A stretch of 64,000 bases of DNA from Parvularcula mediterranea (GTDB taxonomy: Bacteria > Pseudomonadota > Alphaproteobacteria > Caulobacterales > Parvularculaceae): the NCBI RefSeq assembly GCF_013085255.1, contig NZ_JABFCX010000003.1:310001-374000 (forward strand). The letters run 5' to 3'. Of this stretch, positions 1 to 64,000 are shown one piece after another (within the stretch, counting starts at the first letter, position 1; each line of letters opens with the position of its first letter). The position numbers and the translations under genes were made by a program. Below the pieces are notes generated by a model, which did not search any database, was not told where the DNA came from, and saw nothing but the letters and a program-made list of their open reading frames with translations.

Positions 1-21
1 GCTACCCTTGAAAGATCGCCA

Positions 22-39
22 CAACCTACTAGTTGGTAG
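22..39. promoter_or_regulatory. Possible TetR-family operator (imperfect palindrome) just upstream of the regulator gene
   Basis: The sequence is an 18-bp imperfect palindrome centred on ACTAGT, with CC/GG arms; seven of nine base pairs match. It ends two bases before the ATG at 42. TetR-family repressors commonly bind palindromes of this form next to their own gene, so autoregulation is inferred. The TTG at 33 falls inside it, which argues against that codon as the start. No binding evidence exists; the call rests on symmetry and position. Confidence 0.35.
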
Positions 40-41
40 GC

Positions 42-611
42 ATGTCGACGCGAATTCAGATTCTCGATGCAGGTGAACAGCTTGCCCGCGCCCGTGGGCT
101 CGAGGCGTTCAGCTACGCGGACCTCGAAAAAGCCGTGGGGATCCGCAAAGCGAGCATCCACCACCACTTCAAAAGCAAGGCCGACCTCGCGCTGGCGCTG
201 ATCGAGCGATACTCAGAGCGCTTTGCCGATGCTCTTCGGGACATCGAAGATGCCCATGTCACGCCTCAGGAGCGTCTGCGCGCTTTCACCGGGCTCTACC
301 GGGATGCGCTGGCGGGCGGTGAGCAGGTCTGCCTCTGCGTGGCGTTCGCCGCTGGGCGCGAGAGCCTGCCTGGGACTGTGGCGTTGGCCACGCGGTCGTT
401 TCAGGAAATGGCGCTGGCTTGGCTCGAAGTGACCTTCAACGAGCTCAATACGCCGGAGTTTCCCGACGATCCGCAGGACGAGGCCGCGGCGTTTTTGGCG
501 TTGCTGGAAGGCGCGCAGATTATGGCGCGAGGTGCGTCTGATCCGGCCCTCTTCGATGCAGCCATCCGTCCATTCATTCGGCGCCTCGGCGTAACCGGAC
601 TGAAAGCCTGA
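42..611 (+). CDS. TetR/AcrR family transcriptional regulator
   Basis: This is a 189-residue repressor-type DNA-binding protein. The N-terminal third has a TetR helix-turn-helix (SYADLEKAVGIRKASIHHHF followed by K-S-K-A-D-L). The C-terminal helical part is the variable ligand-binding and dimerisation domain; the ligand cannot be read from sequence. I chose the ATG at 42 over an in-frame TTG at 33 because the TTG lies inside a palindrome. No clear Shine-Dalgarno precedes it, so a leaderless transcript is possible. It ends four bases before the cupin gene, so it probably shares a transcript with it and controls it. Confidence 0.85.
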   Translation: MSTRIQILDAGEQLARARGLEAFSYADLEKAVGIRKASIHHHFKSKADLALALIERYSERFADALRDIEDAHVTPQERLRAFTGLYRDALAGGEQVCLCVAFAAGRESLPGTVALATRSFQEMALAWLEVTFNELNTPEFPDDPQDEAAAFLALLEGAQIMARGASDPALFDAAIRPFIRRLGVTGLKA

Positions 612-614
612 CCT

Positions 615-1274
615 ATGACCGAACTCCGTGCTGATTTTTCGAAGCGTGAAGTCGTCCGGCCCGACGACTACGAGTGGGTCCCTTCACCCGCGCCCGGGGT
701 CGAGCGGATGATGCTCGACCGGATCGGCGACGAGGTGGCGCGCGCGACGTCGATCGTCCGGTATGCGCCCGAGAGCCGGTTCGACGCGCACCTCCATGAC
801 AAGGGCGAGGAGTTCATCGTGCTCGAAGGGGTCTTCTCCGATGAGAGCGGTGACTATCCCGTGGGCTCCTACGTCAGGAACCCGCCCGGCTCGCGCCATG
901 CACCCTATACGGAGGAAGGCGCGACGATCCTCGTGAAGCTCCGCCAATTCGCGCCGGACGACCTGATTCAGAAGGCTGTTGATACTAGGAACGCGCAGTT
1001 CGTGCCTGGCCAGGTGCCGGGGCTGAGCGTCCTGCCATTGCACAACCACGGCACCGAGAAAGTGGCGATTGTCCGCTGGCAGCCGGGGACGCGGTTTCAG
1101 GGACACCGGCACTGGGGCGGGGAAGAGATCTTCGTCCTCGACGGCACATTCCAAGACGAGCATGGCGACTATCCGAAGGGCACCTGGCTTAGGAGCCCGC
1201 ACCTCTCGTTCCACGATCCCTTCTCGGAGGAAGGCTGCCTGATCTATGTGAAGACAGGCCACCTTCCTGCCTGA
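615..1274 (+). CDS. Tandem cupin protein (ChrR-type cupin fold, no anti-sigma domain)
   Basis: The protein has 219 residues with two cupin repeats. Each carries a metal-binding histidine and glutamate set: HLHDKGEEFIVLEG near residues 60-75 and GHRHWGGEEIFVLDGTF near 160-175. Each repeat also has the G-D-Y-P...G-(S/T)-(Y/W) block typical of ChrR-like cupins. In ChrR proteins such a domain follows a zinc anti-sigma domain, which is absent here, so this is more likely a stand-alone metal-binding cupin, possibly an enzyme or a stress sensor. It lies directly behind the TetR gene in a probable two-gene operon. Substrate unknown. Confidence 0.75.
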   Translation: MTELRADFSKREVVRPDDYEWVPSPAPGVERMMLDRIGDEVARATSIVRYAPESRFDAHLHDKGEEFIVLEGVFSDESGDYPVGSYVRNPPGSRHAPYTEEGATILVKLRQFAPDDLIQKAVDTRNAQFVPGQVPGLSVLPLHNHGTEKVAIVRWQPGTRFQGHRHWGGEEIFVLDGTFQDEHGDYPKGTWLRSPHLSFHDPFSEEGCLIYVKTGHLPA

Positions 1275-1313
1275 CGGCTTGCGCCTCTCCCTGACTGCCC
1301 CTAACGCCAGACC

Positions 1314-2174
1314 ATGACCGAGCCCCGCATTCTTCAAGGCCTTCGCGAGATCGCAGGCGACTACGACGCCATCCTCTGCGACGCATGGGGCGTGATCCAT
1401 AATGGCCGCGAGCTGTTCCCCGGCGTGGCTGAAGCGCTGACGTCGTTCCGCCGTGAGCGGGGACCTGTCCTTGTGCTGACAAATGCGCCGAGGCCGTCCG
1501 ACGTGATACCCGCGCAGCTCGACCGGCTGGGCCTGCCCCGCGATGCCTATGACGGCGTGGTGACCTCCGGCGACGCGACGATGCATGCGGCGCACTCGCT
1601 GGGTGACAAGGTCTTCTACCGGATTGGACCGGCCAAGGATGATGGCCTTTTCGATGCCATGAACCTCAAGCTTGGCAGCTTTGAAGAGGCGGAGGCCATC
1701 TTCTGCTCTGGTCTCGAGGATGACCTGACTGAGACGCCTGAGGACTATCGCGAGCTGCTTGAAAAGGCGGCGAAGCGGGACCTCCCTATGGTCGTTGCGA
1801 ACCCTGATATCGTTGTGCGCTTCGGCGACCGTATGATGTTCTGCGCTGGTGCGCTCGGTGAGCTCTATGAGCAGATGGGCGGCACGCAGATCCTCGGCGG
1901 TAAGCCCCACGCGCCGATCTATGACCTCGCGCGGGATCGGCTCGCGAAGATCGCCGGGGACGTGCCAGAGCGGATCCTCGTCATCGGTGATGGCCTCGGC
2001 ACGGACATTCTTGGCGCGAACAATCAAGACCTGCCCGTGGTCTTCATCGCTGAGGGCATCTTCTCCGAAGAGGTCCGCGGCGAGGACGGCAAGCTGTCTG
2101 CGGCAAAGCTGTCTCAAGAGCTCAAGTCGCAGGACGTCTACGCGGCCTACGGCATGGACACCCTCGCCTGGTGA
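1314..2174 (+). CDS. TIGR01459-type HAD hydrolase (class IIA-like)
   Basis: A 286-residue haloacid-dehalogenase phosphatase. The nucleophile motif CDAWGVIHNG (near residue 23) is the variant D-x-W-G-V typical of the alphaproteobacterial TIGR01459 family. The class II signature VIGDGLGTDILGANN near residue 225 supplies the acidic metal ligands. The family resembles NagD-like sugar or nucleotide phosphatases, but its substrate is not established. The stop codon overlaps the GTG start of ribF by four bases (GTGA), so the two are translationally coupled. This neighbour pairing recurs in alphaproteobacteria as far as I recall. Confidence 0.85.
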   Translation: MTEPRILQGLREIAGDYDAILCDAWGVIHNGRELFPGVAEALTSFRRERGPVLVLTNAPRPSDVIPAQLDRLGLPRDAYDGVVTSGDATMHAAHSLGDKVFYRIGPAKDDGLFDAMNLKLGSFEEAEAIFCSGLEDDLTETPEDYRELLEKAAKRDLPMVVANPDIVVRFGDRMMFCAGALGELYEQMGGTQILGGKPHAPIYDLARDRLAKIAGDVPERILVIGDGLGTDILGANNQDLPVVFIAEGIFSEEVRGEDGKLSAAKLSQELKSQDVYAAYGMDTLAW

Positions 2175-3100
2175 GCCTCGTCAGGGCGCCCCTCGCCTGC
2201 CACCTGCAGGACAGCCTTCGCGGCCGGGTCGCCGTGATGGGTAATTTCGACGGGGTGCATAAGGGCCACCGCGCGCTGATCGACGAGGCGAAGAGCCTTG
2301 CGGATGAGCTTGGCGCTCCCCTCGCTGCGGTGACGTTCGAGCCCCATCCACGCCGGGTCTTCAGGCCCGATGAGCCACCGTTCCTGCTGACGCCGTTGGA
2401 GGCAAAGGCCGAGCTTCTCGAGGAGGCAGGCTGCGCCGATGTCTTCGCCCTGCCCTTCACGCCGGAGCTCCACCGCCAGACGCCTGAAGAGTTCATCCGC
2501 GGCATCCTCTTCGGTACGCTGGGCCTCAAGGGCGTGGCGACGGGGCAGGATTTCCAGTTCGGCGCAGGCCGGGCGGGGTCGTCGGAGACGCTGGCGGAGA
2601 TCGCTGGCAAGATCGGTCTCCACTACAAGGCTATCGCGCCCGTCGGTACGGGCGAGGAGAAGTTCTCCTCAAGCCAGGCCCGGGATGCCCTGCGCGCAGG
2701 CGATCCCGTGGCAGCGGCGCAGGTCCTTGGCTATGACTGGTTCGTGGATGGCGAGGTCCTGAAAGGCCGCGAGCTGGCCCGGACGCTTGGCTTCCCGACG
2801 GCCAACATTGCGATGGCGGACCAGATCAGGCCGCTCTACGGCGTCTATGCTGTTGAAGCGGTGGTCGGCGGCAAAGCCTATCCCGGCGTCGCCAATATCG
2901 GCGTCCGGCCAACGGTCGATGGCAAGGAGGAGCGGCTGGAAGTCCACCTCTTCGACTTCTCAGGCGACCTCTACGGCCAGACCATGCGCTGCCGGTTCAG
3001 GCACTTCATCCGCGAAGAACGCCCGATGAACGGCCTCGATGCGCTCAAAGCGCAGATCGCCGAAGACAGCGGACGCGCGCGGGAATTGCTGGGCGCCTGA
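2171..3100 (+). CDS. ribF: Bifunctional riboflavin kinase / FAD synthetase
   Basis: RibF phosphorylates riboflavin to FMN and adenylylates FMN to FAD in the cytoplasm. The 309-residue length is normal. The N-terminal FMN adenylyltransferase half has the nucleotidyltransferase motif GNFDGVHKGH (about residues 24-33) and the FRPDEPPFLLT region. The C-terminal riboflavin-kinase half contains RELARTLGFPTANI (near 205-218) and GVANIGVRPTVDG. Translation starts at GTG overlapping the previous stop. It lies between a HAD hydrolase and ileS, a familiar ribF-ileS-lspA order. Confidence 0.95.
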   Translation: MSLVRAPLACHLQDSLRGRVAVMGNFDGVHKGHRALIDEAKSLADELGAPLAAVTFEPHPRRVFRPDEPPFLLTPLEAKAELLEEAGCADVFALPFTPELHRQTPEEFIRGILFGTLGLKGVATGQDFQFGAGRAGSSETLAEIAGKIGLHYKAIAPVGTGEEKFSSSQARDALRAGDPVAAAQVLGYDWFVDGEVLKGRELARTLGFPTANIAMADQIRPLYGVYAVEAVVGGKAYPGVANIGVRPTVDGKEERLEVHLFDFSGDLYGQTMRCRFRHFIREERPMNGLDALKAQIAEDSGRARELLGA

Positions 3101-3109
3101 CCTCTCCTC

Positions 3110-3245
3110 CCACCGTCATCCCGGACTTGATCCGGGACCCATCGGGAGCAGAAATGAAAGTGCGCCTCCGGCGCGCATCTTTTTCTTTCGATGGATCCTG
3201 GATCGGGTCCAGGATGACGTAGCGCAAATCCAAGGATGACGTAGG
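3110..3245. repeat. Dispersed palindromic intergenic repeat, copy 1
   Basis: The ribF-ileS gap contains CATCCCGGACTTGATCCGGG and, further on, GATCCTGGATCGGGTCCAGG followed by ATGACG. Both halves are inverted repeats. The same two blocks recur in reverse order at 63900-63985, and a partial relative lies near 9115-9160. When translated they give the D-P-x-Q-D/G-M-T peptides often seen in spurious alphaproteobacterial ORFs. It is non-coding; it may act as a terminator-like structure or an inert mobile repeat. Confidence 0.75.
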
Positions 3246-3270
3246 CGCCAAGCCTCGCTAACAGCGCCGA

Positions 3271-6150
3271 ATGGCTGACGATCAACGTTCCAAGAACGAC
3301 TACAAAGACACGCTCTTCCTTCCCGCGACCGACTTCCCGATGAGGGGCGGCCTGCCGAAGAAAGAACCGCAGATGATTACGCGCTGGGACGAGATGGGTC
3401 TCTACGCGATGCTGCGTGCCGACGCGAAAGACCGCGAGAAATTCGTCCTGCACGATGGCCCGCCCTATGCGAACGGGCACCTGCACATGGGCACCGCGCT
3501 CAACAAGACGATCAAGGATCTGATCGTCCGTACGCGCCAGATGGCTGGCTTTGACGCGAACTACGTCCCCGGCTGGGACTGCCACGGCCTGCCGATCGAG
3601 TGGAAGGTGGAGGAAGCGTTCCGTGGTAAGGGCCGCAAGAAGGGTGATGTTCCGCCCTCTGAATTCCGCGAGGAATGCCGCGCCTATGCTGCGAAATGGA
3701 TCGACATCCAGCGCACCGAGTTCAAGCGGCTTGGCATCGAAGGCGACTGGTGGAACCCCTACAAGACGATGGACTTCACCACCGAAGCCGCCATCGTCCG
3801 CGAGTTCCTGACCTTCGTCGAGAAGGGCCTCGTCTATCGCGGGTCCAAGCCGATCATGTGGTCGCCCGTGGAGCAGACGGCGCTCGCCGAGGCGGAAATC
3901 GAGTATCATGATCATCAGTCCACAACGATCTGGGTGAAGTTCCCGTTCGTTCAGGCCCCTGAAGGTCTCGAAGGAGCGCAGGTGGTCATCTGGACGACGA
4001 CCCCCTGGACGATTCCTGCCAACCGCGCGGTCTGCTACGGCGAGGGTATCTCCTACGGCCTCTACGAGGTGGAGAGCGTGCGTCAGGACCTCGAGTTCGC
4101 ACCGTTTGCTGCGCCCGGGGACAGGCTGATCCTCGCGGACAGCCTTGCCGAGGAAGTCTTCGGTGCGGCGTTTGTCGATACCTTCAAGCGTATCGAAGAT
4201 GTTCCGGCCACGAAGCTTTCGGGTGCCAAGCTGAAGCACCCACTCAATGGCCATGCCGACAGCTATGACTTCGATGTGCACATGCTCTCCGGCGATCACG
4301 TCACCGACGACGCAGGCACGGGCTTCGTTCACACCGCGCCCAGCCACGGTCAGGAAGACTATTTCGCATGGCTTGGCGCAGGCCTGCCCCTCGATGCCAT
4401 TCCGTACACGGTCGGACCCGATGGTGCGTACACCGATGAAGCCCCGGGCTTTGAAGGCCGTCAGGTCTTCCGCACGGAAGGCAAGAAGGCCGGCAAGGAT
4501 GGCGACGCCAACCCGGAGGTCATCAAGGCGCTGGTCGAGAAAGGCTCCCTGCTCGCCCGCGGTCGTCTCAAGCACTCCTATCCGCACTCGTGGCGGTCGA
4601 AGGCCCCTGTCCTCTTCCGCAACACCCCGCAATGGTTCATCCGTGTGGGTCAGGGCGAAGGGTCCCTCCGTGAGACTGCGCTCAAGGCCATCGACGAGAC
4701 CACCTTCTACCCGCCCTCAGGCGTCAACCGCCTGCGCGGCATGGTGGAGCAGCGGCCTGACTGGCTGGTCAGCCGCCAGCGCGCATGGGGCGTTCCGATC
4801 ACCCTCTTCGTGGACAAGTCCGGCGAGCCGCTGGTCGATGAGGCTGTGAACAAGCGGATCTACGATGCCGTGGCCGAGAAAGGCGCGGACGCCTGGTTCG
4901 ATACGCCGGATGCGGAGTTCCTTGGTGACAAGTACGATCCGGCTGACTTTGAGAAGGTCACCGACATTCTCGATGTGTGGTTCGATTCAGGCTGCACCCA
5001 TGCCTTCACTCTCGAAGACCGGGACGATCTTCAGTGGCCTGCCGATCTCTACATGGAAGGCTCGGACCAGCACCGCGGTTGGTTCCAGTCGTCACTGCTC
5101 GAAGGCTGCGGCACCCGTGGCCGTGCGCCCTACAAGGCGATCTTCACCCACGGCTTCGTGCTGGACGACAAGGGCCTCAAAATGTCCAAGTCGCTCGGCA
5201 ACGTCATGTTGCCGGAGCAGGTGACGCAGAAGTTCGGTGCCGATATCCTGCGCATCTGGGTCGCAAGCTCGGACGTGCAGGAAGACATCCGCGTCGGTGA
5301 CGAGATCCTCGGCTCGGCTGTCGATGCCTACCGCAAGCTGCGCAACACGCTGCGCTATCTCCTTTCGGGCCTCGACGGGTACACGGAGGAAGAGCGGGTC
5401 GACGTGGCGGATATGCCTGAACTCGAGCGCTATATTCTCCACCGCCTCCATGAGGTGAACGAGAAGATCCGCGCGTCCTTCGATGCGTACAACTTCAAAG
5501 CCGCGTGGCGCGCGCTTTCGGAATTCGCGATTCAGGACCTCTCCGCCTTCTACTTCGACATCCGCAAGGACTGCCTCTATTGCGATGCGCCGTCGTCGCT
5601 GAAGCGACGGGCCAACCGGACGGTGATGGCGATCCTGCTCGACCATCTCGTCAGGCTTCTCGCCCCGGTCTGTCCGTTTACGGCGGAAGAGGTCTATGAC
5701 CACTTCCCTGCGGGCCTTGGCGAGAAGAAGCCTTCCGTACACCTCCTCCAGTTCGCAGACGTGCCGGGCAGCTACCGCGACGAGGCGTTGGCTGAGCGCT
5801 GGCAGAAGCTGCGCGGCATCCGCCGTGTGATCACGGGCGCGATCGAAGAGAAGCGGAACGAGAAGCTGATCGGCGCGAGCCTTGAAGCGGCTTCGGGTGT
5901 CGTGATCGACGATCCGGCGCTTGCGGACCTTGCAGCTTCGGTGGACTTGGCTGAGCTTTCGATCACGTCCCAGGCGACCCTTGCCAATGGTCAGGCCCCT
6001 GATGGTGCGCACCGTCTTCCTGATCAGCCGAATGTCGCCGTGTCGATCTCGAAGGCGGCTGGCGAGAAATGCGGCCGCTGCTGGCGGGTGCTTCCGGACG
6101 TTCCCGAAGACGGCGCGCTTTGCGGACGCTGCGCGGATGCGACCAAGTGA
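3271..6150 (+). CDS. ileS: Isoleucyl-tRNA synthetase
   Basis: This class I aminoacyl-tRNA synthetase charges tRNA-Ile. It has 959 residues, normal for the bacterial form. The HIGH motif appears as HLHMG near residue 70, and the KMSKS motif (LKMSKSLGN) lies near residue 637. The CP1 editing domain includes WTTTPWTIPANRAVCY, and the WDCHGLPIEWKVE and DVWFDSGCTH blocks are diagnostic. The C-terminus has the zinc-binding pattern CGRCW...CGRC. Its stop codon overlaps the GTG start of lspA by four bases. Confidence 0.98.
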   Translation: MADDQRSKNDYKDTLFLPATDFPMRGGLPKKEPQMITRWDEMGLYAMLRADAKDREKFVLHDGPPYANGHLHMGTALNKTIKDLIVRTRQMAGFDANYVPGWDCHGLPIEWKVEEAFRGKGRKKGDVPPSEFREECRAYAAKWIDIQRTEFKRLGIEGDWWNPYKTMDFTTEAAIVREFLTFVEKGLVYRGSKPIMWSPVEQTALAEAEIEYHDHQSTTIWVKFPFVQAPEGLEGAQVVIWTTTPWTIPANRAVCYGEGISYGLYEVESVRQDLEFAPFAAPGDRLILADSLAEEVFGAAFVDTFKRIEDVPATKLSGAKLKHPLNGHADSYDFDVHMLSGDHVTDDAGTGFVHTAPSHGQEDYFAWLGAGLPLDAIPYTVGPDGAYTDEAPGFEGRQVFRTEGKKAGKDGDANPEVIKALVEKGSLLARGRLKHSYPHSWRSKAPVLFRNTPQWFIRVGQGEGSLRETALKAIDETTFYPPSGVNRLRGMVEQRPDWLVSRQRAWGVPITLFVDKSGEPLVDEAVNKRIYDAVAEKGADAWFDTPDAEFLGDKYDPADFEKVTDILDVWFDSGCTHAFTLEDRDDLQWPADLYMEGSDQHRGWFQSSLLEGCGTRGRAPYKAIFTHGFVLDDKGLKMSKSLGNVMLPEQVTQKFGADILRIWVASSDVQEDIRVGDEILGSAVDAYRKLRNTLRYLLSGLDGYTEEERVDVADMPELERYILHRLHEVNEKIRASFDAYNFKAAWRALSEFAIQDLSAFYFDIRKDCLYCDAPSSLKRRANRTVMAILLDHLVRLLAPVCPFTAEEVYDHFPAGLGEKKPSVHLLQFADVPGSYRDEALAERWQKLRGIRRVITGAIEEKRNEKLIGASLEAASGVVIDDPALADLAASVDLAELSITSQATLANGQAPDGAHRLPDQPNVAVSISKAAGEKCGRCWRVLPDVPEDGALCGRCADATK

Positions 6151-6686
6151 TCGGGACCTTCTTCTCGAACCTCAAGGCCGCGTGGCCCAGGAAGCTCTTC
6201 CGCATAGGGATGATCCTTGCGGGCGCGACTATCGTGCTGGACCAGATCACCAAGCTCTGGATCCTGCACGGCATCCACCTGCCTGACCGCTATGGCAACA
6301 AGATCGAGATCTCCGGCATCTTCGACCTGACCTACACGGAGAACCGGGGCGTCAGCTTCGGCCTCTTCGCAGGCGGGATGACCAGCCGGGTGCTCCTGTC
6401 GCTTCTCTCGGCAGTGGTGTCGGTCTTCCTGATCCGCTGGCTCACGAGGATCGAGCGGCCTGTGACGGCCTATGGTGCTGGCCTCATCCTTGGCGGTGCG
6501 ATCGGCAATCTGATCGACCGGGTGTTCTACGGCTTCGTGGTCGATTTCCTCGACTTCTCAGGCCTCGGCTTCCCCTACATCTTCAATGTGGCGGATGCGG
6601 CGATCAATATCGGCGTCGCTTGCCTCCTGCTCGATGCGCTGGTCCTCGAAAAACGGGACGCGGTGAAGAAAGAGCAAGGCCGTTAG
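6147..6686 (+). CDS. lspA: Prolipoprotein signal peptidase (signal peptidase II)
   Basis: LspA is an inner-membrane aspartyl protease that removes lipoprotein signal peptides. The 179-residue protein has four predicted membrane segments. Diagnostic blocks are IVLDQITK, the conserved TENRGVSFGLF, the first catalytic aspartate in GNLIDRVFYGFVVDFLDF, and the second in FNVADAAINIGV. I place the start at the GTG overlapping the ileS stop (GTGA); the open frame extends further upstream inside ileS but no family homology is expected there. Two predicted lipoproteins, at 6745 and 61842, are possible substrates in this window. Confidence 0.95.
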   Translation: MIGTFFSNLKAAWPRKLFRIGMILAGATIVLDQITKLWILHGIHLPDRYGNKIEISGIFDLTYTENRGVSFGLFAGGMTSRVLLSLLSAVVSVFLIRWLTRIERPVTAYGAGLILGGAIGNLIDRVFYGFVVDFLDFSGLGFPYIFNVADAAINIGVACLLLDALVLEKRDAVKKEQGR

Positions 6687-6744
6687 GGGTTTCTCCAGAC
6701 GGCGTAGCGTTGTAACGATGCACCACTTCTCAAGGCAGGTGACT

Positions 6745-7287
6745 ATGCGTTTTCTTCCGGCTCTCGCCCTTTCCGCAGCCCTTCTGGGCGCGTGCAGCGG
6801 CAATCCCCTCAACAATCGCGGGGCACCGGACGAGTTCGCGATCCTGACGAAGCCGCCGCTCACCGTGCCGCCGGATTACGCCCTGCGCCCGCCGAAGCCC
6901 GGTGAGACGCGGCCTGAAGAGCTTTCCACGACCCAGCGGACCCAGCAGCTTCTGCTTGGCGATGTCTCGTTTGAGCCGCCTACGACGGGTGAACTCGTGC
7001 TGATCCAGTCGGCTGGCGCGATGGATGTCGATCCCTCGATCCGCTCGATCCTCGCCGCCGAGAATGGCGGTCGTGCGGATAAGGACGGGAGTCTGGCGAC
7101 CCGCCTGATCTTCTGGAACTACTCCGATGGGCAGGTGGACGACTCCGCGGCTCCGCTGGTCGTTGACGACCGCGAGGCATGGCTGGCCCAGCGTCAGGAG
7201 TCGATCGAGGACGTCGTTGGTGAAGAAGGCTCTGTCACGATAGCCCGTGACCGCCGTGGCGCCCTGCGCCTTCCTGGCGTCCGCTAA
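6745..7287 (+). CDS. DUF3035 lipoprotein (possible BamF-type subunit)
   Basis: A 180-residue protein with a lipoprotein signal peptide: FLPALALSAALLGAC gives a lipobox with Cys near residue 18. The mature start has the family-typical APDEFAI...PPLTVPPDYALRPP block, followed by an acidic and low-complexity tail. DUF3035 proteins of alphaproteobacteria have been annotated as a beta-barrel assembly subunit (BamF); that role is from family knowledge, not visible here. The ATG at 6745 follows GGCAGGTGAC and begins the signal peptide, so I prefer it to the ATG at 6718. It follows lspA closely. Confidence 0.75.
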   Translation: MRFLPALALSAALLGACSGNPLNNRGAPDEFAILTKPPLTVPPDYALRPPKPGETRPEELSTTQRTQQLLLGDVSFEPPTTGELVLIQSAGAMDVDPSIRSILAAENGGRADKDGSLATRLIFWNYSDGQVDDSAAPLVVDDREAWLAQRQESIEDVVGEEGSVTIARDRRGALRLPGVR

Positions 7288-7290
7288 GTT

Positions 7291-7791
7291 CTAAAAGTCA
7301 CCCGGGGCGACCTGCGCGCAGACGATGCCGTGGCGTCGCCACATGTCGACCACGCTCTGGCGGTCATCGAAGATGAGGTCCGGCTTTTGCGGCTCGGCCA
7401 GCAGCCATGCCTCTTTGAGCGAGACATCGGACTGGTAGTCGGCGCGCGGCCGCATGTGACGGGCGCTAACGCCCTCGCCCACATGCTCAGCCAGCCAAGC
7501 GTCGGTCTCTACCCGGACCTCATCAGAGCGTCCTGACCAGATCTCGACCCTGTGCCCTGCCCTCGTCAGCTCCTGATGCATCGCGATCACAGGGCGGATC
7601 GGCGCGTCATCCACGCAGGCACGAAAAAAGGCGGGCCAGTTACGGCGCCCGCCTTGAACAAAGTGCCTGCGGTGTTCGACGTCAGCCAGCGTCCCGTCGA
7701 GGTCGAAGATAACGAACAGAGCTTCGACCCTCAGGAGATCAGATAACGTCGGGGAAGAACCGGCGCTTGATGAGGACACCAATGCCAGCAA
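7291..7791 (-). CDS. HAD-family phosphatase, polynucleotide-kinase 3'-phosphatase-like
   Basis: The HAD nucleophile motif FVIFDLDGTLADVEHRR and a second motif EIWSGRSDEVR are clear. A lysine-containing loop (SLKEAW) and the acidic PDLIFDDRQSVVDMW complete the active site. The spacing resembles the phosphatase domain found fused to kinases in polynucleotide repair enzymes; here it stands alone at about 140-166 residues. The start is unresolved: no ATG exists between the upstream gene's stop and the HAD core, and in-frame TTG or GTG codons lie inside the upstream gene (7779-7791). A CTG start near 7734 is possible. Substrate unknown. Confidence 0.65.
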   Translation of the reverse strand: MLALVSSSSAGSSPTLSDLLRVEALFVIFDLDGTLADVEHRRHFVQGGRRNWPAFFRACVDDAPIRPVIAMHQELTRAGHRVEIWSGRSDEVRVETDAWLAEHVGEGVSARHMRPRADYQSDVSLKEAWLLAEPQKPDLIFDDRQSVVDMWRRHGIVCAQVAPGDF

Positions 7792-8140
7792 CCAGAAGCA
7801 GCGGGCCGGTGATGATGCCGAGGCCTACGACCACTGCGCCGACAATGCCGACTGCTCCGACCGCGAGGCCGATGATCGCTGCACCAGCAGCGGTGACCAT
7901 GCCGACAAGGCCCATGACGAGCGACATCACGGCACTGGCGATCCCGTAGGCCGCAGCGCTGGTCACTTCGAACATGCCCATTTCGCTAGGGACAAGGCCT
8001 GCCTCTGCGAGGCTGCTGTCCCCGGTGAGATAGATGGCAATCGAAAGGCCGAGAGTGGCCACCATGAAGGCACCGACAGCTGCGCCCAGACCATGGGCAA
8101 TACGGGCGGGACTTCGTTCAGTTCTGCTGCGGTCTGTCAT
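7739..8140 (-). CDS. Small glycine-rich inner-membrane protein, unknown function
   Basis: A 133-residue protein. After a short basic N-terminus (MTDRSRTERSPARIAHG) there are about three to four hydrophobic segments rich in Gly, Ala and Val, with repeated G-x-x-x-G spacing (GLVGMVTAAGAAIIGLAVGAVG). It ends in a basic tail, KRRFFPDVI, suggesting an inside C-terminus. The ATG at 8140 has a good ribosome site (AGGAAGAGG); the longer upstream frame has none. It sits between agmatinase and the HAD protein. I do not recognise the family. Confidence 0.55.
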   Translation of the reverse strand: MTDRSRTERSPARIAHGLGAAVGAFMVATLGLSIAIYLTGDSSLAEAGLVPSEMGMFEVTSAAAYGIASAVMSLVMGLVGMVTAAGAAIIGLAVGAVGIVGAVVVGLGIITGPLLLVAGIGVLIKRRFFPDVI

Positions 8141-8217
8141 AGCGTTCCTCTTCCTGAGGCGCAGATTGTGAAAGCTTACCGACTCTTCAAGTCCAGAGAC
8201 ATGAATTTTTTCGGGAA

Positions 8218-9084
8218 CTACAGCGCAAATTTGTACGCGAGGATTTTGTAGCACAGTTTTGCGGCGAGGAAATCACAGCCGTGCAGCTCTGGCCGGGGTG
8301 CCAGCTCGACAACATCCGCGCCGACAATGTCTGCGATTTCAGCGGTGTGGCGGAGGATGGGCATGACATCGTCCCAGAACATGCCGCCCGGCTCCGGTGT
8401 CCCGGTTGCGGGCATGAGCGATGAATCGAAACCGTCGACGTCGAAGGTCACGTAGACCTTTTTTCCGCGCAGGGGCTCGAGCGCCTTCTCTATGTCCCAC
8501 TTGGCCTTCTCCCGGGCCCAGTGGATATCGATGCGGTGGCGGTTCTCCTCGTAGAACGGCACTTCGGTCCGCGAGATGTTGCGGATACCGAAGCTCGTCA
8601 GGTTCACCCGCTCATCGTCCAAGCAGCGGCGCATGGCGTTGGCGTGGGAGTAGTAGTCGCCGCGGAACATGTCTCGCAGGTCGGCATGGGCGTCGAACTG
8701 CAGGAGGTGCAGCCCGTCGTGCTTCTCGACCAGCGGCTTGATCGCGCCGGGGGTGATGGAGTGCTCACCGCCCAGGGTCATCGGGAAGGCCCCTGCCTCG
8801 AGGGTCTTGCGGACGAGGGCCTCGAGCTGGCCCATGCCCTCCTCGATCGTCTTGGCGATGGGGCCGGTTTCGATGATCTCTTCGTTAAAAGAGCGGATCG
8901 GCTCACGCCAGAGCTCATCGTCCCAGAGCTCGACTTCTTTGGCGGCCCGAAAGATCGCCTCGGGCGCCTTTGCGGTGCCGCCTTCGTAGGAAACGGTGTC
9001 CTCGAGGCCGAAGGGGATGATGTGGACGCGGGGCGCGTCCTCAGGGGCCGCGATGCGGTCGTGTTCGAACATGAGGTTAGTCAT
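8218..9084 (-). CDS. speB: Agmatinase / arginase-family ureohydrolase
   Basis: Agmatinase hydrolyses agmatine to putrescine and urea in the cytoplasm. The 288-residue protein carries the binuclear manganese-ligand blocks of the ureohydrolase family: GGEHSI, DAHADLRD, and DVDGFDSSLMPATGTPEPGG. The -SHANAMRR- segment matches the agmatinase rather than arginase side of the family, but guanidinobutyrase or a related activity cannot be excluded. It lies downstream of speE with a repeat-filled gap of about 260 bases, so it may have its own promoter. No arginine decarboxylase is visible in the window to supply agmatine. Confidence 0.85.
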   Translation of the reverse strand: MTNLMFEHDRIAAPEDAPRVHIIPFGLEDTVSYEGGTAKAPEAIFRAAKEVELWDDELWREPIRSFNEEIIETGPIAKTIEEGMGQLEALVRKTLEAGAFPMTLGGEHSITPGAIKPLVEKHDGLHLLQFDAHADLRDMFRGDYYSHANAMRRCLDDERVNLTSFGIRNISRTEVPFYEENRHRIDIHWAREKAKWDIEKALEPLRGKKVYVTFDVDGFDSSLMPATGTPEPGGMFWDDVMPILRHTAEIADIVGADVVELAPRPELHGCDFLAAKLCYKILAYKFAL

Positions 9085-9111
9085 GGGTAAATCCTACGCC
9101 GACGTCTTCCC

Positions 9112-9336
9112 GGACCGCGGGGCTTGCCCCGGGGATCCGGGATCCATGGACCAACCTCGGGCGCAATTCCAGAGGGTAGTCCATGGGTCCCGGCTCTCCC
9201 TCCGGTCGGCTGGGAAAGCGGACAATCAAGTTGGTGCCTTGCTCCCCGGTAAGGGAGCTGCCCCTGTTAGGGGCTGAGGGGTCGAGAGCGGCGTCCCCCT
9301 TCGTCAGCTTCGCTGACACTTCCCCCACGGGGGAAG
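9112..9336. repeat. Cluster of perfect hairpins (REP-like element) between speE and speB
   Basis: The gap holds four consecutive hairpins in under 100 bases: GCTCCC/GGGAGC (9241-9246, 9253-9258), GCCCC/GGGGC (9260-9264, 9270-9274), GTCAGC-TTC-GCTGAC (9303-9317) and CTTCCCCC-AC-GGGGGAAG (9319-9336). The left part (9112-9160) has the CCGGGATCCATGGAC block related to the dispersed repeat near 3130. I see no coding potential. It may terminate or stabilise the speE transcript. Confidence 0.7.
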
Positions 9337-9342
9337 AGGAAC

Positions 9343-10212
9343 CTACTCCAACCCCTTCCGAATATACGCAGGCAGAGCAAATGCTGCTTCGTGCACTTCG
9401 GGGGTGTAGTAGCCCATCTCCAGCGGGTTGGCGCTGGTGCGGCGGCGGAGCCAGGTGGCATCGTGCGGGTACTGAGCGTCTGACGCGAAGCCGAGGGTCA
9501 TCAGGCCGCCGGTGTAGGTCGGTACGGCTGCGACGTAGAAGTCGACATTCGCGAAGCTCTTCGACTGACGCTCCTTGATCATCTTTGGCTCCCACGGCTG
9601 GAGGAACGGAAGGCCGCCCTGCACCGTGAGGATACCGCCGGGGGTCAGGACGCGCTTGCAGCCCGCGTAGAACTCCTCCGTGAAGAGAACTTCGCCAGGG
9701 CCGACGGGATCGGTCGAATCGACGATGACCACGTCATAGCGCTCGTCCGTCTCCTGCACGTACTTCGCACCGTCAGTGATGACGATGTTCGTGCGCGGAT
9801 CATCGAAGGCGCCGTTCGAGGTCTCGGGGAACCACTGCTTGGCGAACTCGATGACATCCTTCTCGATCTCGACGAGGGTCGCGCTTTCGCAGCTCTTGTG
9901 GCGCAGGACCTCGCGCAGGATGCCGCCATCGCCGCCGCCAATGATCAGGACCCGCTTCGCCTCGCCGTGGGCGTAAAGCGGCACATGGGCCAGCATCTCG
10001 TGATAGACGAATTCGTCCGAGGACGTCATCTGGATGATGCCATTCAAGGCAAACATCCGTCCGTACTTGGCGTTTTCGAAGACGACGAGGTGCTGGTGGT
10101 CGATTTCGTCATCGAAGAGGACTTTGTCCACGCGAGCGGAGTGGCCGATGCCCTCCTCCATCTCTTCCTTGAACCAGAGCTCGTCGCCGATCTTGTGGAG
10201 GTACTTGCCCAT
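9343..10212 (-). CDS. speE: Spermidine synthase
   Basis: SpeE transfers an aminopropyl group from decarboxylated S-adenosylmethionine to putrescine. The 289-residue protein begins with the small beta domain and contains the binding motifs GGGDGGILREVLRH and VIVDSTDPVGPGE, plus GGILTVQGGLPFLQP. The length is normal for bacterial SpeE. Its start shares one base with the speD stop (TGATG), so the two are coupled. With ODC and SpeD upstream, the operon encodes a complete ornithine-to-spermidine route. Confidence 0.95.
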   Translation of the reverse strand: MGKYLHKIGDELWFKEEMEEGIGHSARVDKVLFDDEIDHQHLVVFENAKYGRMFALNGIIQMTSSDEFVYHEMLAHVPLYAHGEAKRVLIIGGGDGGILREVLRHKSCESATLVEIEKDVIEFAKQWFPETSNGAFDDPRTNIVITDGAKYVQETDERYDVVIVDSTDPVGPGEVLFTEEFYAGCKRVLTPGGILTVQGGLPFLQPWEPKMIKERQSKSFANVDFYVAAVPTYTGGLMTLGFASDAQYPHDATWLRRRTSANPLEMGYYTPEVHEAAFALPAYIRKGLE

Positions 10213-10664
10213 CAGTCAGCCACGCCTTCGCCGCGGTAGAAGGTCTGGACGTTTGCTTCGTCTGCGGAGAAATGCCGCTTGAGGATCTCGACGGCCAGCT
10301 CAGGCTTGGCGTCGCCGCACATGAAGACGTCGAAAGCCGCGTAGTCGCGCTCCGGCCAGGTGTGGACGGAGATGTGGCTCTCGGCCAGCACCGCCACGCC
10401 CGACAGACCGCCCGAGGGCAGGAAGGTGTGGATGTGGATGTGCAGAAGCGTCGCGCCGCAGGTCTCGACGACCTCGCGGAAGGCGGCGTCCATCCGGTCC
10501 TTGTCCGTCAGGTTCTTCGCGCCGACAAGGTCGATGATCAGGTGCGTGCCTGCGTAGACCTTGCCGTCACGCTCGATGAAGTGATCGAGAGCGTCATTGT
10601 CATGGTGCAGATCATTGGCTGCGTCGAAGGCGGGTTGAAAAAGGGCAATCTTGGTCTGGCTCAT
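10212..10664 (-). CDS. speD: S-adenosylmethionine decarboxylase proenzyme
   Basis: SpeD supplies the aminopropyl donor for SpeE. The proenzyme cleaves itself before a serine to generate a pyruvoyl cofactor. The processing site is visible as LAESHISVHTWPE (cleavage Glu-Ser), followed by YAAFDVFMCGDAKPELA, typical of the bacterial class 1B enzyme. The catalytic Cys and surrounding HIHTFLPSGGLSG are present. At 150 residues it is slightly longer than the Thermotoga-type form. It overlaps the ODC gene by four bases (ATGA) and speE by one. Confidence 0.95.
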   Translation of the reverse strand: MSQTKIALFQPAFDAANDLHHDNDALDHFIERDGKVYAGTHLIIDLVGAKNLTDKDRMDAAFREVVETCGATLLHIHIHTFLPSGGLSGVAVLAESHISVHTWPERDYAAFDVFMCGDAKPELAVEILKRHFSADEANVQTFYRGEGVAD

Positions 10665-11833
10665 CGGTTGATCTCCTCGGCTGCCATCTCAGGGGCGCCT
10701 TTGAAAAGGGAAGGAAAAGGGTCGTCGGCGAGGCCGGCCTCTTGGAAACGTCCGTATCCGTTGAAACCGGTGACCATACTTCGTCCGTAGGCACCCAAGG
10801 TGCCGAACTCGATATAGTCTCCGACCTGCGTGGCTTCGGGGAGGTAGAAGGGACCGAACATCTGGTCCGCATCGTCACAGGTCGGCCCGTAGAGGCGGAA
10901 GGGCGTCTCTGCTCCTTCCCGCGCTAGGTTCTGGGCTGGATAACGCCAGCCTAGATGGGCGGCGTCGTAGAGTGATCCGTAGGCCCCGTCATTGATGAAG
11001 AGCGCGTCGTCCTTGCGCCCCATGACCATGACGATGACGCTTTCTGCATCCGCTGAAAGGGCGCGGCCCGGCTCACACCAGAGGCGTGCGTTTCCGGCCT
11101 TGGGGAAGTCTTCGAACTTCGCGGCGATCTCCGCAAAATAGGCTTCGAGATCCGGCGGCTCCATCCCCGGGTAGGTGGCTGGGAAGCCGCCGCCCACGTC
11201 GAGGACGTCGACGATGACCCCTGCCCTGCGCACGGCGCGCGCGGCACGGTCCATGGCGCCTGCGAAGGCTGCGGGGCTCATCGCCTGGCTGCCGACGTGG
11301 AAGCAGACGCCGAGGCGTTCCGCCTTGCCGCGCACGGCCTGAAGGAGTGATGCGTCAGCGCTTTCGTCCGCGCCGAACTTTGAACTGAGGCTGATCTTGG
11401 CGAGGTCGGAGCTGACCTGGAGCCTGACGCAGAGGGTCAGGTCCGCGGCGCCCTGCGTCGCGGTCAGGATCTTCTCGAGCTCCGCCTCGGTATCGAGAGA
11501 GAATATGCGCACGCCGTGGACGAAATACGCCTCGGCAATGGCCCGCTCCATCTTCACCGGATGCATGAAGCCGATCGTTGCCCCCGGCGCATGTTCGCGC
11601 ACGAGCCGCACTTCGGTCAGGGACGCAGCATCGAAATGCCGGATGCCTGCACCGTAAAGCGTCTCGATCAGCCATGGCGCTGGGTTTGCCTTGACCGCGT
11701 AGAGAACATCTCCGGGAAAGCCTTCGAGGAAGCGTCTGGCCGCGCGCTCCGCGAGATGCGGGCGCTGGCACACCACCGGTACCTCGGGCTGCAGCTCTTG
11801 GACTAGCTGCCGCGCGTTATCGAATTGGACCAC
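10661..11833 (-). CDS. PLP-dependent ornithine (or lysine/ornithine) decarboxylase
   Basis: A 390-residue fold-type III decarboxylase that makes putrescine from ornithine. The PLP lysine is in DVLYAVKANP near residue 48. Other family blocks are HVGSQ, the phosphate-binding DVGGGFPATYPGM, CEPGRALSADAE, and the substrate cysteine block YGPTCDDADQMFGPFYLPE. The last distinguishes ODC from diaminopimelate decarboxylase. Lysine use cannot be ruled out. Translation begins at GTG, directly behind a structured leader; an out-of-frame ATG lies six bases upstream. It heads the decarboxylase-speD-speE operon. Confidence 0.9.
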   Translation of the reverse strand: MVQFDNARQLVQELQPEVPVVCQRPHLAERAARRFLEGFPGDVLYAVKANPAPWLIETLYGAGIRHFDAASLTEVRLVREHAPGATIGFMHPVKMERAIAEAYFVHGVRIFSLDTEAELEKILTATQGAADLTLCVRLQVSSDLAKISLSSKFGADESADASLLQAVRGKAERLGVCFHVGSQAMSPAAFAGAMDRAARAVRRAGVIVDVLDVGGGFPATYPGMEPPDLEAYFAEIAAKFEDFPKAGNARLWCEPGRALSADAESVIVMVMGRKDDALFINDGAYGSLYDAAHLGWRYPAQNLAREGAETPFRLYGPTCDDADQMFGPFYLPEATQVGDYIEFGTLGAYGRSMVTGFNGYGRFQEAGLADDPFPSLFKGAPEMAAEEINR

Positions 11834-11905
11834 CGCATGGGACCCCCGTGTGTAAGGCGGCTACGGGACGCCCTTGTCCCCTGACCGCCGTTAGACATGA
11901 GTGCC
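11834..11905 (-). ncRNA. Structured leader of the ornithine decarboxylase operon, speF-leader-like
   Basis: Directly upstream of the decarboxylase start two nested helices can be drawn on the transcript strand. The outer one pairs GGCGG with CCGCC (plus-strand 11885-11889 and 11856-11860). The inner one pairs GGGAC with GTCCC around a six-base loop (11876-11880 and 11865-11869). A G-run (CGGGGGTCCC) follows, immediately before the start codon. Alphaproteobacterial speF genes are known to carry a conserved leader RNA (the speF motif), and position and gene context agree. I identify it by structure and context, without an alignment. Boundaries are approximate. Confidence 0.5.
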
Positions 11906-12079
11906 GGACCCCTTGCAGTGGGCCCCTCAATCGGTCGGGGCTTTGGTGGGATACGGCAGGAGCGCGCCGCTAGCGCTCTCCGCTACTGAAGTAAAGATGG
12001 GAAATCAGGGGGTGCACTCAACCGCGGAGAGGGGTAACCCTCCTTCAGATAATCCACGACCTTATCTGGAGGAGATCCC

Positions 12080-13792
12080 ATGATCATTTCGCGGCGCACA
12101 GCTTTACTTGGCGGCATGGTCGGGGGCGTCGGTGCCTGCGCGACGAAGCCCCAGCTTGGTAGCTTCCAGAACGCAGGGGCAGGCGGTGAGGACACCTTCG
12201 CCTGCGGCGTGGCGAGCGGCGATCCGCGGCCCGATTCGGTGGTTCTCTGGACCCGGGTGCATGGTGTGTCGGAGGGCCAGGTGCCCGTCACCGTGGTGAT
12301 CGCGGAGGATGAAAGCTTCTCCAGAATGGTCTGGCGCGGCAAGGCCGAGGCAGGCCCGCAGACCGACTATTGCGTGAAGGTGGTCGCTGACAGGCTCGAA
12401 CCGGGGAAGAGCTACGCCTACAAGTTCCTGGTCTTTGACCGCGAGAGCCCCGTCGGCTTCACCAAGACCCTGCCGCTGGAGGCAGAGAGCGCACGGTTCG
12501 CGATCGCCAGCTGCACCAACTACCAGTACGGCTTCTTCAATGCCTATGATCACATCGCCCGGCAGGAAGGGCTCGATGCAGTCCTCCACCTTGGCGACTA
12601 TCTCTATGAGTATGGCCCCGACGGTTATGGCGGGGATGTCGGCGCGGCCATCGGGAGGCTGCACGAGCCTGCCAAGGAGATCGTCGTCCTCGACGATTAC
12701 CGCCAGCGTCACCGCCAATATAAAGCCGACCCTGCCTCCCAGAGGATGCACGCGAAGCACCCGCTCATCGCGATCTGGGACGACCACGAGACTTCCAATG
12801 ACAGCTGGAAGGACGGCGCGGAAAACCACCAGCCCGAGACCGAAGGCCCGTGGGCTGAGCGCAAGCGCGCGGCGATGCAGGCCTACTATGAATACATGCC
12901 TGTGCGTGAGCCTGTGCCGGGCCGGACGCGGGAAGAAATCTGGCGCGACTATGGCTGGGGCAAGTACCTCACCGTCACCGCCATCGAGAGCCGCCTGACC
13001 GCGCGGACCAAGCCCATCGGCTATGAGCAGGCTGCGCCCATGCTGGCCGAGGACGGCGGCGCGGACCGTTATCGCGCCGAGGTCCTGAACGATCCTGAGC
13101 GACGCCTCCTGGGTGCGGAGCAGATGGATTACGTGATGGGTAGCCTCAAGCGCTCTGTGGACACCGGAGCTGAGTGGCGGCTGATCGCGAACCAGATCCT
13201 CTTCGCCCGCGTCTCGCTCCCTGCCCTCTCGGAATATGTGGGCGAGGCAGAGATCGCGGCCATTGAGCCCCTCTTCCCAGAGATCAGGGACTTCATGGCG
13301 TATACGTCAGCTGGCCTGCCCTACAACACGGACAGCTGGGACGGGTACCCTGTGGAGCGGGAGCGCTTCTACGAGGCGTCGGCCACGGCTGGCGCAAGCG
13401 ATCTCGTGGTCCTGACGGGCGACACGCACCAGTTCTGGGCCAACGACCTGAAGCGGGATGACGGCACCCACATGGGCGTCGAGCTTGGCACGGCGGGGAT
13501 TACGTCGCCTGGGCCAGCGGGCCTCTTCGGTGACAAGGCCTTCGATTTCAGCCTGCTGATGCGCAGGGACAACCCGGAAGTTCGGTACACGGACGCCATC
13601 AACAATGGCTACCTGCTCTTGAGCTTCGAAGAGGATCGTGGCCGCGTCGACTTCATCACCATGTCGACGGTCAGGAGCCCTAATTACACCGCCACCCGGG
13701 GCGCTTCATTCGATCTCGTGAAGAAGAACGGCACCGTTGAGTTCGCCAAGCCCAAAGGGCTCGGCTTCAAGGAACGGGTTCTCTACCGCTAG
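12080..13792 (+). CDS. phoD: PhoD-type alkaline phosphatase / phosphodiesterase
   Basis: A 570-residue exported phosphatase that releases phosphate from organic esters. The N-terminus SRRTALLGGMVGGVGAC combines a twin-arginine signal with a lipobox-like cysteine, so Tat export with lipid attachment is likely. A PhoD N-terminal beta domain (about 35-130) precedes the metallophosphatase core: HLGDYLYEYG, IWDDHETSNDSW and VLTGDTHQFW carry the metal ligands. A strong ribosome site (GGAGGAGA) lies seven to eight bases before the ATG. It is a single gene with the popZ gene convergent 11 bases downstream. Confidence 0.92.
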   Translation: MIISRRTALLGGMVGGVGACATKPQLGSFQNAGAGGEDTFACGVASGDPRPDSVVLWTRVHGVSEGQVPVTVVIAEDESFSRMVWRGKAEAGPQTDYCVKVVADRLEPGKSYAYKFLVFDRESPVGFTKTLPLEAESARFAIASCTNYQYGFFNAYDHIARQEGLDAVLHLGDYLYEYGPDGYGGDVGAAIGRLHEPAKEIVVLDDYRQRHRQYKADPASQRMHAKHPLIAIWDDHETSNDSWKDGAENHQPETEGPWAERKRAAMQAYYEYMPVREPVPGRTREEIWRDYGWGKYLTVTAIESRLTARTKPIGYEQAAPMLAEDGGADRYRAEVLNDPERRLLGAEQMDYVMGSLKRSVDTGAEWRLIANQILFARVSLPALSEYVGEAEIAAIEPLFPEIRDFMAYTSAGLPYNTDSWDGYPVERERFYEASATAGASDLVVLTGDTHQFWANDLKRDDGTHMGVELGTAGITSPGPAGLFGDKAFDFSLLMRRDNPEVRYTDAINNGYLLLSFEEDRGRVDFITMSTVRSPNYTATRGASFDLVKKNGTVEFAKPKGLGFKERVLYR

Positions 13793-13803
13793 GAGCTGAG
13801 AGC

Positions 13804-14625
13804 TTAGGAGCGGCCGGAGAGCCGCTTCACTTCCGCCTTCACTTCGGCCTCGACGATGGGCTGAAGGTTCTGGTCGAGCCACTGCTGGAGCATAGGCTTG
13901 AGCATCTCGAGGACGAGGTCCTCGAGGGTCTTCGGCTGCGGTGCCTGGCTGATCTGGACCTGGCGCTTGAGGCTCGCGAACGCAGCAGCGACGCCGTCGG
14001 CCTGACCACCGCCAAGAAGGCTTTCCACGACACGGTCGGTGAGTGCTTCGTTGGTCTCGGGAGCAGTTGCCGGCTCTTCTGCGGGTGCAGCGACCTCTGC
14101 CTTTGGTTCCATCGTCGGTTCGACCTTCGGAGCGGGAGCTTCCGCTTTCACTTCAGGCGCAGCCGCAGGAGCAGGCTTTGGTTCTTCAGTCTTCGGAGCT
14201 TGCGCTTCGGCGGGCGCACCGCGCTCCGTGGCGACTTCCTCTGCTGGCAGCTCGGACAGAAGCTCTTTGAGCGGAGCAGCGTCGAAGGCGGCGGTCGCTT
14301 CGTCGTCATCCGTCTGCGGAGCAGCTTCTGGTGCCTCAGCTTTGACTTCAGGCGAAGCCTTCGGAGCAGGTTTGGCTTTGGGTTTTGCTGCCTTCGGCTC
14401 GCGCGGGACCGCCGGGATGAACGGTTCGTCGTCCTCGTCCTCAATGGCAGGCGCAGCGGCCTTCGGCGCGGCTTCGGCTTTTGCTTCCGCCGCGGCCTTT
14501 TTCAGGTCGACCGTGTTGGTCTCGTCACGCGGCGCTTTCGCCTTGGGCTCTTCTTCCTCGTGGATGATCCTGCGGATCGACGCGAGGATTTCGTCCATGC
14601 TGAGTTCGGTCTGCGCCGCTGCCAT
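13804..14625 (-). CDS. popZ: PopZ-type polar organising protein (DUF2497)
   Basis: PopZ self-assembles into a matrix at the cell pole and anchors the chromosome origin and signalling proteins in Caulobacter-like bacteria. The 273-residue protein has the diagnostic N-terminal helix SMDEILASIRRIIHEEEE, a long low-complexity Pro/Ala/Glu/Lys linker (about 30-200), and the C-terminal oligomerisation helices (LEDLVLEMLKPMLQQWLDQN, then a basic-acidic helix). This architecture is the family's hallmark. The linker's repeated Glu-Ala-Pro-Lys codons make it prone to repeat-length variation. Confidence 0.9.
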   Translation of the reverse strand: MAAAQTELSMDEILASIRRIIHEEEEPKAKAPRDETNTVDLKKAAAEAKAEAAPKAAAPAIEDEDDEPFIPAVPREPKAAKPKAKPAPKASPEVKAEAPEAAPQTDDDEATAAFDAAPLKELLSELPAEEVATERGAPAEAQAPKTEEPKPAPAAAPEVKAEAPAPKVEPTMEPKAEVAAPAEEPATAPETNEALTDRVVESLLGGGQADGVAAAFASLKRQVQISQAPQPKTLEDLVLEMLKPMLQQWLDQNLQPIVEAEVKAEVKRLSGRS

Positions 14626-14721
14626 GCCGCAAGCTCCAATAAGAGTTAGGTAACCACCATCGGGGCGTTCGGAATCAGGAGCAAGTGCAATTGCACGTAA
14701 AAGTGGTAAACGCGCGTGACC

Positions 14722-15378
14722 TTAGAACGCGAAGCCGGCCTTTTTCCTGAAGGCCGGGATGACCCCTGCAGGGTGCGCTTCGAAGAGCTTCCGTTCGCCG
14801 AACACCTCACCAGAGCGTGTGTAGAGGGTCGCGGTTCCGACCCTGCCTTCGACGCGGACGGTCACGAGGCGGCCGACATCTTCCTTGAGCTGTTTGAGGA
14901 GCGGCTCGAGATTGTCCTCGACGCCGCCGGCCACGACGATAACGTCATACGGCCCCTGGGCCGGACACCCCTCGGCCAGCGGATTGGCCATGACCACGGC
15001 GTTATCGATGCCAAGCTCGGAGATTCGCTCCGAAGCGCCGGTGACGATGGCCTCGTCTTCTTCAACAGCAACGACGACATTGCAGAGCTTGGCGAGCACG
15101 GCGGTCGAGTAGCCGTAGCCACAGGCGATATCGAGAACGAGGTCATCCTTCTGGATGTTCGCCGCGTTGATGAGCTTGGAGAAGTCGCGAGCCTTCAGCA
15201 TCCAGCGGTCATCGAAGAGCGGCACGTCCTGCTCGACATAGGCCAGAGCACGCTTGTCCGCGGGCACGAAGCGCTCGCGGGGCAGCTCGCTCATCGCGTC
15301 CTGCAGCGCGAAATCGGTCACGTCGTTCGGACGGACCTGGCTGTCCACCATGTGTTTTCGCGCCTTGGCCGTATCCAC
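14722..15378 (-). CDS. pcm: Protein-L-isoaspartate O-methyltransferase family protein
   Basis: A 218-residue Rossmann methyltransferase that uses SAM to repair isoaspartyl residues. The N-terminal DTAKARKHMVDSQVRPNDV and SELPRERFVP blocks are typical of the alphaproteobacterial Pcm branch. The SAM loop reads LDIACGYGYSTAVLA, a variant of the usual E-I-G-T-G-S-G-Y, so activity on isoaspartate is likely but not certain. The GTG at 15378 is preceded by GGAGGTTAGC, an excellent ribosome site; the longer frame upstream runs into the tRNA-Cys region and is rejected. This family often lies upstream of tolC in alphaproteobacteria, and here an efflux operon is nearby. Confidence 0.85.
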   Translation of the reverse strand: MDTAKARKHMVDSQVRPNDVTDFALQDAMSELPRERFVPADKRALAYVEQDVPLFDDRWMLKARDFSKLINAANIQKDDLVLDIACGYGYSTAVLAKLCNVVVAVEEDEAIVTGASERISELGIDNAVVMANPLAEGCPAQGPYDVIVVAGGVEDNLEPLLKQLKEDVGRLVTVRVEGRVGTATLYTRSGEVFGERKLFEAHPAGVIPAFRKKAGFAF

Positions 15379-15518
15379 GCTAACCTCCGGGATGATGCAA
15401 AACTGAGCTCGTTCGCGGGCTGTTAGGCGTCTTCTTCGAGAAAGAGAAGGTCCCCGCTTGTGATCCTTTTCCGGCTCGCTTATGGACCGCCTTCCGGCGC
15501 GGTCGCGGCGGGTCTCGA

Positions 15519-15592
15519 GGCACCATGGCGGAGTGGTGACGCAGCGGATTGCAAATCCGTGTACCCCGGTTCGATTCCGGGTGGTGCCTCCA
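15519..15592 (+). tRNA. tRNA-Cys (anticodon GCA)
   Basis: The acceptor stem GGCACCA pairs with TGGTGCC, followed by T and an encoded CCA. The anticodon loop TTGCAAA, between GGA and TCC arms, gives GCA. The T arm contains GGTTCGATTCC. All arms of a 74-base tRNA are accounted for. Confidence 0.96.
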
Positions 15593-15829
15593 TTTCCCTC
15601 CCTCATAGAGAGAGTTTCTTCGGCCGCTACACGCTTGCGTTGAGCGAGACTTTCGATGTCATTCTGTCACCTTTCGGAACCCGCATGAATGCTGGTGTCT
15701 GATCCTCAACCGATCGTGTGATAAACTTGCTCTAAGGCAATTTTTTTTGGCGCCGGTGGTTGAAATCGAATCCACATTTTCAATGTTTTTCGATAAGAGG
15801 CACCCGTGGGGAAGGTAAGGAGTCCTAAG

Positions 15830-17347
15830 ATGGCAAGGGCAAACTGGGCGCGACAGGGCGTCGCAGTGGCAGTATTGGCCGCTTCCTGCGCCACACCCGG
15901 ACCCCGGGAGGCGCTGGAGCCGATCGAGACCGACCGGGCCAACTGGGCGGCGGTGACCGAGGGCGCGCCTGCGACCCCGGTGACGGACAACTGGCTCGCA
16001 GACCTTGCCGACCCCGTCGTGGAAGAGGTCGTTGCCGACGCTCTCGAGAACAATTTCAACATCCAGGCGACCTATGCCCGGGTTCAGGCGAGCCGAAACG
16101 TTGCACGCGCGACCCGCTCGTCGCTGCTGCCTTCTGTCAGCTCTGGCCTGAACGCCAGCCGCTCCGGTGGTCCGATTATTTTCCAGGGCCAGCAGTTCGG
16201 TGACCAGTTCCAGACCAACTTCGACTTAGGGCTAAGCCTCCAGTGGGAGCTCGACGTCTGGGGCCGCCTCACGGATCAGACACGCGCGGCCTACCTCGAT
16301 GCGGCTGCGCAAAACCTCGATTTCGCAGCGGCGCGCCTGTCGCTGGCTGCCAATGCGGCGCGCGGCCACTTCAACCTGACGGCTGCAAAGCTACAGCGCC
16401 AGCTGGCGGAGCGTGATGTCGAGACGGGCGAAGCCAACCTCAACATTATCGAGCGCCGCTACAATCGCGGGATCTCGACCAGCCTCGACCTGCGCCTCGC
16501 GCGTTCAAGCCTTGCCAGCTCCCAGGCCGCTCTTGAGGGCCGGAAGCAGCAGGAGCTCGAGGCGAGCCGCCAGCTCGAAGTGCTTCTCGGCCGCTACCCC
16601 TCCGCTTCGATCGAGGGCCTTTCTTCCCTGCCGAACCCGACAGGTCTGAGCGACAGCCGGCCCATGTCTCTTGGTACGCCGGAGGAGCTCCTCGTCCGTC
16701 GCCCTGACATTGTCGCCGCCGAACGCCGCCTGAAAGCCGCAGGCCTCCGGGTCAGCCAGGCGCGCAAAGCCTTCCTTCCGCAGCTCAGCCTCTCGGCCAG
16801 CGTCTCCGAAAACGCGCTGCCGCCACAGGGTTCGACGGTCGCGACGTTCGAAGACCTCTTTGACTTCGACCTTCTCTCAAAGCGTCTCGTCGGCAATCTG
16901 ACCCAGCCGATCTTCCAGGGCGGGCGTCTCATCGCCAACGAGCGCCAGGCCGCCGCCAACGCGCGCGCTGCGCTCTATGACTATGCGACCACGGCCCTGA
17001 CCGCCTGGCGCGAGGTCGAGGACGCCGTGGCAGCTGAGCGCCTTCTGGCACTCCGTCAGGAAGCCCTGGCCGTCGCGTTCCGCGAGGCCGCAGCTGCCGA
17101 GGACCTGACCGAACGCCGCTATCTGGCAGGCACCACCAATATCTTCGACCTGATCAACGCGCAGCAGCGCCGCATTCAGGCCGAGGGACAACTGATCGAT
17201 GCCCAGCGGGCAAGGCTGGCGAACCGCGTCGATCTCTACCTGGCGCTTGGCGCCCCCTATCAGCTCAAAGGCGAGGAGCAGCTCGCCGAGGCCCGTACCG
17301 CGAAACCCCTGACCGCGATGGGCCCATCCGAAGGAGATGTCCTATGA
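15830..17347 (+). CDS. TolC/NodT-family outer-membrane efflux lipoprotein
   Basis: The outer-membrane channel of a tripartite RND pump. The 505-residue protein has a lipoprotein signal (GVAVAVLAASCATPGP), then two OEP repeats forming the coiled-coil barrel. Typical blocks are LQWELDVWGRL, AANAARGHFNL, RRYNRGISTSLDLRLARS, RRPDIVAAERRL and RRYLAGTTNIFDLINAQ. I choose the ATG at 15830 with its ribosome site (TAAGGAGT) over a GTG at 15806. The stop overlaps the periplasmic adaptor gene by four bases (ATGA), so the three pump genes form one operon. Confidence 0.92.
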   Translation: MARANWARQGVAVAVLAASCATPGPREALEPIETDRANWAAVTEGAPATPVTDNWLADLADPVVEEVVADALENNFNIQATYARVQASRNVARATRSSLLPSVSSGLNASRSGGPIIFQGQQFGDQFQTNFDLGLSLQWELDVWGRLTDQTRAAYLDAAAQNLDFAAARLSLAANAARGHFNLTAAKLQRQLAERDVETGEANLNIIERRYNRGISTSLDLRLARSSLASSQAALEGRKQQELEASRQLEVLLGRYPSASIEGLSSLPNPTGLSDSRPMSLGTPEELLVRRPDIVAAERRLKAAGLRVSQARKAFLPQLSLSASVSENALPPQGSTVATFEDLFDFDLLSKRLVGNLTQPIFQGGRLIANERQAAANARAALYDYATTALTAWREVEDAVAAERLLALRQEALAVAFREAAAAEDLTERRYLAGTTNIFDLINAQQRRIQAEGQLIDAQRARLANRVDLYLALGAPYQLKGEEQLAEARTAKPLTAMGPSEGDVL

Positions 17348-18594
17348 TCCGGAAACTCGTCGTCATCGGCGGCACCTTAGGTGTCTTGTTCTTCTTCGTA
17401 GCGGCCATCTCCGTCATGGGAGCGCTCCGGCCCGAGCCTGAGAAGCAGGAGGCTGAGGTCGTCGCGCCCATCGCCTTCGTGCGACCCGTCGAATACGGAC
17501 CGATCAACCTCAAGGTGAAGACCCAAGGCGAGGTCCAGCCCCGCCGCGAGATCCAGCTCGCAGCCCAGATCGCCGGCAGGATCGAAAGTGTCTCGCCAAG
17601 CTTCGCTGGCGGCGGCGTCATCAAGCAGGGCGACGTGCTCGTCACCATTGAGGATGACGACTACCGCCTCGCCGTGACCCGCGCTCGCGCAACGGTGGCC
17701 CAGTCGGAGCAGCGCCTCGCGGTTGAGGAAGCGGAAGCCGCCCTCGCCGCTCGCGACTATGCCGAGCTTTCGGGCAATGACGGCACCGACCCATCGCTCC
17801 TCGCGCTTCGCAAGCCCCAGCTCGCTGCAGCAGAGGCTGACCTCGCCTCGGCCAAGGCCAACCTCGCCGATGCCGAGCTGGCCCTGAAGCGGACGCGCAT
17901 CCGTGCGCCGTTCGATGGCCGTGTGCGGACCATCAACGCCAACGTCGGTCAGTATGTGGCGCCAGGCGCCAATCTCGGCGCGGTTTTCTCGACCGATGTC
18001 GCAGAGGTTCGCCTGCCCCTCACCGACAGTGACCTTGCGAAACTCCAGCTCCCCTTCGCCTTCGAGGCTGAAGGCACCGAGGGCCCAGAGGTCATGCTGA
18101 CCGCTGACGTCGCAGGGCAGATGCGTCAGTGGAAGGGTTATCTCGTTCGCGTCGACGCAGCGATCGATAGCTCGACCCGCCAGATCTCGGCCATCGCTGA
18201 GGTCATCGACCCTTATGGTCTCGGATCGGACGAGGGCTTCCCTATGGCCTTCGGTCTGTTCGTGAACGCCGAGATCGACGGCCCTGACGTCGAGCGTGCG
18301 ACCACGATCCCGCTCCTCGCCCTTCAGGATGACAACTCCGTCTTCGTCATCGACGACGAAGACCTCCTGCAGGTCCGGCGTCCGATCATCGTGGCCCAGG
18401 CCGGTGAAGGCGTCATCGCCACCGGCGGCCTCGAAGAAGGCGAGCTTCTCGTGATCAGCCCGGTCACCGTTGGTGTTGGCCAGCCGATCCGTCCTCTCTA
18501 CGAGGGCGGCGAGAGCGCCAGCCGCAAACCTGTCTCGACGGACACCGGTCTCTCGGCCGCTGCTTCGACGGGTAGCCAGAACGGAGCCAACTGA
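17344..18594 (+). CDS. RND efflux periplasmic adaptor (membrane fusion protein)
   Basis: A 416-residue HlyD/AcrA-type adaptor bridging the inner-membrane pump and outer-membrane channel. It starts with an N-terminal membrane anchor (LVVIGGTLGVLFFFVAAISV). The lipoyl-like half-motif KTQGEVQPRREIQLAAQIAG is followed by a long alpha hairpin rich in Ala, Glu and Leu (about 100-180), then the second half lipoyl motif RTRIRAPFDGRVRTINANVG. A beta-barrel domain and a Ser/Thr-rich tail follow. It overlaps both neighbours (ATGA upstream, one base downstream). Confidence 0.93.
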   Translation: MIRKLVVIGGTLGVLFFFVAAISVMGALRPEPEKQEAEVVAPIAFVRPVEYGPINLKVKTQGEVQPRREIQLAAQIAGRIESVSPSFAGGGVIKQGDVLVTIEDDDYRLAVTRARATVAQSEQRLAVEEAEAALAARDYAELSGNDGTDPSLLALRKPQLAAAEADLASAKANLADAELALKRTRIRAPFDGRVRTINANVGQYVAPGANLGAVFSTDVAEVRLPLTDSDLAKLQLPFAFEAEGTEGPEVMLTADVAGQMRQWKGYLVRVDAAIDSSTRQISAIAEVIDPYGLGSDEGFPMAFGLFVNAEIDGPDVERATTIPLLALQDDNSVFVIDDEDLLQVRRPIIVAQAGEGVIATGGLEEGELLVISPVTVGVGQPIRPLYEGGESASRKPVSTDTGLSAAASTGSQNGAN

Positions 18595-21500
18595 TGAACG
18601 GTCTCGTCTCCTGGTGGGCCAAGAACGAGGTTGCCGCCAACCTCCTGATGGCCTTCATCATCATCATCGGCATGCTGAGCTTCTTCTCGCTCAGCCGCGA
18701 GGCCCAGCCGTCGATCCAGCCTCAGTCGGTGAGCATCAACATCTCCTGGCCGGGCGCATCGCCGACTGATGTCGAGGAGCAGATCGTCCTCCGCATCGAG
18801 GAGGAGATGGCCAACCTCGACAACGTCAAGGAACTGACGGCCATTGCCCGCGAGGGCAGCGCATCCCTCACGGTCGAGATGACCGAGAGCGGCGACTTTG
18901 ACAGCTTCCTCAACGAGGTGAAGGCCCGGGTCGACGGCGTCTCCAACCTGCCCCAGGACAGCTTTCCCCCGGTCGTGGCGCGAACGAACTTCGGCAACAA
19001 CCTCGCCTGGATCATGCTGTCCGGCGATGTCGGCGAGAGGAAGCTCAACCGCCTCGCCCGTGAGGTCAGGAACGAACTCGCAGCCGTTCCGGGTGCGACG
19101 CCCCTCATCAATGTTCAGGGCCTCAGGACCGAAGAGGTCTCGATCGAAGTCAGCGAAGAATCCCTGCGCCGTTACGGCCTGACCTTCGACGACGTCTCCC
19201 GCGCCATCCGCGGCTCATCGCTCAATCTCTCCATGGGCGAGATCCGTACCGACACGGGCAACATTCCCCTTGCCTCGCGCAACCTCGCCAACACAGAGCG
19301 TGAGTTCGGCGAGATCATCGTGCGCCAAGACCTCGATGGATCAGTGATCCGTGTGCGCGATGTCGCCAAGGTGATCGACGGCTTCCCCGACGCGAACTTC
19401 CGTTTCCGCATCGATGGCGAGCCGGGCATGATCATCGAGCTGAACCAGCCCGAGAACGCGAACCTCAAGACCATCATGGCGGCGGTGCGCGGGTATATCG
19501 AGCGCAAGAATGCCGAGCTGCCCAACGGCGCCAAGCTCGAGCTGCTCTTCACGCTCGAGGAGTTCTATGATGGCCGTATGCGGATCGTCAGCGAAAACGC
19601 CGCGACGGGTCTTCTCCTCGTCCTCATCATCCTGATGCTGTTCCTGCGGCCGACCGTTGCCTTCTGGGTCGCCATCGGTATCGGCGTCGCCTTCATCGGT
19701 ACGTTCATCTTCATGCCGATGGTCGGTGTCAGCCTGAACATGCTGTCGCTCTTCGGCCTCCTCCTCGTGATCGGGATCGTGGTCGATGACGCGCTGGTTG
19801 TGGGGGAGAGTATCAACAGGCAGGTCGAGATCGGCCGTGAAGGCGTCGATGCTGCCATCGTCGGTACGCAGATTGTCCTCAAGCCGGTGGTGTTCGCCGT
19901 CCTGACGACCATGCTCGCCTTCTCGCCGTTCCTCTTCATCGGCGGCATGTTCAAGGCGTTCCTCCAGGCCATCTCCTGGACGATCATCCTTGCGCTGACC
20001 TTCTCGTTGATCGAAAGCTTCCTGATCCTTCCTGCTCACTTGGCGCACCTCAAGAAACCGAGCGGCAAGGGCATCATGGCGATGCAGGGCAAGCTGGCTG
20101 ACGGCCTCCTCTGGTTCGCTGACCGTTTCTATCGCCCGATGATCAAGACGGCGATCCACGGCCGGACGATCACCATTGCCTTCTTCCTCGGCCTCTTCGC
20201 CGTGTCGGTCTCCCTCGTGGGCCAAGGCTGGATCCCGCTGAAGTTTGACCCGGATATCGAGAACGACTTCCTGCAAACCAACATCGCCATGCAGGAGGGA
20301 ACCTCTTGGACAAGGACCCAGCAGGTCTACGACCAGATCGAGGCTGCGAACATCGAACTCGACAAGGTCCTTCTCGATAAGGCCGGCAAGGACATCATGA
20401 CGTCGACCCAGCTTTGGGGTTGGACCGGTGGCCTCAACGGCTTCAACACGTTCGTCTCCGGTGACGAGCGCGGCATGACCATGGCTGAGATCGGTGACAT
20501 CTACCGTGACCTGATCGGGCCTATTCCCGACGCTCAGGAGATCACGATCAGCTCGACCTTCTCGAACGGCTCCAACCGCTTCGTGCTGGCGATCGAGACC
20601 AATGACCTCGACCAGGCCGCTGCGGCTGCTGACGAGATCAAGGAGTATCTCCGTTCACGGCCGATCCTCTACGATGTCCGCGACAACCTCCAGGCACCGC
20701 TCGACGAGCTTCGTCTGAAGCTCCGTCCGGGTGCTGAACGCTTCGGCGTTACGGTGCAGGACGTCGCGCGGCAACTTCGTCAGGCCTACTACGGTGAAGA
20801 GGTCCAGCGCCTTCCCCGCGACGGCCAGGACGTCCGCGTGATGGTCCGCTACCCGCTGGAGCAGCGTGAGAGCCTCGAGAGCCTCTATTCAGGCTTCCGG
20901 ATCAGAACCCCTGACGGTCGCGAGATCCCTGTCTCTTCCGTCGTCGAGTTCGAGACTGGACCAGCCGTGCGCTTCATCCGCAGGACCGACCGCAAACGCT
21001 CGGTGACGATCTTCGCCCGTATCCGCGAAGGCGCCGATGCAGGTCCCCTGCGCGGTGAGTTCTACGGACAGGTGGTGCCGCAGATCCTCGCCAAGTACCC
21101 CGCCGTGGACATTGTCCGCCGCGGCGGTGACCAGGAGCAGGCCGAGTTCCTCAACTCCTTCTTCGTGGGGATGATGGCGGCGCTCCTTGGCATGTACATG
21201 CTTCTGGCGATTGCGTTTGGCAGCTACTTCCAGCCGCTCCTCATCATGTCAGCCATTCCGTTCGGCTACATGGGCGCCGTGTTCGGGCATGCGATATTCG
21301 GGATCGAGTTCTCGATCTTCTCGTTCTTCGGGATCGCGGCAGCCGCTGGCGTGGTCGTCAACGACAACCTCGTGCTGGTCGACTATGTGAACCGGCTGAG
21401 GGCCCAAGGCGCCGGCGCGTTCGCCGCCCTCGTCGAGGCAGGCACGGTGCGCTTCCGCCCGATCCTCCTCACCTCGGTGACGACGTTCATCGGCCTCCTG

Positions 21501-21749
21501 CCGATCCTGCTCGAGCGCTCGATCGACGCAGAGTTCCTCAAACCGGTCGTGGTCAGCCTTTCCTTCGGGGTCGCCTTTGCGCTCTTCGTGACGCTGTTCT
21601 TCGTCCCGGCGATGTACGCGGCAGGCGCCGACATCCAACGCTTCTTCAAGGGTATCTGGACCGGTGAGCGTCAGCCTCGCCTTGGCGAAGGCGCCTCTGC
21701 TGAGGGTGTTCCGGAGATCAAAGGGGCCGAGCACGTCCCTGCGGAATAG
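18594..21749 (+). CDS. RND-family efflux transporter permease
   Basis: A proton-driven inner-membrane transporter of 1051 residues, the normal AcrB-like length. One membrane helix near residue 10-35 is followed by the periplasmic porter domain. Further membrane helices flank two GIVVDDALVVGE / GVVVNDNLVLVDYVNR repeats, the second being the pseudo-repeat of helix 4. The first repeat retains the paired aspartates used for proton relay; the second has N-D. The substrate cannot be predicted; the sequence groups with HAE1-like pumps. It is the last gene of the operon, before a clear terminator. Confidence 0.93.
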   Translation: MNGLVSWWAKNEVAANLLMAFIIIIGMLSFFSLSREAQPSIQPQSVSINISWPGASPTDVEEQIVLRIEEEMANLDNVKELTAIAREGSASLTVEMTESGDFDSFLNEVKARVDGVSNLPQDSFPPVVARTNFGNNLAWIMLSGDVGERKLNRLAREVRNELAAVPGATPLINVQGLRTEEVSIEVSEESLRRYGLTFDDVSRAIRGSSLNLSMGEIRTDTGNIPLASRNLANTEREFGEIIVRQDLDGSVIRVRDVAKVIDGFPDANFRFRIDGEPGMIIELNQPENANLKTIMAAVRGYIERKNAELPNGAKLELLFTLEEFYDGRMRIVSENAATGLLLVLIILMLFLRPTVAFWVAIGIGVAFIGTFIFMPMVGVSLNMLSLFGLLLVIGIVVDDALVVGESINRQVEIGREGVDAAIVGTQIVLKPVVFAVLTTMLAFSPFLFIGGMFKAFLQAISWTIILALTFSLIESFLILPAHLAHLKKPSGKGIMAMQGKLADGLLWFADRFYRPMIKTAIHGRTITIAFFLGLFAVSVSLVGQGWIPLKFDPDIENDFLQTNIAMQEGTSWTRTQQVYDQIEAANIELDKVLLDKAGKDIMTSTQLWGWTGGLNGFNTFVSGDERGMTMAEIGDIYRDLIGPIPDAQEITISSTFSNGSNRFVLAIETNDLDQAAAAADEIKEYLRSRPILYDVRDNLQAPLDELRLKLRPGAERFGVTVQDVARQLRQAYYGEEVQRLPRDGQDVRVMVRYPLEQRESLESLYSGFRIRTPDGREIPVSSVVEFETGPAVRFIRRTDRKRSVTIFARIREGADAGPLRGEFYGQVVPQILAKYPAVDIVRRGGDQEQAEFLNSFFVGMMAALLGMYMLLAIAFGSYFQPLLIMSAIPFGYMGAVFGHAIFGIEFSIFSFFGIAAAAGVVVNDNLVLVDYVNRLRAQGAGAFAALVEAGTVRFRPILLTSVTTFIGLLPILLERSIDAEFLKPVVVSLSFGVAFALFVTLFFVPAMYAAGADIQRFFKGIWTGERQPRLGEGASAEGVPEIKGAEHVPAE

Positions 21750-21841
21750 GGTTCCAGCTTTACCGCTGGTTAACCTTACCCGTGCAGGTCAAGGGTGTCT
21801 TCTTCTCCCAGGAAGACATACCCACCATACCCCCAAGGGAC

Positions 21842-21871
21842 CGGCCTCGCTTTCGCGGGGCCGTTCTCTTT
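21842..21871 (+). terminator. Rho-independent terminator of the RND efflux operon
   Basis: CGGCCTCGC pairs with GCGGGGCCG over nine base pairs (one T-G wobble) around a TTTC loop, followed directly by TTCTCTTT. It lies about 90 bases after the permease stop and before tRNA-Asn. Confidence 0.8.
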
Positions 21872-21951
21872 CAGGGAGGCGGAAAAAGCGCGAAAAAGGG
21901 GAAAAAACGGGGTTTTCACCCCTGCCCCAATACGCTACTGCCGCCCCTCAT

Positions 21952-22026
21952 TCCGGTGTAGCTCAGTGGTAGAGCAAGCGACTGTTAATCGCTGGGTCGG
22001 GGGTTCGAATCCCTCCACCGGAGCCA
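21952..22026 (+). tRNA. tRNA-Asn (anticodon GTT)
   Basis: The acceptor stem TCCGGTG pairs with CACCGGA, followed by G and encoded CCA. The anticodon loop CTGTTAA gives GTT, and GGGTTCGAATCCC forms the T arm. The gene is 75 bases with standard arms. Confidence 0.96.
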
Positions 22027-22202
22027 TCCCTTCAGGATCGTTGAGCAAGACGCACCGTACTTGGTGGCAGGCTTCTCTGCTGCTCATCCTCTTTATACAG
22101 ATAAAATAGCCTCGCCGACTCCGGTCGTCTGCGAGTTCGGACGCTGACCCTTCATTGAAGCCGGACGCTCAGCAGCGTACCTGCGCTTGAGATGGTAGAA
22201 TG

Positions 22203-22278
22203 TGGTGCCCCCAGTCCGACTCGAACGAACGACCTACTGATTACAAATCAGTTGCTCTACCAGCTGAGCTATAGGGGC
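22203..22278 (-). tRNA. tRNA-Thr (anticodon TGT)
   Basis: On the reverse strand the acceptor GCCCCTA pairs with TGGGGGC, followed by A and encoded CCA. The anticodon arm CTGAT-TTGTAAT-CAG reads TGT. The D arm (AGCTCAGCTGGTAGAGC) and the T arm are standard; 76 bases. Confidence 0.96.
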
Positions 22279-22336
22279 ATTGGCGCCTCAGATGGCGCAA
22301 ATTGCCGGGCGTTGCAACGGGGTATGCGCCCGGTGC

Positions 22337-23710
22337 TTAACCTGCGGCGCGTCTGGCTGCCTCATGCGCTGGCGCGGAGCTGTTGGCCTGTTGAAGCGGT
22401 AGCTCCACGCACTCGCCGACCTGGCCGTCGAGGGCGCCTTCGTAGATCAGGCCACCGATGATCCCGGCAATCGCCATGCGCATGCCGTGATCGGTCGAGA
22501 AGTCGCCGTTGATCTGTGTCTTCACGAGGAGATACCCGATGAACCTGCGCACGAGCGCAGGATCCGGCGACTGCGGTTTGTTCCAAAACTGGTCGAGCGG
22601 TCCCTGATGGGTGAGCCCTTCACCGTCATAGAGAGCGTTGCCGAGCGCGATGGTGGGGCAACCCATTTCCACGGCCGTCAGGCCAGCGGTCGAGTTGATG
22701 GTGATGGCGCCGACTGACTGAGGCAGGATCTGACCGAGCACGCCACCGTCGACATAGACCACGCGATCTTCGACCCGATACTGCTTCGCGGCATCTGAGA
22801 TGCGCTGCCGGTGGTCGTCGAGATCGTGGTCGAGCGGGTGGGCCTTGAAGACAAGCTTGGCGTTCTTGGGAGCGCAGTTCGCGAAGCTTTCGATTGTTGC
22901 CTCGCAGAAGGCGCCGAGGTCCTTGAACCGCGAATGCTTGTAGATCTGGCTGTCGCCGGGGCGCTGCAGCAGCGCCACGTAGAAGGGATCACCGCTGTTC
23001 GTGACCGCATTAAGCGCGGCGAGGCTCTTCTTCCTGAAGCCCATCCGGTTGCGGACATAGCGACGGATATGGCCGACGCACTGCTTCCACGGCGCGTAGG
23101 AGAAGGCGTTCTTGTACTTCGGGAAGCGGTGCCAGTGGAAATAGAGCGCGAGGTTCGCGACCGTGGTCCTGATGACATAGGCGCGCGTGTGCTTACCGGT
23201 CGGCGTGGCGATCTTCTTCCGCGATGCAAAGAGCGCCGGGAAGGTCTTGATGGCCTCGAACTCCTTCAGGAGCGCCGAGTTGGCGTTCACGCCTCCACGC
23301 TCGAAGGTGATCCAGTGCGGCCGGAGATAGCCCTGCTCGGTCACGAAGACCCGGACACCCAGCGCGCCAGCAACGTCGACAGCCATGCGGTGATAGGCTT
23401 GGCAGTCAGAGTGCATGATCACATCGGTGATGCCGCGCTCTTCCATCTCGCGTGCGAGCCAGCCGGACCAGGCCTCAGGGCCTTCCTTGAACTCAACAGC
23501 AGGAAAGCGGCGGTTCCAGCCCCATACGTCTGCGCCGGTCAGATTGACCTTGGCCACTTCGGCGCCAAAGCGCTGAAGCTCCTCTGCAAGTCGCAGGTAG
23601 AAGGGACCGAAAGGCCCCTGCAGCAATAGAAATTTCCGGCCGATCAAATTATCGATCTCGTCCAGCCCCTGCCCGAGCTGCGCCGATTGTTCAGCGAGGT
23701 TCTGCCCCAT
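22337..23710 (-). CDS. kpsS: Capsular polysaccharide export/biosynthesis protein, KpsS-type
   Basis: KpsS, with KpsC, adds beta-linked Kdo residues to the lipid anchor of group 2 capsules. The 457-residue protein has the family start RKFLLLQGPFGPFYLRLAEE (about residues 25-44), a W-x-W-N-R-R segment, VFVTEQGYLRPHWITFERGG, KLVFKAHPLDHDL, and the late ITINSTAGLTAVEMGCPTI block. These are conserved in the capsule-synthesis family. It lies 22 kb or more from kpsC and on the opposite strand to kpsMTEDC, marking the other edge of the capsule region. No signal peptide; cytoplasmic face of the membrane is expected. Confidence 0.88.
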   Translation of the reverse strand: MGQNLAEQSAQLGQGLDEIDNLIGRKFLLLQGPFGPFYLRLAEELQRFGAEVAKVNLTGADVWGWNRRFPAVEFKEGPEAWSGWLAREMEERGITDVIMHSDCQAYHRMAVDVAGALGVRVFVTEQGYLRPHWITFERGGVNANSALLKEFEAIKTFPALFASRKKIATPTGKHTRAYVIRTTVANLALYFHWHRFPKYKNAFSYAPWKQCVGHIRRYVRNRMGFRKKSLAALNAVTNSGDPFYVALLQRPGDSQIYKHSRFKDLGAFCEATIESFANCAPKNAKLVFKAHPLDHDLDDHRQRISDAAKQYRVEDRVVYVDGGVLGQILPQSVGAITINSTAGLTAVEMGCPTIALGNALYDGEGLTHQGPLDQFWNKPQSPDPALVRRFIGYLLVKTQINGDFSTDHGMRMAIAGIIGGLIYEGALDGQVGECVELPLQQANSSAPAHEAARRAAG

Positions 23711-23831
23711 AGCCCAAATGTCCCCAATTGGGTTAACGCTAGCGATGGACCCCCACCGGAATCAATACGGGTCAATCGTTAATTGTGAGGAAACTGGCCT
23801 GATAAGATTACAAAATCACGCCTGATACCGG

Positions 23832-26216
23832 TTACCCCGTGGCCGTGAGGATTGCATCGATTCGGGCTTTCGAGAGCGACCCTATCCGCTCCAGCCCGAA
23901 CTGCTCCCCGATGGTCACCGCAGCTTCCTGCCCCAGTTTCTGTTGCAGCGCAATATCTTCTGCCAAGTCCCTCAAAGCATGCACGATCTGGTCAATATTT
24001 GGCTCAGCCCACATCTGGCCTTCCGCGAACGGATAGTCGCCCGGGGCAAGCGACCTCAGCGAAAAATCGATCGGGACCGAGTTGGTGCTGGTCATGAAGT
24101 CGGTGTTGCCTGACCAGTTCGTGGCGATGGCAACCTTCCCCCGCCCCATAGCTTCCGCGATGTTGAGGCCGAAGCCTTCCGCTCGGTGAGGCGAAAGGAG
24201 GACGTCGATGCCTTCCATGAAGTCGGCCATATCCTGGCCTGTCATGACCTGGTGCTTGACGATGACGCCGGGAACGCCAGCCGCCTCAGCGAAGACCTGA
24301 CGGGCGAGGTCCGAATCGAGGGGGCCGTGGCTTTTGAGGATCAGGCGGACATTGGACTTTTTGGGATCGGGGAAGGCTCTCCGGAACGCTTCCAAGGCGC
24401 CCATCGGGTTCTTCCGCTTGATGAAGGAGCGCGTGTCGAAGACGGTGGCGACGGCGAGAGTTTCGGGATCGTCGAGGCCCATCGCTGCCCTGCCCTTGGC
24501 CCGGTCGCCGGGATTGATGACGACGGGGTGGGGAATGAGGGTAATGGGTTTGTCGATCCGCTCGGCCACGGCGTCGCGGACGAAGCGGCTCGGCACCCAG
24601 ATTTCGTGGAGGCCGTCGGCGGCAGCGACCCAGTGGCTCGGGAAGGTCCTGAGCTCCCACGCCCAGTAGCCGATGCGGTAGCGGCCTAAACGCTCCTTCT
24701 CACTCAGCGTACCGAGGGTCCCGAGGGTGCGGTCAGCATTGACGTGAAGATAGAGGATGCGGGCGTCTTCGAGGCTGTCCTCTTCGCCGTCCTCTAGATT
24801 GGCGAAGCCTTCCGCACGGAGCGTTCTGCGGTGGACTTGAACGCCGGCCGAGCGGAGGGCTGCTTCCTTGTTGCGGGCGGCCTCACCGACGCCGCTTTCC
24901 GTCTTGAGATAGCCGACGAGGGTAACGGCTTCCGGCAGCGAAGGATCGACGTCGAGGTCTGTCGGACCCTTTGGCTCTTCAGCGTCCGGAGTGTCGGCCG
25001 GGGGCTCGTAGCCTGGGATCAGCTCAGGCGGCAGGCCATGCTGAGCAGCCCCGTCTTTCCTATACCAAGCGGCAAAATCCTTGCGGTCGCGTTCCCTGCG
25101 GAGGTCAAACGCGGTCCTCAGGTCCGTCCGCATGCGCCAGACCTCGTGCATGATACGCGTGATCTCTGCGCCTTGGTGATCGAGAAGCGTATCCGAACGG
25201 TGGTTGTAGAGGGTCGGATTGAAGGTGAAGAGCCCGTCTTCATCAACGCTCAGCGCATCCTCGTGCACCCGGCGATAGACCTTGCGCATGAAGTCGGCGA
25301 TCGGCCGACCGTCCTTGTGCGTTCCGTAGGCGTAGGGAACGCGGCGCCAGTGATCCTCGTCATGGCTTGCCAGCGCAGCCTTGTACTCCTCGAGAAGTTC
25401 ACGCGCGTCGCCGATATCTGCTGCCGTGTAGCGGTTCTGGTGGCGGGAGAAGACTTCCGCGTTCTTCCGGTCGACGCCGGAGAAGTGGAAGAAGACGAGC
25501 GGATCGCTGCCTGCGGTATACTGATCGCCCTGCCTCGCGACGGGACGCTCGTGCAGGTTCCAGTAAGCAACGTTGTAGCCCCGGTGCCGCAGGATATGCG
25601 CCTGTTCCACGAAGGCCGGGGCCATATCCATGAACTTCTGGTCGACAAAGATGCCCATGGGCAGTGCGTTCAAGCACCGGGTGCGCATGTGGTCTGCCCA
25701 CCAGCCGAGCAGGCGCTCCGTATCGGTAGCATGCGCCATCGCCGCGAAGCCCAAATTGTAGGACCCGGTCTGCATGATACGGCGGTCATCAGGGTCGTAG
25801 CCGTCATCAAGCGGAGCCAGAGCATGGGGCGTCAGGATCAACTCCGCACCTTCGTCGAAGACCTCATCAAGGCGCGTCAGCGGCGCGGTGACGTAGATGT
25901 CTGGGTCGAGATAGACGGCACGTGAACCCGGCTGGTCGCGGAAGACCTTCTGGAAACAGAACGGCTTGATGGCCGTGTTGAACTCCATAATGTCATAGCG
26001 AAACGCCATGTCCGGGAAGGTCTCGATGCCGAGGGTCCTCGCCTCCACCACGTCAAACGGAAGGTCATTCGCATCGAGATCATCGGGGACGATATCGGCG
26101 AGGAACAGGACAAACCTCGCATCCGGTTGGTGCCTCGTCAGCGACGCATGGAGCGTCCTCGCGAAGGGCATGTAGTTCGCCGAGCAGATTGTGAAATAGG
26201 TGGTGGGCGTCGCCAT
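23832..26216 (-). CDS. Two-domain glycosyltransferase (GT-A-like N-terminus, GT4 C-terminus)
   Basis: A 794-residue cytoplasmic enzyme with two catalytic modules. Residues 1 to about 290 resemble a GT-A transferase: FTICSANYMPFARTLHASL at the start, then the metal-binding VYLDPDIYV near 102-109. A linker (about 380-430) leads to a GT4-type GT-B module: VGYLKTESGVGEAARNKEAA, IPHPVVINP, FDTRSFIKRKNPMGALEAF, LKSHGPL and HRAEGFGLNIAEAMG. The neighbouring gene at 26220 encodes a paralogue of the N-terminal module alone. It probably adds two different sugars in turn; donors are unknown. Three bases separate it from that neighbour. Confidence 0.8.
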   Translation of the reverse strand: MATPTTYFTICSANYMPFARTLHASLTRHQPDARFVLFLADIVPDDLDANDLPFDVVEARTLGIETFPDMAFRYDIMEFNTAIKPFCFQKVFRDQPGSRAVYLDPDIYVTAPLTRLDEVFDEGAELILTPHALAPLDDGYDPDDRRIMQTGSYNLGFAAMAHATDTERLLGWWADHMRTRCLNALPMGIFVDQKFMDMAPAFVEQAHILRHRGYNVAYWNLHERPVARQGDQYTAGSDPLVFFHFSGVDRKNAEVFSRHQNRYTAADIGDARELLEEYKAALASHDEDHWRRVPYAYGTHKDGRPIADFMRKVYRRVHEDALSVDEDGLFTFNPTLYNHRSDTLLDHQGAEITRIMHEVWRMRTDLRTAFDLRRERDRKDFAAWYRKDGAAQHGLPPELIPGYEPPADTPDAEEPKGPTDLDVDPSLPEAVTLVGYLKTESGVGEAARNKEAALRSAGVQVHRRTLRAEGFANLEDGEEDSLEDARILYLHVNADRTLGTLGTLSEKERLGRYRIGYWAWELRTFPSHWVAAADGLHEIWVPSRFVRDAVAERIDKPITLIPHPVVINPGDRAKGRAAMGLDDPETLAVATVFDTRSFIKRKNPMGALEAFRRAFPDPKKSNVRLILKSHGPLDSDLARQVFAEAAGVPGVIVKHQVMTGQDMADFMEGIDVLLSPHRAEGFGLNIAEAMGRGKVAIATNWSGNTDFMTSTNSVPIDFSLRSLAPGDYPFAEGQMWAEPNIDQIVHALRDLAEDIALQQKLGQEAAVTIGEQFGLERIGSLSKARIDAILTATG

Positions 26217-26219
26217 AAC

Positions 26220-27650
26220 TCAGCGGGTCTTGATGCGCTTGGCGAGCTGGGGCGCCACACGTCGGTTGAACCGGGTGGCGGCTCTGCGCACCGGCTTGGG
26301 ATACATGAAGGCGAAGAACTTGGCCTTCTCCATGAGCTTCATGGTGAAGACGGCCATCCGTGCCCGGACGGAGCGCTTCTCATCGGTCAAGGCGAATGCC
26401 GCTTTCGGGATGAAGGCGGGGGCAATGTCCCATTCCCTGTAGCCCGTCTCGACGAACCATAGGGCGTAGGCCTTGGCCTCCTTGGCATTCCTGATGTTGA
26501 AGGCGACCTGAAGGTGCGGCTTCCTAAGCCAAAGGTCGGCCATCACAGGCGAGATGAGGTGCTGGTTCTTGTGGGTGATGCCTGTCGCGCCCTGATTGAA
26601 GGGTCCCTTGGCGAGGTCGAAGACTTCCTCGAAAGGCTTCGCCGATGGCGGCACGGACTTTGCGTAGACGGTTCTGACGAGCTTCGGGATCTCTTCGCCG
26701 GTGAGGAACTGTCCGTAGGCGTATTTGGCTGCTATGCCGGCCTCCTTCAGCGCCTTTCGGTTGCCACGCAGTTTCTCGCGATAGGCATCGAACAGCGCCC
26801 TCCCCTCGCCGAGGTCAGCGACAGAGACACGGTCCTGGTGGACACTGACAAAGTCGGCCTTGTCCTCGCGGATGCCTGAGAAGTGCATGAAGACGAGAGG
26901 CTGGCCCGCGGCGGTGAACCCATTCGTCGCCCTGGCCAGGGGCCTATGCGCGAGGTTCCAATAGGCGACGTTATAGCCCGGGTGACGCAAGATCTTCGTA
27001 CGCGGAAGATAGGATGGCATGAGGTCGACATATTTCTGGTCGACAAAGACCCCGGCATCAAGATCCACCCGGCAGTCTGCGGGCATCCGCCTGCCCCACC
27101 ACTCCGCAAACTTGCGGGCGTCTTCCGTATTGGCGAGCGCGGCGAAGCCGAGATTGTAGATGCCCGTCCGCATGATTTTCAGCTCAGTCGGGTTCTTCTC
27201 CATGTCGAGCGGCTGGCAGATATGGGGCGTGATCACCCCCTGCGCACCCTCCGCGATGGCATCCCAAACATCTGTGAGCGGACGATGAAGCTGGATGTCC
27301 GGGTCGAGGTAGACAATACTCCCCGCGCCCTTGTCCATGAAGTGGAGGAACGCCGCTGGCTTCAGCGCCGTGTTGAACTCCACGATGTCGTAGCGCATCG
27401 CCATGTCATAGTAGGTCGGCAGCGGCAGCTCCCGCCCCGGCAGGCACGACACGCCGAGATAATCAGAAATCGCGGAGACGTCGTCTGCCTCGTCGGAAAG
27501 GATCACCGTCACGCGCGCTGAAGGCTCGTGCTCCAGTACCGACGCGGCCAGTTCTCGGGCGAGCGGGAGGTAGTTCTTCGAGCAGATGGTGAAGATCTGC
27601 CGCGGCCCCTCGTGTGCACCTTGCGAAGCGAAGAGAGGGGCGGGGGGCAT
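26220..27650 (-). CDS. GT-A-like glycosyltransferase, paralogue of the adjacent N-terminal module
   Basis: A 476-residue protein whose first 300 residues parallel the N-terminus of the next gene: IFTICSKNYLPLARELAASV, YDMAMRYDIVEFNTALKPAA, SIVYLDPDIQL (D-x-D at about 116-118), and later RTGIYNLGFAALAN, FVDQKYVDLMP and HPGYNVAYWNLAHRPL. The last part (about 330-476) is basic and less recognisable. The ATG at 27650 lacks a strong ribosome site; in-frame starts further upstream exist, so the N-terminus is uncertain. It reads into the two-domain transferase and is probably co-transcribed with it and kpsS. Confidence 0.75.
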   Translation of the reverse strand: MPPAPLFASQGAHEGPRQIFTICSKNYLPLARELAASVLEHEPSARVTVILSDEADDVSAISDYLGVSCLPGRELPLPTYYDMAMRYDIVEFNTALKPAAFLHFMDKGAGSIVYLDPDIQLHRPLTDVWDAIAEGAQGVITPHICQPLDMEKNPTELKIMRTGIYNLGFAALANTEDARKFAEWWGRRMPADCRVDLDAGVFVDQKYVDLMPSYLPRTKILRHPGYNVAYWNLAHRPLARATNGFTAAGQPLVFMHFSGIREDKADFVSVHQDRVSVADLGEGRALFDAYREKLRGNRKALKEAGIAAKYAYGQFLTGEEIPKLVRTVYAKSVPPSAKPFEEVFDLAKGPFNQGATGITHKNQHLISPVMADLWLRKPHLQVAFNIRNAKEAKAYALWFVETGYREWDIAPAFIPKAAFALTDEKRSVRARMAVFTMKLMEKAKFFAFMYPKPVRRAATRFNRRVAPQLAKRIKTR

Positions 27651-27773
27651 GGGGCAGTGTTGGTCCTTGAGGCGAAACAGGAAACCCGCGTCTCGCACAC
27701 TCCGCCTCGGCTGTGAACAGGCAACGCCCAACCGCGGATGGTGCGGCGGCCCCGAATGAGGCAGAACGCCAAA

Positions 27774-28982
27774 ATGAGCGATTCTCCTGCTTTCGTCCTC
27801 GATGTCTCGCGCCTCGTCTCACGCGCAGACCGCCCGAGCCCGACAGGGATCGACCGGGTCGAGCTGGAGGAGGCCGGGAAAGCGCTGCGCCGGACTGGCG
27901 AAGTCTTCTTCTACGCAACGCGCGGCCAGCGGAGCTGGTTCCTGCAGAGGGAGCAGATCGCGGCCCTCACCTCCACGCTTCAAGAACGGTGGTCAAAAGG
28001 GACGGAAGAAGGCGCGAAGGTCGCTCGAGAGCTCTATGCCTTCCTTGGAGCGGGCGCGCCTCCGAGCGAAAACCTGTCAGCTGTCGAAGCCCCTAAGCTG
28101 GACGGCCCTCGCGCCCCTGTTTCGATCCTGAGGTCCCGGAGGGCCGATTCCTATCTTTCAGACAGCGCGAACGCGGTCACCTACCGAAACGTCTCGCACC
28201 ACCATCTCGACAAGGACGGCTTTCTCGAAGGCTTGAAAGAGCGGTGGGGCGCTGAGATCGACCTCTTCTGGCACGATGCGATTCCGATCACCTTCCCGGA
28301 GTACTCCAAAGACGGTGACGCCGCGAAGCACGAAAAGCGCCTCCGCGCGCTTCTCCGCTCTGCCGACAGAGTGGAGGTCAACTCCGAGGCCACGCACGAT
28401 GAGTTGACCGGTCTCGCCGAGCGCTTCGGCCTCCCGGTCCCACCAGTCTCCGTCACGCCTTTATCCGCCGGGCTGCCCACAGACATCGAGCCGCTCCAAG
28501 CGAACAGGCCCTATTTCATCTGCGTGGGGACGATCGAGCCGCGTAAGAACCACGGCCTGCTTCTGCAGGTCTGGCGTGACATAGCTTCGGAACTCGGCGC
28601 CGATACCCCGGCATTGGTCCTCGCAGGTCGGAGGGGTTGGATGAACTCCGACACCTTCGCCCTCATCGACCGGTGTCCTGCCCTTCGGGACCACGTCTTC
28701 GAAGCCCCAGCGCTCTCGGACCGAGCCCTAGCCAGCGCCATCGCAGGTGCAAGGGCTCTCCTCATGCCCTCCTTTGCAGAGGGTTTTGGTCTGCCGATCG
28801 TCGAGGCCGAAGCGCTCGGCACACCGGTGGTTGCCTCGGATCTTCATGTGTTTCACGAAGTCTCAAACTCACCATTCGAAGCTGTATCTCCGCTCGCAGG
28901 GGATCGTTGGCGCGAGGTGATCATCTCATTTTGCGGAAACAAAGGCAGTACACTGCGAGGCGCTGCCTCGTTGGGGTCATAA
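27774..28982 (+). CDS. GT4-family glycosyltransferase with short C-terminus
   Basis: A 402-residue GT-B transferase. The N-terminus FVLDVSRLVSRADRPSPTGIDRVE is typical of a capsule/exopolysaccharide GT4 group. The C-terminal nucleotide-sugar domain begins FICVGTIEPRKNHGLLL and continues MPSFAEGFGLPIVEAEALG with the catalytic E-x7-E glutamates. After VVASDLHVFHEV the frame ends within about 40 residues, slightly shorter than usual for the family. I chose the ATG at 27774 inside AAAATGAGCG. It is divergent from the GT-A gene and starts a forward run with the AGE and UDP-glucose dehydrogenase genes. Confidence 0.8.
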   Translation: MSDSPAFVLDVSRLVSRADRPSPTGIDRVELEEAGKALRRTGEVFFYATRGQRSWFLQREQIAALTSTLQERWSKGTEEGAKVARELYAFLGAGAPPSENLSAVEAPKLDGPRAPVSILRSRRADSYLSDSANAVTYRNVSHHHLDKDGFLEGLKERWGAEIDLFWHDAIPITFPEYSKDGDAAKHEKRLRALLRSADRVEVNSEATHDELTGLAERFGLPVPPVSVTPLSAGLPTDIEPLQANRPYFICVGTIEPRKNHGLLLQVWRDIASELGADTPALVLAGRRGWMNSDTFALIDRCPALRDHVFEAPALSDRALASAIAGARALLMPSFAEGFGLPIVEAEALGTPVVASDLHVFHEVSNSPFEAVSPLAGDRWREVIISFCGNKGSTLRGAASLGS

Positions 28983-28994
28983 ACAAGGGCAGTC

Positions 28995-30128
28995 ATGGCG
29001 ACGTCAAAGTTTGAGAAAGCTCGGGATCGCTTCCTCGCCTGGTGCGCTGAGGACGCCATCCCCCTGTTCCGCGACAAGGGCCGTGACCCCCTTGGCGGCT
29101 ACTACGAGGCCCTCTCCCATGACGGCGAGCCTCTCCGCGATGGGCACAAGAGGCTGCGCGTCCAGGCCCGGCAAGCCTGGTCATTTGCACGCGCCGAGCA
29201 TCTTGGCCTCATGACCGGCGGACGCGAGGCTTCGGACCACGCCTGGCGCTTCATGATCGATGAGGGACTGAAGCCTCTCAAAGACGGACCGACCTGCTTC
29301 ATTCACATCTTCAACGCCGATGGCTCCGTGAAGAGCGACCTGCGGGACAGCTACGACCACGCCTTCGTCCTTCTGGCGTCGGCTGAGCGCAGGTTGCGCT
29401 ACAATGATCCGGAAGCGGATGACATTGACGCCATCGTCGAGCGGTACTTCGAAACCGTTCGCCACCCTGAGGGAGGGTTCGCAGAAGGCATCCCCGCGTC
29501 GCTACCTCGGCGAACGAACCCGCACATGCACCTCTTCGAGGCAGCGCTTCTTAGGCGCGAAGCTGGCCCTTGGGCGTTTTCTGACAGTGCCGTCGAGGAG
29601 ATCAAGGCTCTGTGGGATCGCGCCTTTTGGGATCGCCAGCGCAAAGCCCTCCTTGAGTTCTTTGGTGAAGATTGGACCCCGGATGCGGCCAGCGGTTCGG
29701 TCATTGAGCCCGGCCACATGGTGGAATGGCTATGGCTGCTCCATAAAGCGGGGCATGCTGACCAAAGCCTATTCGAGACCCTCTTCGAGTCAGCGCGCGA
29801 TTATGGGCTCCTCCCCGATTTTCCGATTCTTGCTGATACGGTCGACATTCGCTCCGGCATTCGTTCCGAGGGCGCAAGGCTCTGGGGCCAGACCGAGCAT
29901 ATCAGAGCCGCGCTTGTTCTCGCTCGAGCGACAGGGGAGGAACGCTTCTGCGAGCTCGCAGCCCAGCTGCTTGAGGCGTTCGACCGCCACTATCTGACCG
30001 GCATGGTGCGTGGTGGCTGGTATGACCGGCTCGGCCTCGACGGCAATCCTATCTCCGACAGGATGCCCTCGAGCCTTCTCTATCACATCCTCACATTGGC
30101 GGATGAGCTGGTCCATTCGGCTCAATAA
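28995..30128 (+). CDS. AGE-family epimerase/isomerase
   Basis: A 377-residue (alpha/alpha)6-barrel enzyme of the N-acylglucosamine 2-epimerase superfamily. Family blocks are KRLRVQARQAWSFARAEHLG, DSYDHAFVLLASA, NPHMHLFEAALLR, VIEPGHMVEWLWLLHKAG and RLWGQTEHIRAALVLA, carrying the histidines and arginines of the active site. Members interconvert GlcNAc/ManNAc, mannose/fructose or related sugars; the sequence alone does not decide which. Its place between a glycosyltransferase and UDP-glucose dehydrogenase suggests supply of a capsule sugar precursor. It begins 12 bases after the preceding gene. Confidence 0.8.
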   Translation: MATSKFEKARDRFLAWCAEDAIPLFRDKGRDPLGGYYEALSHDGEPLRDGHKRLRVQARQAWSFARAEHLGLMTGGREASDHAWRFMIDEGLKPLKDGPTCFIHIFNADGSVKSDLRDSYDHAFVLLASAERRLRYNDPEADDIDAIVERYFETVRHPEGGFAEGIPASLPRRTNPHMHLFEAALLRREAGPWAFSDSAVEEIKALWDRAFWDRQRKALLEFFGEDWTPDAASGSVIEPGHMVEWLWLLHKAGHADQSLFETLFESARDYGLLPDFPILADTVDIRSGIRSEGARLWGQTEHIRAALVLARATGEERFCELAAQLLEAFDRHYLTGMVRGGWYDRLGLDGNPISDRMPSSLLYHILTLADELVHSAQ

Positions 30129-30255
30129 TTGAGCCCGATCAAAGCGTTCCAACCGTCTGCCGAAGCCGGCTTATCCTATCTTCGACCGATGAGTGCTGGA
30201 CAGCCAACGTGGGAAATCGTTATCCCCGGCTACGACTGAATGGAGAGGTCTTCTC

Positions 30256-31578
30256 ATGCGCGTTGCAATGATCGGTACAGGCTATGTTGGCCTCGTTTCT
30301 GGCGCCTGTTTTTCCGATTTCGGCCACGACGTCGTCTGCGTCGACAAGGACGCCGGGAAGATCGAGCGGCTGCTGAACGGCGTCATGCCAATCTACGAGC
30401 CAGGCCTCGACACGCTGGTTGAAAAGAACGTCAAGGCTGGCCGTCTTTCCTTCACGACTGATCTGAAAGAAGCCGTCCCCGGGTGCGACGCGGTGTTCAT
30501 CGCCGTGGGCACGCCTTCGCGCCGCGGTGACGGCCATGCGGATCTCAGCTACGTCTACGCAGCCGCTGAAGAGATCGCCCACGCCATCGATGGCTATACG
30601 GTCGTCGTCACCAAATCGACGGTCCCCGTGGGTACAGGCACCGAGGTCAGCGAAGTCATCAAAAAAGCCCGCCCGGACTTCGTCGAGGGCGAGCATTTCT
30701 CCGTCGCCTCGAACCCGGAATTCCTCCGCGAAGGCGCAGCGATCAACGACTTCAAACGCCCCGACCGCGTCGTTGTCGGCACAGAAGATGAGAAGGCTGT
30801 CCATGTGATGCGCGAGCTGTACCGCCCGCTGTTCCTCAACGAGACCCCTATTCTCTTCACTAGCCGGTCGACGTCAGAGCTCATCAAGTACGCCGCCAAC
30901 GCTTTCCTTGCGACCAAGATCACCTTCATCAACGAGATGGCCGACCTCTGCGAGAAGGTCGGCGCGGATGTCCAGCAGGTCGCGAAAGGCATCGGCCTTG
31001 ACGGCCGGATCGGATCAAAGTTCCTTCACGCAGGCCCAGGCTATGGCGGCTCCTGCTTCCCGAAGGACACGTTGGCCCTGACCAAGACTGCTCAGGATTA
31101 CGGAAGTCCCGTCCGCATCGTCGACGCCGTCGTCGAGGCAAACGACCTCCGCAAGAAGAGCATGGCGGGCCGGGTGATTGAAGCCATGGGCGGCTCAGCC
31201 TCCGGCAAGACCGTCGCAATCCTCGGCCTCACCTTCAAGCCGAACACAGACGATATGCGCGACAGTCCCGCCATCGATATCGTCAACATGCTGAAGGATG
31301 CGGGCGCAACCATCCGCGCCCACGACCCCGAAGGCATGGAAGAGGCAGAAAAGCTCCTGGGTTCGGAGAAGATCACGTATTGCGAGGGCCCCTACGAAGC
31401 GATGGATGGCGCTGACGCCGCCGTCATCGTGACAGAGTGGGACGCTTACAGAGCACTCGACCTCACTCGCGTCAAAGAGTTGCTGTCCGCGCCAGTTCTC
31501 ATAGACCTGAGAAATGTCTACCGGCCTGAGATGATGACAGAAGCAGGCTTTCGTTATCGATCGATAGGGCGGGGCTGA
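30256..31578 (+). CDS. ugd: UDP-glucose 6-dehydrogenase
   Basis: Ugd oxidises UDP-glucose twice with NAD to UDP-glucuronate. The 440-residue protein has the NAD-binding MIGTGYVGLVSG at its start, the TKSTVPVGTGTE block, FLREGAAINDF, and the catalytic cysteine in GPGYGGSCFPKDTLAL near residue 267. GLTFKPNTDDMRDSPA marks the UDP-binding C-terminal domain. The ATG at 30256 follows TGGAGAGG, so it is preferred over an upstream in-frame start. Predicts glucuronic acid, or a derived uronic acid, in the capsule. A sulfotransferase gene starts eight bases after its stop. Confidence 0.95.
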   Translation: MRVAMIGTGYVGLVSGACFSDFGHDVVCVDKDAGKIERLLNGVMPIYEPGLDTLVEKNVKAGRLSFTTDLKEAVPGCDAVFIAVGTPSRRGDGHADLSYVYAAAEEIAHAIDGYTVVVTKSTVPVGTGTEVSEVIKKARPDFVEGEHFSVASNPEFLREGAAINDFKRPDRVVVGTEDEKAVHVMRELYRPLFLNETPILFTSRSTSELIKYAANAFLATKITFINEMADLCEKVGADVQQVAKGIGLDGRIGSKFLHAGPGYGGSCFPKDTLALTKTAQDYGSPVRIVDAVVEANDLRKKSMAGRVIEAMGGSASGKTVAILGLTFKPNTDDMRDSPAIDIVNMLKDAGATIRAHDPEGMEEAEKLLGSEKITYCEGPYEAMDGADAAVIVTEWDAYRALDLTRVKELLSAPVLIDLRNVYRPEMMTEAGFRYRSIGRG

Positions 31579-31585
31579 TTTCTCG

Positions 31586-32263
31586 ATGTGCGTGATAAAT
31601 CACACCTGGAAGTTCGTGTTCGTACATATCCCGAAGACTGGTGGCACCTCGGTTGCTCACGCGCTGGATCAATTATGCACCTATCGAGACTTACAGCTCG
31701 GTGGGACTGATTTTGGAGAGGCCTCTCACCGCGCATATCAGGACAAGTATGGGATTGGGAAGCACAGTTTCGCCGCAGAGCTCAGGCGGTGTCTGGGACG
31801 AGAAGCTTGGGCGACTTACACAAGTTTCGCAGTCTTCCGTGACCCCGTGGATCGTGCCCTCTCTACTTATCGCTACCTGCGCCTGCACCAAGATCATTAT
31901 ACGTTTATGTCTGACATAGATGACTTCGGCTCCCTTATCAGATCCAAAATCTGGCAGACCCCCGGCCCGGATAGGATGTTCATGCCACAGACGAGATGGA
32001 TAAGGAATGAACGTAAGCCACTCAAGCCTATCGTCGATACCCTTCTTCTCCTCACAGATTTGGATCGAGGGCTTCAGGGAGTGCTGAGTGAGGCTGGAGT
32101 TCCCTCTTCCAAAACGAAGAAGATCTCGTTGGATCGCTTCAATTCGACGGACGGATCCAAGTTCGCGTCGGAACCTTCCGAGCAGGATTTAGACATAGTT
32201 AGAAATAGGTATGCGGAAGATTACGAGACACTCTCGACGTATGGATTTAGCGCAACGTCGTGA
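31586..32263 (+). CDS. Sulfotransferase family protein (Sulfotransfer_2-like)
   Basis: A 225-residue protein with the PAPS-binding elements of Golgi-type carbohydrate sulfotransferases. The 5'-phosphosulfate loop FVHIPKTGGTSVAHAL has the P-loop-like core at residues 16-22. The 3'-phosphate loop appears as FAVFRDPVDRALSTYRY with the conserved Arg and Ser. It probably sulfates a sugar hydroxyl of the capsule on the cytoplasmic side, using 3'-phosphoadenylyl sulfate. It follows ugd by seven bases and is clearly AT-richer than ugd, so it may be a later addition to the operon. Confidence 0.8.
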   Translation: MCVINHTWKFVFVHIPKTGGTSVAHALDQLCTYRDLQLGGTDFGEASHRAYQDKYGIGKHSFAAELRRCLGREAWATYTSFAVFRDPVDRALSTYRYLRLHQDHYTFMSDIDDFGSLIRSKIWQTPGPDRMFMPQTRWIRNERKPLKPIVDTLLLLTDLDRGLQGVLSEAGVPSSKTKKISLDRFNSTDGSKFASEPSEQDLDIVRNRYAEDYETLSTYGFSATS

Positions 32264-32390
32264 TACATAGCCCTGCAGTGGTCTAAGAGTCGCGATCGAA
32301 TTCATTCTTTACGAATGGAGCAGTATTACTTCGTCTGTACTGCATTCCACTTGGGAAATGATTGCATCCGACATGCAGACTATCCCGGTC

Positions 32391-35300
32391 TTAAGCTTGG
32401 AGGAATGTCCCCGTATTGAACTGTTCCTGCTCTTCTTCTAATCCGCTCTGTCGTTCTTTCTTCAAATCGGTGAATTCGCCCATGATTTCGGCTATCTCAG
32501 CAACGCGGGCGGACCAGTAAAAGCCTGAAGGCAAAGGCTCGACTTTGACCTCTCCGGTTTTTAGTCGCTCGAGCATCATCGAAACTCCGCGCGTAAACTC
32601 TTTCGGATCATCGGAGGTCAGAATGACCCCCTCTGCAGTTCCACCGAGAAGGTTCGAAACCGCGGTCGAGACGATTGGAAGACCTAGCTCCCTGTACAGG
32701 ACGAATTTGAGCGGGTTCATCGACCCAGTGAGCTCGTTGATTCGGTGGGGCATAATCGCGATATCGAATCCCGCCGCAATTCGCGTCGAATCCTCATACG
32801 TTAAAGCACCGGTGAGTACGACGTTTTCGATTTCCGCCAGCTGCTCTATGGAAGCATTACCTCCGGTCGGACCAACCAGTACAATCGTTGCGTGCGGAAG
32901 TGTGCGAGCCAAATAGGAAATCAAGCTTGCATCAACTCTATCCCTTAGATTGCCAACATACCCGATTACCGGTCCCCCTGGGACGGACGGTCTCACGCGG
33001 ATCACCTCGTCAGCGGACAGACTGTGACGCTCAACTCCATTCGGGACGACGTGAATCTTTTCGGCGTCGCAAAATGAAGAAAACGTCTCGCGCATTCTTT
33101 CGTTGTTGGTGAAGACAGCGGAGCTGCTTGATATGGCTTTTCCGTAAGACGCCTCCACCAATCGTCTTCGTTCTTCGGTCGTCGCGAACTCTCGTTCATC
33201 GTCTATCAAATCGGCGAAGACCGCATCAAACTTGGCGGCAGCCAATAGTTCATCGAGGCATTCGACATAAGGGCAGACTAGCAGGCTCGCCCCCGCTGAG
33301 AGCCCAACTTCATCAAAAAAAGCTTGGAACGAAGACTTAAGTTCAGTGAAACTGGGCAACCGTCTTCCGAAAAGCATCTCCGAGCGATTGCTGTAAACAA
33401 ACGATCTCTGAACTAAACTGGCTTTATCAAAATGTCCGAAGTACTTTCCCACGAACCGCGACAAGACAATTGAAGCGTTCGAGAGCGGCATGCTGGCTGC
33501 CCGTTTCTCAAGGTCCCGAAATCCCGCTAGGGACAATGGGTGATCGATAATGATAACGCGATCGAAGTGACCATCACGGACCAGATACTCTGCTACCATG
33601 TCCACGCGCCTGCCGAAGAGACCGCTGTCTACCTGTTTCCAGAGGATCACCAAGTCGCGTTGGGAAGCATCGACGTGTTTCCGGTGAATCTTAGAAATGA
33701 GGTGCTTGCTGGTTCTGCCCATGATCTGGGGAAAAGCCGTCGCGTGATCAAAGCTGCTTGCTCGACGCCGACCGGTATCAGTCATTGCCGAAACGCGCAT
33801 CGCATTGCTCGAATGCGAAAAGCGCGAGAGAAAGGTTTCGCGCACTCTCTCTTTGTCAATGGCGCTTTCGAGCACACGGTCCAGGGCAGCTTCTAGACTT
33901 TCATCATCTTGTCGGAAAAACACGCCCGGAATGTCCTTAAGATTCTCGAACGGAGCGAGATCGTTCAATAGAACGCTCATCCCGAATGCGAGGGCATCCG
34001 CGACTTTCGACGGAAGCTGATAATAGGACGTCTCTGCAGACGCATCTTGTGGAAGACACACCAGATCCCCCATTGCGAGGACAGTCGGCAGCTCCGAGAA
34101 CGAAACATCGGACAAGAGGATTGCTCTTCCGCATGCTGCCTCCTCGATCTCCTCACGGATTCTGTCGTCCTCAAACGTTCCGGCGACCAGTAGCCTCAAA
34201 TCGGATCGGCTCGACTTCCCGATCGCTCGAGCGATTTCCAACACTCCCTTGTGGCGCCTAACTGTACCGACAAACACGACAACCTTCGCCTCGATCGGCA
34301 AGCCGGAGCTGGCTCGTAGTGCCTGCCTGTCAAATAGTGCCGCGTCGAACTGGCTCTCGTCACGCGAATGCGCAACGATCGTCCCGCCAAAAATCGACTG
34401 CAGAGAGGGATTCGAAACGGTGACATGATCGAATGCTCCGATCACTGAGTGCGCTAACGTAGTCCCAGCGAGATCCGCTAAATGAACCTGATCAGATCTG
34501 AGAGATGAGAGTAAAGCTGAGGCTTCGCCATTGATCTGACGTTCCTTGAAGAACGCGAACTCGTAGTCATCAATGTCAAGCATGATGGTTGGCTGACAGC
34601 GCTCCCAAATCGTCAGGCCGATGAAGAGCGTCGGATACCGGGGCTTGCACAGCCAAACAAAATCGAAGCTCTGAGAGGCCGCTTCATTTGCGAAAGCTTC
34701 GAGATCTGAAAAACCGTCGACAACACCGGTCACGATATTGAGATTCTCATTCTCGGCAATCGGGGCCCAGACTGAAGTCCCGAACCGAGGGAACATCGGT
34801 CCGATCAGCGTTACCTCGTCAAAGAGGAGCTCGAGGATCTGATAGAGTACGAGCGCTCGCCCCGCAGGATTATGCGCCAAGTCCCAGCAGACAACCGCCG
34901 CTCGGCGGCGTCGTGCGGGCAATTGATGCGTGGGCGTCGGAACATCGCCGGAGATCGTGGCGGAAAGTATCTTCTCGTCACAAACGATAGGCTCAGAATC
35001 GGAGACAAAGAGAAGCTCAACCCTCACTGTTTCCGTATCGAGAAACCCATCAAGCAAAGGTAGCTCAAAGCCGACGGCCTCATCGCCAGTGCGAAACACC
35101 TCGGCAACATCCGGCCTGTCGATCGAGGTATTAAGTGGGAGGACTGTCTCTCCATCCAGCCTGACCGCGAAATTGCCTTGGCTCGTTGCTGTGGCCCAGC
35201 CGAAGACGGTATCTTTGGACAGACCATCAATCTGTCCAGAAGGCTTTGCCAGAGGCGCGTTGACTAAGCTGTTTTCGCCCAAGGTGAGCTCTGAGCCGTT

Positions 35301-35954
35301 GTGACGTGCAACGATTTCAACGACATCATCGTCCTGCCACTGAAAGGTTGCGGGAACAGGGAAGGAGAACCCGATCGCCGTACGGGTGGGCAACAGGAGA
35401 TGGTTGTCCACATCACGACGGGGAGAAGTCAAAGGTTCTTCGAGCATCCCCTCACCGACCCGACAGACCAGCTCAGACCCCGCAGGGACATTTGCCCATC
35501 CTGAAATTGAGTGACGCTCGACGTACTCAATGTAGGCAATCGCGCCTGCGGAGGCACGGAGACGCACCTGCCTCACACCTAAGCAGGAGAAGTGTCCCGA
35601 GACTTGGTCTGTCTCAACGACAGCGACTTCATGCAGCCTATCGTCAAATAGATGGCGAGGAAGAATTGTGGCGAAGCCGCAAAGCTCATCAACCCCTAGT
35701 GCCACCGCAACATCCGGTCTGCGCTGGTTGAGTTCGATCGCCACTGAGACTTCATCGTCGATCACGAATGACAGTCTTTTTTCGGCATTCGCGACGAGCC
35801 AACCGATGATCTGTCCTGAGAGCTGCTCGTCGATCTCGAACAGCAAGCTTTGCGCCGCCCCTTCCGCAGCAACACTCTCGTGAGTCGTGGGTGCTCCGCC
35901 CGCTGGTTTGACCGATTTAAACGGGTTCTGAAGCTGGGAGAGAATTTTTTTCAT
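32391..35954 (-). CDS. Giant multidomain glycosyltransferase: repeated beta-type modules plus two GT4 domains
   Basis: About 1187 residues. The N-terminal 330 residues hold three related non-catalytic modules, each with a G-W-(A/L) core, a polar I/L-D-G/D segment, an R-x-D-V stretch and a G-(F)-x-x-x-L/P ending (for example QIIGWLVANAEKRLSFVIDD and VFGWATATSQGNFAVRLDGE). Two GT-B/GT4-like domains follow. The first has VVCWDLAHNPAGRALVLYQI, VFVGTVRRHKGVLEIARAIG and SYYQLPSKVADALAFG. The second has HVVPNGVERHSLS, GYVGNLRDRVDASLISYLA and SMNPLKFVLYRELGLPIVST. I prefer the ATG at 35954 to a GTG at 36014, but either overlaps the preceding gene's end. AT-rich compared with flanks. Confidence 0.75.
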   Translation of the reverse strand: MKKILSQLQNPFKSVKPAGGAPTTHESVAAEGAAQSLLFEIDEQLSGQIIGWLVANAEKRLSFVIDDEVSVAIELNQRRPDVAVALGVDELCGFATILPRHLFDDRLHEVAVVETDQVSGHFSCLGVRQVRLRASAGAIAYIEYVERHSISGWANVPAGSELVCRVGEGMLEEPLTSPRRDVDNHLLLPTRTAIGFSFPVPATFQWQDDDVVEIVARHNGSELTLGENSLVNAPLAKPSGQIDGLSKDTVFGWATATSQGNFAVRLDGETVLPLNTSIDRPDVAEVFRTGDEAVGFELPLLDGFLDTETVRVELLFVSDSEPIVCDEKILSATISGDVPTPTHQLPARRRRAAVVCWDLAHNPAGRALVLYQILELLFDEVTLIGPMFPRFGTSVWAPIAENENLNIVTGVVDGFSDLEAFANEAASQSFDFVWLCKPRYPTLFIGLTIWERCQPTIMLDIDDYEFAFFKERQINGEASALLSSLRSDQVHLADLAGTTLAHSVIGAFDHVTVSNPSLQSIFGGTIVAHSRDESQFDAALFDRQALRASSGLPIEAKVVVFVGTVRRHKGVLEIARAIGKSSRSDLRLLVAGTFEDDRIREEIEEAACGRAILLSDVSFSELPTVLAMGDLVCLPQDASAETSYYQLPSKVADALAFGMSVLLNDLAPFENLKDIPGVFFRQDDESLEAALDRVLESAIDKERVRETFLSRFSHSSNAMRVSAMTDTGRRRASSFDHATAFPQIMGRTSKHLISKIHRKHVDASQRDLVILWKQVDSGLFGRRVDMVAEYLVRDGHFDRVIIIDHPLSLAGFRDLEKRAASMPLSNASIVLSRFVGKYFGHFDKASLVQRSFVYSNRSEMLFGRRLPSFTELKSSFQAFFDEVGLSAGASLLVCPYVECLDELLAAAKFDAVFADLIDDEREFATTEERRRLVEASYGKAISSSSAVFTNNERMRETFSSFCDAEKIHVVPNGVERHSLSADEVIRVRPSVPGGPVIGYVGNLRDRVDASLISYLARTLPHATIVLVGPTGGNASIEQLAEIENVVLTGALTYEDSTRIAAGFDIAIMPHRINELTGSMNPLKFVLYRELGLPIVSTAVSNLLGGTAEGVILTSDDPKEFTRGVSMMLERLKTGEVKVEPLPSGFYWSARVAEIAEIMGEFTDLKKERQSGLEEEQEQFNTGTFLQA

Positions 35955-36588
35955 AGCGTCCAAGCTCAAAAAACTCGTTCGTTCTGGTATGGATTGATCG
36001 GAGCTCTTCGTCACCGAAAGATGAAAAGTCAGGTCGCTCTGCGGAGGCGTTCAGCTTCGGAATATCAAAATCAATCTTGATACGATTCCTTGCAAGAATT
36101 CGTCGCAACGAAGCGTTCATGTTCTCAATCTTCAGAAGCGACAAGTTCGGAAGCCGCTCGCCACCATCAGTTTGAGTCCATCTTGCCAGCGATCGAGGTC
36201 GGAAATTGCGAGCGAATGTTGCGAAATCATTGTGCTTCGCAAGGCGAAAACTTTCTCTTTCTTCATTGCCAGTGTATTGTTGTCGCATGAACTCATAACT
36301 CGATGAGTACAGCTCGTAGGGATTCCTCACCGCAACGATGATTTCTCTGAAACTGTCTAAAGTCCGCCCATACCCAGATAGAATTTTTCTTGCGTCATCC
36401 ACCGTCTGATGACCAGGCAATTCCCTGACGAATACTCCGGGACGATCTTCTGCGGCGATGATCCGTGCCTGTCCTTTACTGACTAGGGCGTAAACTGGCG
36501 GCTTGAAAGCCTTAGCGAAGACTACGTTAAGCGTAGCCGAGGCCACCCGAGGATAGCTGAGATACAGAAGATCGTTGTTGAACAGCAT
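35917..36588 (-). CDS. Sulfotransferase-like protein
   Basis: A 223-residue protein of the sulfotransferase fold. LYLSYPRVASATLNVVF at residues 8-24 corresponds to the 5'-PAPS loop, with A-S-A-T replacing the commoner G-S/G-T. REIIVAVRNPYELYSSSYEF corresponds to the 3'-phosphate loop, with Arg and Ser kept. The altered first loop makes the activity less certain than for the other two sulfotransferases here. It overlaps the following multidomain transferase gene by about 38 bases, implying translational coupling, so it likely modifies the same polymer. Codon use and AT content match that gene. Confidence 0.65.
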   Translation of the reverse strand: MLFNNDLLYLSYPRVASATLNVVFAKAFKPPVYALVSKGQARIIAAEDRPGVFVRELPGHQTVDDARKILSGYGRTLDSFREIIVAVRNPYELYSSSYEFMRQQYTGNEERESFRLAKHNDFATFARNFRPRSLARWTQTDGGERLPNLSLLKIENMNASLRRILARNRIKIDFDIPKLNASAERPDFSSFGDEELRSIHTRTNEFFELGRYEKNSLPASEPV

Positions 36589-36614
36589 CTACAAACCCAA
36601 AAAAGTTTCTCCGG

Positions 36615-37493
36615 CTAGGGAGTACCCGAAAACCCGTAGAGGCTTCCCCGGCTTTTCGCGAGCGCGTCGAGGTCCTTCAGCTCACTGAGGAAGCGTTCAA
36701 GATGATGGAGGCGGATCATGTTCGGTCCGTCCGAGGGGGCGTTGTCGGGGTCGGGATGCGTCTCTGCGAAGACGCCTGCCACGCCGACGGCGACGGCCGC
36801 CCGTGCAAGGGTTGGGACCATCTCGCGCTGGCCGCCTGAGCTTCCGCCCTGCCCGCCTGGTTGCTGGGCTGAGTGGGTCGCATCGAAGATCACGGGCGCG
36901 CCCGTCTCCTCGGCCATCGTCTTGAGGCCGCGATAGTCCGTGACCAGCGTATTGTAGCCAAAGCTTGCGCCGCGCTCGGTGACGAGGACGTTCGGGTTGC
37001 CCGAGCCCGTCACTTTCCTGACCACGTTCTTCATGTCCCAGGGGGCGAGGAACTGGCCCTTCTTGATCTTGATGACCCGGCCTGTCTCAGCGGCGGCGAT
37101 CAGAAGGTCTGTCTGGCGGCAGAGGAACGCCGGGATCTGGAGCACATCGACCACTTCGCCGACCCGGGCGCATTGCTCGCGCTCGTGGATGTCGGTGAGG
37201 GTCGGGACCCCGAGGCTCTCTTTGATTTCGGCAAACACCGGAAGTGCATCGTCGAGGCCCATGCCGCGCTGGGCGCCGAGGCTCGTCCGGTTGGCTTTGT
37301 CGAAGCTCGTTTTATAAACAAAACCAATGCCGAGGCGGTCCGTGATCTCCTTGATCGCGCTCGCCACTTCCAAGGCATGGTCGCGGCTCTCCATCTGGCA
37401 GGGGCCTGCGAACAGCATGAAAGGCTTGTCGTTGCCGATCGTTACATCGCCTGCGGGAGCGGAGATGGTGACGGTGCTGTTGATCTGGTTCAT
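36615..37493 (-). CDS. kdsA: 3-deoxy-8-phosphooctulonate (Kdo-8-P) synthase
   Basis: KdsA condenses phosphoenolpyruvate with arabinose-5-phosphate, the first committed step to Kdo. The 292-residue TIM barrel shows MLFAGPCQMESRDHALE, VYKTSFDKANRTS, the PTLTDIHEREQC block, QIPAFLCRQTDLL, IIKKGQFLAPWDM-type sequence, and the metal-region FDATHSAQQPGGQGGSSGGQ. I start it at the ATG at 37493, preceded by GAGG, because the longer frame has no family-like sequence. It is GC-rich, unlike its AT-rich neighbours on both sides. It may serve lipopolysaccharide as well as the capsule's Kdo linker. Confidence 0.95.
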   Translation of the reverse strand: MNQINSTVTISAPAGDVTIGNDKPFMLFAGPCQMESRDHALEVASAIKEITDRLGIGFVYKTSFDKANRTSLGAQRGMGLDDALPVFAEIKESLGVPTLTDIHEREQCARVGEVVDVLQIPAFLCRQTDLLIAAAETGRVIKIKKGQFLAPWDMKNVVRKVTGSGNPNVLVTERGASFGYNTLVTDYRGLKTMAEETGAPVIFDATHSAQQPGGQGGSSGGQREMVPTLARAAVAVGVAGVFAETHPDPDNAPSDGPNMIRLHHLERFLSELKDLDALAKSRGSLYGFSGTP

Positions 37494-37625
37494 CGGCCTC
37501 GGGGTAATCCAACCCGCCCTTTCACGCAACGTCCGAGGTGGGCCTCTAGTCCATGCCACCCTTGCCATCATTCCCGAGTTGGCCCATTGCCTGAGAGGAG
37601 TTGATGGCAACGAGAGAATGACTCG

Positions 37626-38936
37626 ATGAAGGTAGTTGCATTCGTGCCCGCGAAAGGTTCCAGCGAACGTATCCCATCAAAAAACCTAAGGGTTTTGGAC
37701 GGTGAGCATCTCTTCAAACGAAAGTTGCGACAGCTTCTGGAATGCGAGACGATCGACGAAATCTATCTGGATACGGAGTCTGATGAGATCATTGCTCTGG
37801 CAAAAGATCTCGACGTAAAGGTCATCAGGCGGGATCCCAGCCTGTCAACTAACGCCACGGACGGCCACGAGATGTTTGCGAACGAGTGCCGGCAAGTCCC
37901 CGACGCTGACATTTACGTGCAATGCCTCTGTACAGCGCCTTTTGTCGATGCCGATACGATCGATCGCGCGATACAAGCTCTGCTGAATTCTGACTGTGAT
38001 AGCCTCGTCGCGGTCTCCAGAACAAAGCAGTATCAGTGGGCAGACGGTGAGCCTCTTTACGGACACGGGCGCATCCCCAACAGCGTCGATCTGCCCGACT
38101 CAGTTGTGGAAGCCATGAGCCTCTACGCGGTGAAGCGAACCGGTGACGGAAGCCCCTCTAAACGGTTTGGGCGCAATCCTCTCCTCTTTGAGCTAGATGC
38201 CCGTGAGATGTTGGACATCAATTATCCGAAAGACCTTGCCTTGGCAGAGCACATTTGCCTCGGCGCGCGTGAAGAGGAACTCCGAAAGTTCCGTCTCATG
38301 AAGACACATCTCAGTTCGGCGGTGCTATCTGACATCACGAAGGATCTCGGGCTCGACTGCACGCTCGTTCCCGAAATCCGCGCCATGACCGGGACAAGGA
38401 TCCTCGGCCGGGCAAAAACCCTGCATCTCGGCGCGCTGGATGAGAAACAGAATTCTGAGCGGGAGGAATGGAAGGGTATCTACAAGGCTCTCAACTCCTA
38501 CAAATTTATACGTCCAGGAGACGTTATAGTCGTTGCTACCGATGTTCCTCAGCGCGCCTACTTCGGCGAACTAAACGCCCATCTGGCCCTACGGGCGGGT
38601 GCTGTGGGTGTTCTCGTCGATGGCTTCACACGTGATATCGAAGGCGTTCGCCCTCTCGAACTCCCTGTGTTTGCCCGAGGTTCCTATTGCAACGACATCA
38701 AATATGAAGGCACCCTCCTCGGAATGAACGAAAAGATCAGTGTGGGCGGCGTCTCAGCAAGCAATGACGATGTCGTATTTGCGGACGCCGACGGAGCTGT
38801 AATCGTGCCGGGGAATCAGTGGGATAAAGTTCTGGATATCGCCGTGAAGGCAATCATGAACGAAGCTCAAATCAGTCTCGGCGTTTCCCTTGGGCAGCCC
38901 GTAGAAGACTTGATCGACACTCACGGGTACTTCTAA
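37626..38936 (+). CDS. Fusion of NeuA-like CMP-sugar synthetase and RraA/HMG-aldolase-like domain
   Basis: A 436-residue two-domain protein. Residues 1 to about 222 are a nucleotide-sugar cytidylyltransferase: FVPAKGSSERIPSKNLRVLD (7-26) is the CTP-binding start, CTAPFVDADTIDRAI lies mid-domain, and DINYPKDLALAE (197-208) is the NeuA metal/substrate block. Residues about 225-436 form an RraA-like domain: HLALRAGAVGVLVDGFTRD (319-337) with the catalytic-type Arg336-Asp337 pair, LPVFARG, and DDVVFADADGAVIVPG (381-396). RraA-fold aldolases cleave or form 4-substituted 2-oxo-4-hydroxy acids using pyruvate. I infer synthesis and CMP activation of an acidic 2-keto-3-deoxy sugar. KdsB function is unlikely since the N-terminus is NeuA-type. 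Confidence 0.82.
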   Translation: MKVVAFVPAKGSSERIPSKNLRVLDGEHLFKRKLRQLLECETIDEIYLDTESDEIIALAKDLDVKVIRRDPSLSTNATDGHEMFANECRQVPDADIYVQCLCTAPFVDADTIDRAIQALLNSDCDSLVAVSRTKQYQWADGEPLYGHGRIPNSVDLPDSVVEAMSLYAVKRTGDGSPSKRFGRNPLLFELDAREMLDINYPKDLALAEHICLGAREEELRKFRLMKTHLSSAVLSDITKDLGLDCTLVPEIRAMTGTRILGRAKTLHLGALDEKQNSEREEWKGIYKALNSYKFIRPGDVIVVATDVPQRAYFGELNAHLALRAGAVGVLVDGFTRDIEGVRPLELPVFARGSYCNDIKYEGTLLGMNEKISVGGVSASNDDVVFADADGAVIVPGNQWDKVLDIAVKAIMNEAQISLGVSLGQPVEDLIDTHGYF

Positions 38937-39017
38937 GCTGTTGCGTAGCCTTGCGGAATCTTTCTTGTCCTCATTTATCTCCCTGCCCTATGAAAATTCA
39001 GACTACGGACTTCACCA

Positions 39018-40127
39018 ATGACGGCGCGAAGCTACGTTTACCTGCGCTACTACCACTGGATTTCAGTCGTCCTCGCCATTCGAGATAAGAGGACGGCGGA
39101 TGGCGAGGACTGTCGGATCGTCTGTCGGGCCTCGGTGGCAAAGGTATTATCGGCGTGGGGTCTGGAGCACGGAACCGACTTTGTTTTGCTGACGGAGCTT
39201 CGCGCAGAAGCCGATGAGAGCAAATCCGTAGAGCTCATCACTCATCATCACGCCGATAGCGTAACGGAACTCGAGGAAACGCTCGAAGTCCACGGCTTCG
39301 AGAAGATTTCAGTTTCATTCTTCGCAGATGGCTTCACGAACTTTCTGGTCCACAAAGAGGCGATTGCTGACTTTCTCAAACGCCAGCATTCGTTGCGACC
39401 CGGCTCGATTATCTTTTTCGACCGGGTGAACGAAAAGGCTCTCGACCACCTTCCAGATTTTGACATTGAGGTCCTCTCCGCATCGCATCTGCAAGCATTG
39501 ATGCAGCATGATGTCGCTTCTTCATCTGCTAAGCGAGCGCTTGAAATGATCACGCCCTCTGTTGGCGAAAATGGAGCGCTTCTGCTGGTCATGCGGCCCT
39601 GGGGGAGTAGTACTTTTCACAGCGGGAAGTTCCTTTTGGATGATCCTGTGGAGACTGCATCTCGCATGATGCAAAAGCTCGTCGACGCCATCAACCGGCA
39701 TGAAGGCGTCGCGCGGACAGTTATTCTGCGCCCTGATAATCGAGCTCCGGAGTTTATGGCGCGCGTCGTTGAACACCTCAGAGATCGACTGAAGCAAGAG
39801 AGCATAGTCTTTCCCGAAGAAGTCTGGCCAGAATGGATGACGTTGGAACCGCTGCTTCTGTCTCTTCCTGATGATGCTCTCGGACCACCATTTATCGTGG
39901 CATCGCTCGACTCCACGGCATCCTTACCCTTCCTTGAGGTCCGCAAGGGTCGCACGCACTATTTAGGCCTACCGGACAGCGCGCTCGCGGCAAGCGGGGA
40001 CGAGGAGTTCGCTAAAGGGACCGCTGCACGCGTGCGAAACCTCGAGCGGCACGTGCGATACATTCGGAGAGATACGCCAGACACAGTCGAGCTTCTCGAT
40101 CCCTCATTTGTAAAAGTATCCAACTAG
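39018..40127 (+). CDS. Unassigned transferase-like protein A (convergent paralogue pair)
   Basis: A 369-residue cytoplasmic protein of a family I do not recognise. Landmarks are FFADGFTNFL (101-110), MRPWGSSTF (192-200), ILRPDNRAPE (236-245), WPEWMTLEP (270-278) and ASLDSTASLPFLEV (295-308). The order of an acidic-x-G motif, an Arg-Pro-Asp motif and a late Ser/Thr-rich motif loosely recalls bacterial sialyl/polysialyltransferases (D/E-D/E-G, H-P, S-S/T). The next gene on the opposite strand encodes a paralogue with the last three motifs at the same residue numbers. It lies 81 bases after the CMP-sugar synthetase fusion, so a CMP-sugar-dependent transferase is my inference. Confidence 0.6.
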   Translation: MTARSYVYLRYYHWISVVLAIRDKRTADGEDCRIVCRASVAKVLSAWGLEHGTDFVLLTELRAEADESKSVELITHHHADSVTELEETLEVHGFEKISVSFFADGFTNFLVHKEAIADFLKRQHSLRPGSIIFFDRVNEKALDHLPDFDIEVLSASHLQALMQHDVASSSAKRALEMITPSVGENGALLLVMRPWGSSTFHSGKFLLDDPVETASRMMQKLVDAINRHEGVARTVILRPDNRAPEFMARVVEHLRDRLKQESIVFPEEVWPEWMTLEPLLLSLPDDALGPPFIVASLDSTASLPFLEVRKGRTHYLGLPDSALAASGDEEFAKGTAARVRNLERHVRYIRRDTPDTVELLDPSFVKVSN

Positions 40128-41236
40128 GCATTTATTCGTCTACGGAACGCCACGAAATGAGGCTCTCGTTCATAGCGCACCCATAGAGAAGCAGCGCCAG
40201 TCGCTCGAGCGTTCAGCATGAAAAGCTTCTCGAGAATTGCTCGATTTGGAAGCATCTTGCCATCTTCGTCCTTAATTGATGGGACCCCGAAAACGTGGCC
40301 AGCGCCGCGACCCTGAAACAGAAACGGAAGTGAGAACGTCGAGTCCATCCCGAGGACGTGAACCCTTCGATCACCGATCTCCTCCAGGAGCACCTTGAAA
40401 ATTGGCTCAAAGGTCATCCACCAAGGCGCTTGATCGATTACATCGACGCGCATTCGATCACTGATCTGAGCTTGAACATCGCTCGCTATCTCCAAAGAGG
40501 AGGCAAGCCCGCGGTCGTCCGGACGAATGAGTAGCCGACACGGGCCAATGTTCTCAGTGTACTTATAAATTAGATCGACGAGCGCGGCGGCGACGGGAAA
40601 CTTAGCTCCCAAAGAGCGCAGCTTCCCATCAAGAAAGGCTTCGTCCTCCCAAGGACGGAGTATAAGGACAATGACGGAAACACCGTCTTCAAGATCAAGG
40701 CCATCGACCAACTTTTGTGCTTCGAGGTTCGCTAGTGTCAGTTCTTGCCCCTGCTGATAGTCAGCATGACGAATTATGCGTATTCGCGGAGTGATCGGAC
40801 AGAAACCGGATGTCGACTCGATACGATCAAAAGCGATATCCGACCCAAGCTGAAAACTAGACTTTTCAGCTCCAGCGAGAACAGTTTCGGTATCCTCACA
40901 ATTGTTCGTCATTCCGTCTGGATAAAACCATAGGAACTGCTCGGCCTCGACGTCTCCAAGGGCCTCACGACACACATCAAAGTCTCGCATACCCGACAGG
41001 CTATGCTGAACGAGGAGGTGGAACTCTGAGCAGCGCTCAGTACAAAGAACATTCGAGAGCTCAAGGACATGGATGATTTCGGTTTCGTCCAAGGCCTTAG
41101 TGGCCCTCAGCTTTCGCACGAACGCGGGTGGGCCGACGAACAGGACTTTGTCAAAATCTTCGCGTAGCGCTTCTCGCATGAGGAGGCCAAGCTGAAGCCA
41201 TTGCTTATAGCGAACAAAAATCGCGGCGAGCTTCAT
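40124..41236 (-). CDS. Unassigned transferase-like protein B (convergent paralogue pair)
   Basis: A 370-residue paralogue of the convergent neighbour. It keeps FLWFYPDGMTNN (101-112), LILRPWEDEAF (191-201), LLIRPDDRG (235-243), PWWMTFEP (271-278) and LGMDSTFSLPFLFQ (295-308). The motif order and numbering are almost unchanged between the two, although most of the rest has diverged. Its N-terminus (AAIFVRYKQWLQLGLLMREA) resembles a Rossmann-type first strand and helix. The ATG at 41236 shares one base with the stop of the upstream Stf0-type gene (TGATG). Its stop shares CTAG with that of paralogue A. Function is inferred only. Confidence 0.6.
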   Translation of the reverse strand: MKLAAIFVRYKQWLQLGLLMREALREDFDKVLFVGPPAFVRKLRATKALDETEIIHVLELSNVLCTERCSEFHLLVQHSLSGMRDFDVCREALGDVEAEQFLWFYPDGMTNNCEDTETVLAGAEKSSFQLGSDIAFDRIESTSGFCPITPRIRIIRHADYQQGQELTLANLEAQKLVDGLDLEDGVSVIVLILRPWEDEAFLDGKLRSLGAKFPVAAALVDLIYKYTENIGPCRLLIRPDDRGLASSLEIASDVQAQISDRMRVDVIDQAPWWMTFEPIFKVLLEEIGDRRVHVLGMDSTFSLPFLFQGRGAGHVFGVPSIKDEDGKMLPNRAILEKLFMLNARATGAASLWVRYEREPHFVAFRRRINA

Positions 41237-42027
41237 CAGCGGGTGATCCGGCCTCGTTGCTCGAGTGCTTCGATGAATCGGCCGTTTTCCTCCCGGAAGC
41301 GCCCCTCCATATCGATCCCATCCTTGTTCGCTAGCCGACGGTGGTTTTCCTCCACGCTCTTCGCCTCGGTTGAGTGACCCAGGACAGGCACGCTGATCGC
41401 ATCGATGGCCTTCTGTGCTTGTCCCGCGAGAGCTTCGTAGGTGAGATGTATCGGCGAGACTCCTCTTGCACGCAGAAGCTGGTCGGTCCCTTCTTCCTGA
41501 TCGCGTATGTGGTTGATCCAATTCTGAATCGCGATGGAATCATACGGGACACCTTTCGGTTCCGGCGTCTCGCGACCCTTCACATCGTGGAACACGCCAC
41601 TGGTCACTGCGCGGTAAAGTGAGATACCCTGCGCGATAATGTTCTTTCGCGTGAGCACGAATACGCATTTTGGAGAGATTGCCTCGAAGAGATCTACTCC
41701 ATCTACCGTGCGGTACTGAAAAAATGTGATCTCTGCTCCAAAGACTCCGTTCTTAGTCTTCTTCCTAGCCATCAATCTGCGGACGTAATCTTGGGGCTCG
41801 TTTGATCTAATAGTCTTTGCGATACTCGCGACAAAGTTAGGATTGAAGTATTCGCCGGGACTTCCGAGGACATCGGTTTGTGTCACAACGTCGGTCATCC
41901 AAGAGCTTCCAGATCTCGGTGTAAAGAAGATCAGGTACCTTTTGTCAGGTTGAACATCGAATCCCTTCTCGCTTCTGTTCGTAATGTCTGTATCGCGAAT
42001 GTTGGAACTAAGGGCTTGGCCGCTCAT
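41236..42027 (-). CDS. Stf0-type sulfotransferase
   Basis: A 263-residue sulfotransferase of the family represented by mycobacterial trehalose sulfotransferase Stf0. The PAPS loop YLIFFTPRSGSSWMTDVV has its core at residues 36-43. LGSPGEYFNP is the characteristic second block, and FVLTRKNIIAQGISLYRA carries the 3'-phosphate-binding Arg/Ser region. GAEITFFQYRTV is also family-like. The ATG at 42027 begins just after the multidomain gene's stop at 42041. It is coupled to transferase B by a TGATG junction, so its acceptor may be that enzyme's product. Confidence 0.8.
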   Translation of the reverse strand: MSGQALSSNIRDTDITNRSEKGFDVQPDKRYLIFFTPRSGSSWMTDVVTQTDVLGSPGEYFNPNFVASIAKTIRSNEPQDYVRRLMARKKTKNGVFGAEITFFQYRTVDGVDLFEAISPKCVFVLTRKNIIAQGISLYRAVTSGVFHDVKGRETPEPKGVPYDSIAIQNWINHIRDQEEGTDQLLRARGVSPIHLTYEALAGQAQKAIDAISVPVLGHSTEAKSVEENHRRLANKDGIDMEGRFREENGRFIEALEQRGRITR

Positions 42028-42040
42028 AGACAGGGCTTTC

Positions 42041-45000
42041 TTATTTCTTGGACCATGGCCATCGTACACCGGTCTTGGTGTCTTCGATCTTACCTCCGGC
42101 AAACAAGGACGTAGCGGAATCAGCGGTTCCGTAAAGGACTGAAGGCTCGGCCGCATCTCCCCCTGCCTCAAAGGAGACCGAGCCCCCGTCGGCCTCATGT
42201 ACTGCCTCTCGAATTACGGAGAAAACTTCGCCAGCGCTCGATTCATGGCCGAATATGAGACCACTGCCCTCAAACTTCCCTACCCGCTCGGCGAGTGCTC
42301 CCAAAGACGAGACTGCCACAGGCAAGCCATGCCGCCAGAGCTCTGACAGTGTGAAGCTGTAAGTCTCCGGGCACATGTTCGGAAGAAGACCGAGACCAAT
42401 CTCATACTTTTTAAGGAGTCCTCCCAAGTCCTCCTGAACGTACCGGCCTGAGATCACGATGGATGGATCAGCAGCGCGCAGCAAATCGTCATTCATGGTG
42501 TGGCCGATCACGACGAGACGAAAGGGAAGCCTTTCGGCCCGTGCGTGTTTGGCCAGGGTCAGAAGATTGGCGAAACCTTTTTCGATGTTTATGCCCCCGA
42601 CAACGCCCAGGGTCAGTGGCTTGTCCGACGGCTTCGGCCACTGCACTTTGTAGCTTTTTTGCTCTTCGAGATGAGGAAGCACTTCAACGCAGTCGACGCC
42701 AAGATGGGTTTGGATAAGACGAGCGGCCGAGTTGGACGGAGCGACCACGAGATCGGAGGCTTCTATCAAGCTTCGATGAGCCTCGCGCCACCCTTGAACG
42801 CCAAACCGGGCAAGAAAGTCTTGATCTACAGGATGCCGGAAGGAGAGGTCGCTGATGCACCCTTCGCAGGTCTCGATCGAGGGTTCACCGCAGTGGCCGA
42901 GACCGCTCGGTACCATGGAGACCCGCGGACAGAACGATGCTTGATCGTGGATTGTCGCCACACGCCGGGAAGCCAAAGACTGCAGACCACTGACAATTGA
43001 CGACACCAGAGGAAGAGGCCAACCAACAGTGGAGTGAATATGAACGGCAAACGGGCGTTCTTTCGAAAGCTCCGCGAACATCGCGACGAGATCTTCTGCA
43101 GACCACCAGTCGTTGTAAGCTCCGTCTGCTGAAGATAGGATACAGTCTGTCCAAGCCGGGGAATAGACATCGTGCCGCAGAGCTGGCGAAAGCCTTAAGT
43201 GGCAATCCCCGATGGAAAGAGGATGGCTTTCAATGTCTTGAATGACCTTGTCTGTCCCTCCCCCCAGGCCATGGGTGATGTGAACCACTAACCGTCCTTG
43301 GCCTTCCCTAAGCCTAAGCTGGTCAAGCTGATGACGCACATTGCCGAGCGGATCCTTTCTCTGAAACAGCTCAACTGACTCTCGGAACTCAGGGTAGAGA
43401 GCATCTATGCGTTTTCCTGCAGCCCGAGTAAGGTTCTCTCGCTCCTTGTCGCCGAATGAAACGCTTCCCTCGTGGTGCACGAAAGCACGCGCTGAGCAGT
43501 AACTAAAGAACCCAAGGTCAGCAGCGCGTAAGCACCAATCGACTTCCTCGCCATACCCCCTGCCCCATTCAAGGCTAAACCATCCAACCGCATTCAGCGC
43601 TTCTCTAGAGATGAGCATGCAGAAACCGACCCCGACCGGGATTTTGACGGGCTTAGCCGCAATCTTCGCCAGCGCAGCGCTCAAGCGGGCGATGCCATCG
43701 GCTGAAAACTCGAATTCCCCGGCTCCCCTCGGATAGCTCAAGATTGTCGCATTGTTCGAAAGCGGCGTCAGCGATCCAAACCGGCCGAGCGCATTCGCAT
43801 CTGCCCTCATGGCATCGAGCCAACCTTCCGCGACCTCAGTATCCGAGTTGAGCACTACGACGTCGTCGCCACCGGCAGCCTCGATCCCGACGTTGACCGC
43901 GCCGGGAAACCCAAGGTTGGTTTCGTTCGTCATGAGAACGACGCTATCTCGCTCGCTCTTTCGGGAGAGAAGCTCGGCCATCTCCTCCTCGGGACTTGCG
44001 TCATTCACAAGGATGACGCGCGTTCCTACGGGAGAGAACGACAAGACGCTGTCGATACACGCTTCCGTAGCTGCGAGCCCCCGATAAACCGGGATGATGA
44101 TGGAGATCGATTCTGTAGGTTTGATTCGAGGGAAGGGCTCCCCTGGATGCCTGCTCGTTCCGCCTCTTTTGATCCTGAGGGTTCTGAGTGTTTCTGCTAA
44201 CGCTTCAGCGCCTCGCTCGTTACCCTCGCAGTCCAGAAGACGGTACGCCTCTCGCAAGTGATCGATCTCGCCTGAGAGAGACGGTTTCTCAAAGAGGTGC
44301 CTCTGTGAAATCGGAGCGGCCTGGTCTCCAATACGAACCGCTCGCACGTCAGGATGCACACTGAAGGAAAATTGCGCGGCGGCAAGGCCATCTGTTTCGG
44401 ACGATTCTGAAGTAAACTGACGAGATGTCTGTCCCAAATCGGTCACAAGGGCCAGAGTAAGGCCGAGGTCCCTACCCTTGGGATCGAAAGCGACCCCTTC
44501 AACTCTGCCATCGCTCCAGTCAGTCACTCTAACGACGTAATCGTACTTCCACTCAAGCTCAGCGCCGAAAGGCGAACCGTTGTGTGAAAGTTGAAATCGA
44601 TGAGGTTCTCCATCGAACGCTTGCTCTGGAAGCGGAATTTCAAACCCGTCGAGCCCGTTGCTAAACGAGAGTACTTCGAGATCAGATCGCAGACGATTGC
44701 TCACGAAGGTGGCGACAACCTTGCCATCCATCATCAGCTCAGTTGAAGTCCTGTCAGGCTCCCCGAGGAGCATCGTCCACCCGAACGCTCGGCCTGAAGC
44801 GACCCTATCTAGGGTCCCTACCTTATCGCCACGGCGCGATCTAACGACATGTATGACACCTAGCGGGTCCACGAGCTGCAGCTCACCGTCGCGTAGTCTC
44901 TCCCAATTCCAGACCACAGTGGCGAGATCTTCCTCGCCTGATTGCCAGTCGACGTCCGCTATCTTCTGACCGCCCTCACGCAGCTCGAAGGGCTCTGGCG

Positions 45001-45076
45001 GCACGTCTCCTGTCGTGGCGAACAGGGCGCCCTTCCCGAAGAGGGCGCGCATTTGGAATCTTGGTGATTGAGTCAT
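42041..45076 (-). CDS. Multidomain glycosyltransferase: N-terminal beta-type module, GT2, GT4
   Basis: A 1011-residue protein. The N-terminus (about 85-170) contains a copy of the G-W module found three times in the 32391-35954 gene (AFGWTMLLGEPDRTSTELMM, then R-S-D-L-E-V and L-D-G-F-E-I-P). A GT2 domain follows at about 320-600: ISIIIPVYRGLAATEACIDS, the D-x-D-like VVLNSDTEVAEGWLDAM, and WGRGYGEEVDWCLRA. A GT4 domain occupies about 625-960: HITHGLGGGTDKVIQDIE, LGVVGGINIEKGFANLLTLA and SFTLSELWRHGLPVAVSS. It probably adds two sugars to the growing polymer. Divergent from kpsM with a 200-base intergenic region. Confidence 0.8.
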   Translation of the reverse strand: MTQSPRFQMRALFGKGALFATTGDVPPEPFELREGGQKIADVDWQSGEEDLATVVWNWERLRDGELQLVDPLGVIHVVRSRRGDKVGTLDRVASGRAFGWTMLLGEPDRTSTELMMDGKVVATFVSNRLRSDLEVLSFSNGLDGFEIPLPEQAFDGEPHRFQLSHNGSPFGAELEWKYDYVVRVTDWSDGRVEGVAFDPKGRDLGLTLALVTDLGQTSRQFTSESSETDGLAAAQFSFSVHPDVRAVRIGDQAAPISQRHLFEKPSLSGEIDHLREAYRLLDCEGNERGAEALAETLRTLRIKRGGTSRHPGEPFPRIKPTESISIIIPVYRGLAATEACIDSVLSFSPVGTRVILVNDASPEEEMAELLSRKSERDSVVLMTNETNLGFPGAVNVGIEAAGGDDVVVLNSDTEVAEGWLDAMRADANALGRFGSLTPLSNNATILSYPRGAGEFEFSADGIARLSAALAKIAAKPVKIPVGVGFCMLISREALNAVGWFSLEWGRGYGEEVDWCLRAADLGFFSYCSARAFVHHEGSVSFGDKERENLTRAAGKRIDALYPEFRESVELFQRKDPLGNVRHQLDQLRLREGQGRLVVHITHGLGGGTDKVIQDIESHPLSIGDCHLRLSPALRHDVYSPAWTDCILSSADGAYNDWWSAEDLVAMFAELSKERPFAVHIHSTVGWPLPLVSSIVSGLQSLASRRVATIHDQASFCPRVSMVPSGLGHCGEPSIETCEGCISDLSFRHPVDQDFLARFGVQGWREAHRSLIEASDLVVAPSNSAARLIQTHLGVDCVEVLPHLEEQKSYKVQWPKPSDKPLTLGVVGGINIEKGFANLLTLAKHARAERLPFRLVVIGHTMNDDLLRAADPSIVISGRYVQEDLGGLLKKYEIGLGLLPNMCPETYSFTLSELWRHGLPVAVSSLGALAERVGKFEGSGLIFGHESSAGEVFSVIREAVHEADGGSVSFEAGGDAAEPSVLYGTADSATSLFAGGKIEDTKTGVRWPWSKK

Positions 45077-45212
45077 GGAGAGGTTGTCAACTTTGGTCTC
45101 GGTTCGTAGCTCTAGAAGCCGTGAGTCTCGCAGCTATGTTACCTCTCTTTCTTTTTCGATAGAAAGCCAACTTTGACGCCGCATGGGCCACAACCCGCTC
45201 CAGCCTGCTCTA

Positions 45213-45228
45213 AGGCAGCCTGCTGCCT
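45213..45228. promoter_or_regulatory. Perfect inverted repeat in the kpsM leader
   Basis: AGGCAGC-CT-GCTGCCT is a seven-base perfect palindrome with a two-base centre, about 50 bases before kpsM and inside the 200-base divergent region. No T-run follows, so it is not an intrinsic terminator. A regulator-binding site or a leader hairpin is possible. I found no JUMPstart/ops-like GGCGGTAG element nearby. Confidence 0.3.
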
Positions 45229-45277
45229 CAAGATGCCGGTCACGCAATTCCGGCAAATAAGCCGTGAGAAAAAAGCG

Positions 45278-46054
45278 ATGTTCGGCAACTCATTTTCTAT
45301 CTCGTCGCGCGTGGTAAACGCCCTCATCCTTCGCGAGCTCAATTCGCGCTATGGAAATTCTCGGCTCGGCTATCTTTGGGCCATCGCGAACCCGATCATC
45401 TCCATAATGGTTCTCTTTTTTCTATTTTCGACGATCCGGTCGCGTGAGACCGGTGACATTCCGATCCTGATGTTTTTGGTGACCGGTTGGTTCAGCTACG
45501 GTTACTATCAGACGATGGTTAGCTCGATTGCGAATGGCGAGGCAGCAAATCGATCTTTGATGATGCATCAGCCAGTGACACGGCTCGACGTCATGGCAAG
45601 TAGGGCTGTAGTAGAGACGCTGACGACAGTATCATTCTTTGTTGTCGGTGTTGCGATAGCAGCAATTATAGAAGATGCTACACTTCCCAACGATCCAATA
45701 TTGGTTCTCGCAAGTTTCGCCGCTGCTGGTACCTTTGGCCTGTCGCTCGGCTTAGCAATGGGCGCGATCCTGACCTACTTCCCGTTCGCCATGAACTTTC
45801 TGCAACCCGTAAACAGAATAGGGTTTTTCGTATCGGGAGTCCTTTTCACCGCGACAATGCTACCCTCATGGCTTTACCCGTATATTCGATGGAACCCTAT
45901 GCTCCACCCAATCGAGGGGATCCGGCAAGGTTGGTTTGAGGTCTACACGTCGCCTGTCCTTGATTTGACATATACATTTTCAATCGCCCTGCCCCTCCTC
46001 GCCGTCGGACTTTATCTCGAACGCCGCACCCGTCGCGGGATAAAATTCTCATGA
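45278..46054 (+). CDS. kpsM: Capsule ABC transporter permease, KpsM-type
   Basis: The membrane subunit of the ABC exporter that moves the lipid-linked capsule chain across the inner membrane. The 258-residue protein has about six hydrophobic segments (for example NPIISIMVLFFLFS, FLVTGWFSYGYY, LLAVGLYL) and the ABC-2 motif RELNSRYGNSRLGYLWAIANP near its start. GVLFTATMLPSWLYPYIRWN and NPMLHPIEGIRQGWF are typical of polysaccharide ABC permeases. The ATG at 45278 follows GTGAGAAAAAAGCG; a longer in-frame extension is unsupported. The stop overlaps kpsT by four bases (ATGA). Confidence 0.92.
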   Translation: MFGNSFSISSRVVNALILRELNSRYGNSRLGYLWAIANPIISIMVLFFLFSTIRSRETGDIPILMFLVTGWFSYGYYQTMVSSIANGEAANRSLMMHQPVTRLDVMASRAVVETLTTVSFFVVGVAIAAIIEDATLPNDPILVLASFAAAGTFGLSLGLAMGAILTYFPFAMNFLQPVNRIGFFVSGVLFTATMLPSWLYPYIRWNPMLHPIEGIRQGWFEVYTSPVLDLTYTFSIALPLLAVGLYLERRTRRGIKFS

Positions 46055-46749
46055 CGAATGCCAAATTCCTCAGCGTCAAGAATGTATCGAAGTCCTACAA
46101 AACGAAAGTGGGCTGGAACCAAGTGCTGCGAAACGTCTCCTTCAGTCTTTCGCCGAGGGACAGGTTGGGCATTCTGGGCCGAAATGGCGCCGGGAAATCC
46201 ACGCTATTACGGATCGTCGGAGGAGCAGAGCTACCTGACACAGGCCTGATCGAAAAAGACATGAGCGTGTCTTGGCCAGTCGGGTTCAGCGGTCATTTGC
46301 AGCCCGCGATGTCGGGTCGAGCGAACGTGAAATTTTGCGCTCGCGTCTACAACCGTGAGGTGGATGAGGTAGTCGATTTCGTTTCACGCTTCTCCGAGCT
46401 AGGCTCATATCTTGAGGAGCCGGTTCGAACATACTCGTCAGGCATGAAAGCCCGCCTCGGCTTCTCTCTCTCAATGGCGATCGACTTTGACTGCCTCCTC
46501 ATTGATGAGGTGACGGCTGTCGGAGATGCGGTTTTCAGGAAGAAGTGCGAGGCTGCGCTTCTGGAAGTGGCGGAGACCCGGTCCTTTATCATGGTCAATC
46601 ACGGGCTTCAGGCGATCGACCGTCTCTGCAACCGCGTCATCGTTCTTGGCGTGGAGGATGAGCCGGTTCTTTCGACTCGGGTCCATAAGACGATTAAAGC
46701 GTACGAAAAGGCGCTCCTCGGCGGTGAGTGGCAGCGCGTTGAAGAATGA
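46051..46749 (+). CDS. kpsT: Capsule ABC transporter ATP-binding protein, KpsT-type
   Basis: The ATPase of the capsule exporter, 232 residues. Walker A is GRNGAGKST (43-51), the ABC signature is YSSGMKARLGFSL, and Walker B is DCLLIDEVTAVGD. The MSVSWPVGFSGHLQPAMSGR Q-loop region matches short KpsT-type proteins, which lack the carbohydrate-binding tail of O-antigen Wzt. This favours export of capsule rather than O-antigen. ATGA overlaps connect it to kpsM upstream and kpsE downstream. Confidence 0.95.
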   Translation: MTNAKFLSVKNVSKSYKTKVGWNQVLRNVSFSLSPRDRLGILGRNGAGKSTLLRIVGGAELPDTGLIEKDMSVSWPVGFSGHLQPAMSGRANVKFCARVYNREVDEVVDFVSRFSELGSYLEEPVRTYSSGMKARLGFSLSMAIDFDCLLIDEVTAVGDAVFRKKCEAALLEVAETRSFIMVNHGLQAIDRLCNRVIVLGVEDEPVLSTRVHKTIKAYEKALLGGEWQRVEE

Positions 46750-47945
46750 ATGAGAGCCAACCCATGCACGGCAACATAGACAGCACCAGCGATCAGGTGA
46801 CGCACCAGAGGCTGCCAGGCCTGCAGCGGCCGAGCATGACCCGCGCGGAAGCTCTGGCGTTCGTGAAGAAGCGTCCCTTCGCGAGCTTCTTTGGAACCTG
46901 CTTCGTGCTGTTCGGGCTGTACTTCGGGTTGATCCACCCGCCGGTCTATGTGGCGGAGACCCAGTTCTCGATCCGCGGGAAAGACTCAGGCCCGGCTTCG
47001 TCGTCGCTTCTATCGACCTTCATCCCCAATTCCGGGACCGGTGGAATCTCGGAGAGCGTCGCAGTTCGCGAGTACATCCAGTCTCCGCAGATGTTGGAGA
47101 ACCTGAACCAGGAGAACGACCTCAGGTCGCTCTATGCGAGGTTTCGCATCGATCCTCTCAACCGTTTGCCCCGTTCCGCATCGAGCGAGGATTTCCTCAC
47201 CTTCTACCGCAACAGGATCGATGTCTTTCTCGACCGCGAAGCAAGCATTCTGCGCGTTCGGGTCCAGTCCTACACGGCGCAATCCGCCTACGATATGGCC
47301 GGCGATATTGTTCGGTTCAGCGAGAATTACGTCAACGACCTCTCCGAGCGTGTGCGTGAGGCGACGCTTGATGACGCTCGCACCCAGGTCGAAATCGCCC
47401 AGGGCGACGTCACCGACATCCGCCTGGCGATGGCTTCGTTCCGGAACACGTCCGGTGAGCTGGATCCCGCAGCGACGGGTGCTGCCGAGGTCTCTGCCCT
47501 CATCGCCCTCGACGCGGACATCACGCTCCTCAAGTCACAGCTCGCCTCGCAGCTGGCGATTAACCGCGCAGATGCACCGCAGGTCCGCTCGATTGAAGCG
47601 CAGATCTCGAGCCTCGAGCGCCAGGCTGCCGAGCGACGAGCATCGCTCGCATCAAGCTCTGAGGACGATACGCTGGCCGCCCTCCTCCGCGAATATGAGG
47701 GGCTGGTCATCGACCGCGAATATGCAGAAACTCGCCTGACTGCCGCCATGGCGTCACTGGACAGTGCACGTCAGCTGGCGAATCAGAGAGAGCGTTTCGT
47801 TGTGCCTATCGTTGCCCCGACCATGCCGACCGTCGCGACCGAGCCAAGAAGGTTCGCCCGCTTCTGCCTGGCCATGATCCTGTCGATCCTCGCCTACGGT
47901 GTCGTCAATTATACGATCGCCGGGATCAACGACCATGACCGCTAG
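46746..47945 (+). CDS. kpsE: Capsule export inner-membrane/periplasmic protein, KpsE-type
   Basis: KpsE is the polysaccharide co-polymerase-type adaptor linking the ABC exporter to the KpsD outer-membrane channel. The 399-residue protein has an N-terminal membrane segment (FFGTCFVLFGLYFGLIHPPV), a long periplasmic part with helices and coiled-coil regions (about 190-340), and a C-terminal membrane segment (FCLAMILSILAYGVVNYTIAG). The VYVAETQFSIRGKDSG block after the first helix is typical of the family. It overlaps kpsT by four bases and kpsD by eleven, so the export genes are one operon. Confidence 0.9.
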   Translation: MNESQPMHGNIDSTSDQVTHQRLPGLQRPSMTRAEALAFVKKRPFASFFGTCFVLFGLYFGLIHPPVYVAETQFSIRGKDSGPASSSLLSTFIPNSGTGGISESVAVREYIQSPQMLENLNQENDLRSLYARFRIDPLNRLPRSASSEDFLTFYRNRIDVFLDREASILRVRVQSYTAQSAYDMAGDIVRFSENYVNDLSERVREATLDDARTQVEIAQGDVTDIRLAMASFRNTSGELDPAATGAAEVSALIALDADITLLKSQLASQLAINRADAPQVRSIEAQISSLERQAAERRASLASSSEDDTLAALLREYEGLVIDREYAETRLTAAMASLDSARQLANQRERFVVPIVAPTMPTVATEPRRFARFCLAMILSILAYGVVNYTIAGINDHDR

Positions 47946-49656
47946 GCTTCTCGGCCTTCTCTTTGCGCTGTCTGTCGCGCTGGGCTCCGCCTTTGCGCAG
48001 ACCAATCCGCTGGGCGGCCTGTCGGCGTCCCAGCGTCAGGCTCTGGAGCAACGTACCCAGCAGGCGACGCAGCAGGGTGTCTTGATCCAGCAGGGTGTCG
48101 CCTCGCAACAGGGCGAAGCGGCGGCTGAGGAACGGGCATTCGATCTGCTTTCGGAGTTTTCCGAAGACGCGAACTTGCCGATGTTTGGCTCACAGCTCTT
48201 CAACCGTCCGCCCGCAGCCTCACGCTCGGCGGCAGACTCCAGCTACCAGCTAATGACCGGCGACCGGATCGCGGTCAGAGCGTTCGGTGCGTACAACGCG
48301 GATATTGTCAGCGATATCGACGCCAATGGCTTTCTCTTTATTCCCGAGGTCGGTCCCGTAAATCTTGCAGGCCGCCGCGTGGCGGGGCTGCAGTCTACTA
48401 TCGAACAGGCCGTTCGTCGGACGTTCACAGACAATGTTCGGGTCTACGCCACGCTCCTTACGCCTGGGACCGTCTCCATCTACGTGTCCGGCGATGTCCC
48501 GCGGCCCGGCCGCTACATCGGCGGATCGAACGACGACGTTCTTTATTTCCTCGGTCTCGCAGGCGGTCCGCACCAGGAGCGCGGCAGCTATCGCGACATT
48601 CGCGTGATGCGGAATGGTGAGCTGGTCGCGCGTACCGATCTCTACGCGTTCCTACTCTCCGGCCAGGAGCCGGACATCGACCTCCGCTCAGGCGACGTGA
48701 TCTTCGTCACCCAGCGCGGTCCTGTGGTCTCGGCCTCTGGCGACGTCAGCGCGCCCTTCGCCTATGAGATGCTCGGCACCCGTACGGGCGGTGCGCTGAT
48801 CGATCTGGTCAGGCCCGACGTGTCGGTGACCAACGTGACCCTGACCGGCACCCGCGATCGTGAGCCGTTCAAGCGCTACTTCACCCTCGACCAGTTCAGG
48901 TCCTTCCCACTTCAGACGGCGGATAATGTCCGGTTCAGCTCGAATGCCTTCGGTGACGATATTGCCGTCGCAGTCCAGACGACCTCGCCGGACGTCGAGG
49001 CGGTCTACATACTGCCCCGCAAGGCCAAGCTGTCCGAGCTCCTCTCGCTTATGAGCCTCGACACGAACCTCGTTGATCCGAACTCGATTCACGTGAACCG
49101 CCTGTCCGTTGCCGAACAGCAGAAGGCAGCTCTTGAAAGTTCTCTCGCGCGGCTCGAGCGCAGCGCCTACCTTGCGACGTCGATCAGCAACGAAGCCGCA
49201 GCTCTCAACCGCGCACAGGCGAGCGCCATCTCTGCCTTCGTCAGCCGCGCCCGGCGTGCCGAGCCTGCAGGCACCATCACGGTGATGGAGAACGGTCAGC
49301 TCAACGACCTTGCGCTTGAGGATGGCGATGTTGTCGTCATCCCGGACAAGACCGACGTGATCCTAGTCGCTGGCGAAGTCATGTCTCCCGGCGCATTCGT
49401 CGCTGGTCGTCGCGAGCGTGTGGGTGACTATGTCGAGCGCGCAGGCGGCTTCCAGTCTCAAGCCAACAAGCGCGAGTTCGTCCTCATCAAGCGATCGGGT
49501 GCTGCCCTCCGCGTTGGCTCAAGGCACATCCCGGAGGCTGGTGACCAGATCCTCGTGCTGCCGAAGACGGGCGGTAATGCCTTCGTCCTCGCGAAGGACA
49601 TCACACAGATCATCTTCCAACTCGCCCTGTCGACCGCGACGGTCGCGCGCCTCTAG
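47935..49656 (+). CDS. kpsD: Polysaccharide export outer-membrane protein, KpsD/Wza-type
   Basis: The outer-membrane secretin-like channel for capsule. The 573-residue protein has a cleavable signal peptide (LLGLLFALSVALGSAFAQ). A Poly_export domain (about 100-200) shows YQLMTGDRIAVRAFGAYNAD and the NGFLFIPEVGPVNLAGR block, followed by SLBB domains such as VSIYVSGDVPRPGRYIGGSN and ILVAGEVMSPGAFVAGRRER. No lipobox cysteine is seen, unlike Wza. The ATG at 47935 lies inside the kpsE end and begins the signal peptide, so it is chosen over the longer frame. Confidence 0.92.
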   Translation: MTARLLGLLFALSVALGSAFAQTNPLGGLSASQRQALEQRTQQATQQGVLIQQGVASQQGEAAAEERAFDLLSEFSEDANLPMFGSQLFNRPPAASRSAADSSYQLMTGDRIAVRAFGAYNADIVSDIDANGFLFIPEVGPVNLAGRRVAGLQSTIEQAVRRTFTDNVRVYATLLTPGTVSIYVSGDVPRPGRYIGGSNDDVLYFLGLAGGPHQERGSYRDIRVMRNGELVARTDLYAFLLSGQEPDIDLRSGDVIFVTQRGPVVSASGDVSAPFAYEMLGTRTGGALIDLVRPDVSVTNVTLTGTRDREPFKRYFTLDQFRSFPLQTADNVRFSSNAFGDDIAVAVQTTSPDVEAVYILPRKAKLSELLSLMSLDTNLVDPNSIHVNRLSVAEQQKAALESSLARLERSAYLATSISNEAAALNRAQASAISAFVSRARRAEPAGTITVMENGQLNDLALEDGDVVVIPDKTDVILVAGEVMSPGAFVAGRRERVGDYVERAGGFQSQANKREFVLIKRSGAALRVGSRHIPEAGDQILVLPKTGGNAFVLAKDITQIIFQLALSTATVARL

Positions 49657-49662
49657 CGGCGG

Positions 49663-51732
49663 GTGGCTGATCGCGGGAGAGATGCCTCTGCCCCGTGGCG
49701 GGTCAGGCTTTGCGGCATGCTCGGAAAGCCAGCAGACGGAGCGCTGCGCATCGGGATCGTCGCCCCAGGGGTCTGGCGACGGCGGAAGCGGCTTGCCGAG
49801 CTCATGGGCCCGGACGTCGCGTTCAGTTTCGGCATGGTCGGCGGCTGCGACGCCATCGCTGGCTGGGGCCTTAAGGGTGATGGCCGTCAGAGGGCGGAAG
49901 ATCTTGGCAAGCCCTATCTCGCCCTCGAAGACGCTTTTATCGCCAAGGTTGGCGGCGATGAGAAACGCTTTGGCCTTCTGGGCCTCGCGGTCGACCCGGT
50001 CGGGATCTATTACGACGCTTCGCAACCATCCTTCGTTGAGGAGCTGATCGCGGCGAGCGCAGACCACCCCGCTACGACGAACCTCGTGCCGCTCATCCGC
50101 GAGTTGGGTATTTCAAAGTTCAACCCGTTAGGCTCCGAAGCCATGGAGGGCGTGCCGGACGGGCTCGATTACGACGCCATCGTCGTCGACCAGATCGCAG
50201 GCGACCTTTCCATCGCGGGTGGCCTCGCGAAGGCTGAAGATTTCGAGCGCATGCTGACCGCTGCCATCGACGTCCACGGCGCCTCGCGCGTCGCGGTCAA
50301 GCTCCACCCCTATGACGGCGTAGGCGGACGAACAGGCCATCTCGGCGAGCTGGCCAAGCGCCACGGTCTCACCACCCTGCCCCATCGCGGAAACTGGATG
50401 ACGTATGCGGAGCGTGCGAGCCGCGTCTACGTGGTCTCGTCGAACGCAGGGCTAGAAGCGCTGATCGCCGGAGCGGACGTCAGCTGCTTCGGCACCCCCT
50501 TCTTCGGAGGCTGGGGCCTGACCGAAGATGTGCAGCCCGTCAGCAGAAGAACGGCGAGGCCGACACTCTCCCAACTCTGCCAGGCCGTCTACGGAGAGTA
50601 TGGACGCTATTGGTCGCCATCCCTTGAGAGACAGGCGACCGTCGCGGAGCTGGGGCACTTCATCGAAGCGCAACGAAAGCAGGCCAGCGTCTTCCGGAGC
50701 GGCCTATCCCTCCACGGCGTGCAGAAGCTGAAGCGCAGCCACATCGCGCCGTTCGTGGAGCCTGCCGGAGATCTCAGCATCGTGCCTAAGATCGCGCCCA
50801 GCGATGCACCCTCGGCGCGCGAAGGGGTTTGGGCATCACGGGCGATCAAGGATGAAGCGGCAGACCGTCAGTGGGCAGAGCGCGAGCGGTTGTTTGTGGA
50901 GGACGGGTTCCTGCGCTCGGCGGGTCTCGGCGCTGATTTGATCCGCCCCGCGTCCCTCGTCTTTGACGAGCAGGGGATCTACTTCGACCCGTCGCGACTC
51001 AGCGACCTCGAAACCATGCTGCGCGAGCGTGACTTGACGGAGCGTGAGAAGCGGCGCGGGGCCAACATCCTCCGCCTCCTGAAGGATACCCGCGTCAGCA
51101 AGTACAATGTCGGCGGCTCCCTCCCCGGTATCGAGCGGGACGGCCGCCCAGTCATTCTCGTTCCTGGCCAGGTGGAGAATGACGCCTCGATCCTGCGAGG
51201 CGCAGGCGAGGTCCGAACCAACAGGGGCCTTCTTCTCTCCGCGCGTGAAGCGCAACCGGACGCCCTGATCCTCTACAAACCGCACCCGGATGTAGAACAG
51301 GCCGGCAGGCCGGGTCATGTTCCCGATGCTGAAGAGATCGCCGACCACGTTCTGAGCGACGTGCACCCCGCGGACGCCATCGACGCCTGCGATGAGCTTC
51401 ACACCATGACGTCGCTCATGGGGTTCGAGGCACTGATCCGCGGCAAGGCTGTACGTACTTACGGCGCCCCCTTTTATGCCGGGTGGGGCCTCACCGAAGA
51501 CGATGCCGAGATGCCGCGGCGCGGATGCCAACGCTCAATCGAAGAGCTCGTCTATCTCAGCCTCGTTGCCTATCCGCACTATGTCAGCCCCAAGACCTTT
51601 GTGCCTTGCGGCCCGGAAGACGTCATCGAACTACTCGCCGGATCAGGGCCCGCGAAGCCTTCCGTCCCCGGAGCACGCGCTGCGCTCCGCCTCTGGCGAA
51701 AGCTCAGGACTGCACCGGACTATCTCAGATAA
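49663..51732 (+). CDS. kpsC: Capsular polysaccharide biosynthesis protein, KpsC-type (dual Kdo transferase)
   Basis: KpsC contains two tandem glycosyltransferase modules and, with KpsS, builds the beta-Kdo linker on the phospholipid anchor. The 689-residue protein shows the internal duplication: IGIVAPGVWRRRKRLAEL and later a second half. Paired motifs include CFGTPFFGGWGLTEDVQP (first) and TYGAPFYAGWGLTEDDAE (second), and VKLHPYDG (first) with LYKPHPDVE (second). The likely start is GTG at 49663, with an in-frame ATG at 49717 as the alternative. It follows kpsD by six bases and meets rfbA convergently. Confidence 0.93.
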   Translation: MADRGRDASAPWRVRLCGMLGKPADGALRIGIVAPGVWRRRKRLAELMGPDVAFSFGMVGGCDAIAGWGLKGDGRQRAEDLGKPYLALEDAFIAKVGGDEKRFGLLGLAVDPVGIYYDASQPSFVEELIAASADHPATTNLVPLIRELGISKFNPLGSEAMEGVPDGLDYDAIVVDQIAGDLSIAGGLAKAEDFERMLTAAIDVHGASRVAVKLHPYDGVGGRTGHLGELAKRHGLTTLPHRGNWMTYAERASRVYVVSSNAGLEALIAGADVSCFGTPFFGGWGLTEDVQPVSRRTARPTLSQLCQAVYGEYGRYWSPSLERQATVAELGHFIEAQRKQASVFRSGLSLHGVQKLKRSHIAPFVEPAGDLSIVPKIAPSDAPSAREGVWASRAIKDEAADRQWAERERLFVEDGFLRSAGLGADLIRPASLVFDEQGIYFDPSRLSDLETMLRERDLTEREKRRGANILRLLKDTRVSKYNVGGSLPGIERDGRPVILVPGQVENDASILRGAGEVRTNRGLLLSAREAQPDALILYKPHPDVEQAGRPGHVPDAEEIADHVLSDVHPADAIDACDELHTMTSLMGFEALIRGKAVRTYGAPFYAGWGLTEDDAEMPRRGCQRSIEELVYLSLVAYPHYVSPKTFVPCGPEDVIELLAGSGPAKPSVPGARAALRLWRKLRTAPDYLR

Positions 51733-52599
51733 TCAGCCGTGCTCGGCGACGTCGTGGAGATAGGTCTTGTAGTCGTTCTTGAAGGCGTCCGCGAGCTTGA
51801 GCAGCGCGTCCTTCGTGATGAAGCCTTTGCGGAATGCCACCTCTTCAGGGCAGGCGATCTTGAACCGCTGGCGCGCCTCAAGCGTTTGCACAAACTGGCT
51901 GGCCTGCAGAAGGCCGTCGAAGGTGCCTGCGTCGAGCCAGGCCGTGCCGCGCGCAAGCTGGCTGACGTTCAGCGTACCGCGCTGGAGGTATTCGTCATTG
52001 ATCGATGTGATCTCAAGCTCTCCGCGCGCGGAAGGCTTCACGTTCTTCGCGATCTCGGTGACGTCCTTGTCGTAGAAATAGAGGCCGGTGACTGCCCAGT
52101 CGCTCTTGGGGTTCTTCGGCTTTTCCTCGATCGAGAGAGCCTTCCCGTCCGCGTCGATTTCGACCACGCCGAAGGCCTCTGGGTCGGGCACGCGGTAGGC
52201 GAAGACGACAGCGCCGTCCTCGATTTTTCCAGCCTTCTGGAGCTCGCCCGACAGGCCAGCGCCGTAGAACATGTTGTCGCCGAGTGCGAGGGCGCAGGGC
52301 TGTCCGCCTACGAAATCTTCGCCGATAATGAAGGCCTCGGCGAGGCCGCGCGGCTCGTCCTGAATGGCGTATTCGAAGCGCACACCCCACTGCGAACCGT
52401 CACCGAGAAGCTGCTTATAGAGGTCCATCATCTCAGGCGTCGCAATCAGGAGGATGTCGCGAATGCCTGCGAGCATAAGCGTCGTGATCGGATGATAGAC
52501 CATAGGCTTGTCGTAAACAGGCAACAGCTGCTTCGAGATTGCGCGGGTGATCGGGTAGAGGCGCGTGCCGTGCCCGCCTGCAAGGATGATGCCCTTCAT
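51733..52599 (-). CDS. rfbA: Glucose-1-phosphate thymidylyltransferase
   Basis: RfbA (RmlA) makes dTDP-glucose from dTTP and glucose-1-phosphate, the first dTDP-L-rhamnose step. The 288-residue protein has the nucleotidyltransferase signature [20 protein letters not shown], the [16 protein letters not shown] block, [14 protein letters not shown] and [36 protein letters not shown] completes the family pattern. It is the last gene of rfbC-B-D-A and lies directly against the convergent kpsC stop. Confidence 0.96.
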
Positions 52600-52601
52600 G
52601 G

Positions 52602-53492
52602 TCAGTCAGTCTCCTGAAGAACGCGCCGGACGATCCCCGGCACGGGTTCGCGCCAATCCGGGAGGCGGACGCCGAAGGCCTCCTCGAGGGCGCTGGAATT
52701 GAGAACGGAATAGGTCGGCCGCTTGGCCGGGGTCGGATAGTCCGATGACGGAATTCGCGTGACGCTGGCCGTAGGCCCACCAGCCTCGGCGCTCGCCTCG
52801 AAGATGGCCTGGGTGAAGTCGGCCCAGACCCCCTCACCGCTCGCGGCCATGTGGTAGGTGCCGAAAGCAGCGCCATCCTTCATCTTCGGAGCGAGCTTCA
52901 GGAGCGCCTCGGCGATGTCGTGAGAGCTGGTCGGCGCGCCGCTCTGATCGGCAACGACGGACAGCTCATCGCGTCCATCAGCCACCCGCAGCATGGTCTT
53001 GAGGAAGTTCTTTCCGTAAGCACCGTAAACCCAAGCCGTCCTGAGGATCAGGTGCTCCGGGTTCGCATCCGCTACTGCCATCTCACCCGCTAGCTTCGAC
53101 GCGCCATAGACGCCCAGCGGGTCAGTCGGATCGCTCTCGACGTAGGGACGCTCGCCTTCGCCGTTGAAGACGTAGTCCGTAGAGATATGAATGATCGGGA
53201 TGCCCTGCGCCGCCGAAGCCTCCGCCAGATGGCGTGGCCCTGTCTCGTTGCCGGCATAGGCGGCTTCACGGTCCTGCTCTGCCTGATCGACAGCGGTGTA
53301 GGCCGCAGCATTGATCAGGACGTCAGGCTTCTCGCGGGCGAGCGCTGCGTCGACACTGGCACGGTCGGCAATGTCGAGGTCAGGCCTGCCGAGGCAGACG
53401 AGTTTCACGTCATCGCGCCCTTCCGCGGCTTCGGCTAGCGAGCGGGCGACCTGGCCAGAGCGACCGGCAACGAGGATCTTCAGCACACTCAT
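52602..53492 (-). CDS. rfbD: dTDP-4-dehydrorhamnose reductase
   Basis: RfbD (RmlD) reduces dTDP-4-keto-L-rhamnose to dTDP-L-rhamnose with NAD(P)H. The 296-residue short-chain-type fold has [18 protein letters not shown] at the nucleotide site, [30 protein letters not shown], and the catalytic YGASKLAGE. The C-terminal [20 protein letters not shown] block is conserved in RmlD. It overlaps the end of rfbB by four bases. Confidence 0.95.
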
Positions 53493-54544
53493 TTCTTGTC
53501 GATCAGGCCGAGACGCTTGCCGTCATAGACCTTGGCCCTGAGGGGTGCCCACCATTCCTCGTTGGCGAGATACCAGTCGATCGTCTGGGCGATGCCTGTG
53601 TCGAAATTGTACTGCGCCTTCCAGCCAAGCTCATCTTCGAGCTTCGTCGCGTCGATGGCGTAGCGCTGGTCGTGACCGGGGCGGTCTTGAACGAATTTGA
53701 TTAGCTCACGGCGAGGGGTGTTGGCCTGCAGCTTCTCATCGAGCGCATCACAAATCGTGTGCACGACCTGCAGGTTCGTTCGCTCGTTCCTGCCGCCGAC
53801 ATTATAGCCCTCGCCAAGACGGCCCTTCGTCAGGATCATGTAGAGCGCGCGCGCATGGTCATCGACGTGGAGCCAGTCGCGGATGTTCTGACCATCGCCA
53901 TAGACGGGCAGCTCTTTGCCCTCCTTGGCGTTGAGGATCATCAGTGGCATGAGCTTTTCGGGGAACTGGAACGGCCCGTAATTGTTCGAGCAGTTCGACA
54001 GCACGACCGGCAGGCCATAGGTTCTATGCCATGCCATGGCGAGGTGGTCCGAAGCCGCCTTCGACGCCGAATAGGGCGACGACGGATCATAGGCCGTGGT
54101 CTCGTGGAACAGCCCTTCTGCACCCAGTGATCCGTAGACTTCGTCGGTCGAGATATGGTGGAAGCGGAACGCTTCCTTCTCCGGATCACCGAGCTCGTTC
54201 CAGTAGCCGCGCGCTGCTTCGAGAAGCTGGTAGGTCCCCATGATGTTGGTCTCGATGAAAGCCTGGCTGCCCGAGATCGAGCGGTCCACATGGCTCTCCG
54301 CCGCGAGGTGCATCACGTGGGTGGGCCTCTCATCGGCAAAGAGTTTCTGCATCGCCGCGGCGTCGCAGATATCGAGCTGGAGAAACTTGTAGCGCGGGTC
54401 CTGATCGACGCTTTTCAGCGTGTCTAGGTTCGCAGCATAGGTGAGCTTGTCGACGTTCACGACCTCGGCGTCGGTGTCGGCGATCAGGTGGCGGATGACC
54501 GCCGAACCGATGAACCCTGCGCCGCCGGTGACGATGATCTTCAT
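53489..54544 (-). CDS. rfbB: dTDP-glucose 4,6-dehydratase
   Basis: RfbB (RmlB) converts dTDP-glucose to the 4-keto-6-deoxy sugar. The 351-residue extended short-chain dehydrogenase has [16 protein letters not shown], the [14 protein letters not shown] block, [13 protein letters not shown], the catalytic [11 protein letters not shown], and [17 protein letters not shown]. All are typical of RmlB. It lies between rfbC (three bases) and rfbD (four-base overlap) in one operon. Confidence 0.97.
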
Positions 54545-54547
54545 GGG

Positions 54548-55108
54548 TCAGCCCTCGTAGGTGAAGTGTTCGGGAAGCTCCGCGAGCGTCGGATGCTTGG
54601 TGTCTTTGTCAGAGAGGACAGGCTGGCTGCCGCCAAGGCCCCAGTCGATGCCGAGCGCCGGGTCGTCCCATGCAAGGCCGCGATCGGCGTTCGGGTCGTA
54701 ATAGCCCGTCACCTTGTACTGAACTTCCGTGTCGGGGGTCAGGGTGACGAAGCCGTGCGCAAAACCCACCGGCACCCAGAGCTGGTGGCCATTGTCCGCC
54801 GTCAGCTCGGCAGAGACGTGCTGGCCGAAGGTCGGCGAACCTTTTCGGATGTCGACCGCCACATCCAGGATCTTCCCTGCCGTACAGCGGACAAGCTTGC
54901 CCTGGGGCGATGGAGCGATCTGGAAGTGAAGGCCGCGCAGGACCCCCTGATCGCGGCTCAGCGAGTGGTTGTCCTGAACGAACGGCCCCTTGATCCCCGC
55001 ATCATCATAGCGATCCGCATGGAAAGTCTCGGAGAAGAAGCCGCGATGGTCGCCGAACCGCTTGGGTTCGACGAGGATAACATCGGGAATGGCAAGGCGT
55101 GTGAACAT
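54548..55108 (-). CDS. rfbC: dTDP-4-dehydrorhamnose 3,5-epimerase
   Basis: RfbC (RmlC) inverts C3 and C5 of the 4-keto sugar. The 186-residue cupin-fold enzyme has EPKRFGDHRGFFSETFH, the conserved GVLRGLHFQ, VRCTAGKILDVAVDIRKGSP, and VPVGFAHGFVTL. It is the first gene of rfbC-B-D-A. The ATG at 55108 has GGGGAG about nine bases upstream and matches the usual N-terminus (MFTRLAIPDVI); the longer start at 55129 is less likely. Confidence 0.95.
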   Translation of the reverse strand: MFTRLAIPDVILVEPKRFGDHRGFFSETFHADRYDDAGIKGPFVQDNHSLSRDQGVLRGLHFQIAPSPQGKLVRCTAGKILDVAVDIRKGSPTFGQHVSAELTADNGHQLWVPVGFAHGFVTLTPDTEVQYKVTGYYDPNADRGLAWDDPALGIDWGLGGSQPVLSDKDTKHPTLAELPEHFTYEG

Positions 55109-55175
55109 GTTGCTGATCTCCCCTCGCAAGGCCTAAGGCACCTGCTGCGATGCACAAGCCCCTTCCGTGAAAAAA

Positions 55176-56321
55176 TCAGGCGAAGGTTACGCCAGCTTTC
55201 GCATGGAGGCGCTTCAGGAGGTCTTCGCCAAGCGCCGCGGCAGGGGTGAGGATCCCGCCCTCGCCTTCAGGCCTGTCCTCATTGAGGCAGTTTGCGGTCT
55301 CCGAGATCATCTTCGACGTGGAGCCGTAGCCGGGGTCCTTGTCGCCTTTCACGACGCTCTCGAAGCGCTGGCCGTCCTTCGTCGTGCCGATCAGAGCCAG
55401 CTCGAAGAGGCCGTTCTCGCGCTCTTCCTTCGAGGGTCCTTCGCCAGGCTTCGGTCCGTCGTCGCTGGCCATCGACTTGTCAGTAGCCATCGCTTCAGCA
55501 CGCGCCTTGCCCTCATCGCCATCGCCCGTCGGGACCATCTCGTCATACACCAACTCTTCGCCGTAGCTGTGGCCGGTCAGGTAGTTGGTTCGATGGACGT
55601 TCTTCGTGTTGATCGACGCCATGATGAAGGGCGCGAGCCAGGTCTTCTCGGCCTCGTCGTAGCGGACTTCCATACCGTTCGGCTGCATCGGGCCCTTGAA
55701 ACCCGGGCAGAGGGAGAACGGGTTCTTGAGGTCCTTGAGCACCTGTGGATCCTTGAAGGCCGCCGCCATCGTGGCCTTGAAGCTCGCGGCCGTACCGCCT
55801 GAGAAGGTGCCCTTCATGGCCCGGACCAACAGCTTCACGCGCTCGGCGGGAGCACCAGCGCCGGCCTTGGCCTTGTTCTGGACGTGCAGGACGCCGAGGT
55901 CGGACGGGATCGAATCGAACCCGCAGGAGAAGACAATGCGCGACCCGCTGGCCTTGGCTGCGTCATGGGCTTCGCGGATCTTCGCGGCCATCCAGGCAGG
56001 CTCGCCGCAGAGGTCGGCATAGTCGGTGCCGGCGTCGATGCAGGCCTTGAGCAGCTTCTCACCATAGAGCTGATAGGGCCCGACCAATGTCACGATCGTC
56101 TTGGCGCTCTCAGCCATCTTCTTGAGAGCAGCGTCGTCCTCGCCGTCGGCGACGACCAGCGGCGCGTCGATCCCCAGCTCATCGCGGACCTCGGCCAGCT
56201 TGGCCTCGTTGCGGCCCGCCATGGCGAAGCTCTTGTGCCCTGTTTTACCGAGATACTCAGCGACCAGGCGACCCGTGAAACCACTGGCGCCATAGACGAC
56301 GATGTCGAATTCCTTAGCCAT
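55176..56321 (-). CDS. Saccharopine-dehydrogenase-like oxidoreductase (trans-acting enoyl reductase type)
   Basis: A 381-residue Rossmann-fold protein. The N-terminus DIVVYGASGFTGRLVAEYL is the nucleotide-binding loop and SFAMAGRNEAKL supports NADP use. TLVGPYQLYGEKLLKACIDA and the CGFDSIPSDLGVL segment are typical of the saccharopine-dehydrogenase-like family, which includes mycobacterial trans-acting enoyl reductases. Lysine metabolism is not implied. The ATG at 56321 has GAGGAG about eleven bases upstream. The protein seems cytoplasmic; substrate unknown. A 62-base gap separates it from ligA. Confidence 0.8.
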   Translation of the reverse strand: MAKEFDIVVYGASGFTGRLVAEYLGKTGHKSFAMAGRNEAKLAEVRDELGIDAPLVVADGEDDAALKKMAESAKTIVTLVGPYQLYGEKLLKACIDAGTDYADLCGEPAWMAAKIREAHDAAKASGSRIVFSCGFDSIPSDLGVLHVQNKAKAGAGAPAERVKLLVRAMKGTFSGGTAASFKATMAAAFKDPQVLKDLKNPFSLCPGFKGPMQPNGMEVRYDEAEKTWLAPFIMASINTKNVHRTNYLTGHSYGEELVYDEMVPTGDGDEGKARAEAMATDKSMASDDGPKPGEGPSKEERENGLFELALIGTTKDGQRFESVVKGDKDPGYGSTSKMISETANCLNEDRPEGEGGILTPAAALGEDLLKRLHAKAGVTFA

Positions 56322-56383
56322 AAGGCGTCTCCTCTTTTGCCTGTCGGGGTGCGGGTTTTGAGGACCGGAAGCAAGGGGGCGGA

Positions 56384-60192
<3,809 letters not shown>

Positions 60193-60240
60193 ACTTCAGG
60201 ATCCTTGGCCACGCTTCTGCATGACCGTCAATACGGGGGT

Positions 60241-61842
60241 TTAGCCCTTCGGTTTCCGCTTGGCGAAGACAACGCCCTCGTTCCAGGTCGGACGCTCGGG
60301 GTCGTTGGCAATCCGTGTCACGAGATCCGCGGTCAGGGTGGTGAACTTGGCCGCATCCTTCCAATTGATGGGCAGGTCCATGTCATCCGAAGGCTTGTGA
60401 TAGTGCGTCTGCATGAACGTCTGGAAGTTCTGCAGGTTCTCACCCTCCATCCCGCTGAAGAGGAAGAGCGACGGGATGCCCTCCTGCACGAAGCGGTAGT
60501 GGTCCGAACGGACGAAGAGCGACATTTGCGGGACAGGATCGGGCGATGCGTAGAGGTCGACTTCTGCGGCAGCGGCCTTGAACGGCGCTTCGAGCGATGA
60601 ATACTCCATGCCGAACGCGATGATCGAGTTCAGCGGATAGACCAGCACCGGCATGTCAATGTTCACGTTCGCCACGGCCTCATAACCAAGCGAGCCGATG
60701 TTCCGCGCAAGGTGCGCAGCGCCGAGGAGGCCTTTCTCTTCTGCCGTGAGGGCCGCGACGATCACCGTCCGGCGGTTCTCGCCAGCCTCGGCGATCTTGC
60801 GGGCCGCTTCCATGATGATGGCCGTACCCGTCGCATTGTCGAGGGCGCCGTTGTAGATATCGTCCGTCTCCGGATTGCCATCGTCGCGGGTGCCGACATG
60901 GTCGAGGTGCGCGGTCAGGACGATCGCCTCACCCTTTAGCGCAGGATCCGTGCCCGGAATGACGCCGACGACGTTCCACGCGTCGATCGGCTCAGCCTTG
61001 CCGCCGGTTTCAAGGACAGCCGAGGCAGGGAAAGAGAAGTTGATGTTCTCGCCAGCGCGGACTTTCTCAACGACAGCGTCGAAGTCCTGACCCGCATCTT
61101 CAAACATGGACACAGCAGCGTCCTTGCCAAGAAGCGCCGTTGCCAGCGGCTTGGCGTAGCCTTGCCCAAGGCTCACCTGCGTGCGGCCCGGGCGGGCGAA
61201 GTTCGTGAACTGCTGGATCGCGCGACCGTTCGGATCGACGCGCAGGATGCCGATGGCGCCCCGCTCAGCTGCGAAGTTGCGTTTGGTGTCGTTGCGGCGG
61301 AGGTGGACCGAAGCAGGGTTGTCCTCGATCTCCGGCGCGCCGTTGATCATCATGACGATCTTACCGCTGACATCGATACCTCTGTAGGCATCAAGGCCAA
61401 GCTCAGGCGCCACGATGCCGTCACCGACGAAGACGACCTGACCGGCGGCCCGGGCCTCTTCAACACCCATGTCACCGACAGCCGGGAGGAACACGACGTT
61501 CTCGCCAGCGGTCGTCTCGATCGAATTGCCCTTGGAGCTGATCGTCAGGCTGCCATCCGTCGCGCCGAGGTCGACATTGTAGAGCGGCACATTGTGGCGG
61601 TACTCAGGAGCTGCCGGCGCGATACCGCTGCGAGCGTAGAAGCCTGCGACATAGTCCGAAGCCAGCTCATAGCCCTGAGCGCCCGTGTCCCGGCCGCCCA
61701 GCGCGTCGTCCGCGAGATAGGCCACGTGGCTTTTCACCCGCTTGTCGAGAGAGGCGCTGAAAGGGCTGAAGGACGCGCAGGCGCTGAGCCCCGCGGCCAT
61801 GGCGAGGACTGCGGCAGAGCGCAGGATCGTGCGGTTGATCAT
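60241..61842 (-). CDS. M28-family zinc peptidase lipoprotein
   Basis: A 533-residue exported peptidase. The signal AVLAMAAGLSACAS gives a lipobox cysteine near residue 22. A protease-associated insert (about 130-260) precedes the M28 core. The zinc ligands and catalytic residues are visible: LTAHLDHVG, DDIYNGALDNATGTAI, LTAEEKGLLGAAHLA, ANVNIDMP and a late HYHKPSDD. Likely an aminopeptidase acting at the cell surface or in the periplasm. It follows recN upstream by 48 bases and reads in the same direction. Confidence 0.88.
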   Translation of the reverse strand: MINRTILRSAAVLAMAAGLSACASFSPFSASLDKRVKSHVAYLADDALGGRDTGAQGYELASDYVAGFYARSGIAPAAPEYRHNVPLYNVDLGATDGSLTISSKGNSIETTAGENVVFLPAVGDMGVEEARAAGQVVFVGDGIVAPELGLDAYRGIDVSGKIVMMINGAPEIEDNPASVHLRRNDTKRNFAAERGAIGILRVDPNGRAIQQFTNFARPGRTQVSLGQGYAKPLATALLGKDAAVSMFEDAGQDFDAVVEKVRAGENINFSFPASAVLETGGKAEPIDAWNVVGVIPGTDPALKGEAIVLTAHLDHVGTRDDGNPETDDIYNGALDNATGTAIIMEAARKIAEAGENRRTVIVAALTAEEKGLLGAAHLARNIGSLGYEAVANVNIDMPVLVYPLNSIIAFGMEYSSLEAPFKAAAAEVDLYASPDPVPQMSLFVRSDHYRFVQEGIPSLFLFSGMEGENLQNFQTFMQTHYHKPSDDMDLPINWKDAAKFTTLTADLVTRIANDPERPTWNEGVVFAKRKPKG

Positions 61843-61949
61843 GAAAACCGTCTCCGAAGACTGGAACTTGCGAGGCTAGCTAGCCGCTGGCGGCTCCTGC
61901 GTCCATGCGTCGGGGAGGCCCGCCGCGCCGCAACGCCTATCTCCCCACC

Positions 61950-62117
61950 ATGAGAAAGCGCGGCAAACAGGTGGCGAAGAGCAACCTCCCCGAAAAGACC
62001 TGCCCGGTCTGCGACCGCCCGTTCACGTGGCGGAAGAAGTGGGAAAAGGTCTGGGACGAGGTCGTCTACTGCTCCGAACGCTGCCGCCGTGACAAGAAAG
62101 GCAAGGCTTCCGCATGA
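61950..62117 (+). CDS. DUF2256 small zinc-binding protein
   Basis: A 55-residue basic protein. Cysteines are arranged as CPVCDRPF...YCSERCRR, a four-cysteine zinc site, with the [12 protein letters not shown] block typical of DUF2256. Its function is unknown; the family is often found beside photolyase/cryptochrome or SDR genes. The ATG at 61950 is preferred to the start at 61905 since family members begin there. It overlaps the SDR gene by four bases (ATGA), so they are expressed together. Confidence 0.8.
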
Positions 62118-62845
62118 GCGCACTGACAAGCTTCCCGCAGGGGTTTCGCGCCGCCGTCTGGGGCGCATCGGGCGGCATAGGCCGGGCCTTCGCGAACCAC
62201 CTCGCGGAAGACCCGGCCTGCGGTGAGGTCGTGACCCTCTCGCGCTCGGGGACAGGGGCAGGAGCGAGGCACGTCACCTATGACCCCGCGGACGAGCCCT
62301 CCCTCAAGGTTGCCGCGGAGGAAGCTGCGGCAGGAAACCCGCTTCACCTCGTCATTGTCGCCACGGGCACGCTCCATTCCGACAGCTACCAGCCGGAAAA
62401 GGCGCTGCGGCAGCTCGAGGAAGACGCCTTCCTCGAAGTGATGCGCATCAACGCCCTGCTTCCCGCGCTCATCGCGAAAGCAAGCGTCAATCATCTGGAC
62501 AAGGAGCGTTCGGTCTTCGCAGCGCTCTCGGCAAGGGTGGGCTCGATCTCCGACAACAGGCTCGGCGGCTGGCACAGCTACCGCGCGTCGAAATCAGCGC
62601 TCAACATGCTGCTCAGGAACATCGCCATCGAAACCGCCCGCAGGAACAAGGGCGCAGTCATCGCCGGTATCCATCCGGGTACGGTGGATACGGGCCTATC
62701 CGAGCCCTTCCAGGGCAACGTTCCGGAAGGCAAGCTCTTCACGCCTGAGTACTCAGCAGGCGAAATGCTGAAAACCCTCGACGGCCTGACGCCGGAAAAC
62801 TCAGGCGATTGCTTCGACTATGCGGGCAAGCGGATCGAATTTTGA
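62114..62845 (+). CDS. Short-chain dehydrogenase/reductase (C-factor-like SDR)
   Basis: A 243-residue SDR. The nucleotide loop reads [16 protein letters not shown], a variant of T-G-x-x-x-G-I-G. [12 protein letters not shown] is the N-A-G-like block, [11 protein letters not shown] the catalytic serine region, and YRASKSAL gives the catalytic Tyr and Lys. The sequence resembles the C-factor group of myxobacterial signalling proteins, but a metabolic reductase is as likely. It is coupled to the DUF2256 gene and is followed 12 bases later by the opposite-strand tRNA-Val. Confidence 0.85.
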
Positions 62846-62856
62846 GATAAGGCCGG

Positions 62857-62931
62857 TGGTGCGCGTACCAAGGATCGAACTTGGGACCCCTTCGATGTCA
62901 ACGAAGTGCTCTACCGCTGAGCTATACGCGC
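62857..62931 (-). tRNA. tRNA-Val (anticodon GAC)
   Basis: On the reverse strand the acceptor GCGCGTA pairs with TACGCGC, followed by A and encoded CCA. The anticodon arm CTTCG-TTGACAT-CGAAG reads GAC. The D arm AGCTCAGCGGTAGAGC and the T arm are standard; 75 bases. Confidence 0.96.
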
Positions 62932-62974
62932 TGAACCGCCGGAAGCGCGGCAATAGCGAAACAGGTGAGGCGGC

Positions 62975-63838
62975 TCAACCCTCTTTTTCGGGTTTGTAGC
63001 GGATAAGTCCCTCTTGCGCCGTGGAGGCCACGAGATCGCCGCTCTGGTTGAAGATCCGGCCCCTTGCGAAGCCTCTTGCGCCGCCGGACCAGCCTGAATC
63101 CATCGTGTAGAGATGCCAGTCACCGACCTGCGGGTCCGAATGGAACCAGACCGCATGGTCAATGCTCGCAGACTTCAGCCCCTTGTAGGTCCAGTGAAGC
63201 CCATGAGGCAGCATCGACGTCCCCAGCAGCGCAAAGTCCGAGGCATAGGCAAGCACTGCCCTGCCGGCGATGGCTGGGTCTGGCGGAGGCGCGGTCAGCC
63301 TGAACCACATGTGCTGGGTCGGCTCGGTCTTCCGCCCATAGAGCGGATCGAGGTTCACCCGCTTGAGCTCCACCCCCCGCTCCCGCGCCATGAAGTTGCG
63401 GAAGCCTTCGGGCAGGTGAGTAAGCTCCGGCGCGATCTCGGAATCAGAGCGCAGCTCCTCTGGCCCCGGCACGTCTGGCATCTCGTCCTGATGGCTGAGG
63501 CCCTCCTCCGGCTTATGGAAGGAGGTGATCATGTTGAGGATCGGCTCGCCGTTCTGCTGGGCGATGACCCTTCTGTTCGAAAAGCTCCCGCCGTCGCGGT
63601 CCCGTTCCACCCGGTAGATGATCGGCAGGGCGTCATTGCCTGGCCTGACGAAATAGGCGTGGAGCGAATGCGCGCGCCTGTCCTCGCTCACTGTCTGGGC
63701 GGCGGCGGCAAGCGCCTGGGCCACCACTTGGCCGCCAAAAACACGGCCCTTGGCCTCGGGGTCACGGGCCCCGCGGAAGAGGTTCAGGTCAAGCGTTTCG
63801 AGATCGAGAAGCTGCAGAAGCGATTCGGCTGGGGTCAT
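62975..63838 (-). CDS. tesB: Acyl-CoA thioesterase II (TesB)
   Basis: TesB hydrolyses acyl-CoA to free fatty acid and CoA. The 287-residue double-hotdog enzyme has FRGARDPEAKGRVFGGQVVA and AHSLHAYFVRPGNDALP in the first half, and ASIDHAVWFHSDPQVGDW with SGGARGFARGRIFNQSGDLV in the second. All are typical of the family. The ATG at 63838 is chosen because the extra 47 codons upstream are translated intergenic repeat. It is a single gene read toward the tRNA-Val. Confidence 0.93.
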   Translation of the reverse strand: MTPAESLLQLLDLETLDLNLFRGARDPEAKGRVFGGQVVAQALAAAAQTVSEDRRAHSLHAYFVRPGNDALPIIYRVERDRDGGSFSNRRVIAQQNGEPILNMITSFHKPEEGLSHQDEMPDVPGPEELRSDSEIAPELTHLPEGFRNFMARERGVELKRVNLDPLYGRKTEPTQHMWFRLTAPPPDPAIAGRAVLAYASDFALLGTSMLPHGLHWTYKGLKSASIDHAVWFHSDPQVGDWHLYTMDSGWSGGARGFARGRIFNQSGDLVASTAQEGLIRYKPEKEG

Positions 63839-63894
63839 TCCCCTTGGGTGCGCCGCAGCGAGCGGCTTGGCAAGAGCACGCGCGCTTCGATTCC

Positions 63895-63985
63895 TTCGAG
63901 ATGGATCCTGGATCAAGTCCAGGATGACGATAATGGGGAGGTGGTCTCTCCGGCCGTCATGCTTGACTTGATCCAGCACCCATCA
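63895..63985. repeat. Dispersed palindromic intergenic repeat, copy 2
   Basis: GATCCTGGATCAAGTCCAGG followed by ATGACG matches the second block of the ribF-ileS repeat, and TGACTTGATCCAGCACCCATC matches its first block, here in the opposite order. Both blocks are internally palindromic. The element lies upstream of tesB and reaches nearly to the window edge. Confidence 0.7.
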
Positions 63986-64000
63986 AGAAAAGAGAACACT

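Follow-up and report, generated by a model that had tools for sequence, protein, structure and literature searches.

We wanted to understand what a single protein of Parvularcula mediterranea might do that joins a CMP-sugar synthetase to a domain of the RraA type. The gene lies at 37626–38936 on the forward strand of the 64,000-nucleotide stretch of DNA that we analyzed (hereafter the window), and its translation is a single open frame of 436 residues, from an ATG to a stop codon, with PAKGSSERIPSKN at residues 8–20 and DINYPKDLALAE at residues 197–208; the chain length, motifs, and residue numbers given in a preliminary description of this DNA were all correct. A domain search bore out the fusion of a NeuA-type cytidylyltransferase with an RraA domain that had been proposed there, both matches exceeding the Pfam cut-offs for membership: CTP_transf_3 (PF02348) at residues 5–127 (37638–38006, forward strand; E 3.6e-19, 69.9 bits against a cut-off of 22.6) and RraA-like (PF03737) at residues 232–393 (38319–38804, forward strand; E 1.3e-24, 87.6 bits against a cut-off of 24.5). 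Since the D197-x-N199 motif lies past the first match, the cytidylyltransferase domain appears to reach approximately residue 210–220; Arg336 and Asp337 fall inside the RraA-like match and Glu413 beyond its end. The AlphaFold2 model (mean pLDDT 93.5, pTM 0.86, and no residue below 50) recovered both folds, with Foldseek retrieving the RraA-fold structures 3k4i, 5x15, and 3noj as well as the CMP-sialate/CMP-Kdn synthetases 9t4z, 6ifd, and 1eyr, and ranking CMP-Kdo synthetases lower. Further, both Pfam families were matched in all 49 fusions that we aligned, which excludes a chance or misjoined frame. On the translation, Pfam, AlphaFold2, and Foldseek together, we annotate the product as a putative CMP-ulosonate synthetase/RraA-like fusion.

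A pattern scan of one genome from each of 84,980 species returned 123 relatives, which is a lower bound because the scan depends on matching peptide patterns, and the best 80 were retained for analysis. Among these, 78 are open, stop-terminated, full-length fusions of 428–449 amino acids, and one (L072) leaves its contig at 435 amino acids. In the metagenome-assembled locus L108 (10001–10441), the frame is broken after 147 residues where its relatives are intact, reflecting either a pseudogene or a sequencing error. At least six phyla are represented among the best 80 of the 123 relatives, which include Pseudomonadota, Acidobacteriota, Bacteroidota, Bacillota, Thermodesulfobacteriota, Planctomycetota, and Bdellovibrionota; a number of the carriers are metagenome-assembled genomes, and their taxon labels may be wrong. 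Closer to home, a search of 149 genomes drawn from the genus, family, and order of P. mediterranea, its own genome counted among them, gave matches in 88, and the sole full-length one was the window's own, so that the gene looks acquired. Two further genomes carry the fusion among 385 of the class, one over residues 1–436 (L023) and one with a frame that stops at 394 (L024). The phage and viral collections searched contained no relative, and the plasmid search gave 51 records with matches, none spanning 80% of the query; the 30 matches listed are each to a single domain. In a tree of 79 of the best 80 loci, row P0001, and two outgroup rows (L108 was omitted for its broken frame), the window fusion and five rows belonging to Acetobacteraceae, Roseomonadaceae, and Rhizobiaceae form a group (support 96/92); the outgroup rows have very long branches and place nothing. 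The highest identity to the window fusion among the best 80 of the 123 relatives is 64% (L040). The GC content of the window between 32 and 46 kb is 0.51–0.58, compared with approximately 0.60–0.64 in the flanks, which fits the expectation for an exchanged capsule region. As the preliminary description had supposed, the open-licence PubMed Central literature yielded no characterised fusion; no paper in it holds both "cytidylyltransferase" and "RraA", and a subscription paper could exist. In the accessible part of PMC11641403, rraA appears solely as a locus boundary.

We then looked at the residues that each half retains. The alignment used (A3) holds 48 of the best 80 loci and P0001, i.e. 49 rows, and its fusions are 43–64% identical to that of the window. 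In the cytidylyltransferase half, P8, K10, S13, R15, K19, N20, Q99, and D197 are invariant in 49/49 rows, and this invariance stands with the Pfam and fold matches behind the assignment of the domain, which is NeuA-type by fold and by sequence. The PA(K/R)G...KN and D-x-(D/N) motifs are common to NeuA and the fusion, NeuA having Arg where the fusion has Lys10. The window fusion falls under every NCBIfam KdsB cut-off, scoring at best 48.9 against 193 bits, and the KdsB of the window's genome scores 245.5 against the same 193-bit cut-off.

In the RraA half, Arg336, Asp337, and Glu413 are likewise invariant in 49/49 rows; the first two are the pair that the preliminary description had picked out, and the third, which aligns with a metal ligand, had not been named there. 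Alignment to the HMG/CHA aldolase 3noj places them on Arg123, Asp124, and Glu199, of which, in the accessible text of PMC5065237, Arg123 is the enolate-stabilising arginine and Asp124 and Glu199 are acidic metal ligands. The fusion thus has the arginine and the Asp/Glu metal ligands of a catalytic RraA-fold pyruvate lyase, and the domain assignment draws on the Pfam match, this alignment, and the residue invariance. The set also occurs in all 10 other RraA proteins of the unfused loci scanned and in an unfused relative at locus L034, which indicates a site of catalytic type and says nothing of the substrate. The general-acid positions proposed for HMG/CHA aldolase, Gly144 and Thr145, align with an invariant Asp357 and with Ile, Val, or Leu at position 358, and all 49 rows have Lys or Arg at position 359. 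We considered Asp357 together with the basic residue at 359 as a mark specific to the fusion and rejected it, since three other RraA proteins (L029, L030, and L031) have both.

By its gene content, the surroundings of the window fusion are those of a capsule locus. Divergent from the fusion lies kdsA (36615–37493, reverse strand), encoding a 3-deoxy-8-phosphooctulonate synthase above the curated cut-offs of NCBIfam NF003543 and TIGR01362. Its longest open frame extends to a TTG at 37610; the more probable start is the ATG at 37493, because identity with a second kdsA copy in the same genome also stops at 37493, and this start leaves a gap of 132 bases to the fusion. That second copy is split across both ends of contig C3 of the window's genome (L134 2481–2771 and L135 1–127; identity to the window kdsA 99.0% across 291 bases and 100% across 127) and is divergent from a KpsF-type isomerase gene; the contig appears circular at the split gene, with the middle of the repeat missing. 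The idea that kdsA is single-copy in this genome was accordingly dropped.

The gene at 39018–40127 (forward strand) encodes a 369-residue putative CMP-sugar glycosyltransferase of GT-B type that matches no Pfam or NCBIfam family. A homologue adjoins the closest fusion, L040, and none besides was found at E ≤ 1e-10 in the 385 genomes of the class. Its model is weak (pLDDT 64.7, from a three-sequence alignment) and has the polysialyltransferase 5wcn as its best PDB fold match (E 2.8e-5, TM 0.48), with UDP-GlcNAc 2-epimerases scoring almost equally. The capsule Kdo transferase KrkA likewise resembles 5wcn, according to the accessible part of PMC12887879; the predicted resemblance fits a CMP-ulosonate donor and is no proof of one. 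A paralogue with 23–25% identity and no Pfam family lies at 40124–41236 on the reverse strand, where the longest frame runs to 41521 and the start aligned with relatives is at 41236. Capsule export and linker genes follow at 45173–51732 (forward strand), identified by Pfam and NCBIfam as KpsM-like, ABC ATPase, KpsE-like, export protein, and KpsC-like Capsule_synth; the last exceeds its Pfam cut-off, and the others are best NCBIfam matches, all below curated cut-offs. We also note a gene of the N-acylglucosamine 2-epimerase family (PF07221) near the capsule locus, at 28995–30128 of the window, which reaches no named equivalog cut-off.

The neighbourhoods of the relatives were compared in the best 80 of the 123 loci. 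A KpsF/KdsD-type arabinose-5-phosphate isomerase gene lies within 3 kb of the fusion in 37/80, KdsA in 29/80, both in 27/80, and either in 39/80, and such neighbours within 3 kb always share the strand of the fusion. In sixteen of these loci the DNA on one side is shorter than 3 kb; in the 64 with at least 3 kb on both, the isomerase is found in 34, KdsA in 25, both in 25, either in 34, and neither in 30. With kdsA adjacent in the window as well, the fusion thus stands beside Kdo-pathway genes as a KdsB-type enzyme would. The tree rows adjacent to KdsA belong to Alphaproteobacteria, Gammaproteobacteria, Bacteroidota, Bacillota, and Thermodesulfobacteriota. In Mucilaginibacter (L110), the genes run isomerase, KdsA, fusion, HAD phosphatase, with the partners above the cut-offs of TIGR00393, TIGR01362, and TIGR01670, respectively, and, judged by these matches, the locus is a Kdo pathway with the fusion in the place of KdsB. 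The KdsA partners in the four loci tested (L054, L110, L112, and L113) exceed the Kdo-8-phosphate synthase cut-offs. Most sphingomonad loci have the order gene of approximately 390 codons, isomerase, fusion, and often KdsA; the ~390-residue product has no Pfam or NCBIfam family, and its gene occurs in 30 of the best 80 loci. In L052, L053, L054, L062, L068, and L078, KdsA is followed, on the other strand, by a gene of 270–319 codons (cluster c28); that of L054 belongs to the inositol monophosphatase family (Pfam PF00459), below all named cut-offs, and could encode the Kdo-8-phosphate phosphatase in the absence of KdsC. Thirteen of the best 80 loci, of Rhodospirillaceae type (e.g. L097 10914–12877), carry a MobA-like nucleotidyltransferase gene and another gene after the fusion, the latter with a sub-threshold match to CDP-glycerol transferases.

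One locus shows a split form. In L034 (genome G528), an unfused RraA gene directly follows a gene for a CMP-transferase joined to a HAD domain, alongside a DAHP-synthase-family gene and a gene for a ribulose-phosphate epimerase with CBS domains, and the RraA product keeps the Arg, Asp, and Glu as well as Asp357 and Lys359. This layout implies, from one locus, that RraA proteins of the fusion type also occur unfused beside ulosonate activation, with a synthase of PEP-dependent type and a phosphatase domain. A cassette of ribulose-phosphate epimerase-CBS, DAHP-synthase-family, CMP-transferase, and HAD phosphatase is present in L034 (8677–12515) and in L116 (5543–8538), and its gene content could possibly lead to a seven-carbon ulosonate activated with CMP, the epimerase being in the KpsF architecture. 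L004, also considered as a CMP-transferase with a HAD domain, was dropped because Pfam gives no HAD match.

Genome content was tested for 33 of the best 80 loci, mostly isolate records, 32 genomes being searched with that of L115 left out. KdsA exceeded its curated cut-off in 32/32 fusion genomes. KdsA is common in Gram-negative genomes, so this count weighs little outside the sphingomonads and Agathobacter. In 10/32 genomes (those of L047, L049, L052, L053, L054, L056, L065, L071, L078, and L113; nine sphingomonads and one Agathobacter), no CTP_transf_3 match other than the fusion scores above 29.4 bits. Each of these ten has one KdsA and no NeuB, both the isomerase and KdsA lie beside the fusion in 10/10, and they yielded no CMP-ulosonate synthetase of another known type for the KdsA product. 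The remaining 22/32 have at least one further CTP_transf_3 match of at least 63 bits, and a separate full-length cytidylyltransferase match of at least 137 bits is present in 12/12 Gram-negative carriers outside the sphingomonads and in the window's genome, where three curated cut-offs or models make it KdsB. The earlier proposal that the fusion bypasses KdsB holds in a limited sense, for the ten genomes. KdsB above its cut-off is also present in G552 and G543, adjoins a second isomerase in Sphingomonas G538, and in Novosphingobium G550 is accompanied by an isomerase of its own and by the single KdsA, the fusion being with another isomerase. Such co-occurrence would allow for a product distinct from plain CMP-Kdo, but duplicate CMP-Kdo synthetases are also known, as E. 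coli KpsU shows.

Computation gives directly the fusion, its conservation, its invariant site residues, and its gene context; from these we infer Kdo or a close derivative as the substrate, the transfer of CMP to it, and catalytic activity of the RraA half. We consider it rather probable that the protein acts in the Kdo pathway as a non-orthologous CMP-ulosonate synthetase to which a pyruvate-lyase domain of RraA type has been added, and that it serves a surface glycan. On this view, Kdo or a variant of it is probably activated for surface coats by a hitherto undescribed route. The presence of KdsA in 32/32 genomes, and of the isomerase and KdsA beside the fusion in the ten where it is the sole CTP_transf_3 match above 29.4 bits, suggests that KdsA probably makes the sugar and that the fusion stands where KdsB would. 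In the order suggested by the gene context, the isomerase would act first, KdsA would use PEP to form Kdo-8-phosphate, a phosphatase would release Kdo, the NeuA-fold half would place CMP from CTP onto it, and a nearby glycosyltransferase would consume the CMP donor, in the window for the capsule. Because the RraA half keeps the metal-binding and pyruvate-enolate residues of HMG/CHA aldolase, it probably acts on the same 2-keto-3-deoxy acid as the CTP half, at the C3–C4 bond and before activation; this chemistry would possibly be a modification of the sugar, not its source. Several observations speak against this reading: the second metal position of the D-x-D motif (199) is Asn in 48/49 aligned fusions, the fusion is nearer in fold to NeuA/CMP-Kdn synthetases than to KdsB, neither the isomerase nor KdsA lies within 3 kb in 41 of the best 80 of the 123 loci, and the Rhodospirillaceae branch has other neighbours, much of it with PepN on one side (that of L097 exceeds the TIGR02414 cut-off).

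The RraA half might instead be a non-catalytic scaffold or regulator, and the protein a second CMP-Kdo synthetase for the capsule, comparable to E. coli KpsU. The CMP-transferase of L034, with its HAD phosphatase domain, is another that carries an extra domain, and E. coli RraA acts by binding to the RNA degradosome, as described in the accessible text of PMC5065237. However, the metal-site Arg, Asp, and Glu are invariant over 49 fusions as little as 43% and at most 64% identical to the window's, which is more than a scaffold needs, and the fusion misses the equivalog cut-off for the RNase E regulator RraA (NF006875; 32.4 against 136 bits), making this explanation somewhat unlikely in our view.

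A sugar-acid epimerase is a further, unlikely, form for the RraA half: metal-dependent retro-aldol cleavage of bound Kdo between C3 and C4, turning of the aldehyde, and rejoining would yield a C4-epimeric octulosonic acid, trapped by the fused half as its CMP donor. The separate cytidylyltransferase in 12/12 Gram-negative carriers outside the sphingomonads and in the window's genome, and the arrangement in G550, would fit such an activity.

The preliminary description had the RraA half condense pyruvate with an aldose to a 2-keto-3-deoxy acid for the other half to activate, with no PEP-dependent synthase. The conserved metal-site residues suit this route, as do the pyruvate aldolases that the accessible text of PMC5065237 places within the RraA family, but the PEP-dependent KdsA found in all 32 genomes, within 3 kb in 29 of the best 80 of the 123 loci, and divergently adjacent in the window speaks against it, as does the unfused RraA relative of L034 beside a DAHP-synthase-family gene, also of PEP-dependent type; we regard it as quite improbable. 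That the fusion activates a nonulosonic acid of the sialic, legionaminic, or pseudaminic type made by NeuB would agree with its NeuA-type fold and sequence and with a weak match to the PseF model (55.7 bits, under the equivalog cut-off of 205.7). NeuB was found in 10/33 genomes and had no match in 23/33, including the window's (0 matches to a NeuB-type synthase) and each of the ten whose sole CTP_transf_3 match above 29.4 bits is the fusion, which makes this highly improbable. That the RraA half supplies a missing Kdo-8-phosphate phosphatase step is barely credible: KdsC has no match in the window's genome, and KdsC-type HAD genes occur in the fetched DNA of 4 of the best 80 of the 123 loci, but a Caulobacter control also lacks a KdsC match, the HAD phosphatase beside the L110 fusion exceeds TIGR01670 (KdsC subfamily) though not the stricter NF007019, similar HAD genes lie 1.5–6.2 kb from the fusion in L113 and L116, and RraA and a HAD domain are in adjoining genes in L034.

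Overall, the fusion represents a widespread unnamed family that unites sugar activation and a C–C bond enzyme fold in one chain and seems to take the place of KdsB in Agathobacter (Bacillota) and some of the sphingomonads. In annotation, such proteins should be taken neither for plain sialate synthetases nor for RNase regulators. With a catalytic RraA half, the product of the family may be a Kdo variant; with a C4-epimerase, both the monosaccharide donor and this use of the RraA fold would be new.

Among known systems, FlDet, as described in the accessible part of PMC8563752, is an RraA-family dehydratase/decarboxylase with 2-keto-3-deoxy-hexarate as substrate; by this description it resembles the fusion in its RraA membership and its link to a 2-keto-3-deoxy sugar acid and differs in being catabolic and acting on a diacid, and that part describes no fusion. 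HMG/CHA aldolase (3noj) shares the fold and the aligned Arg, Asp, and Glu with the fusion, which differs at the Gly144/Thr145 positions and scores 55.5 against the 304.5-bit cut-off of TIGR02798. The L034 CMP-transferase, like the fusion, is joined to a domain of the same pathway, with HAD in place of RraA and the RraA relative encoded by a separate adjoining gene. NeuA and the CMP-sialate/CMP-Kdn synthetases are nearest in fold to the N-terminal half (TM 0.83 for 9t4z, compared with 0.66 by target for the CMP-Kdo synthetase 1h7e), and the fusion departs from NeuA in its Asn199, its RraA domain, and the lack of a NeuB partner in the window's genome. KdsB and KpsU belong to a different subfamily of the cytidylyltransferase fold and lack the RraA domain of the fusion, which shares with them a site beside the arabinose-5-phosphate isomerase and KdsA and, presumably, the transfer of CMP to a 2-keto-3-deoxy octulosonate.
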